The notes under the pieces are model-generated. The model was not told the origin of the DNA. It was given only the letters and a program-made list of their open reading frames with translations, and searched no databases. A DNA stretch of 30,067 nt, from positions 1 through 30,067 of the IMG/VR virus record IMGVR_UViG_3300021952_000029, one strand, 5' to 3'. This DNA is from a virus. Each line of letters opens with the position of its first letter. Position 1 is the stretch's first letter. Below are positions 1 through 30,067 of the stretch, in pieces. A program made the position numbers and the translations under genes.

Positions 1-61
1 GGGATCTGTGGATCGTGTGAAAACGTATATGAACATGATTAAGAATGGGGAATTGGAATGA
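1..61 (+). CDS. 3' end of an unknown gene, cut by window start
   Basis: An open frame runs from base 2 to the TGA at 59-61 and encodes the last 19 residues of a protein (ending DRVKTYMNMIKNGELE). Its stop overlaps the next start as ATGA, the same junction used repeatedly downstream, which supports it as a real coding end in the same operon. Too little remains to name a family. Confidence 0.5.
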   Translation, partial: GSVDRVKTYMNMIKNGELE

Positions 62-483
62 CCTTTCAAGTAATGTTTACGGTGGAGGGCACACCCATCG
101 GTAAGGGTAGACCCAAGTTCGCCAGGCGTGGCAACTTTGTCAGCACATACACACCAACAAAAACCCGTGACTACGAAACCTTGATAGCAGAAGCAGCTCG
201 TAAAGCAATGGGATCTTCTGAACCGCTAAAAACGCCTGTAGCGGCCTACATCTACATCACAGTACCAATCCCTTCCTCATACTCTAAAAAGCGCTCTACG
301 GCCTGTTTAGACGGCTTAGAGAGGCCATGCAAGAAGCCTGATTGCGACAATATAGTTAAGGCTTACTTTGACGCTATGAACAAAATTGTTTATGAAGACG
401 ATTCTCAGATTGTCAGCATCCATGCAACCAAAAGGTATGGGACTGTGGGCATGGTTGAGGTGTTGGTAAAAGAAGACATCTAA
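58..483 (+). CDS. rusA: RusA-family Holliday junction resolvase
   Basis: A 141-residue protein, close to the usual length of RusA (about 120 residues). RusA enzymes are dimeric, metal-dependent endonucleases that cut four-way DNA junctions; phages use them to resolve recombination and replication intermediates before packaging. Seen here: an N-terminal GTPIGKGRPKFARRG segment, then KPDCDNIVKAYFDAMN at about 93-108 and YEDDSQIV at about 112-119. The aspartates D95 and D97 and the acidic pair D114/D115 fall where the RusA catalytic aspartates lie (D70, D72 and D91 in the E. coli protein). The ATG overlaps the upstream stop, which supports this start. The family call is firm; in vivo activity is inferred. 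Confidence 0.93.
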   Translation: MTFQVMFTVEGTPIGKGRPKFARRGNFVSTYTPTKTRDYETLIAEAARKAMGSSEPLKTPVAAYIYITVPIPSSYSKKRSTACLDGLERPCKKPDCDNIVKAYFDAMNKIVYEDDSQIVSIHATKRYGTVGMVEVLVKEDI

Positions 484-556
484 GGGTTTGTCCTAGTATC
501 AAGTGCATATCAAGTTGAAATACACTTGGTTTTCCAATCAACAAATGGAGTTTGAA

Positions 557-754
557 ATGCAATTGAACGGAAAAAAAGTATTTGATATTGAGATTGATGG
601 CTTGCATCGTTGGGATGCCCCTGACTACTGCGATGCTTATGTGGCATCTGCTTGCTGGGAAGACGGCACACCGTTGACCGAGGCTGAGTTGGAAGCTTTG
701 ACTTGTGACCACGATCAAATCCACGCACACATCTTTGAGATGCTGCCACTATGA
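557..754 (+). CDS. small acidic phage protein of unknown function
   Basis: A 65-residue acidic protein (MQLNGKKVFDIEIDGLHRW at the start). I place the start at 557 because GGAG at 547-550 sits six bases upstream. An in-frame ATG at 545 and a GTG at 503 are alternatives with weaker context. The sequence alternates short beta-like stretches with acidic ones (DAPDYCDAY, EDGTPLTEAELEAL) and has three cysteines but no motif I can name. Proteins of this look are common in phage accessory operons. Its stop overlaps the next start (751) as ATGA. Confidence 0.7.
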   Translation: MQLNGKKVFDIEIDGLHRWDAPDYCDAYVASACWEDGTPLTEAELEALTCDHDQIHAHIFEMLPL

Positions 755-933
755 AAAACTACCTAACCCTTTTCGTGTTTGGCCTGGTGGTCAACTTTGT
801 GGGCATCTTTGTTTTGTTTGCCCCGCCAGCCGATACCGTTTTTCGCCAGCACCCTGAATGCTCAATAGCAGGATTTAGCCCTGACTTGACACAAAAACAA
901 CGTGCTTTTTGCCGTGAATGGAACAAGAAATGA
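751..933 (+). CDS. small single-pass membrane protein
   Basis: A 60-residue protein with one strongly hydrophobic helix at about residues 4-25 (NYLTLFVFGLVVNFVGIFVLF), followed by a short polar tail with two cysteines and a basic end (CREWNKK). The N-terminus MK plus hydrophobic core could be a signal anchor; no clear signal-peptidase site is seen. It is coupled to its neighbours by ATGA overlaps on both sides (751-754 and 930-933). Function unknown. An inner-membrane accessory role is the most that can be inferred. Confidence 0.7.
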   Translation: MKNYLTLFVFGLVVNFVGIFVLFAPPADTVFRQHPECSIAGFSPDLTQKQRAFCREWNKK

Positions 934-995
934 CTGAACGCAAGTGGCCTGATAACTGGCCTTTTCCACCATACCCATTACGAGGTGAAGCATGA
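930..995 (+). CDS. 21-residue tryptophan/proline-rich coupled small ORF
   Basis: ATG at 930 to TGA at 993-995 encodes 21 residues, with the sequence MTERKWPDNWPFPPYPLRGE and a final alanine. It fills the gap between two genes exactly: its ATG overlaps the upstream stop and its stop overlaps the next ATG, both as ATGA. It may be a real micro-protein or simply a translational bridge that delivers ribosomes to the next gene. No family is recognised. Confidence 0.4.
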   Translation: MTERKWPDNWPFPPYPLRGEA

Positions 996-1318
996 GAAAA
1001 GAACTTGGAAAAATACAGCGCTTTGACATTGGTCTTGGCGGATATGACGGCGCTATGTTTGGTCTGTCCGTTACCCTTGGCGCATCCGTCTGGGGCGTTG
1101 ATGACTTTATTGGAACATGGTCACACAAGCCCGATGAACACTGCCAATGGACAGAGGCCGATCAAATTAAATTGTGGGGCGACATGTGCCGCCTTGTTGC
1201 CGATCTCATGGTCAAGGCCAAAGTGCAAACAGCAGTCGACATGGTTGGCATCCCCGTAGAGGTCACGTTTAGCGGTAACAAGCTGGAGTCTTGGCGCATT
1301 CTTGAGGAGGTCTTATGA
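992..1318 (+). CDS. conserved phage protein of unknown function
   Basis: A 108-residue protein with the pattern LGKIQRFDIGLGGYDGAMFG, then WGVDDFIGTWS, HCQWTEADQ and a C-terminal VTFSGNKLESWRILEEVL. I recognise this layout as a recurrent phage protein without a known function: a glycine-rich beta start, a central helix and a closing beta pair. It reads as one small soluble alpha/beta domain without membrane segments. It is preceded by the gaggtgaagc ribosome site and overlaps both neighbours through ATGA junctions, so it belongs to the same transcript. Confidence 0.8.
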   Translation: MRKELGKIQRFDIGLGGYDGAMFGLSVTLGASVWGVDDFIGTWSHKPDEHCQWTEADQIKLWGDMCRLVADLMVKAKVQTAVDMVGIPVEVTFSGNKLESWRILEEVL

Positions 1319-1800
1319 GCGGCTGGCGTAAACGAACCATTATGGAAATGGCGCAAGAAGCTGGATTATCAGATGAGCGTGGGTGGATCGACGCACACGA
1401 AGCAGGTAGCGAGCTTGAAGCCTTTGCCAAGCTGGTGCGTGAAGAAGCCTTGGCACAGCCAGCACCTGTGCAGGAGTTTGTTTGCAGCACTGGCCTTTGC
1501 CACTACAAATCCGCAGCACCCGCAGCACCCGTGCAGTATGAGCTTTCGCCAACAGATATTTACGACTTTGCTGGTTGGTTGACGACTCGCAGGGGCGTAA
1601 TGAAAGTTGGTAGTTCTTGTGAAGCTGGGCCGATGGCAGAGGCTGTCGGCGAATATCTCAAAACATTTCCAGATCGCTTTACCCCACCACAGCGCACATG
1701 GGTGGGTCTGACTCGCAAAGAAGTTTACGACCTATACGATTCAGACTATGCGGTTTTTCACCAGCGCATAGAAGCCAAACTCAAGGAGAAGAACACATGA
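1315..1800 (+). CDS. hypothetical protein, modular accessory type
   Basis: A 161-residue protein in three parts. The N-terminal segment (about 1-48) is helical and carries ELEAFAKLVREEALA, a stretch often seen in small accessory proteins of Burkholderiales phages. An alanine/proline-rich linker follows (about 50-75). The C-terminal part has SPTDIYDFAGWLTTRRGVMKVGSSC and ends LTRKEVYDLYD...RIEAKLKEKNT. Such proteins look assembled from recombined modules. No catalytic motif is visible. The start overlaps the upstream stop (ATGA, 1315-1318). Confidence 0.7.
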   Translation: MSGWRKRTIMEMAQEAGLSDERGWIDAHEAGSELEAFAKLVREEALAQPAPVQEFVCSTGLCHYKSAAPAAPVQYELSPTDIYDFAGWLTTRRGVMKVGSSCEAGPMAEAVGEYLKTFPDRFTPPQRTWVGLTRKEVYDLYDSDYAVFHQRIEAKLKEKNT

Positions 1801-1862
1801 CTGAAGATCAATATTGGGTACTGCTTGTAATTTTAGGCGTTTGGGTATGGTGCAATATATGA
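1797..1862 (+). CDS. 21-residue hydrophobic coupled small ORF
   Basis: ATG at 1797 to TGA at 1860-1862 encodes 21 residues, of which WVLLVILGVWVWCNI forms a hydrophobic stretch long enough to enter a membrane. Both ends use ATGA overlaps with the neighbours (1797-1800 and 1859-1862), the same arrangement as the 21-residue ORF at 930. It may be a tiny membrane peptide or a coupling bridge. Confidence 0.4.
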   Translation: MTEDQYWVLLVILGVWVWCNI

Positions 1863-2032
1863 ACACCGAAGACGACGAGTTCAACCGCATTGAGCGTGAG
1901 TCAATAGCCAGAAAGCTGGCTGTCAAATACGCAATAAGCAAAGCACAGGTGATTCATATTCCTGAAATCACAGAAGAAGAATGGAAAGCATTGAATGAGT
2001 ACGAAGAGAATTTACGGCAGAACAAAGATTAA
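1859..2032 (+). CDS. small charged helical protein, unknown function
   Basis: A 57-residue, highly charged protein (MNTEDDEFNRIERESIARKL, later HIPEITEEEWKALNEYEENL). I choose ATG 1859 over an upstream in-frame TTG because it forms the usual ATGA overlap and the upstream part is the hydrophobic small ORF in another frame. It is predicted to be mostly helical. Its end overlaps the next gene by 38 bases. No family is recognised. Confidence 0.6.
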   Translation: MNTEDDEFNRIERESIARKLAVKYAISKAQVIHIPEITEEEWKALNEYEENLRQNKD

Positions 2033-2336
2033 CGCATTGACCTATGCGATCTTGCTTAGAGAACTACTGGATGGCGACAAGAACTGCCACCAATTAGCAG
2101 AAGCCACAGGACTGAACGTCCAGACAGTATATGACCACACAAAGGCTATGTACAAGGTAGGCGTAATCCATGTTCATGAATGGGAAACAGACACAAAAGG
2201 CCGTTGTGCCGTCCGTATATACATCCTTGGACCAGGTAAGGATGCTAAGAAGTTCACCAAGACTAGACAGCAAGTCAGTGCTGATTACCGCACACGAAAA
2301 AAACAAATCTTACTTAACCAGATGATGGCAGCATGA
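1995..2336 (+). CDS. winged-helix-like DNA-binding protein
   Basis: A 113-residue basic protein. Residues about 15-60 read as a winged helix-turn-helix: ALTYAILLRELLDGDKNCHQ forms the first helices, LAEATGLNVQTVYDHTKAMY the turn and recognition helix, then IHVHEWETDTKGRCAVRIYI the wing. The tail (KKFTKTRQQ...RTRKKQILLNQ) is strongly basic. The likely role is DNA binding, either transcription control of this phage or replication support. It lies beside a second, shorter protein of the same kind, and its stop overlaps that gene's start (ATGA). The assignment is from pattern, not a search. Confidence 0.7.
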   Translation: MSTKRIYGRTKINALTYAILLRELLDGDKNCHQLAEATGLNVQTVYDHTKAMYKVGVIHVHEWETDTKGRCAVRIYILGPGKDAKKFTKTRQQVSADYRTRKKQILLNQMMAA

Positions 2337-2563
2337 GACCAAGCAGACACAACGAAATCCGACAAGTATTGCTGTCCAATGAGGATGGCATGACTATTAA
2401 GCAGTTATGCAAGGTGTTTGGGTGTGCCCAATCATCGATGCTGACTAGCTTAAAACACATGTGGGGTGTGTACATAGATCGCTGGCAATATGCCAATGGG
2501 AGCTATGCCGCTGTCTACATGTCAATAAACACACCAGAAAACGCACCACATCCGAAGAGGTAA
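2333..2563 (+). CDS. second small helix-turn-helix protein
   Basis: A 76-residue basic protein whose middle part reads as a helix-turn-helix: EIRQVLLSNEDGMTIKQ, LCKVFGCAQSSMLTSLKHM, then a short beta wing (GVYIDRWQYANGSYAAVYMS). It has the same fold plan as its neighbour at 1995 but little direct identity, so the pair could be an old duplication or could act together. It ends just before the ribosome site of the next gene. DNA binding is inferred; the target is unknown. Confidence 0.65.
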   Translation: MRPSRHNEIRQVLLSNEDGMTIKQLCKVFGCAQSSMLTSLKHMWGVYIDRWQYANGSYAAVYMSINTPENAPHPKR

Positions 2564-2565
2564 TT

Positions 2566-2844
2566 ATGGAACTGGATGATCCATTTGAATATCAGAAACC
2601 TAAGTGGCTTGTTCTTGAAGAGCGAGAAAAAAGAAGGGCAGCAAGGGCTAGACGGCTTGGCAGACCCATTGGCACATGGGGCGGCAACAGAAAGGGTGCT
2701 GGAGAGCGTTTTAAGAAGCCATACGACAGCAAGGTATACATCAAGCACACCCGCATACAGCACAGCCTATTGCTTGACCTGGGCAATGGTGACCTGAATG
2801 CTGGTGTACAGAAATTAATAGACACAAAACTGGATGAACTATGA
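2566..2844 (+). CDS. basic phage protein with C-terminal helical motif
   Basis: A 92-residue protein. The start at 2566 is chosen because GAAGAGGT lies just upstream; an in-frame GTG at 2461 would extend it through the preceding HTH gene and is unlikely. The first half is very basic (EEREKRRAARARRLGRPIG), the middle carries GGNRKGAGERFKKPYDSK, and the end (TRIQHSLLLDLGNGDLNAG) resembles the short helical segment found at the end of many small phage DNA-associated proteins. It probably binds nucleic acid; function unknown. ATGA overlap with the next gene. Confidence 0.7.
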   Translation: MELDDPFEYQKPKWLVLEEREKRRAARARRLGRPIGTWGGNRKGAGERFKKPYDSKVYIKHTRIQHSLLLDLGNGDLNAGVQKLIDTKLDEL

Positions 2845-3227
2845 CTAAAACAGAAATGCTAGATCACTATGCGTTGTACGCAATGCAAGCGCAAATTGAA
2901 AAAATGGGCATTACAAACCCGTTTGCTATGGCTCAGACTTCATATCGGTTAGCGGTAGAAATGTTGGAGCACCGTGACCGCATCTTGCGAGAGTGGCAAA
3001 AAGAACAAGAGATGCAACACAAATATCAAAACTCTGACATTCAAGAACTTGATTTGCCAATCAGGTATCACCGATGCTTGGTTTCTGAGCAGATTCTTAT
3101 GAAGCAAGACCTTTGTAATTGGACTGAGCGAGAGATGCGAAGGATTCCCAACTTGGGGGTTAAGGGATTGCAGTTTGTCAAAGAGGCAATGGCTGTGCAT
3201 GGACTGAAATTTAGAGGTCAAGAATGA
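2841..3227 (+). CDS. protein with RNA polymerase alpha-CTD-like domain
   Basis: A 128-residue protein. Residues 1-65 are helical and polar, without a known family. Residues 66-124 read like the C-terminal domain of bacterial RpoA: LDLPIRYHRCL, a helix to about 90, TEREMRRIPNLGVKGL and a last helix to HGLKF. Aligned by eye with the E. coli alpha-CTD, R75 matches R265, C79 matches C269, G106 matches G296 and K108 matches K298, all part of the DNA-contact surface; N268, S299 and E302 are replaced (R78, G109, F112). The alpha-CTD binds upstream promoter DNA and activators. A phage copy without the assembly domain could bind DNA or host regulators. The fold match is good, the role is inference. 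A generic helix-hairpin-helix protein is the alternative. Confidence 0.7.
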   Translation: MTKTEMLDHYALYAMQAQIEKMGITNPFAMAQTSYRLAVEMLEHRDRILREWQKEQEMQHKYQNSDIQELDLPIRYHRCLVSEQILMKQDLCNWTEREMRRIPNLGVKGLQFVKEAMAVHGLKFRGQE

Positions 3228-3385
3228 TTGAGCAAAAGAAAGATGCACCAGGCAACCCACCATATTGGGTATGTACCAACTGCAAATGGGCTTTTGCGGC
3301 CTTGCAAGAGGCCAATCGCCATCAATGTGGGGGCCATATCTCAGTTAGTGCTTTTACCAGCTACACAAGGAAAGAAAATGTCTGA
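3224..3385 (+). CDS. 53-residue zinc-finger-like protein
   Basis: ATG at 3224, overlapping the upstream stop as ATGA, opens a 53-residue frame ending at the TGA at 3383-3385. It contains C17-T-N-C20 followed by H33-Q-C35 and H38, a spacing that could hold one zinc ion in a small finger. WVCTNCKWAF is typical of the first knuckle of such fingers. It overlaps the start of the next gene by eight bases. A longer frame from 3228 (TTG start) runs through the same DNA, but it lacks these motifs before its internal ATG at 3378, so I take this as the true gene here. Likely nucleic-acid or protein binding. Confidence 0.6.
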   Translation: MIEQKKDAPGNPPYWVCTNCKWAFAALQEANRHQCGGHISVSAFTSYTRKENV

Positions 3386-3704
3386 AATAGATCCAAACAA
3401 GGCTATCAACTACATCACCGCCAACTCCCAAGCCTTTGCCAAAGCCAAGGCAGACAGGACCTTTGTGGAGAACAACTTGAGGGTGGTGAAGTCTGAATTG
3501 ATGAACGATGAGGAAGGTACGCTAGGCCACAAAGAAGCCTATGCCTATGCTCACCCCAGCTACAAGCAACAATTGGTAGCCCTGAGGGATGCAACAGAGA
3601 TAGAAGAGAACCTACTGTGGATGATGAAGGCAGCATTGGCTCGTATAGAGGTGTATAAAGTACAGGAATACTCTAAACGTGCGGAATTAAGGAATTTGGG
3701 ATGA
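3378..3704 (+). CDS. helical phage protein of unknown function
   Basis: A 108-residue, mainly helical, charged protein (MSEIDPNKAINYITANSQAF at the start, later ATEIEENLLWMMKAALARIE). I start it at ATG 3378, with AAGGAAAG directly upstream, rather than at the in-frame TTG 3228. The pattern of two long amphipathic helices around a YAHPSYK loop recurs in phage recombination and replication operons, in my memory without known function. Its stop overlaps the next start (ATGA, 3701-3704). Confidence 0.75.
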   Translation: MSEIDPNKAINYITANSQAFAKAKADRTFVENNLRVVKSELMNDEEGTLGHKEAYAYAHPSYKQQLVALRDATEIEENLLWMMKAALARIEVYKVQEYSKRAELRNLG

Positions 3705-4543
3705 ACCCGTTTGAAATAATTGAGCCAACTTGCATCAGTTTTTCTGGTGGCAGGACAAGTGCTTACATGCTTTACAGGGTTCTTCAGGCTCACCAGATGA
3801 GCCTCCCTGAGGATTGTGTGGTCTGTTTCGCTAATACAGGTAAAGAAGACGAAGCCACCCTCAAATTTGTGAATGATTGTTCTGTGAATTGGAATGTGCC
3901 TATTGTGTGGCTTGAGTACACAGAAGCCGAAGAATCAAAAGACCGTTTCAAGGTCGTGACTTATGAGACAGCCAGCCGCAATGGTGAGCCATTTGAAGCA
4001 GTGATTCGTAAAAAAAGCTACCTGCCTAATCCTGTTACACGGTTTTGCACCATTGAGATGAAGATCAGGACGATTGCAAACTATTTGCTGTCGATTGGAA
4101 TGTGTGAAAAGCGAAGCCACGGGGAATATATGTCCTGGGTAGGCATTAGGGCAGATGAGCCTAGACGAGCCGCCAAGATACCTAGAGACAGGACTCCCTT
4201 GGTTGCTGCTGGCGTAACTAAGGAGATGGTTGGAGAGTTTTGGCGTAACCAATCTTTTGATCTTGAATTGCCCAACATCAATGGGGTGACTTACCATGGG
4301 AACTGTGACCTTTGCTTTTTAAAAGGTGCATCACAAACCATGAGTTTGATCACTGAAAAGCCTGAAAGAGCAGTTTGGTGGGCAAAGATGGAGGCATTGG
4401 CATTGGCATTGGCAAGCAAGCCAGACGGGGCTCGTTTCCGCAAAGACCGCCCAAGTTATGCCTCAATGATGCAATTCACTAAGGACCAGACTGACATGTT
4501 TGATCCGAATGAAGAAACTATTGCTTGTTTCTGTGGGGATTGA
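3701..4543 (+). CDS. PAPS-reductase-family (adenine nucleotide alpha-hydrolase) protein
   Basis: A 280-residue protein of the PP-loop superfamily. CISFSGGRTSAYML at 11-24 holds the SGGxxS nucleotide-binding loop, which binds the phosphates of an ATP-type substrate. GIRADEPRR at 148-156 is the second family signature. Cysteines C116, C202/C205 (CDLCFLKGA) and C276/C278 (CFCGD) could bind metal or an iron-sulphur cluster. True PAPS reductases reduce activated sulphate; phage relatives are often grouped with them by sequence, but their reaction is not known to me, and DNA or nucleotide modification is an open possibility. No partner modification gene is recognisable beside it. It lies directly before the HNH-like gene (start at the base after its stop). 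Confidence 0.85.
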   Translation: MNPFEIIEPTCISFSGGRTSAYMLYRVLQAHQMSLPEDCVVCFANTGKEDEATLKFVNDCSVNWNVPIVWLEYTEAEESKDRFKVVTYETASRNGEPFEAVIRKKSYLPNPVTRFCTIEMKIRTIANYLLSIGMCEKRSHGEYMSWVGIRADEPRRAAKIPRDRTPLVAAGVTKEMVGEFWRNQSFDLELPNINGVTYHGNCDLCFLKGASQTMSLITEKPERAVWWAKMEALALALASKPDGARFRKDRPSYASMMQFTKDQTDMFDPNEETIACFCGD

Positions 4544-4816
4544 ATGAACAACAAATTAACCGCCCGTGAGAGTAAGCACCTGGCAATAATCAAGGAGCTA
4601 CCTTGTTCCGTTTGCGATGAGCCTGGACCATCTGATGCCCACCATGTCAAGCAACATAGGCAATACACCTGTGTGGCATTGTGTAAATCCTGCCACCAAG
4701 GACCATTACTTGGTTGGCATGGGCAGAAACGTATGTGGGCCATCAAGCACATGGATGAAATTGATGCCTTGAATATCACTATTCAGCGCCTTCTGGATAG
4801 CCTACAATCACGTTAA
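4544..4816 (+). CDS. HNH-type zinc nuclease, Ref-like
   Basis: A 90-residue protein with a treble-clef zinc site: C21-S-V-C24 and C47-K-S-C50, with D31-A-H33-H34 between them and H51, then GWHGQKRMW (about 57-65). The order CxxC, DAHH, CxxCH, HG matches the short phage HNH proteins related to the phage P1 Ref nuclease, which cuts DNA with help from RecA filaments. Next to RusA-type functions, a role in recombination or DNA processing is likely. The closing helix runs from about 66 to 88. It begins directly after the upstream stop, with GGGG nine bases before. Confidence 0.75.
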   Translation: MNNKLTARESKHLAIIKELPCSVCDEPGPSDAHHVKQHRQYTCVALCKSCHQGPLLGWHGQKRMWAIKHMDEIDALNITIQRLLDSLQSR

Positions 4817-4827
4817 AGGAGCCAATC

Positions 4828-5178
4828 ATGGGTGAATTCATTCTCACACTGCTACATGCAGCGACCAACACACACATTTTGCATTGGCAGACCAAAAGCT
4901 TTGCCAACCACATGGCATTGGGTGAGTTCTACGAAGCATTGCCAGACCTGATCGATGCCCTGGTAGAGGCCACACAAGGCGCTACAGGCCAGATTATCCA
5001 GTTCCCAGCAGACTACTACCCACCCGCAGAGAATGGCTTGCAAGAGCTAACAGAACTGCGTGAGTATTTCGTAGACAACCGCAACGTCATGCCGCCCGAC
5101 AGCGAGATCCAGAACCTGCTGGACAGCATTGGCGACCAGATCGATTCCACCCTTTACAAGCTACGCTTCCTCAGTTGA
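4828..5178 (+). CDS. Dps/ferritin-like helical protein
   Basis: A 116-residue all-helical protein with a strong ribosome site (AAAGGAG). The N-terminal half resembles a family of short phage proteins (DUF5856-like, from memory) and has features of Dps: H19-W20, then H28, D43 and E47. The spacing H28 to D43 to E47 (15 and 4) equals H63 to D78 to E82 of the E. coli Dps ferroxidase site. The place of D67 is G32, with E33 beside it, and the loop between HW and the second His is three residues shorter. At 116 residues against 167, it may be a reduced four-helix protein. Iron handling or DNA protection is inference; it may be a degenerate fold. Last gene before the terminator. Confidence 0.7.
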   Translation: MGEFILTLLHAATNTHILHWQTKSFANHMALGEFYEALPDLIDALVEATQGATGQIIQFPADYYPPAENGLQELTELREYFVDNRNVMPPDSEIQNLLDSIGDQIDSTLYKLRFLS

Positions 5179-5212
5179 TTCATGGTGTTCTCCGTGGCCC
5201 TGCAGGGTCTTG

Positions 5213-5236
5213 AGCCTCCCTCGGGAGGTTTTTTTT
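5213..5236 (+). terminator. intrinsic terminator of the rightward accessory operon
   Basis: AGCCTCC at 5213-5219 pairs with GGAGGTT at 5224-5230 around a CTCG loop, and the run of eight T at 5229-5236 follows. It lies 34 bases after the last gene of the operon, where a stop signal is expected. Confidence 0.85.
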
Positions 5237-5376
5237 CGGGTCAAAAGTTTAAAAAGGGTGGCTCAACAAAAACATGGGTGGGGTCTTTTTTTAGGAGGCA
5301 TCAAATTTCTTGACCCGGGGGGGTCCTTTTCTGGAGCAAAAAAACACCATTTTTACCCCCCCAGACGAGTACTACA

Positions 5377-5390
5377 TAGGGTTTACCCTA
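5377..5390. repeat. palindrome TAGGGT-TT-ACCCTA
   Basis: Two six-base arms with a two-base spacer. The core differs by one base from the AGGGTTAACCCT palindrome at 7134-7145 on the far side of the leftward gene cluster. It could be an operator for a dimeric protein. Confidence 0.5.
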
Positions 5391-5397
5391 GTTCACA

Positions 5398-5460
5398 TGT
5401 GTTTTACCCCAGTGGTTTTTTCGCAACATTGTGTTTCCATCCAGTGGTTTTTTTGCAACA
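5398..5460 (+). repeat. two imperfect 31-base tandem repeats
   Basis: Units 5398-5428 and 5430-5460 match at 26 of 31 bases. The last 20 bases, beginning CCAGTGGTTTTTT and ending GCAACA, differ at one position only. Period 32 bases, about three helical turns, so two copies would face the same side of the DNA. Confidence 0.7.
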
Positions 5461-5613
5461 ACGCATAAAACGGTTCACAGCGAACGAACGTCAAAACTTA
5501 AGCCAATCCCCAAGGAATCAGCAAAACCCTCTTAAAAGCCCGATAAATGGCCTTGATGCGCTAATACATGGGAATTCCCGCATGTACCCAGCGCACCAAA
5601 TCCCCTAAAGGGT

Positions 5614-5641
5614 AAAAAAAACCCGCTCTAAGGCGGGATTT
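5614..5641 (-). terminator. intrinsic terminator of the leftward cluster
   Basis: CCCGC at 5622-5626 pairs with GCGGG at 5633-5637 around TCTAAG. Read leftward, the hairpin is followed by eight T (the A run at 5614-5621 on this strand). It lies directly after the stop of the leftward gene at 5645. An ATTT on the other side may also slow rightward transcription. Confidence 0.8.
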
Positions 5642-5644
5642 GGT

Positions 5645-6292
5645 TTATGCGGTCTTGATTCGAATCACTTTCATCATTTTGCGACCATGTGCCGGGTAGG
5701 CGATCAGTTGAATCGATTTGTCCCAACAGGCTCTGCAGCCATTACAGTTCCCTCCATGTGCATAAGCTTCACAGAGTTTGACATTGTCTCGAGCCTGAAA
5801 TGTTTCCGCATCAGGTCCAATCACTGAGCCATGCAATCCCTCTATGTACTCTCCAACAATGGAATCAGAAGAAAAACGGACCATCACATTAGGGAGCTCT
5901 TGCATCTCACGTAATACCAAAGCAAATTTTGGGAATTTGTGCATGCGGGTTGGGAGCCAATGATTGCACCAAGGAGTTAAACGCATAACCTCGAGAATCT
6001 TCTCCGCCAATCCTAGAGAGTACATGTCTCCACTGTCAAACCATCTGAAATAGCGGTCCGAATCCAATTCCGAGACCATGTCCGAAACCCAATCCATGCG
6101 CTGCCAATCCTCTCGGTTAGAAATTCTTGGAGCTTTGACGTTTGGGTAGTTATAGTTTCCTGTTGTTGCATAACAACCCTTGCATGCATCAACTAAAACA
6201 CCAGGTGAAGAGATGGAGCCGGGACATGTGTCCAAAGCTTGAAGAGACCAAGACCGAGCGTTAAGCTTGGAAGTATTAGAGATTTTAATCAT
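5645..6292 (-). CDS. GP88-family cysteine-rich phage protein
   Basis: A 215-residue protein on the minus strand with the layout I recognise as the phage 'gene product 88' family, first named from mycobacteriophages. Seen: TSKLNARSWSLQALDTCPGS at 7-26, ACKGCYATTGNYNYP at 36-50, YFRWFDSGDMYS at 81-92 and a C-terminal cluster C174, C183, C186 and C189 (GNCNGCRACW). The eight or so conserved-looking cysteines suggest bound metal, perhaps an iron-sulphur cluster; the CxxCYA element has led others to compare the family with radical-SAM enzymes. No activity is known to me. Its ribosome site is weak (AAGGA lies about 17 bases before ATG), and two hairpins stand just upstream. Confidence 0.8.
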   Translation of the reverse strand: MIKISNTSKLNARSWSLQALDTCPGSISSPGVLVDACKGCYATTGNYNYPNVKAPRISNREDWQRMDWVSDMVSELDSDRYFRWFDSGDMYSLGLAEKILEVMRLTPWCNHWLPTRMHKFPKFALVLREMQELPNVMVRFSSDSIVGEYIEGLHGSVIGPDAETFQARDNVKLCEAYAHGGNCNGCRACWDKSIQLIAYPAHGRKMMKVIRIKTA

Positions 6293-6310
6293 TTCGTGAA
6301 TATATTAATC

Positions 6311-6352
6311 CTTGGAAAATCCCAAGCCATAGAGCCCAATTAATAGGCTCTA
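6311..6352 (-). promoter_or_regulatory. two hairpins in the leader of the GP88-family gene
   Basis: Inverted repeats TAGAGCC (6330-6336) with GGCTCTA (6346-6352), and CTTGG (6311-6315) with CCAAG (6322-6326). Both can form in RNA read leftward, between the 30-residue ORF and the gene at 6292. There is no T run, so this is not a standard terminator. The second hairpin contains part of the only AAGGA before the start codon, so it could limit translation. Confidence 0.4.
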
Positions 6353-6363
6353 CAGTTTATGAT

Positions 6364-6456
6364 TTACATGTATATCAGGAAATATGCGACCATCGGTGAA
6401 GAGATAATCACAGCAAATATAGTGGCATGTATTAAATCAGTGATAAAGTTATTCAT
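6364..6456 (-). CDS. possible 30-residue membrane peptide
   Basis: ATG at 6456-6454 on the minus strand, overlapping the end of the upstream gene by eight bases, opens a frame of 30 residues that ends at 6364. It is almost all hydrophobic after the first residues (ATIFAVIISSPMVAYFLIYM), enough for one membrane helix. No ribosome site is obvious, but coupling to the upstream stop is possible. It could be chance. Confidence 0.3.
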   Translation of the reverse strand: MNNFITDLIHATIFAVIISSPMVAYFLIYM

Positions 6457-6682
6457 GATAATCGCTCCATTCTTCTTTTTTGCTTTCCTCTAATGCCTTG
6501 ATACCTTCCATCTCTAATTCGGAAATGGTTTCCTCTGACAGACAGCCACAAATATCAGTTCCTCTGTAGTCTACTGAGTGAATCCAAGAATCATAAATTC
6601 CATCTCTGTCGCTGTCATAGTGAAGGACCACGTTAACAGACTGAGCGTCATAACCGATAACTGATTTGAATGGAAATAGCAT
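6449..6682 (-). CDS. small acidic protein, unknown function
   Basis: A 77-residue acidic protein on the minus strand. The first half reads as beta strands (FKSVIGYDAQSVNVVLHYDS, then a DSDRDGIYDSWIHSVDYRG loop rich in Asp that could bind calcium). The second half is an acidic helix (SEETISELEMEGIKALEESK). A good ribosome site (TAAGGAG) overlaps the stop of the gene before it, so the two are co-translated. The DxDxDG pattern (DSDRDG) resembles a calcium loop, but one short match is weak evidence. Confidence 0.7.
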   Translation of the reverse strand: MLFPFKSVIGYDAQSVNVVLHYDSDRDGIYDSWIHSVDYRGTDICGCLSEETISELEMEGIKALEESKKEEWSDYHE

Positions 6683-6691
6683 TTTTTCTCC

Positions 6692-7006
6692 TTACATGCT
6701 TTTTGCTGTTGCATCAGCGAATTCGTACATCTCTTCTTTGGAGCATGGCTCACCATAAAGAGATACTACATAAGAGAATGGAATAGTGAAGAATGAAGGG
6801 TCTGTCGGGTCTGTTGTCCCTTCTTCAAATCCCTCAACTGATCCGCCTTCGTATATCCAATAAGAGATAACTTCAGGTGCAATAGTGCATTCGAGCATGT
6901 CGCTGATTGCATCCTGAGCCCTATCAAAATACATGTACCCGTATTCGTTAACTTCGAGCGGAAATGTCTTGGATTGACCTTTAGCTGTGATGGTTACTTC
7001 TAGCAT
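6692..7006 (-). CDS. acidic protein, first gene of the leftward cluster
   Basis: A 104-residue acidic protein on the minus strand. I start it at 7006, where AAAGGAAC lies upstream; the open frame continues to 7096 without a ribosome site. It begins with beta-like MLEVTITAKGQSKTFPLEVN, followed by an Asp/Glu-rich central loop (EGFEEGTTDPTDPS) and a closing helix. No domain is recognised. Small acidic proteins expressed apart from the late genes are often early phage proteins that bind host targets, but nothing here shows that directly. Confidence 0.7.
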   Translation of the reverse strand: MLEVTITAKGQSKTFPLEVNEYGYMYFDRAQDAISDMLECTIAPEVISYWIYEGGSVEGFEEGTTDPTDPSFFTIPFSYVVSLYGEPCSKEEMYEFADATAKSM

Positions 7007-7083
7007 GTTAGTTCCTTTACGTTGCATTGATTGAACTGTCTCACCTGTTGTTGAACAAGTGATAACAGAATAACGGCAAAAGC

Positions 7084-7232
7084 ATGCGCTGGGCATCAGG
7101 GAAAACCCTTAGTTTTGGCACTAAAAACCCTTAAGGGTTAACCCTAATTCATTTGATGGTCAATTCAAGTGAACAATAGGTAAAGCCTATCAGTATTAAG
7201 TTTTGATAGTTTTCCGCTAAGACCCAGCGCAT
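7084..7232. repeat. 10-base inverted repeat enclosing AACCCTT palindromes
   Basis: ATGCGCTGGG (7084-7093) and its exact complement CCCAGCGCAT (7223-7232) frame the perfect 14-base palindrome AACCCTTAAGGGTT (7126-7139) and the overlapping 12-base palindrome AGGGTTAACCCT (7134-7145). The 9-mer core is repeated once more at 5587-5595. Possible operator or origin structure. Confidence 0.55.
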
Positions 7233-7470
7233 CTCTGAAGCATGAACGAAAAGAGAAAAAAGAGACAAAACCTCGAGCCTGTTTTTCCCGTCCTACAGAG
7301 GAGAAAAAGAGAAGAGAGCAAAGAAGTCTAGAGATTCTCCGGAGCCATGCTAGAGACAGACTAACTACAGAGAAAACGCTAAAACCATCGGGCCCCCACA
7401 GGGAGAAACGAATAGCGCCCCTGTAGCGCCCTAAAGAGCAATCAAGCTACTACCCCACCAGTCTGGCCTG

Positions 7471-7505
7471 AAACCCCCCTAGAAAGCCTCAAAACCCCCC
7501 TAGAA
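7471..7505 (+). repeat. doubled AAACCCCCCTAGAA
   Basis: Exact 14-base direct copies at 7471-7484 and 7492-7505, 21 bases apart (two helical turns), in the noncoding region before the late genes. Confidence 0.6.
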
Positions 7506-7728
7506 TGGGCAGGGGGTAGGGCTGGAATGTAGGGTGAGGTTAGGGGGCCCGCTCCCCCATTCCCGAAATTTCTAGCAAAACTTTTTCCCCCACTACTAAT
7601 CCTGCAAAAAGAGACACACATAGGTATTACAAAAGATGCCTAAAACTGCTTGAAGTGCCAAAAAACACGGGTTTATACAAAGATTCCCTGTACAGAAATG
7701 TAGTACTTGCACTCCTGTATAAAATTTT

Positions 7729-7758
7729 TTGTCCCAAAAGTTTTTTGGTTGCTACAAT
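7729..7758 (+). promoter_or_regulatory. candidate promoter of the late operon
   Basis: TTGTCC (7729-7734) and TACAAT (7753-7758) are 18 bases apart and match the sigma-70 boxes at four and five of six positions. Transcription would start about 15 bases before the ATG at 7782. A second possible -10, TATAAA at 7718-7723 with TG directly before it, has no good -35. Sequence match only. Confidence 0.35.
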
Positions 7759-7781
7759 CTGGTCATTGCATGGAGGTTGCT

Positions 7782-8288
7782 ATGGAATGGAGATTGGCGC
7801 ATCCGCTGGATGATGTGGATGACATTGTGGAGATGGCTGACAGTATCTTTGGGCAAGAGGCTGATGGCATTCTGACCAGGGATAGACAACTGTTTCGCAA
7901 GCATGTTACTGTTGCGGCTACTGTTCAGTTGTTTGACAAGGGTAGGGAGTTCCTTGCTGTTTGCAGGGATGTGGACAGATTGGTTGGTTACTGCTGGTTT
8001 GACCGTGGTGGGTATACAACGTATGCTGCTGAAGAGATCAGTAACGCCAAGTTCCACCACCTTGATTTAGCACTACCTGCCAAGACACGGGTGAGGCTGC
8101 TTAATGAGATGATTGATCAGCATATATTGTGGGCCAAGAGTTGGGGTATTCCTGTTATATGCTCAACCAGTATCAGAGCGGAGCATGATGGGTTTATGCG
8201 GATTCACAAGAAACGTGGATTTACTGTTAATGGCTCATATGCTTGGATTAGAACTGAAGATGGATTAAAGGGTATAACATGCAAATAG
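7782..8288 (+). CDS. GNAT-like acetyltransferase-fold protein
   Basis: A 168-residue protein. I start it at ATG 7782 because GGAGG (7772-7776) is five bases upstream; in-frame ATG 7770 and TTG 7707 are less likely. The layout fits the GNAT fold: EFLAVCRDVDRLVGYCWFDR as the central strands, LDLALPAKTRVRLLNEMIDQ as the next strand and helix, PVICSTSIRAEHDGFMRIHK and RGFTVNGSYAWIR as the last part, similar to the Y-x-x-x-GF closing motif of N-acetyltransferases. The usual QxxGxG/A pyrophosphate loop is not obvious, so it may bind no acetyl-CoA. GNAT-like proteins occur near the packaging genes of several podoviruses, sometimes as virion parts. First gene of the late operon. Confidence 0.6.
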   Translation: MEWRLAHPLDDVDDIVEMADSIFGQEADGILTRDRQLFRKHVTVAATVQLFDKGREFLAVCRDVDRLVGYCWFDRGGYTTYAAEEISNAKFHHLDLALPAKTRVRLLNEMIDQHILWAKSWGIPVICSTSIRAEHDGFMRIHKKRGFTVNGSYAWIRTEDGLKGITCK

Positions 8289-8770
8289 ATAAACCTGACA
8301 GCCCAATATATGGGGATATTCGTCCTGAAGGCAGTACTGTTAATAGTGAAGAAAAAAAACGTATCGCCAGAGAATACTACCAACGCAAGAAAGCCCAACA
8401 AAAGGCAATGAAGCTTGCTACTGGTCAGCAAGAACCCAAAGAACCTAAGGCTGCGGCAGTCACTGGTCGCCCTAAATCCATTGTTAACCGAGTCACCGAA
8501 TATGGCGCTTTGTTTAACAAGCTCAATGATGAACGTGCGTCCAAGGGTCTACCCCCATTGAAGACCGCTATGGAAGTTTTGATTGATGCCATGCAGTCTG
8601 ATGAGCTAGACATCAAGGACAAGGCCAAGATTGCTGATAAGCTGGCTCCCTTTGAATCCTCCCGTGCGCCTATAATTTCGATTGAGCATGTCAACAATGT
8701 TCAAAAGGATGAAGAGGTGTCGGCTGATGATGCCCTGGATGACTTTTTACAATCCCTCAGAAAGGTGTGA
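8279..8770 (+). CDS. probable terminase small subunit
   Basis: A 163-residue protein. Residues 1-60 are polar and basic (EEKKRIAREYYQRKKAQQKA), then a GRPKSIVNRVTEYG segment, a helical part (LKTAMEVLIDAMQSDELDIK, AKIADKLAPFESSRAP) and an acidic tail (SADDALDDFLQSL). The 'LDIKDKAKIADKLAPFES' style helix pair followed by IISIEHV resembles small terminase subunits of many podoviruses, which recognise the packaging site and feed DNA to the large subunit. It stands seven genes before the large subunit, and the 62-residue protein at 10276 is a rival candidate. It overlaps the previous gene by ten bases. Moderate confidence. Confidence 0.5.
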   Translation: MQIDKPDSPIYGDIRPEGSTVNSEEKKRIAREYYQRKKAQQKAMKLATGQQEPKEPKAAAVTGRPKSIVNRVTEYGALFNKLNDERASKGLPPLKTAMEVLIDAMQSDELDIKDKAKIADKLAPFESSRAPIISIEHVNNVQKDEEVSADDALDDFLQSLRKV

Positions 8771-8772
8771 TA

Positions 8773-8910
8773 ATGCCCTTGAAGAAATCTAAGTCGGAGA
8801 AAGCATTCAAATCGAATGTCAAAGCCGAGATCAAAGCTGGTAAGCCGCAAAAGCAAGCAGTTGCGATTGCATACTCTGTTAAACGTGCAGCACCGAAAGG
8901 TAAGAAATGA
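8773..8910 (+). CDS. 45-residue lysine-rich conserved small protein
   Basis: A very basic 45-residue protein (MPLKKSKSEKAFKSNVKAEI, then GKPQKQAVAIAYSVKRAAPKGKK). The pattern 'AGKPQKQAVAIAYSVKR' is one I recognise from many small phage proteins (a DUF6496-like family, from memory), usually beside packaging or head genes. Its charge suggests DNA binding. Its ATG follows the upstream TGA by two bases and its stop overlaps the next ATG (8907). Function unknown. Confidence 0.75.
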   Translation: MPLKKSKSEKAFKSNVKAEIKAGKPQKQAVAIAYSVKRAAPKGKK

Positions 8911-9173
8911 CCACCAACTTCTTGTTTGCCCAATCGCCTAACCGCAAGGGTAATATGTCTAAGCACACCGCATCCAATTCTGGCGGTGTTACCAATGTCA
9001 CTGCTACCAAGCATGGCGTGTCTGGTCCTAAAGGCCAACAAGGCGCTCCTAAGGCTGGTGGCAATGTGTATCCTGTGGGCAACAAAGTTTCTGTCAGCAC
9101 CCCTAAGTGCTATGACAAGACTCCTGTAAACGATGGTTACATGAGTAAGTCTGTTAAGAACTACGGAGGCTAA
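8907..9173 (+). CDS. small glycine/lysine-rich protein
   Basis: An 88-residue, flexible, basic protein rich in Gly, Lys, Ser and Asn (TASNSGGVTNVTATKHGVSG, KGQQGAPKAGGNVYPVGNK). The start at 8907 forms an ATGA overlap with the previous gene; an internal ATG at 8955 with AAGGG just before it would give 72 residues and is a real alternative. No domain is recognised. It lies in a block of five small genes between the terminase-like genes, typical of variable packaging or head accessory proteins. Confidence 0.6.
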   Translation: MTTNFLFAQSPNRKGNMSKHTASNSGGVTNVTATKHGVSGPKGQQGAPKAGGNVYPVGNKVSVSTPKCYDKTPVNDGYMSKSVKNYGG

Positions 9174-9174
9174 T

Positions 9175-9408
9175 ATGTCTGCATACGGCAAAATAATTTC
9201 TGGTGGCAAGGCCATGACCAATGGCTTGACCAAAGGTATCAATGACAAATTGAAGACGTTTACCAGCAGCAATGAGCGAGCAAAGATGCTGGCTACTTCT
9301 GTTCGCAACACGTTCAACCAGAATCCCTTGTCAGACCCCCATCTGAACAACATCAACGTGGCGGCTTCCAAGAAGTTCACAACTCCTAAACTTCCTACAA
9401 AGGTTTAA
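9175..9408 (+). CDS. small basic protein, unknown function
   Basis: A 77-residue basic protein (MSAYGKIISGGKAMTNGLTK at the start) with GGAGG at 9165-9169 as ribosome site, partly inside the end of the preceding gene. It has one likely helix (NERAKMLATSVRNTFNQ) between flexible Gly/Lys/Thr-rich ends. No family is recognised. Same small-gene block and same transcript as its neighbours, one base after the previous stop. Confidence 0.65.
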   Translation: MSAYGKIISGGKAMTNGLTKGINDKLKTFTSSNERAKMLATSVRNTFNQNPLSDPHLNNINVAASKKFTTPKLPTKV

Positions 9409-9409
9409 T

Positions 9410-9622
9410 ATGAAAATCGCTGATTTCAAACGTGATGAAGCAAACAACATTTTTGTTGTGTCCGCTGATGGTACTGAAATCCAAGTTGACTTTGACTATG
9501 TTGCAAAGCATAAACCTCAAGTCGGTGATGAGTACCCAGCAGAAGAAGCCGTAGCAGAAGTTGTGGCTCAAGCAGAACCCGCAGAAGCACTCGCAGAAGA
9601 ACCCGCAGCACCCGCTGCATAA
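9410..9622 (+). CDS. small acidic protein with Ala/Glu/Pro tail
   Basis: A 70-residue protein. The first 42 residues read as a small beta domain (FKRDEANNIFVVSADGTEIQ, VDFDYVAKHKPQVGDEYPAE) and the rest is a low-complexity acidic Ala/Glu/Pro tail (AEVVAQAEPAEALAEEPAAP). It has a good AAAGG site and starts one base after the previous stop. Such acidic tails often keep phage proteins soluble or mimic DNA. Function unknown. Confidence 0.65.
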   Translation: MKIADFKRDEANNIFVVSADGTEIQVDFDYVAKHKPQVGDEYPAEEAVAEVVAQAEPAEALAEEPAAPAA

Positions 9623-9634
9623 CCAAGGAATAGC

Positions 9635-10276
9635 ATGGCAACGTATGATATTGATGCACTGAAGGAAGATCTTCCAACAGCCAAAGACCTAGCGCAGTTT
9701 GTGTACGACAAGACACAGATTGCGTTAGACCTTATTGGCAAGCCAAAAGAAGATCAGTACCAGGTCGCTAAGAACGCCCTTGAGGGCCGCAAAATTCCTT
9801 CCGAATATGTAACGGATGTCAATCCCTACATTGACAAAAAGGAATTGATCCCTGAAGACGATCTGGCTCCCATGCCCGAGCGCCCTTCTGATTTGCCTGA
9901 CATTGATTCGCAAATCCATTACTTTGGTGCAACCAATATGCCCCACCCATCCAACCCACAGTCGGATGAAAAAGTGGCTATTGATTTCCGCAAGTACGAC
10001 AATGGCACAGTGACGTTTCAGATTGTTGGCCCTGTCTATCAAGTAGCAGTGGGTGAGCGTCTAAACAAGTTTGGTCAGCGTGTGCCCGAGAAGTACACAT
10101 GGAACGACCCCCGCACAGCAGAAACTTTGATGAAGCGCCCTGATGGCACGTTCACCGAGCGTGGTCGTAAGCTGTTTCAGTATTGCTCTGGCGAAAAAGG
10201 TGGTGGCATCTGGAGTCTGATTGACCGTGAACTGACCAGCATCTCGTCTAAGAACATTGTTGATCCGTGGGCGTAA
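9635..10276 (+). CDS. conserved hypothetical protein before the terminase
   Basis: A 213-residue soluble protein with AAGGA upstream. It begins with a helical half (IDALKEDLPTAKDLAQFVYD) followed by a proline-rich linker (DDLAPMPERPSDLPDID). The second half has a strand-rich part (YDNGTVTFQIVGPVYQVAVG) and ends IWSLIDRELTSISSKN. No motif that I can name. Its stop overlaps the next ATG (TAATG). Its place between packaging genes suggests a head or packaging function, without direct support. Confidence 0.7.
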   Translation: MATYDIDALKEDLPTAKDLAQFVYDKTQIALDLIGKPKEDQYQVAKNALEGRKIPSEYVTDVNPYIDKKELIPEDDLAPMPERPSDLPDIDSQIHYFGATNMPHPSNPQSDEKVAIDFRKYDNGTVTFQIVGPVYQVAVGERLNKFGQRVPEKYTWNDPRTAETLMKRPDGTFTERGRKLFQYCSGEKGGGIWSLIDRELTSISSKNIVDPWA

Positions 10277-10464
10277 TGGAAGATCAGTCTTCCGTCTTCC
10301 GACAAAAGCTATCGGCACAAGCAGAGGTTTGCGCCCGTAAGACCCTTGAGTGGCTACAGAAAGATCTTCAAGGAGATCGATCTCTAGCTCCTCAAGATGT
10401 CTACTATTTAGCTTCTGCCGCTGACTTGCTTCTTGCTATGCGTGATCTGTATGGCAAAAAGTGA
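10276..10464 (+). CDS. 62-residue helical protein directly before TerL
   Basis: A 62-residue helical protein (EDQSSVFRQKLSAQAEVCAR, later SLAPQDVYYLASAADLLLAM). The ATG at 10276 overlaps the preceding stop as TAATG; an in-frame GTG at 10267 is less likely. The gene overlaps the large terminase start by 14 bases. Because small terminase subunits usually stand just before TerL, this could be a minimal small subunit or a packaging helper, but its size is well below the family. Confidence 0.6.
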   Translation: MEDQSSVFRQKLSAQAEVCARKTLEWLQKDLQGDRSLAPQDVYYLASAADLLLAMRDLYGKK

Positions 10465-12043
10465 AGCCAGTGACTACATCCTGCCCATCTACAAAGAACG
10501 GGCACTCAAACACCTTGTCAAACTAGCTGGTGGCAAAGCAGTCACCAAGCGCATGGATGCCGAACAACTTCAGAAAATGAAAGCGGCAAGAGATGTGCTT
10601 GCCAAGGACATGCAGTTCAATACCTTGAAGTGGTTCAGGCCATTCAAGTACCAGCAAGAATTCTTTGAGACTGGAGCTCACTTCAGCCGTAGAGGAATGA
10701 TTGCTGCCAACCGTGCTGGCAAGACTATTGCATCTACCTATGAAACTGCTTACCACCTGACAGGCATGTACCCTAAAGGCTGGAAAGGCAAGAAGTGGGA
10801 CAAGCCCATCATTGCCATGTGTTCTGGTGAATCATGGGAACAAGTTGCAAAAACGCTACAGTCCAAATTGCTGGGCTGTGATGACATCAAACAAAGTTAC
10901 AAGCTGGGCACAGGGTCTATTCCACGGGACAACATTGACGAAAAGTCAATCCGTACTGATGGAGCCAACGTCTTGGCAGTGGAAATCTGGCATTCTTCTG
11001 GTGGCAAATCCAAGCTCTACTTCTCCAACTACACACAACAAGTGCGCCATCTGCAAGGTTTTGAACTCGACCTTGTGGTCTTGGACGAGCAACCCCCAGA
11101 CGAAACGTTCTCAGAATTGGTCATCCGTACTGCTCAACGCAACGGGCAGGTACTGTGTTCTTTCACCCCACTCAAAGGCATGTCAGGACTTGTTCGCAGA
11201 TTCTGGGACAAGATAGAAGGCTACACCCATGTCCGAGTGACTTGGGATGATGTACCGTTTGAAAACGAATGGGGCGAGAAGTTCTTCAGTCAAGAAGAAC
11301 GTGACCAGTTAAGCCGAGACTTTATGCCTTGGGAACGGGATTGCCGTATGAAAGGCATCCCATTGGTCGGCAAAGGTGTTGTTTTTCCGCTACTAAAGTG
11401 GCCTACATACAAATCTACCGACATTGACCTAAAAAACAATCCCAAGATGGAACGTTTGATCTCGTTTGATTTGGGTATCAAGAACGACCCCACGGTCATC
11501 AGCTTCTTTTTTAGGGATCCAGTGGAAGAAACCATTTACTTGCATCGCCAGGTCAAGATTGCCCAAGGTGAAACCCCAGATGAGTATGTACATTACTTAA
11601 TGGATAAGGAATCCAAGGGCGTTCCGATTGCTTTGCCGCACGATGCCACCCAAGCTGGCAGGTATACTCTGACTGAACAGTCCGTCAGGGAAGTATTTGA
11701 GGACAACTATGGCCTGAATTGCATCGCTGGCGCTATATTGAACCCTGTAAACGACCAAGGTAAGGTAACTAACCACAAGTCTTATGGAATCAATATAATG
11801 CGGATGGGGATGGAACGTGGAACATTTATGATTAATGAGTCATGCGTGGAGTTCCTAGATGAGGCAAGAAACTATGCTATTGATGATGCTGGAAGATTCA
11901 GTGACCCTGATGACCATATCGATAGTGCTCGTATTGGAATTCTTGCGCTTATTCAAGGTCACGGTGAATCGTTAGTGAGTCGAGCAAATACATTCGAATA
12001 CCGCAGGTTCACTCCTGTTGAAGGCAAGGCGCAAAGGATCTAA
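10451..12043 (+). CDS. terL: terminase large subunit
   Basis: A 530-residue packaging motor. The N-terminal ATPase has the Walker A loop AANRAGKT at 85-92 (a deviant form common in phage terminases) and Walker B with the catalytic glutamate in LDLVVLDEQPPDE (D212, E213); SFTPLKG at about 237-243 fits the coupling motif. The C-terminal RNase-H-like nuclease shows RLISFDLGIKNDPT (D340), PHDAT (D398) and DPDDHIDSARIG (D487-D491), the three acidic positions expected for metal-dependent cutting of concatemeric DNA. Length is normal for the family. The start at 10451 is chosen over a TTG at 10433. The next gene, portal, begins two bases after its stop, as is usual. Confidence 0.92.
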   Translation: MAKSEASDYILPIYKERALKHLVKLAGGKAVTKRMDAEQLQKMKAARDVLAKDMQFNTLKWFRPFKYQQEFFETGAHFSRRGMIAANRAGKTIASTYETAYHLTGMYPKGWKGKKWDKPIIAMCSGESWEQVAKTLQSKLLGCDDIKQSYKLGTGSIPRDNIDEKSIRTDGANVLAVEIWHSSGGKSKLYFSNYTQQVRHLQGFELDLVVLDEQPPDETFSELVIRTAQRNGQVLCSFTPLKGMSGLVRRFWDKIEGYTHVRVTWDDVPFENEWGEKFFSQEERDQLSRDFMPWERDCRMKGIPLVGKGVVFPLLKWPTYKSTDIDLKNNPKMERLISFDLGIKNDPTVISFFFRDPVEETIYLHRQVKIAQGETPDEYVHYLMDKESKGVPIALPHDATQAGRYTLTEQSVREVFEDNYGLNCIAGAILNPVNDQGKVTNHKSYGINIMRMGMERGTFMINESCVEFLDEARNYAIDDAGRFSDPDDHIDSARIGILALIQGHGESLVSRANTFEYRRFTPVEGKAQRI

Positions 12044-12044
12044 T

Positions 12045-14213
12045 ATGTTGGACAAACAAAACATCATCGTTGAGTACATTGAAGCACCTGCTGGCAACAA
12101 AGGAATCGTATTCCAAGTCGCCCACGAGGTGTACCTCAAGATGGTGGATTACCTTCGCTTAACCCAAGCCAAGAACACGTTCAACCGCCTGTCAGACTAC
12201 CACTACCTGAACATCGCTGTCAGCAATTCGACAGAGCCAATCCGTGGCATTGACTACATTCACCCCGTGGTGACACCTGGCGTAGATTACGCTACAGCAA
12301 TCATCACTAAGTGCTTGATGCCAAACGGAAAAGTTAACTTTGAGTTTGAGCGTTTCAGTGAGATGGACGGTGAGCAAGCCGCCCAAGCTACTGAAATGGT
12401 CAAGTACATGGTTAATTCCAAGAACGATTCATACGCAATCATTCGGGATTGGGCACAAGATTCTTTGTTGCACAAGAACGGCATTGTGATGATTTCGCCC
12501 GTGCGTGAACCTATTACTCAATACAAAGAGGTAGAAGGCACAAAAGATCAGTTGCGTGTGTTTGAAACAATGGCTGCTGAAAAGGGTTTGACCGTCAAGC
12601 GCCAAAACATGCGTAGGATTGACGTTGACCTGCAAGGCGTAATGCAGGAAATGATGGCTCCTGACGAGCAAGAACAGGTCCACAACCAGCAAGAAGAGAT
12701 GGATGAGGCCATCAAAGCCAATACTGTCTACCGTGCCAAGTACAAGATGACTGGATTCTCCACTTCAGTCAAGATCAAGCACGTTGCCCAGCACTATTTT
12801 GTCTGCAACCCAACAATTTCAGGCATTCAGGACCAAGATTTCGTGGGTTTTTACGACCCCATGACCATCCATGAGTGCAAATCACAGTTTCCGTATGTAG
12901 ATATTGAAAAGCTGGCAGAACATGCTGCTTACGGTCCTGCTGGAGCCTACCAAGCTGGTGCTTTGGAAAACGATCTGGCACTTCATGCCCGTGATTCCAC
13001 CCCAGTGCCTGGTCAAGGTGTGGTTGCCTCTGCTGGCGCTGACCGTTACAGCCGAGTCATCATGCTGACCACCGCATGGATTCGCAAAGATGTGGATGGT
13101 GACGGTGAAGAAGAGATCGTTGAATGTTGTTTCTCAGGCTCATACGTTTTGTATGTAAAAGAGGTTGATTTCATTCCTTTGGCGGCAATGTGCCCCAAGC
13201 CCATTACAGGGAACTTTTTTGGTTACTCTCTTGCCGAGCGCCTTGTGCCTATGCAGGAATACGCCACCTCGATTGCCCGTGCAGAGATGTCTTTTGCTAT
13301 GCAATCGTCTACACCCCGTATTGGTGTCAACCCAGAGTTCATCGATGCCGAGGAAATACAGCGTGGTGTGTCAGCCATGTTTGTTCTGGACCGCAAGTTC
13401 GACCCAACCAAGCACATCTACGAGTTCTCGCCCATGCAGGGTAACTTGGCGTATGTACAGTCATCTATGGAACGGTTTGAAGCCGACAAGATGGCAATGA
13501 TTGGCATGACAAGCCCTAACGATGTGCTGAATCCTGAAGTGATGAAGGATGGCAACAGCGGCTTTAAGTTGCAATTGGCTATGGGTCCTAACCAGTTGAT
13601 CCAAGACGAGATGGTCAAGAACTGTGCGATTGGTTTGCGGGATGCCCTGTACATCGTCTGGAAAACCCTCATCCAGTACGCTGATGATTACAACATTCAA
13701 CAGTTGGCTGGTGTGTGCGGTAAAGGCAAGCCATTCATGGATGCCATTTCGATGGACAACTACGAGTTCATTGACCGCAAGCTGATCAACATTGACTTGG
13801 CTTTGGGTTTCCTGTCAGACGAGAACCGTTTGACCCGCCAACAGCTGATTGGACAAGCCCAGGCTCAGTTCAGCCAGCTGATGATGCAGATTGACCCAAG
13901 CGCCCCTGAGTTGTTTGCCAAGATGCGTAGACCATTTGAAGATACCTTGCGAGTTCTGGGTGTCAAGGATGTGGATGCGTATTTGCCAACCATTGAAGAA
14001 GCCGCTAAAGTTGCACAGGCTAAATCACAGCAAGGTCCTAGCGCAGAGCAAAAAGAAATTCAGTCCAAGACTGACCTCAATAATGCCAAGGCAAAAGAGT
14101 CTGAAACTGTATCTGCATTGAATATGAAGAAGGCTGAGGATATTGACACCGACAATATGTTTGAGGCTTTGGCGGCAAAACGAGGTAAACTTAATGCCGT
14201 TGAAATCGATTAA
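12045..14213 (+). CDS. portal protein, P22-like
   Basis: A 722-residue protein directly after the terminase, with AAAGGA before ATG 12045. Size and order match the portal of P22-type podoviruses (725 residues in P22), the dodecameric ring through which DNA enters and leaves the head. Consistent sequence stretches are DSLLHKNGIVMISPVREP early, VDGDGEEEIVECCFSGSYVL and PITGNFFGYSLAERLVPMQE in the middle, followed by long helices, as in portal stem and wing domains. The C-terminal 90 residues are a charged coiled stretch (AAKVAQAKSQQGPSAEQKEI) like the barrel/tail part of P22 portals. Confidence 0.88.
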   Translation: MLDKQNIIVEYIEAPAGNKGIVFQVAHEVYLKMVDYLRLTQAKNTFNRLSDYHYLNIAVSNSTEPIRGIDYIHPVVTPGVDYATAIITKCLMPNGKVNFEFERFSEMDGEQAAQATEMVKYMVNSKNDSYAIIRDWAQDSLLHKNGIVMISPVREPITQYKEVEGTKDQLRVFETMAAEKGLTVKRQNMRRIDVDLQGVMQEMMAPDEQEQVHNQQEEMDEAIKANTVYRAKYKMTGFSTSVKIKHVAQHYFVCNPTISGIQDQDFVGFYDPMTIHECKSQFPYVDIEKLAEHAAYGPAGAYQAGALENDLALHARDSTPVPGQGVVASAGADRYSRVIMLTTAWIRKDVDGDGEEEIVECCFSGSYVLYVKEVDFIPLAAMCPKPITGNFFGYSLAERLVPMQEYATSIARAEMSFAMQSSTPRIGVNPEFIDAEEIQRGVSAMFVLDRKFDPTKHIYEFSPMQGNLAYVQSSMERFEADKMAMIGMTSPNDVLNPEVMKDGNSGFKLQLAMGPNQLIQDEMVKNCAIGLRDALYIVWKTLIQYADDYNIQQLAGVCGKGKPFMDAISMDNYEFIDRKLINIDLALGFLSDENRLTRQQLIGQAQAQFSQLMMQIDPSAPELFAKMRRPFEDTLRVLGVKDVDAYLPTIEEAAKVAQAKSQQGPSAEQKEIQSKTDLNNAKAKESETVSALNMKKAEDIDTDNMFEALAAKRGKLNAVEID

Positions 14214-14221
14214 GGATTGCA

Positions 14222-14539
14222 ATGAAAAGCTTGGTATTGAATATACGGGAACACTTTAACAAGCGGACAAAAGCCGCTGATATACATAACGATGCTGATG
14301 TAACTCGAAAAACTCTGGTAATTGAAAACGGGGAGTGTGCTTCCCGCCTCATCAAGAATGAGGATTTTGCATTGCTATTCAACCTGTACAGGTTTGATCT
14401 GCTGGGTCGGTTAGAGGAGTCTCGCACTGATCCAGAACGTATTGAGAACGCATTTAATGTTGCTGGAGTCCGAGATTTCATTGGCTTCGTTGAGAAGACT
14501 GAATATCTGGGAAAAATGGCAAAAAAGTCCATTAACTAA
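14222..14539 (+). CDS. small protein between portal and scaffold
   Basis: A 105-residue, mostly helical, basic/acidic mixed protein (LVLNIREHFNKRTKAADIHN, later NEDFALLFNLYRFDLLGRLE). Its ribosome site (TAAGGATT) overlaps the portal stop. No domain is recognised. Genes at this place in podoviruses are often small head-assembly factors, but nothing in the sequence proves that. Confidence 0.7.
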   Translation: MKSLVLNIREHFNKRTKAADIHNDADVTRKTLVIENGECASRLIKNEDFALLFNLYRFDLLGRLEESRTDPERIENAFNVAGVRDFIGFVEKTEYLGKMAKKSIN

Positions 14540-14555
14540 CAGAAAAGAGTAAACT

Positions 14556-15674
14556 ATGTCAGACGTAATCACGCAAGTGACCGCCCCTGAGCAAACTGGT
14601 ATGGCGAATCCCGCCGATGCTATCGCTGCAATGATTGCCGCTAACAAGCGTAACAGTCCGCAACCCGATGGCAGTTCACCACCACCAGCAGGACAAGAGG
14701 AAGCGAAAGCCGAATCCCCTGAGGCGGCTCCTGTTGAGGAAGCCGAACCTGAAGATGGTATTGTTAATGAGTCAGAAACTGAAGACTCAGAAAATACTGA
14801 TGAGGCCACCGATGGTGTAACCGAGCCAGTTAATTTCTTAGAGTTTGCAGAGCAGAATCCTGACATGCTGTGGAGAATTCCCAATAAGGACGCTGAAGGC
14901 GGCTTTATCGAGATCCCAGTATCAAAGGCTGCTGCTATTTTGGGTCAGGGCAGTGCTATCCATGAAAATGCTCGTAAGCTTAAAGCCGAACGAGCCGAGT
15001 TTGAAGAGCTAACAAGTAAGCGCATTAGTGAACTTGATGGTTTGCAGATAGGGTTGGAGTTAACCATTGTTCCTCAGTTGCAATCAGCGGCAGATGAACT
15101 GATTACTCTCCAGCAATATAACCAGCAATGGCAGCAGATCTATCAAAATGCGAGTGATCCAGCCGAGAAGGCGCAAGCAGAGGCGGCTATCCGTCAGAAC
15201 GCTTCGCTGATCGATGAGAAGTCGCAGTACATTAAGGCGAATCGGCCTAAGGTTGAGAATTTCTTTCAACAACGGTCTGCTTATGTCCAGCAACAACTGG
15301 AACAAGCTAGGCAGTCGTTTACAGATAAGGAATTGAGCAACAAGGCAAACTTTACTGAACTTCGTGAGAAGCTTGGTAAAGAATGGAAAGGTGCAACGGG
15401 TTCTTATGTGCCTGGTGTCCAGAACATTGATCTGGTATCTGGTGATGAGTATCTGTTGGGGTTGATTCGGGACGGTATGAAGTTCCGAGAAGGACCTAAG
15501 GTGCGTAATGTGGGTAGTTCGTTGGCAGCAGCCAGCCGACCAGTCACAAAAGCCAAGACCTCTCCCGAGAATGAAGTTGAGAAGCTCCAAAAACAGGCTA
15601 AGTCAGGCGATAAGAATGCGGCACGGGATCTTTTAGCAACCATGCTTGCAGCAAATAAACAACGCAAGCGTTAA
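14556..15674 (+). CDS. probable capsid scaffolding protein
   Basis: A 372-residue protein directly before the major capsid gene. The first 90 or so residues are disordered, acidic and Ala/Pro/Glu-rich (EEAKAESPEAAPVEEAEPED). A short folded element follows (NFLEFAEQNPDMLWRIPNKD, 92-111), then long coiled-coil helices (about 135-285: RKLKAERAEFEELTSKRISE, FFQQRSAYVQQQLEQARQSF) and a basic end (DLLATMLAANKQRKR). This acidic start, coiled middle and basic helical tail are the usual plan of scaffolds, whose positive C-terminus binds the capsid shell. No protease motif is seen. Confidence 0.75.
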   Translation: MSDVITQVTAPEQTGMANPADAIAAMIAANKRNSPQPDGSSPPPAGQEEAKAESPEAAPVEEAEPEDGIVNESETEDSENTDEATDGVTEPVNFLEFAEQNPDMLWRIPNKDAEGGFIEIPVSKAAAILGQGSAIHENARKLKAERAEFEELTSKRISELDGLQIGLELTIVPQLQSAADELITLQQYNQQWQQIYQNASDPAEKAQAEAAIRQNASLIDEKSQYIKANRPKVENFFQQRSAYVQQQLEQARQSFTDKELSNKANFTELREKLGKEWKGATGSYVPGVQNIDLVSGDEYLLGLIRDGMKFREGPKVRNVGSSLAAASRPVTKAKTSPENEVEKLQKQAKSGDKNAARDLLATMLAANKQRKR

Positions 15675-15687
15675 ACAGGAGTTTTAA

Positions 15688-16845
15688 ATGTCTACTATCA
15701 CCTCTGCCAACCTTGGCAACGGCAACGGTTCGTACACAACCGACATCGTGGTTAAAGACCTCGATATGACTGTCTCTAACTATGTTAAAGACCGTACCCC
15801 TCTGACCAACATGGCAATGAGCAAGAAGCGCAAAGTCAACTCGACTCTGCACATCTGGCCCGTTGACTACTATCGCACCCCAGCCTTGAACGCCAAGCTG
15901 GAAGGCGCTGCTGTTGCCGCTTCTCAAGCTGACAACAACACCCGTGCCAACTGCGGTAACTACACACAGATTTTCACCACTGTGATCGGTGCTACTGGCA
16001 CTGCTCGTGCTGTTGAACAAGCTGGTGGCGATCCACAAGCCTACCAAGAAGTCAAGCAATTGACTGAAATCATGTTTGACGTTGAACTGCAAATGGTTCG
16101 TGCTGACGGTGCTTCTATCAAGTACTCTGGTCAGTCTGCCACTCAAGGTGCTTCGCCTAACAACGGTCGTCGCTTTGGTTCGCTGTACTCGTTCGCTGGT
16201 ACACGTTCTGGCAACCCTACCACTGGTACTGCGGTTCTGAACCTGGCAACTTCTGACGGTAACGACACAACCTCTACCACTAGCACCAACCAACCTTTCA
16301 ACGGTTTGTTGAGCAACGCTGGTCTGGGTTACTTCTCGTTCTCCAGCGGTCAGACTCTGCAACAGTTCAGCCCTTATACCTATAAGCAGCTGGTTACTAC
16401 TGCCGAGCAACGTTTCAATGCCAAGATTACCAACATGGTAGTCCCAACATCGATGCGTACTCACATCAGTGACATGATGCCTACTAGCCGTTCGATCAAC
16501 CGTTTCAACCCTGCTGACAAGGGCGACACGATTGGTACTTACGAGGGTGATTTCAACTACACCTACCAGATCGATGACTCTTGGGTTATGGATCAAACAG
16601 GTGCAGACAACACTTCCGTGTTGTTCTTGAACCCTGACGTTATCCAGTGGGGTAGCTTGCGTGAACTCGGTCCTAACAATGAAGTGTTTAGCTCTGCTGA
16701 CGCATCTTTGGACCAGTACATCATGGAAGGCACATTGATTGTGCGTAACCCAGCTGGTGTGGCTGTTTTGGCTGGTACATCGTCTACTGGTGCTGCTGTG
16801 ACAACTCCTCGTCCAGCCGCTCAAGTACAGCGTTACCTGAGCTAA
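15688..16845 (+). CDS. major capsid protein, SU10/DUF5309-like
   Basis: A 385-residue HK97-fold candidate with the strongest ribosome site around (ACAGGAG) and very even, optimal-looking codon use. Seen: DMTVSNYVKDRTPLTNMAMS near the start, HIWPVDYYRTPALNAKLEGA, then GYFSFSSGQTLQQFSPYTYK and a C-terminal FSSADASLDQYIMEGTLIVR. The 'TPLTNMAMSKKRKVNSTLHIW' style start, like the DSWVMDQTGADNTSVLFLNP segment, matches the DUF5309 family that holds the phage SU10 capsid protein. Order (after scaffold) and length support it. A hairpin follows directly after the stop. Confidence 0.85.
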   Translation: MSTITSANLGNGNGSYTTDIVVKDLDMTVSNYVKDRTPLTNMAMSKKRKVNSTLHIWPVDYYRTPALNAKLEGAAVAASQADNNTRANCGNYTQIFTTVIGATGTARAVEQAGGDPQAYQEVKQLTEIMFDVELQMVRADGASIKYSGQSATQGASPNNGRRFGSLYSFAGTRSGNPTTGTAVLNLATSDGNDTTSTTSTNQPFNGLLSNAGLGYFSFSSGQTLQQFSPYTYKQLVTTAEQRFNAKITNMVVPTSMRTHISDMMPTSRSINRFNPADKGDTIGTYEGDFNYTYQIDDSWVMDQTGADNTSVLFLNPDVIQWGSLRELGPNNEVFSSADASLDQYIMEGTLIVRNPAGVAVLAGTSSTGAAVTTPRPAAQVQRYLS

Positions 16846-16860
16846 GCCCTAGGGCTTTTC
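16844..16860 (+). terminator. hairpin after the capsid gene, weak terminator or processing site
   Basis: AAGCCCTAGGGCTT (16844-16857) is a perfect 14-base palindrome starting inside the capsid stop codon and followed by only TTTT. The short T run suggests partial termination, giving more capsid than tail transcript, or mRNA end protection. GGGGCTCCT is then repeated (16865-16873 and 16878-16886). Confidence 0.5.
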
Positions 16861-16908
16861 TGAAGGGGCTCCTCACGGGGCTCCTTTGGTAAAGCATGGA
16901 GTAAAGCA

Positions 16909-17400
16909 ATGGATGATGAAGTAAAGATTGACGAAACCTATTATTCAGGCGGCATCCTTGAAGGCGGCATTGACGGTGTATTCCGTCATAACGACAAGCT
17001 GTTCAATGAAGTCAAGTCTGGTACTTGGTCGCAAACATTCAACACCCCCAACATCAACTACAAGGTCGGTGCTGTAGATGGTGTACGGTATGTACAGTAC
17101 GACCAGAAGAACGTAGAAGTCATTCGTCAAAAATGCAAGGAATTGAGGGAATTCTACAAAGAGCATGGCACTGAAAACCCGTTTTTTGCGGGTACTGCTC
17201 ACATGATGGAGTTACCTAAGTGTTTTGCACATGAGATCAGTTCCAAGTGGTTTAACAACCGTCCTTGGGAGCTGATTAAGCGGGATAAAGCAGACAAAAT
17301 TCTGTTTTATGCCATTGTTAACGAGTACTACAGTGATTTTGTTTGTCATCCCACAGGCAAGATCCCTCTGCCCTATAATCCGTCTATACCTACGAAATGA
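16909..17400 (+). CDS. hypothetical protein between capsid and adaptor
   Basis: A 163-residue protein with GGAG about ten bases upstream. It is aromatic and lysine-rich (TYYSGGILEGGIDGVFRHND, later REFYKEHGTENPFFAGTAHM, and KADKILFYAIVNEYYSDF), with an alpha/beta look and two or three cysteines. No family is recognised. Sitting between the capsid and adaptor genes, it is most simply a head-completion or decoration candidate, but this rests on position only. Confidence 0.75.
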   Translation: MDDEVKIDETYYSGGILEGGIDGVFRHNDKLFNEVKSGTWSQTFNTPNINYKVGAVDGVRYVQYDQKNVEVIRQKCKELREFYKEHGTENPFFAGTAHMMELPKCFAHEISSKWFNNRPWELIKRDKADKILFYAIVNEYYSDFVCHPTGKIPLPYNPSIPTK

Positions 17401-17409
17401 GGATGTTCT

Positions 17410-18393
17410 ATGGCCCTTTTCATCCAATCAGCTAACGCCCTTGTTAGCCGTATCGCACAGTGGGTAGGGGCCATTCCAAGTAGCATCTCCATCAATGCTA
17501 CCGCTTTCAACTCCGCAACTGGAGTTATCACCTGTTCAGCAAACCCAACATCTGCCGTATTGGTAGGCGACTTTATTGGCCCCAACATGATGGGTCCATT
17601 CTCCGCAGTTCTGGCTGTTAGCTCTACAACCATCACCGTAAACGACCCTGATGGCATGTGGGTAGGCATTACTTATCCAGCCACCATCCTGAAGTTGCCA
17701 TCTGCCTCGTCTTTGGAGATCCAATCCTGCATCCAAATGGCTGAGTTGAAAATGCGTACCATTGAGCTTCCTGCTTTGCGCTCAGATCCGTATGCCACTG
17801 TTGCTCCTGCAACCCTGACAACCAATGCCCAAGGCATGGCTCCTATCCCCTCGGATATGTGCTTTCCAATCTTGTTCTTCCAAGAGTCTCCACCGTCTAA
17901 CCAGCCACCAGGTGCTACTGCTTTGGGTCCTTGGATTGTGTATGACCGTGTGGGTGACCGTGAGATTATCCGTAGGCGCATGATTGACCAACTGTACATC
18001 CGACCTTTCGGTGTGCCACGGGTTATTCGTGCTTCGTTTTCTGAAGTTGGTCCAAACTATGTGTTTACGCCCAATCCAGGCGAAAACGTGGTCATCAAAG
18101 CCTATTACCAAAAGACTTTCCCATTCTTGTTCAGCACAACAGGCGATGCCTTGAATCCTATTGTGCAAAGTAACGGGGTACTTGCATCTTTTCCTGAAGG
18201 CTACTTGTACGGTACTTTGTCGGCTTACTACGACAAGAACAAGAACGTAGAAGAGTCTCAGAAATGGGATGCTCGATTTGACGCAGCTTACGGCTTGATT
18301 GAAGATCAAAACTACAAAGGCAAGTGGCGTGGTGGTGATCAGCACCTTACATCTGAATACCAGCCCCGCAACTACAGATATTCGTTCAAATAA
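17410..18393 (+). CDS. head-tail adaptor protein, SU10-adaptor-like
   Basis: A 327-residue protein. The helical N-terminus (SANALVSRIAQWVGAIPS) is followed by a beta insertion (TAFNSATGVITCSANPTSAV), then LEIQSCIQMAELKMRTIELP, a strand-rich middle with YDRVGDREIIRRRMIDQLY, and a C-terminal helical part (FPEGYLYGTLSAYYDKNKNV, ESQKWDARFDAAYGLIEDQN). The ending, a 'GTLSAYY...E...KW..RFD.AYGLIEDQN' helix pair, is typical of podovirus adaptor (gatekeeper) rings that join portal and nozzle. SU10-type capsid upstream supports the SU10-adaptor comparison. No database check was possible. Confidence 0.7.
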   Translation: MALFIQSANALVSRIAQWVGAIPSSISINATAFNSATGVITCSANPTSAVLVGDFIGPNMMGPFSAVLAVSSTTITVNDPDGMWVGITYPATILKLPSASSLEIQSCIQMAELKMRTIELPALRSDPYATVAPATLTTNAQGMAPIPSDMCFPILFFQESPPSNQPPGATALGPWIVYDRVGDREIIRRRMIDQLYIRPFGVPRVIRASFSEVGPNYVFTPNPGENVVIKAYYQKTFPFLFSTTGDALNPIVQSNGVLASFPEGYLYGTLSAYYDKNKNVEESQKWDARFDAAYGLIEDQNYKGKWRGGDQHLTSEYQPRNYRYSFK

Positions 18394-18416
18394 GCTAAAA
18401 GTATTAAGGAATAGAC

Positions 18417-20291
18417 ATGGCTACAAGCGGTCTTTATGGGAATACAGCATCAAGTACAGTAGCCCTGCCTTCTGGTTCAGAATCAACTGGTCTGTACGGC
18501 AACAATACTGTATTTGGTGGGACTTACTTTGAGTGGCTGATCTTCCAAGAATCAGCTACTGCGCCAGCAACACCTACTGGCGGTTCTTGGGACTTTGTAA
18601 CCAACATAGGAACACCTCCTACTGGCTGGCTTAATTCGCCCCCAGTCAACCCTACCTACACGGTTTGGTTGTCGCTTGCTATTGTTAACTCCAAGACTCC
18701 AACAACATTGGTCTGGTCAGCACCAGGTCCATTGGTTAAACAGGGTCCTACGGGCCCCACGGGTTCTGCGGGTATCAACGGAGCTACTGGCCCCACGGGT
18801 CCGCAGGGTCCACAGGGTTTGACAGGTGGCGCTGGCCCCACGGGTCCACAAGGTGTTACTGGCCCTACTGGTAGCACAGGTTTGACTGGCGCTACCGGAC
18901 CTACAGGCCCTCAAGGTGTTCAAGGTGTTGGCGGACCTACGGGCCCGACAGGAGCCGCATCTACTGTTGTCGGACCTACGGGGCCCACAGGTAGTCTAGG
19001 CCCAACAGGCAATACAGGTAATACAGGCCCCACGGGCCCGACAGGTAGTGTAGGCCCAACAGGTGCTGGTGGCGCTTTGGGTTATTACGGTCTGTTTATC
19101 AGTACTGCTAACCAAACAAATGCTGGAACAACTACAGCCAACTTGCTGGCTTTGGATACGTCCGTTAGAACATTTGGCATTACCAACTCATCTGGCACTT
19201 TGACGTTTGCCAATACTGGCAAATATCAGATTACTACAGAACTGGCTGCATCCAACTCGTCTGGAGCCAACCCAGTATTCAGGTCGTGGTTGTCTCAGAA
19301 CGGCACAAACGTGCCTAACAGCTTGCAGGACATTCAGTTGTTGGGTGGTTCTGGCAATGTGTCCATGACCAGCTGTACATGGATTCTTGACATTACTGCT
19401 GGCGACACAATCCAAGTCTATTGGTCAAGCACAGCTACAACTGTCAGTTTGGTCTACCAGACTGGTGGCACAAGCCCAACTCGCCCAGCATCTGCCAGTG
19501 CGATAGTTGCAGTTGCACAGGTCATGAACAACCAGATTGGCCCAACAGGCCCTACTGGAAGTACTGGCTTGACTGGCCCTACAGGCCCCACAGGTGCTAC
19601 TGGTGCGGCAAGTACTGTTGCTGGCCCTACAGGTCCGACAGGAGCTACAGGTAGCACCCCTGCTATTGGCGGTTCAACTACCCAGGTTCAGTACAACAAC
19701 GCTGGTGTGTTTGCTGGTTCTGCCAACCTGACATTTAACGGCACAACATTGACCGCAGCAGGACTTTCTGGTCCTTTGAACGGCAGTGTGGGTGCAACAA
19801 CACCTTCTTCTGGTGCTTTCACAAGCCTGACAGCATCGTCTGACCCATCGTTTACCTCTACAGGTGCTGTTCAGCTTCCTTCGGGAACAACTGCTCAACA
19901 ACCAACAGGTGTAGCGGGTAAGTTGCGATTCAACACCACTACAACCCAGTTTGAAGGCTACAACGGCACAACCTGGGCATCTGTGGGTGGTGCGTCAATC
20001 AGTAACGACACCAGCACAGCAACAGCGGTTTATCCGTTGTTTGCAGGGGCTACAAGCGGCACTGCGCTGACTGTCTATACCAGCAACGCCAATTACCTTT
20101 ACACGCCTTCTACGGGCGAATTAAAGGCCAAAGAACTAGTTGCTACAAACGGTATCGTAATTAACAGCGGTACTGTGGGTAGTTCCTACACAATTGCAAC
20201 TGGTACAAACGGGTTTTCTGTTGGTCCAATCACCATTAACTCAGGAGTTACTGTTACGGTATCTTCTGGTCAACGCTACATTGTCATTTAA
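18417..20291 (+). CDS. collagen-like tail fibre with C1q/TNF-like domain
   Basis: A 624-residue fibre. Order: an N-terminal domain (1-108) probably fixing it to the tail; a collagen-like Gly-X-Y region rich in GPTGPTG (109-218, interrupted by AASTVV at 180-185); a beta-rich domain (about 221-370) that reads like the C1q/TNF jelly roll of bacterial collagen-like spore proteins ([45 protein letters not shown]); a second collagen-like run (374-412); then a fibre part with PGTTAQ-type repeats ([20 protein letters not shown]) and a beta-rich end. Collagen-like runs trimerise. A jelly roll between two triple helices is a plausible receptor- or glycan-binding head. Ribosome site AAGGA. Confidence 0.85.
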
Positions 20292-20300
20292 GGGGTTGCG

Positions 20301-21143
20301 ATGAGTTCAATCAGCGCAGGAACAACCAGCACCACTGGATTGGTGGCTACATCAGATACCACGGGTACATTGGTATTGCAGACAGGTTCAACACCGACAA
20401 CGGCATTGACCATTGATACAAGCCAGAACATTGGCGTGGGTGTCACTCCGAGTACTTGGGCATCTGGTTGGAAAACTTTGCAAATTGGGGCGGGTGCTAA
20501 CTTTATTGGCAGAACTGGTGTTGTAAACCAGTTGCAATTGGTCGCCAACGGTTATTTCAACGGCACAAACTACATATACCAAAACACTGGTGAAGCTACT
20601 CAATATTACCAAACAGGTGGACAACACGTTTGGGCTTATTCTGCATCAGGTACGGCAGGTAATGCGATTACCTTTACACAGGCAATGTCATTAGATATTA
20701 ACGGAAATTTGCTGGTTGGAAAAACTACAAATAACACAGGCGCAAAGCTTTCATCATCAGCTGGCATTGGAACTGAAAACACTGCAACAGGTAGATTCTC
20801 AACTGTTGAATATGGTTCTGGAGCAAATGGAACATTTACAACCATCACAGTTGTGATGACTGTAACTGGAAGTCCACCAACTTGCTTGCTGGAAATACAA
20901 ATGTGCGGTTATGGAAACACATACCTTGATTGGCTTTATGGTAGTTACGGGTTGTCATCTTCATATAGTGAAGTAATGAGAAACAACGCTTCTAGCGGAA
21001 CTACTGTTGCGGTAACATTTGGAGCTTCAACTCTTACAGCAACTATTACAACCAGCGTAACCCATCCAGTTGTCAAAATAAAAGCAACATCTGGGGGCCT
21101 TGCTGCTGGTTTAACAACTTTGCCAACAATTGCATTTGCTTAA
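20301..21143 (+). CDS. tail fibre paralogue without S74 domain
   Basis: A 280-residue fibre protein. Residues 1-142 share a framework with the next two genes (TALTIDTSQNIGVGVTPSTW, later ASGTAGNAITFTQAMSLDIN, NLLVGKT). After about residue 145 it has its own beta-rich end (FTTITVVMTVTGSPPTCLLE, GYGNTYLDWLYGSYGL), while the S74 self-cleaving chaperone of its paralogues is missing. It may carry a distinct receptor-binding tip or may have lost its chaperone through recombination. Ribosome site AAGGGG overlaps the previous stop. Confidence 0.8.
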   Translation: MSSISAGTTSTTGLVATSDTTGTLVLQTGSTPTTALTIDTSQNIGVGVTPSTWASGWKTLQIGAGANFIGRTGVVNQLQLVANGYFNGTNYIYQNTGEATQYYQTGGQHVWAYSASGTAGNAITFTQAMSLDINGNLLVGKTTNNTGAKLSSSAGIGTENTATGRFSTVEYGSGANGTFTTITVVMTVTGSPPTCLLEIQMCGYGNTYLDWLYGSYGLSSSYSEVMRNNASSGTTVAVTFGASTLTATITTSVTHPVVKIKATSGGLAAGLTTLPTIAFA

Positions 21144-21167
21144 CAAATCAACTCTTAAAGGCAAACA

Positions 21168-22382
21168 ATGACTATCGTACTTGACGGCACAACGGGGATC
21201 ACATCCCCCCAAGAAACAATCACTGGAGGCACAGCCAACGGAGTAGCGTACCTGAACGGCTCCAAGGTACTGACTACTGGTACTGGGTTGCAATTTAATG
21301 GGGCGAATTTTGGGGTAGGTGTTACTCCAAGTTCTTGGAGTCTTGGTGTTATAGCTGAATTGGGTTATGCAGGTAATGCTTTGTTTAGCGTTGGGGCTCA
21401 ACAATTCAACATGATGGCTAACGCTTATTACAACGCTGGTTATAAGTATGGCGCAACTGGTTATGCAAGCTATTACCAGCAAAGTACGGGTGTTCACGCT
21501 TGGTTTAACGCTCCTTCTGGCACAGCAAACGCTGCCGTTACCTTTACCCAAGCAATGACACTGGATGCCAGTGGTCGTTTGGCTTTAGGTACAACAACCA
21601 TTCTTGGCTCGTCAAACCGCGCATCGTTTGCAAACGACACATCTGCCAAAGGCGTATTGGCCCTTCAAAGCACATCCACCAGTGGTTACTCTGCTGTTGA
21701 ACTGTACGACAACTCTGGTTCTCAGCAAGGCGCTATGGGTTGGGGTAACGCTTCTGTTGCTGTGACAGGTGCGGCATCAGCTACTTATTTGTATTCCACA
21801 GGCGCAATTACATTTTTGTCTGGAGGTACATCAGAACGTGCCCGTATAGACTCCAGTGGGAATTTGCTGGTGGGGACTACGAGCAGTTCATTTACATCTC
21901 GATTTGTTTCAGCAAATACAGATAGGGCTGCGTATTTTCAAACAACTAGCTCAACAAATACACAAGATATTATTAACGTGGCGGGTGTTGGAGGTGCAAA
22001 CTCTTATAACGCATTACGTTTTTGGTATGGCGCATTGGGTTCAGGAAGTGTTGTTGGTTCTATTTCAATTACATCCACTGCTACCGCCTATAACACTTCA
22101 TCCGACTACCGCCTCAAAAACATCACAGGCCCAATCACTACATCAGGCGCATACATTGACAGCCTGAACCCCGTAGAAGGCACTTGGAAGGCTGATGGCT
22201 CAACCTTTGTGGGTTTGATAGCCCATGAAGTACAGGAAGCCTCACGCACCCCTATAGCAACAGGAACAAAGGACGGGCAAGAGATGCAAGCAATGGATTA
22301 CTCCAGTGCTGAGATCATTGCCAACCTGATTGCTGAATTAAAATCTGTTCGTAAACGCTTGTCAGCATTGGAGCAAAAATGA
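21168..22382 (+). CDS. tail fibre with S74 intramolecular chaperone
   Basis: A 404-residue fibre. It shares the framework of its neighbours (NFGVGVTPSSWSLG, PSGTANAAVTFTQAMTLDAS, RIDSSGNLLVGTTS) over about residues 40-240. The end (about 310-404) is a peptidase S74 chaperone: SSDYRLKNI holds S312 and K317, the Ser-Lys pair with the five-residue spacing seen in endosialidase, followed by VGLIAHEVQEA and a coiled ELKSVRKRLSALEQK. The chaperone trimerises, helps the beta-helix fold and then cuts itself off at the serine, so the mature fibre ends at about 311. Its stop overlaps the next start (ATGA). Confidence 0.88.
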   Translation: MTIVLDGTTGITSPQETITGGTANGVAYLNGSKVLTTGTGLQFNGANFGVGVTPSSWSLGVIAELGYAGNALFSVGAQQFNMMANAYYNAGYKYGATGYASYYQQSTGVHAWFNAPSGTANAAVTFTQAMTLDASGRLALGTTTILGSSNRASFANDTSAKGVLALQSTSTSGYSAVELYDNSGSQQGAMGWGNASVAVTGAASATYLYSTGAITFLSGGTSERARIDSSGNLLVGTTSSSFTSRFVSANTDRAAYFQTTSSTNTQDIINVAGVGGANSYNALRFWYGALGSGSVVGSISITSTATAYNTSSDYRLKNITGPITTSGAYIDSLNPVEGTWKADGSTFVGLIAHEVQEASRTPIATGTKDGQEMQAMDYSSAEIIANLIAELKSVRKRLSALEQK

Positions 22383-23467
22383 CCACAACGATTTCCGCAG
22401 ATAACGGCTCAGTAAGCGGATCGGCTGGCCTGAAGTCGAGTGCAGACTCCTCGGGAATCTTGCAATTCCAGACGGGTGCTAACACTGCTGCTGTAACGAT
22501 TGATGCAAGCCAGAACGTGGGGTTGGGTGTTACTCCGAGTGCTTGGCTTACATACACTTCATTGCAAGTTAAAGATTCGGCATTTTCTGCTATTAACAAC
22601 AACCAGCTTGCACTATCACAAAATGGTGTATACACAACTGGTTCAGCTTGGAAATATATTAATAGCAATTACGCAACTCTTTACCAGCAATATGCTGGCA
22701 CACACGTCTGGTACAACGCTGCTTCTGGCACAGCAGGTAATGCCATCACGTTTACTCAGGCGATGACGTTGGATGCTAGTGGTAATTTGTTGCTTGGCGG
22801 CACAAGCAATGCAGCAAGCGCTCGTTTTATATCTGAAAACGCATCTGGTAATCAACTTGGATTGCGTTATACAAGCGTTGCAACTTACTACAACTCTGTT
22901 GATTCTTCTGGAAATCTTATCTGGACAAAAGACGGCACAGAACGAATGCGCCTCGACTCCAGTGGGAATTTGCTGGTGGGGAAAACAGCACCTTCTAATA
23001 CAACCAAAGGCGCAACTATAGGGCAAGACGGTCAATTAAATATTGTATTAACTACTGCTGGTGGTGGTAGCCAATGTATATTTTTAAATAGACAAGATAC
23101 AACAGGAGACGCAATATTATTCAGACAAGCTAATAATACTGTTGGTTCTATATCAGTTACTGGCTCTACAACTTCTTACAACATTACTTCAGATCAACGA
23201 TTAAAAGAAAATATCCAAGACGCTGACGATGCGGCCTCATTGGTTGATGCTCTGCAAGTTCGTAAGTTTGATTGGAAAGCAGACAACAATCACCAGCGTT
23301 ACGGTTTTATTGCTCAAGAACTTGTAACTATCGCACCTGAAGCAGTACATCAACCCGCCAACCCTGATGAAATGATGGCAGTGGACTACTCCAAACTTGT
23401 GCCTATGTTGGTCAAGGAAATTCAATCATTACGCAAACGCCTCACGGCACTGGAAGGAAAAGCATGA
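22379..23467 (+). CDS. second tail fibre with S74 intramolecular chaperone
   Basis: A 362-residue paralogue of the two genes before. Residues 36-142 and about 170-205 follow the same plan (AVTIDASQNVGLGVTPSAW, ASGTAGNAITFTQAMTLDAS, RLDSSGNLLVGKT). The chaperone (about 268-362) reads ITSDQRLKENI with S271 and K276, then YGFIAQELVTIAP and QSLRKRLTALEGKA. It is a more canonical S74 domain than the previous gene. A 28-base stretch at 22955-22982 is identical to 21849-21876 in the previous gene, a possible recombination point. Its stop overlaps the next ATG (23464). Confidence 0.88.
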   Translation: MTTTISADNGSVSGSAGLKSSADSSGILQFQTGANTAAVTIDASQNVGLGVTPSAWLTYTSLQVKDSAFSAINNNQLALSQNGVYTTGSAWKYINSNYATLYQQYAGTHVWYNAASGTAGNAITFTQAMTLDASGNLLLGGTSNAASARFISENASGNQLGLRYTSVATYYNSVDSSGNLIWTKDGTERMRLDSSGNLLVGKTAPSNTTKGATIGQDGQLNIVLTTAGGGSQCIFLNRQDTTGDAILFRQANNTVGSISVTGSTTSYNITSDQRLKENIQDADDAASLVDALQVRKFDWKADNNHQRYGFIAQELVTIAPEAVHQPANPDEMMAVDYSKLVPMLVKEIQSLRKRLTALEGKA

Positions 23468-23754
23468 CTACTACCTGGACAATCACACAGACCGACTACC
23501 TTGTCGCTGATGGCTTCATCACCACAGCCCATTGGAATGCAACAGCAGTAGACGGTGATTACACTGCTTCTGCCTATTCCACTTGCAGTTTTGCCCCTGC
23601 AACACCTTCTATTCCCTACAACAGCGTAACTGAACAAGAAGTGCTGAACTGGTGTTGGTCTAACGGTGTGGACAAGGATGCTACTGAAGCAAGCCTTGCT
23701 GCTCAGATTAATTTGCTCAAAAACCCTGTGAGTGCCGCTGGCGTTCCTTGGTAA
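23464..23754 (+). CDS. small protein following the fibre genes
   Basis: A 96-residue protein (TTTWTITQTDYLVADGFITT, HWNATAVDGDYTASAYST, NSVTEQEVLNWCWSNGVDKD). The beta start followed by an 'EQEVLNWCW...GVDK...EASLAAQI' helical end is a layout I know from small proteins next to phage fibre genes, with unknown function. Its coupling to the S74 gene (ATGA) suggests a role with those fibres, for example assembly or attachment. Confidence 0.75.
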   Translation: MTTTWTITQTDYLVADGFITTAHWNATAVDGDYTASAYSTCSFAPATPSIPYNSVTEQEVLNWCWSNGVDKDATEASLAAQINLLKNPVSAAGVPW

Positions 23755-23775
23755 TCAACATAGTATTGGATTGAA

Positions 23776-24840
23776 ATGAAAATAGCTGTTAGTGCCATCT
23801 CAAAGAACGAGGCTCAGTTTGTTCATCGTTTTTGCGATTCGGCTAAAGACGCTGATTTGATATGTATTGCAGATACAGGATCTACTGACGATACCGTCAA
23901 GCTTGCATTGGAATGTGGCGCTAAAGTCCATGACATTTGCATCAGTCCTTGGCGCTTTGACTTGGCTCGTAATGCGGCCTTGGCATTGCTACCCAAGGAT
24001 ATTGACGTTGTTGTTAGCCTAGACCTTGATGAAGTACTTATGCCTGGATGGCGTGAGGAAATCGAACGGGTTTGGCAGGAAGACACAACTCGCTTGCGAT
24101 ACAAGTTTGATTGGGGATCTGGCATTGCGTTCTATTACGAGAAGATTTTCTCTCGTCATGGGTACAGATTCCATCACCCAGTCCATGAGTATCCCCGTCC
24201 TGACGGCAGACTGACAGAAGTCTATGCCCAGACTGACATGCTTTTGGTCAGCCACCACCCCGACCCAACCAAGTCCCGTGGGCAATACATGCCCTTGTTA
24301 GACCTTGCTATCCAAGAAGATCCTCACTGCCCTCGCAATCGGTTCTACCACGCACGGGAATTGACCTTTTACAGCCGCTGGGAAGATGCCATAAAAGCCC
24401 TAAATGCCTATCTGGCTATGCCACAGGCTACTTGGAATAACGAACGGGCTTATGCCATGCGTTTGTTGGGCAAATCCCATGAGGAACTGGGGCAGGGTTG
24501 GGATGCTTTGAAGTGGTATCGCTTGGCAGTAGCTGAAGCACCTAATACCCGTGAGACTTGGGTAGACCTGTCTATGTTCTGTTATCGCAACAGTATGTGG
24601 GTTGAGTCCTATTCAGCTGCTAAATCAGCCCTTGCCATTCTTGATAAAGCCCTTGTATATACGATGGATCCTGAGGTTTGGGGTGAAAAGCCTTGGGACT
24701 TGGCAAGCATCGCTGCTTGGCATCTGGGCCTGAAGCAAGAAGCTATCGATTTATGCAAAAAGGCTTTAGAATTCAACCCTACAGACACCCGTCTTATTCG
24801 TAACTTGGAACAGATGACGGAGCCAACTACGGTGGAATAA
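23776..24840 (+). CDS. family-2-like glycosyltransferase with helical-repeat tail
   Basis: A 354-residue GT-A enzyme. The first 160 residues hold the nucleotide-sugar domain: KIAVSAISKNEAQF at 2-15, IADTGSTDDT at 31-40 and the metal-binding DxD in SLDLDEVL (D83, D85). From about 170 to 345 the sequence turns into helix pairs in TPR style (WEDAIKALNAYLAMPQATWN, LGQGWDALKWYRLAVAEAPN, GLKQEAIDLCKKALEFNPTD). GT2-TPR fusions usually modify proteins or cell-surface sugars. Placed between fibre and nozzle genes, it may glycosylate a virion protein or change the host surface; the substrate cannot be read. No membrane segment is seen. Confidence 0.85.
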   Translation: MKIAVSAISKNEAQFVHRFCDSAKDADLICIADTGSTDDTVKLALECGAKVHDICISPWRFDLARNAALALLPKDIDVVVSLDLDEVLMPGWREEIERVWQEDTTRLRYKFDWGSGIAFYYEKIFSRHGYRFHHPVHEYPRPDGRLTEVYAQTDMLLVSHHPDPTKSRGQYMPLLDLAIQEDPHCPRNRFYHARELTFYSRWEDAIKALNAYLAMPQATWNNERAYAMRLLGKSHEELGQGWDALKWYRLAVAEAPNTRETWVDLSMFCYRNSMWVESYSAAKSALAILDKALVYTMDPEVWGEKPWDLASIAAWHLGLKQEAIDLCKKALEFNPTDTRLIRNLEQMTEPTTVE

Positions 24841-24841
24841 C

Positions 24842-26470
24842 ATGAGCGACTACCAAAGACTACGCACTCCGTTCCCGTCCATGAGCTTCACACCCGATGT
24901 GCCAAGCAACGCACTGGGTCCGAACGAATACAACAATGGATTGAACGTAGAGGCTGATGTCCGTGGCATCAAGAAGATCTATGGTGAGCAAGAAATCCTA
25001 AGTACTATTCCGAACTACCCTATCTTCATGGATGGTGGCTTTCGAGGCGAGGCTCAATGGGTCTACATTGTTGCTACACGGGATAGTTCAGATCATGGTC
25101 GCTGGTATCTGATTACTTCTGCTGGCATCTCCAATATCACGCCAGGTGTTGGCGGCAACCCTTCAGCTTACCTGACAGGCTACACGGCAGACATTAACAT
25201 CACCACTTCTTGGGTGGGAAACGTCTTCTTCATCAATGATGGCTTGTCCTCGCCTATGTATTTGCTGTCCACAGCGACAGAAATTTACAAGTACGATGCC
25301 GCTCCAGATAACTATGTATGGAACTATGACATAGGCGTATCAGCTACACGGGCTGGCTTTGTCAGGAACTTTTGTTCTCCAAACGTAGGCAACATTTTGA
25401 TTGCAGGTAACCTGACCAAAGACTACACCTCTTCTGGCTTAACAGTGAACTATCCAACTACCGTTCGCTGGTCACAAGCTTTTGCCAATACAGGTGTACC
25501 TGCTACATGGGCTCCTACTTTGTCGAACGTGGCTAACGAGCAGGAAATTCCTGTGCGTGGTCCTATTGTCGATGGCTTCTTCCTTGGTGGTAACTTCTAT
25601 GTTTGCTCGTACTGGGACACTGTTGTCTTCAGTCCAATTGCTTATCAAAACAGCACAGCACCTATTTTCGGTGTGCGATTATTTAATCAGGGCCGTGGTC
25701 TTATTAACAATAACTGCTGGTCTAATACTGATACCAACGTCTATGGTGTGGATAGCCGTGACATCTGGGTATTCAATGGTTCTGACTTTGCTCCGCTAGG
25801 CAACCAAAAGGTCAGGGATTACTTTTTCCGCAATCTGTCTCCAACGTATTCTGATCGTATTTTTATGATCAACAATACCCAAAAGAACCAGATTGAGATC
25901 TACTATCCTGACCTGACTTCTACTGGTTGGTGCAACAAGATGCTGTCATACCGCTATGACTTGCAGATCTGGAATGCTCCTAAAGACATTGCCAACGCCT
26001 GTATGGGCGCAGAAGCTCCTGTATATACGGGTGGTGTGTTCAAGTTTGCCTCTCGTACAGTGACCTACGCTCCTGCTGGCGCATCCAGTAAGCTGATTCA
26101 GACCAACATTGGTAACTCGTTTATCAATAGCGCACCTATCCCTGCCTTGTTTGAACGCAACAACATGGTTTTGCAGGGTAGCCAAGGACCTGTTCCTTAC
26201 TCGTCCAAGGTCTATATCCACCGTGTGCTGCCTGAGATTGCTGGTACAGGAGCAATTGACATCACTGTTGGTGGTGCTAACTCTACTGCCCAGCCAGCCA
26301 CCTATGGTCAAACAGGCCATGTGAACATCGTGACTGACAACCCTTGGGTCACTACACAGCAAAACAACGTGCGTACAGTGTCTGTCAAGGTGCAATCCAA
26401 TGACGCTACAGACGCATGGAATCTGACGGCACTTAACTGGCAAGCAACTGTTGTTGAGGATGCGTTCTAA
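24842..26470 (+). CDS. probable tail nozzle protein (beta-propeller)
   Basis: A 542-residue beta-rich protein that starts one base after the glycosyltransferase stop. The beginning (NGLNVEADVRGIKKIYGEQE) resembles the entry of podovirus nozzle proteins such as P22 gp10. Repeated strand-turn-strand elements follow (WVGNVFFINDGLSSPMYLLS, GNILIAGNLTKDYTSSGL, GVDSRDIWVFNGSDFAPLG), fitting a propeller. GPIVDGFFLGGNFYVCSYWD and DRIFMINNTQKNQIEIYYPD are typical inner blades. The nozzle continues the adaptor ring and closes the short tail. No enzymatic motif is seen. Its stop overlaps the next start (TAATG). Confidence 0.7.
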   Translation: MSDYQRLRTPFPSMSFTPDVPSNALGPNEYNNGLNVEADVRGIKKIYGEQEILSTIPNYPIFMDGGFRGEAQWVYIVATRDSSDHGRWYLITSAGISNITPGVGGNPSAYLTGYTADINITTSWVGNVFFINDGLSSPMYLLSTATEIYKYDAAPDNYVWNYDIGVSATRAGFVRNFCSPNVGNILIAGNLTKDYTSSGLTVNYPTTVRWSQAFANTGVPATWAPTLSNVANEQEIPVRGPIVDGFFLGGNFYVCSYWDTVVFSPIAYQNSTAPIFGVRLFNQGRGLINNNCWSNTDTNVYGVDSRDIWVFNGSDFAPLGNQKVRDYFFRNLSPTYSDRIFMINNTQKNQIEIYYPDLTSTGWCNKMLSYRYDLQIWNAPKDIANACMGAEAPVYTGGVFKFASRTVTYAPAGASSKLIQTNIGNSFINSAPIPALFERNNMVLQGSQGPVPYSSKVYIHRVLPEIAGTGAIDITVGGANSTAQPATYGQTGHVNIVTDNPWVTTQQNNVRTVSVKVQSNDATDAWNLTALNWQATVVEDAF

Positions 26471-29022
26471 TGCCATTCCTTCTTGACGGCAACCCAACAT
26501 CCGCAGAGGTTTCTGAGGCAGTTAATTACTTGCTCAGTAACTTTGACACCACTTATTCAGCAAACTCTGTAACGGGTGAGATTACAGGTCCTACGGGAAC
26601 TGTTGTTGGGTACTTGTATAAGTACATGGCGGTCAAGTATGCCGACAGCCAAGACGGCTCTGTCAATTTCAGCAACCTGCCAACCAACCGTTTGTATTAC
26701 GGTTTGCGTAACTCCAACGATGCTGCCGAATCTTCTAATCCGGTAGATTACGTCTGGCGCAAGGTTACTGGTGGTTTTGGTACATCCAAGTACTTGTGGT
26801 ACATCTGTACTGGTGGTCGGCACATCCAGTTTGCCGTGGCTACTGCTGCTCCTGATGCTGGTTGGTTGCAAGCTGATGCTGGCTCGATTGACCTTGATGT
26901 GGTCACATCGTCTACCACACCAGTTATTGCAGAAAGCTTTTCAGCCTATTTCACCCCTTCGGTGATGCTTGTTCCCCGTTCTGGTAGCCCACTGAATCCA
27001 GTGTTCTCCAGTGTGGCTCCTATCATGTATGCCACCGACAAAGGTACTGTTGTGCCTTACAGCGGTGCTACAACTGATACTGGCGTGACATTTACCAACG
27101 GAACATGGCGTATTGGTAACTCGTCTACCACAGGCTTTGGAGACATTTCCTACAACGGCATCACGATTGGCAACCCAACAGACGGTGGTGATTACGCTAT
27201 TTGGCCTAATCCCACAGCTATGCCAACCAGCCCAGCGTACATCACTGTGCCTGTGCGATACAAGAACAGTACTGGGGTTGTAACTCAAGCTGCTGTTGGT
27301 GTTTGTCAGCTGGTATACGCAGACCCTGGCGCTCAAGGTCCTGCTGGTCCTACCGTTGATATCTCTGGCTATACAGGGTTTACGCAGAATGCTGGTGGAG
27401 CATATACCCCAGCTAACGCTACCCTGTCAGCTATCACCACCAACGTGACCAGCCCTACCTATTCTTGGGCTATCAGTGGTGCAACTCCTAGTTCTGCGAC
27501 AACTTCTTCTGTTGTTGTCACGCCATTATCAAGCGCCACCAGTGTCAACGTCACATTGACCGTGAACGGGTCTAACCTGACCTCCACGATCAGCAAGACC
27601 ATTCAGATGCCTGTGGTGTACAACGGTGCTGCTGGTACTGCTGGCTCCAACGGTCAAATGTCGGCATTCCCGACCATCTATATCTGGACCGGATCATCTA
27701 CGCCTCCTACAAGGCCCTCAACCACTTCAACCTACACTTGGTCTTCAGGATCTTATGTAGCGCCTTCTGGATGGGATACATCAGCTCCTAGCAACACAAC
27801 GCCTGGGAACTATTTGTGGTCTATTACTATTCCTTTGAATACTGTAGCCACAACCACTACATCCACGCTGGATTGGACCAACACCGCCTACCCAATACGG
27901 GCTGTTGCTTACAACGGCACAAACGGAACTAACGGCACACCTGGCACTGCTGGTAGCGCAGGTTCTGCCACATTCTTGGTTACCCGTACAGCCAACGACA
28001 GTAGCCCACCATCCAACGCTGAAGTTTCTGCTGTTATTGGCAGGAATCCAGTGGCTGGCGACATTGTTACTGTTAGCTACAACAGCTACAACAACGCTGT
28101 TGTTTACCGCTATGTCACTTCTTGGATACTGCAGACCACCTATATCACGGGTAGTTTGATTGTCCAGAACACTATTACTGCTGACAAACTAAGTGTCAAC
28201 TCACTTAATACAGTAACTGGCACTACAGGTACGCTGTTTGTGAGAGATCCTGGTGGCGGTAGTTCTGGTTCAAGCTACATCCAAGCTGGTACTGCTTACC
28301 AAACTGGTACGTCAATGGGTGGTAGTGGCGGCATTTTGTATAGCAACGGTGTCTTTGCTTTAGGTAATTCAACCACAAACGTGTCATTCAACGGGTCGCA
28401 AATGACCTTGAACGGCAACATTGTGGCTACTAACAACGTGCTTAGTAACGCAATTACCAATGCTCAATCATTTTCAAGTAACCTGTATCCAACACAAGTT
28501 ACTAAAAACAACTGGGCAACTTACGGTGTTTACCGTGGTGCTTGGGATGCAGGTTCAAACAGTCCTTATTTGGCTTCTGGGGTTGGAACTACTGATGATT
28601 GGTATTACTGTGTTTTAGCTGGTAATACCAACTTGGACGGTATTAACCAATGGTATCCAAGTGATATTGTCTATTTTGATGGCACAAAATGGACTAAGGC
28701 ATGGCAAGTGGTTGCAACCCTTCCTGCTATGTATTTCGATGGCTCTCCACAAAACGTGCTGCTCAACGGCATGGTTAACGTGCTGGGCACATTTGGCATC
28801 ACAACAGCTATTCAGGCGGTTGAAATATATTCAGGTGCGGTAGCAACAGGTAATGCTGTATATACAACATCATCAACTGTTTTGCCAATGAGTTTCAACT
28901 TTCCATCGATTGGTGCTGGTAATCGGGTATTCCAATTACAGATTAACCAGCGTGGTAATCCAGGCGGTTATTACTACCAATATGGACAGATTACATTTTC
29001 TGCTGTGGGGTTCAAGAAATGA
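26470..29022 (+). CDS. large tail fibre/tip protein with Ig-like and J-like segments
   Basis: An 850-residue protein. Order: N-terminal attachment part (1-140); beta domains to about 285; a short collagen-like GAQGPAGPT (288-295); an Ig-like domain (about 297-382) ending ISKTIQMPV; a second short Gly-rich link (GAAGTAGSNG); a strand-rich domain; GTNGTNGTPGTAGSAGSA (483-500); ITGSLIVQNTITADKLSVNS (559-578), the motif that precedes the fibre part of many lambda J-type tail tips; and a beta-rich C-terminus with WYYCVLAGNTN and a VYRGAWDAGSN repeat-like module that may bind sugar. It is probably the central fibre or a spike. Its stop overlaps the next start (ATGA). Confidence 0.8.
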   Translation: MPFLLDGNPTSAEVSEAVNYLLSNFDTTYSANSVTGEITGPTGTVVGYLYKYMAVKYADSQDGSVNFSNLPTNRLYYGLRNSNDAAESSNPVDYVWRKVTGGFGTSKYLWYICTGGRHIQFAVATAAPDAGWLQADAGSIDLDVVTSSTTPVIAESFSAYFTPSVMLVPRSGSPLNPVFSSVAPIMYATDKGTVVPYSGATTDTGVTFTNGTWRIGNSSTTGFGDISYNGITIGNPTDGGDYAIWPNPTAMPTSPAYITVPVRYKNSTGVVTQAAVGVCQLVYADPGAQGPAGPTVDISGYTGFTQNAGGAYTPANATLSAITTNVTSPTYSWAISGATPSSATTSSVVVTPLSSATSVNVTLTVNGSNLTSTISKTIQMPVVYNGAAGTAGSNGQMSAFPTIYIWTGSSTPPTRPSTTSTYTWSSGSYVAPSGWDTSAPSNTTPGNYLWSITIPLNTVATTTTSTLDWTNTAYPIRAVAYNGTNGTNGTPGTAGSAGSATFLVTRTANDSSPPSNAEVSAVIGRNPVAGDIVTVSYNSYNNAVVYRYVTSWILQTTYITGSLIVQNTITADKLSVNSLNTVTGTTGTLFVRDPGGGSSGSSYIQAGTAYQTGTSMGGSGGILYSNGVFALGNSTTNVSFNGSQMTLNGNIVATNNVLSNAITNAQSFSSNLYPTQVTKNNWATYGVYRGAWDAGSNSPYLASGVGTTDDWYYCVLAGNTNLDGINQWYPSDIVYFDGTKWTKAWQVVATLPAMYFDGSPQNVLLNGMVNVLGTFGITTAIQAVEIYSGAVATGNAVYTTSSTVLPMSFNFPSIGAGNRVFQLQINQRGNPGGYYYQYGQITFSAVGFKK

Positions 29023-29438
29023 ACGTATGTTATGTTCAATATGACCCTCAAACAGGTCAGATATTAGGCAGTGGCGGCACTCAGTTATCATCAATTGAGG
29101 GTGTTGCTGGGTACATGGTTGTTGATGAATTGATTGATAACACCAAGTACAAGGTTGAAAACAACCTGATAGTGCCATTACCTGCCAAACCTGGTTACTA
29201 CTATATCTATAATTACACAACTAATCAGTGGGTTTATGACGAACAAGCCAATGCAAACGCTGTCATTGCCCAGAGAAATGAACTGTTATATGCTTCCGAT
29301 TGGACGCAAATACCCAACAACCCTTTAACCCCTGCTTTGCAACAGCAATGGGCCGTTTACCGACAAGCCTTGCGTGATATTCCTAGTCAGCAAGGATACC
29401 CAGCAACCGTTAATTGGCCTACACCGCCTCAAGGATAA
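29019..29438 (+). CDS. tail fibre assembly chaperone
   Basis: A 139-residue protein. The N-terminal half is beta-rich (YVQYDPQTGQILGSGG, PGYYYIYNYTTNQWVYDEQA). The C-terminal half carries the typical chaperone segment: RNELLYASDWTQIPN, LTPALQQQWAVYRQALRDIP and VNWPTPP (about 86-137). It is known from the phage tail assembly chaperone family (PF16778-type) that normally follows fibre genes and helps them trimerise. ATGA coupling to the large fibre gene fits this use. Confidence 0.85.
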   Translation: MNVCYVQYDPQTGQILGSGGTQLSSIEGVAGYMVVDELIDNTKYKVENNLIVPLPAKPGYYYIYNYTTNQWVYDEQANANAVIAQRNELLYASDWTQIPNNPLTPALQQQWAVYRQALRDIPSQQGYPATVNWPTPPQG

Positions 29439-29441
29439 ATC

Positions 29442-29897
29442 ATGGGAATGCAATCAGCATCTGTTCAGCAACCTTATTCATCTGCCCCGCAAGGCAAAGG
29501 ACAGGGTTTGCCTAATCCGCAAGCCCAGATGTCGCCTAACCAGCCACCAGAAACCGTCAGAGATCAGATGATGCGGAAGTTTTCTCAAACACCAACTGGT
29601 GGAATGGATGCTAATGCGCCTACTCAAGACATGCAGAATCAGTATCCTGCTACCGCTATGGGTGGGCAATTAACAGGCGCTCAAAGCACACCTCAAGACG
29701 CTATGGGGCAAGTTCCTCAGGGCAAAGGCCAAGGTGCTATGGGTGCTGTGACGTTCCCAGGCCAGGGTGGACAGCCTAAGATGGGTCAAGCCAATCCCTA
29801 CCCAAATACTATCAATCCAAGCGATAATACGGGCATGGTTCGGAATCAGCAAATGGGTTCTGGCAAGAGCGGTGGGTCCGCAAAAGGAGCGCAATAA
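29442..29897 (+). CDS. Gln/Gly/Pro-rich low-complexity protein
   Basis: A 151-residue protein with almost no predicted fold: repeated APQGKGQG and VPQGKGQG motifs, PNPQAQMSPNQPPE, and a Gly/Ser/Lys end (GSGKSGGSAKGA). One short helix is possible (PETVRDQMMRKFSQ). Ribosome site AAGGA. The low complexity fits a flexible virion or ejection-related protein, or a linker partner of the next gene, to which it is coupled by TAATG. No family is recognised. Confidence 0.65.
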   Translation: MGMQSASVQQPYSSAPQGKGQGLPNPQAQMSPNQPPETVRDQMMRKFSQTPTGGMDANAPTQDMQNQYPATAMGGQLTGAQSTPQDAMGQVPQGKGQGAMGAVTFPGQGGQPKMGQANPYPNTINPSDNTGMVRNQQMGSGKSGGSAKGAQ

Positions 29898-30067
29898 TGG
29901 GAATGGGTAAATCCTCCGGTTCTTCTCAGGTGCAGATGACACCTGAACAGCAAGAACTTCTCAAAGCACAAACAGGCTTTCTTACTGGCACAGCATTTCC
30001 AGCTTACCAAAACACTATTGGTGGAGCGCAAAATGTCTTGAATCAGGTAATGCCAGCCGCTACCAAT
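29897..30067 (+). CDS. start of a further virion-type gene, cut by window end
   Basis: The frame is open from ATG 29897 through the last base (57 codons). The ATG overlaps the preceding stop as TAATG, and AAAAGGAG stands upstream. The visible part begins MGMGKSSGSSQVQMTPEQQE and continues with LKAQTGFLTGTAFPAYQNTI. A Gly/Ser start followed by 'TPEQQELLKAQTGFL' resembles internal or ejection proteins encoded after the tail genes in podoviruses, but this is from memory and the protein is incomplete. Confidence 0.7.
   Translation, partial: MGMGKSSGSSQVQMTPEQQELLKAQTGFLTGTAFPAYQNTIGGAQNVLNQVMPAATN

Follow-up and report, generated by a model that had tools for sequence, protein, structure and literature searches.

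A predicted composite phage protein joining an RNA polymerase alpha C-terminal domain to a small helical module

The locus and its genes

The window analyzed here is the whole 30,067-nucleotide stretch of IMG/VR virus record IMGVR_UViG_3300021952_000029. The gene of interest, at 2841-3227, lies in an operon that opens with a resolvase gene, and its position suggests that it is expressed early. The features that bear on the argument are these:

58..483, plus strand: RusA Holliday-junction resolvase gene (PF05866, 4.1e-34), opening the early operon that includes the alpha-CTD gene
1995-2336 and 2333-2563, plus strand: two winged-helix/HTH ORFs, with weak matches (PF01022, 2.1e-4; PF02796, 0.004)
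2566..2844, plus strand: upstream ORF of 92 aa, overlapping the start codon of the alpha-CTD gene (ATGA)
2841..3227, plus strand: gene of the alpha-CTD protein, an ORF of 128 aa with an ATG start, whose family is found in more than 50 IMG/VR loci
2856..2981, plus strand: residues 6-47, a two-helix phage module of the LRDYFAAKAM type (hhalign and PHROG matches, predicted helices)
3036..3212, plus strand: residues 66-124, the RpoA alpha-CTD domain (PF03118; PDB sequence and fold matches)
3224..3385, plus strand: downstream ORF of 53 aa, Zn-finger-like (CxxC...HQC), whose start overlaps the alpha-CTD stop
7693..7758, plus strand: promoter-like block CAGAAATGTAGTACTYGCASTCCTGTATAAAWTTTTTT...TGGTTGYTASAAT, upstream of the GNAT/terminase operon (alignment of the window and three close relatives)

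Homologues of the 92-aa ORF adjoin the gene in several relatives and occur also in a sister phage that lacks the alpha-CTD gene. Of 30 loci, 10 have a 53-aa Zn-finger-like ORF close to the alpha-CTD gene; the sequence of this ORF in the window suggests a zinc finger, for which Pfam zf-C2H2 reaches only 0.19. The RusA gene lies 1.5-4.2 kb upstream in other loci with the window's type of context. No homologue of either winged-helix ORF was found in 29 related loci or in the complete sister phage. The earlier note had grouped these two genes with the alpha-CTD gene as a possible transcription-control set, which we reject because the winged-helix genes are not conserved with the alpha-CTD gene. 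The usual partners in relatives are the small Zn-finger-like ORF, RusA, or a recombination pair made up of ERF or Sak and YqaJ. Also in the window are a PAPS reductase-like gene inside the early operon (3701-4543; phrog_424, 1.4e-49), which was found in just one other examined locus, L062, and an ORF at 4828-5178 that matches phrog_858 (starvation-inducible regulator, Dps-like) and is near the alpha-CTD gene in many relatives.

Domain architecture of the 2841-3227 protein

The C-terminal part of the protein is, on the evidence of sequence and predicted fold, a genuine RpoA alpha-CTD. Pfam RNA_pol_A_CTD (PF03118) matches residues 54-117 with E=2.8e-13 and a score of 49.8 bits, about twice the gathering cut-off of 23.8, and this match is not a chance one, since PF03118 is matched by all 26 of 26 diverse homologues (best E=2.2e-15). 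The top PDB sequence match is the B. subtilis alpha-CTD (3gfk_B, E=3.9e-9, residues 53-125), and about 30 PDB alpha-subunit sequences match below E=0.01. A generic helix-hairpin-helix family, which the earlier note had named as an assignment that would refute its proposal, is ruled out, given that HHH_5 matches only 5 of the 26 homologues (best E=0.0009). An AlphaFold2 model built from 26 sequences has a pLDDT of 90, with most CTD blocks at 92-95, and places helices at residues 3-22 and 27-63; because its pTM is 0.63, the relative placement of the two parts is unsure. Compared by Foldseek with the B. subtilis alpha-CTD 1z3e_B, the predicted model has an rmsd of 1.1 A over 61 columns and a TM(target) of 0.86, and the alpha-CTD arrangement is present in it. 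The RpoA N-terminal assembly domain, which dimerizes and binds beta/beta', was not found in the 128-aa protein: NCBIfam rpoA models match by their C-terminal parts alone, with scores far under their cut-offs. Both the alpha-CTD likeness and the missing assembly domain had been claimed earlier and are borne out here.

The DNA-contact positions proposed in the earlier note are exact, both for R75, C79, G106 and K108 at the places of R265, C269, G296 and K298 and for the changes N268->R, S299->G and E302->F. Among 26 aligned family members, over which conservation was computed, R75, C79, N104, G106 and G109 are invariant, K108 is K or R, the S299 position is always G, position 78 (N268) is R in 22 and N in four, and position 112 (E302) is variable. 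Dividing the domain into DNA, sigma4 and CRP faces according to what we take to be the determinants of the E. coli alpha-CTD, mean entropy is 0.43 bits for the DNA-contact (265) determinant versus 0.79 for the whole CTD, 1.0 for the sigma4-facing determinant and 0.87 for the CRP-facing one; the DNA-contact face is the most conserved surface of the family's alpha-CTD. The E261 position is N in 17 of the 26 members, the V287 position is R, K or H, and the R317 position is Q or E, so the family does not show the contact determinants for sigma4 (261) and CRP (287) in their E. coli form. These two determinants are not strict in all bacteria, and they bear on function rather than on domain membership. 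Judged by these residue patterns, the domain looks to have been kept for DNA and relaxed for the canonical partners in RNA polymerase (RNAP). The idea that the protein tethers host activators to phage promoters is weakened: conservation is lower at the sigma4- and CRP-facing residues than on the DNA face, and key residues among them have been replaced.

The N-terminal half had been described as unrelated and helical. It is helical and is not the assembly domain, but it does have relatives: over residues 6-47 it aligns with a small protein common in phages, 'GMTLRDYFAAKAMQ...AYxxADAMLKARE', at an hhalign probability of 96.5% and E=9.6e-10, and weakly with the ends of several PHROGs. This LRDYF module matches phrog_2201, phrog_37111 and phrog_20565, to the C-terminal part of which residues 6-47 correspond; those small proteins are homologous to it over this stretch but usually lack an alpha-CTD. 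The module is also carried in the C-terminal part of phrog_30599, named 'transcriptional regulator', and no Pfam family matches it. Two conserved helices, LRDYFAAKAM and AYxxADAMLKARE, flank a variable loop, a layout that the 2841-3227 protein shares. Many phages, cultured Pseudomonas and Enterobacter phages among them, encode the module on its own, and it is very common in the phage contigs searched (the L165-L404 set). A set of 54 distinct module proteins contains 15 versions of helix 1 versus 48 loops, the loop figure being indicative because the set was gathered by pattern. By sequence comparison, then, the 2841-3227 protein is a composite of a two-helix phage module (residues 1-63) and an alpha-CTD derived from bacterial RpoA (residues 66-124).

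In another group of proteins the alpha-CTD lies inside the loop of the module (L222:2043-2504, L326:864-1325 and L327:3001-3441; also L328-L329). L222 and L326 encode an identical protein from two metagenomes, and L327-L329 are at 46% identity. The loop-inserted domain matches PF03118 at 4.6e-22, and its DNA-contact residues are intact in L222, for which AlphaFold run on one sequence gave a pLDDT of 39. An empty form with an ordinary loop exists at L335:3001-3213, within the same DNA flanks (89% over 115 bp, 95% over 43 bp). The L222 type represents a separate fusion of these two parts, which have been joined at least twice.

Gene context and distribution

The family has homologues, mostly full-length and 54-92% identical, in more than 50 IMG/VR loci found in two scans. 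In 84,980 bacterial and archaeal genomes, neither the alpha-CTD family nor the terminase of this phage has a relative, and tblastn against INPHARED returned no true homologue, only RpoA-like matches in odd records, several of them annotated rpoA. The lack of homologues in both collections makes a virulent lifestyle possible for the phages that carry this family.

In 17 of 30 distinct loci an annealing-protein gene lies just upstream (ERF in 12, Sak in 5), and in 16 of these a YqaJ exonuclease gene lies just downstream; the 17th contig ends soon after. The alpha-CTD gene thus sits between the annealing-protein and YqaJ genes in 16 loci, often with ATGA overlaps, in some cases at both of its ends, and with an SSB gene next in line. 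The window contig has neither an annealing-protein gene nor a YqaJ gene. It belongs to the remaining 13 loci, where the gene lies in early-type operons of other kinds, with RusA frequently upstream and the 53-aa Zn-finger-like ORF directly after. The contexts alternate on the protein tree, where well-supported branches force at least five changes for each of the two larger groups. Downstream genes of either kind often start with ATGATTGA[AG]CA, a short shared junction that may ease gene swaps. Among the phage records searched, 17 of 20 contain an SSAP. The seven distinct alpha-CTD proteins of ERF/exonuclease loci all carry the LRDYF module, although five of them are the window's close family and L222 and L181 are the informative ones.

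As a control, 124 distinct ERF-YqaJ pairs were counted, with L236 moved out of the alpha-CTD group; it was dropped as an alpha-CTD protein, as only its helical module matches. The two genes are adjacent in 51 pairs and have other small genes or gaps between them in 66, which indicates that this slot accepts many genes. A recombination role argued from gene association alone, which we had accepted early, was cut back by this result.

Databases and one genome paper already list free phage alpha-CTD proteins, which makes this a known but uncharacterized kind. UniProt A0A6J5MNY7, annotated as RNA polymerase alpha C-terminal domain, belongs to the same family (57% identical over 128 aa). The phage proteins A0A2P1JY10 (Rhodococcus phage Finch), A0A5Q2WLP1 (Mycobacterium phage Mithril) and ORF40 of Erythrobacter phage vB_EliS-L02 (PMC9127768) carry the same annotation and are likewise free-standing alpha-CTD proteins, but they differ in length and partner region. 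Our literature search found no tested function for such annotated proteins and no functional paper on them, most matches being to work on the host alpha-CTD; nor did it find the union of LRDYF module and alpha-CTD or its repeated assembly. The 2841-3227 protein resembles the RpoA alpha-CTD in sequence, in fold and at the R265, C269, G296 and K298 positions, and differs in having no assembly domain, in N268->R and S299->G, in a variable E302 position and in altered 261 and 287 determinants. The case shows that a database label on phage genes of this kind, 'RNA polymerase alpha subunit' for example, can mislead.

Possible roles

We tentatively favor, at somewhat less than even chances, the hypothesis that the protein is an early, stand-alone alpha-CTD DNA binder that alters promoter use through UP-like DNA. 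Since the alpha assembly domain is missing, it cannot enter RNAP as a subunit. Its conserved contact residues suggest that it probably grips DNA as the host alpha-CTD does, in which case R75 would sit in the minor groove of A/T-rich (UP-like) sites and the helical module would dimerize the protein or link it to a partner. Occupied UP-like sites would then alter early transcription of the host, the phage or both, and the chief mode would be that of a competitor or altered substitute for the host alpha-CTD at UP elements. We prefer this reading mainly for two reasons: what was combined with the module on more than one occasion is the CTD of RpoA itself, and not a commoner helix-hairpin-helix domain, and other phage contigs (L098, L102, L125 and L126) encode fusions of sigma-70 region 4 with an alpha-CTD. 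Such fusions lead us to conclude that phages do use the alpha-CTD in proteins akin to those of promoter recognition, although the 2841-3227 protein itself lacks a sigma4 domain. The homology and fold of the domain and its best-conserved DNA face also count in favor, as do the presence of the module in phrog_30599, the 'transcriptional regulator', and the promoter-upstream block that close relatives share and that the sister phage without the gene mostly lacks. Against it count the weakened RNAP-facing determinants, the placement of the gene in a recombination operon in more than half of the loci, and the absence of the block from most phages that carry the gene.

The main rival is that the protein is a recombination accessory, in which the alpha-CTD, a relative of the helix-hairpin-helix, serves as a DNA-binding arm that aids the annealing protein, exonuclease or resolvase; in role, though not in sequence, it would be comparable to lambda Orf. 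This we consider rather unlikely. The ERF or Sak gene upstream, the YqaJ gene downstream and the SSB gene next speak for it, as does the occurrence of an SSAP in most searched records; two unrelated families of annealing proteins flank near-identical alpha-CTD proteins in contexts that alternate on the tree, window-type loci have RusA instead, and the DNA face is retained where the RNAP faces are not. The lambda Orf/NinB recombination mediators, which are encoded near rusA in lambdoid phages and work with an annealing protein (PMC4118853), offer an analogy of gene position only, as no sequence relation was found. The control detracts from this explanation: 51 pairs abut, and of the rest about two thirds hold assorted other small ORFs without an alpha-CTD. 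Moreover, the same protein occurs in phages without YqaJ, and other phage alpha-CTD families are rarely found with YqaJ in the record (2 of 34). The assortment of small genes in such slots, together with the dispensability of the gene for this phage type, would fit a decoy or counter-defense adaptor, in which a scaffold with a hypervariable loop displays the alpha-CTD and sequesters a factor, from the host or from a rival phage, whose target is the alpha-CTD. The many loops on few versions of helix 1 and the near-identical flanks around loops that hold an alpha-CTD and loops that do not agree with this, but a decoy would have no need of strictly conserved DNA-contact residues, and we regard it as very improbable.

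A further explanation centers on the 7693-7758 block, a possible candidate DNA target within the region 7680-7780 that the earlier note had picked out for DNA-binding checks. In the block an A/T-rich stretch immediately precedes a weak -35 and an extended -10. The protein, perhaps with its 53-aa Zn-finger-like neighbor, would bind there and recruit host RNAP to the terminase operon as a late-promoter activator. Among relatives with the gene, conservation of the block is high, and the complete circular sister phage MW202484.1 (terminase 82% identical) lacks both the alpha-CTD gene and the block's upstream half but retains CCTGTATAAATTTTTT. However, this comparison sets four phages against one, all of a single clade; the Zn-finger-like ORF and an HNH gene co-vary in the same way between the window's relatives and MW202484.1; phages with an 85-90% identical protein lack the block; and binding by an alpha-CTD would not need an upstream sequence as specific as the conserved one. 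Outside the window, the exact block core occurs in five other IMG/VR contigs only, and as a family-wide target the motif is rejected, being absent from most alpha-CTD phages even with three mismatches allowed. A tie between gene and block is thus possible but weak, and we hold late-promoter activation to be improbable. What MW202484.1 does show, by lacking the gene, is that phages of this type can do without it. No tRNA was found in the window; in MW202484.1 (L164), a tRNA-Asn-like sequence was noticed by eye near 41470-41580, just after the late promoter region.

Returning to altered promoter use, a broader form of it can be put forward, speculative and rather doubtful as a whole: the LRDYF module would be a general phage display scaffold, loaded with the alpha-CTD more than once to yield a soluble mimic of the polymerase tail that reprograms host promoters early. 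If true, such a mimic would take over host transcription in a way that has yet to be described. Many phage proteins bind or modify the host alpha-CTD, but that a free copy of the domain has been joined to a phage scaffold at least twice suggests that the copy is itself useful. The family offers a compact, testable case of the capture of a part of host RNAP, and the fusion provides a first structural clue to the common LRDYF module.

Some contigs hold further alpha-CTD proteins. In L066 two different proteins with module and alpha-CTD are almost adjacent (3405-3791 and 3949-4299), the second having the more canonical alpha-CTD (PF03118, 1.7e-18). L085 and L103 also appear by eye to encode fusions of sigma-70 region 4 with an alpha-CTD, an arrangement that places the -35-reading and UP-reading parts of RNAP in one chain. 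In L070 a second alpha-CTD protein (about 2495-2870, minus strand) has the domain N-terminal, followed by a 'WIGLTEEEF' tail that resembles the tail of the window's ORF at 1315-1800.
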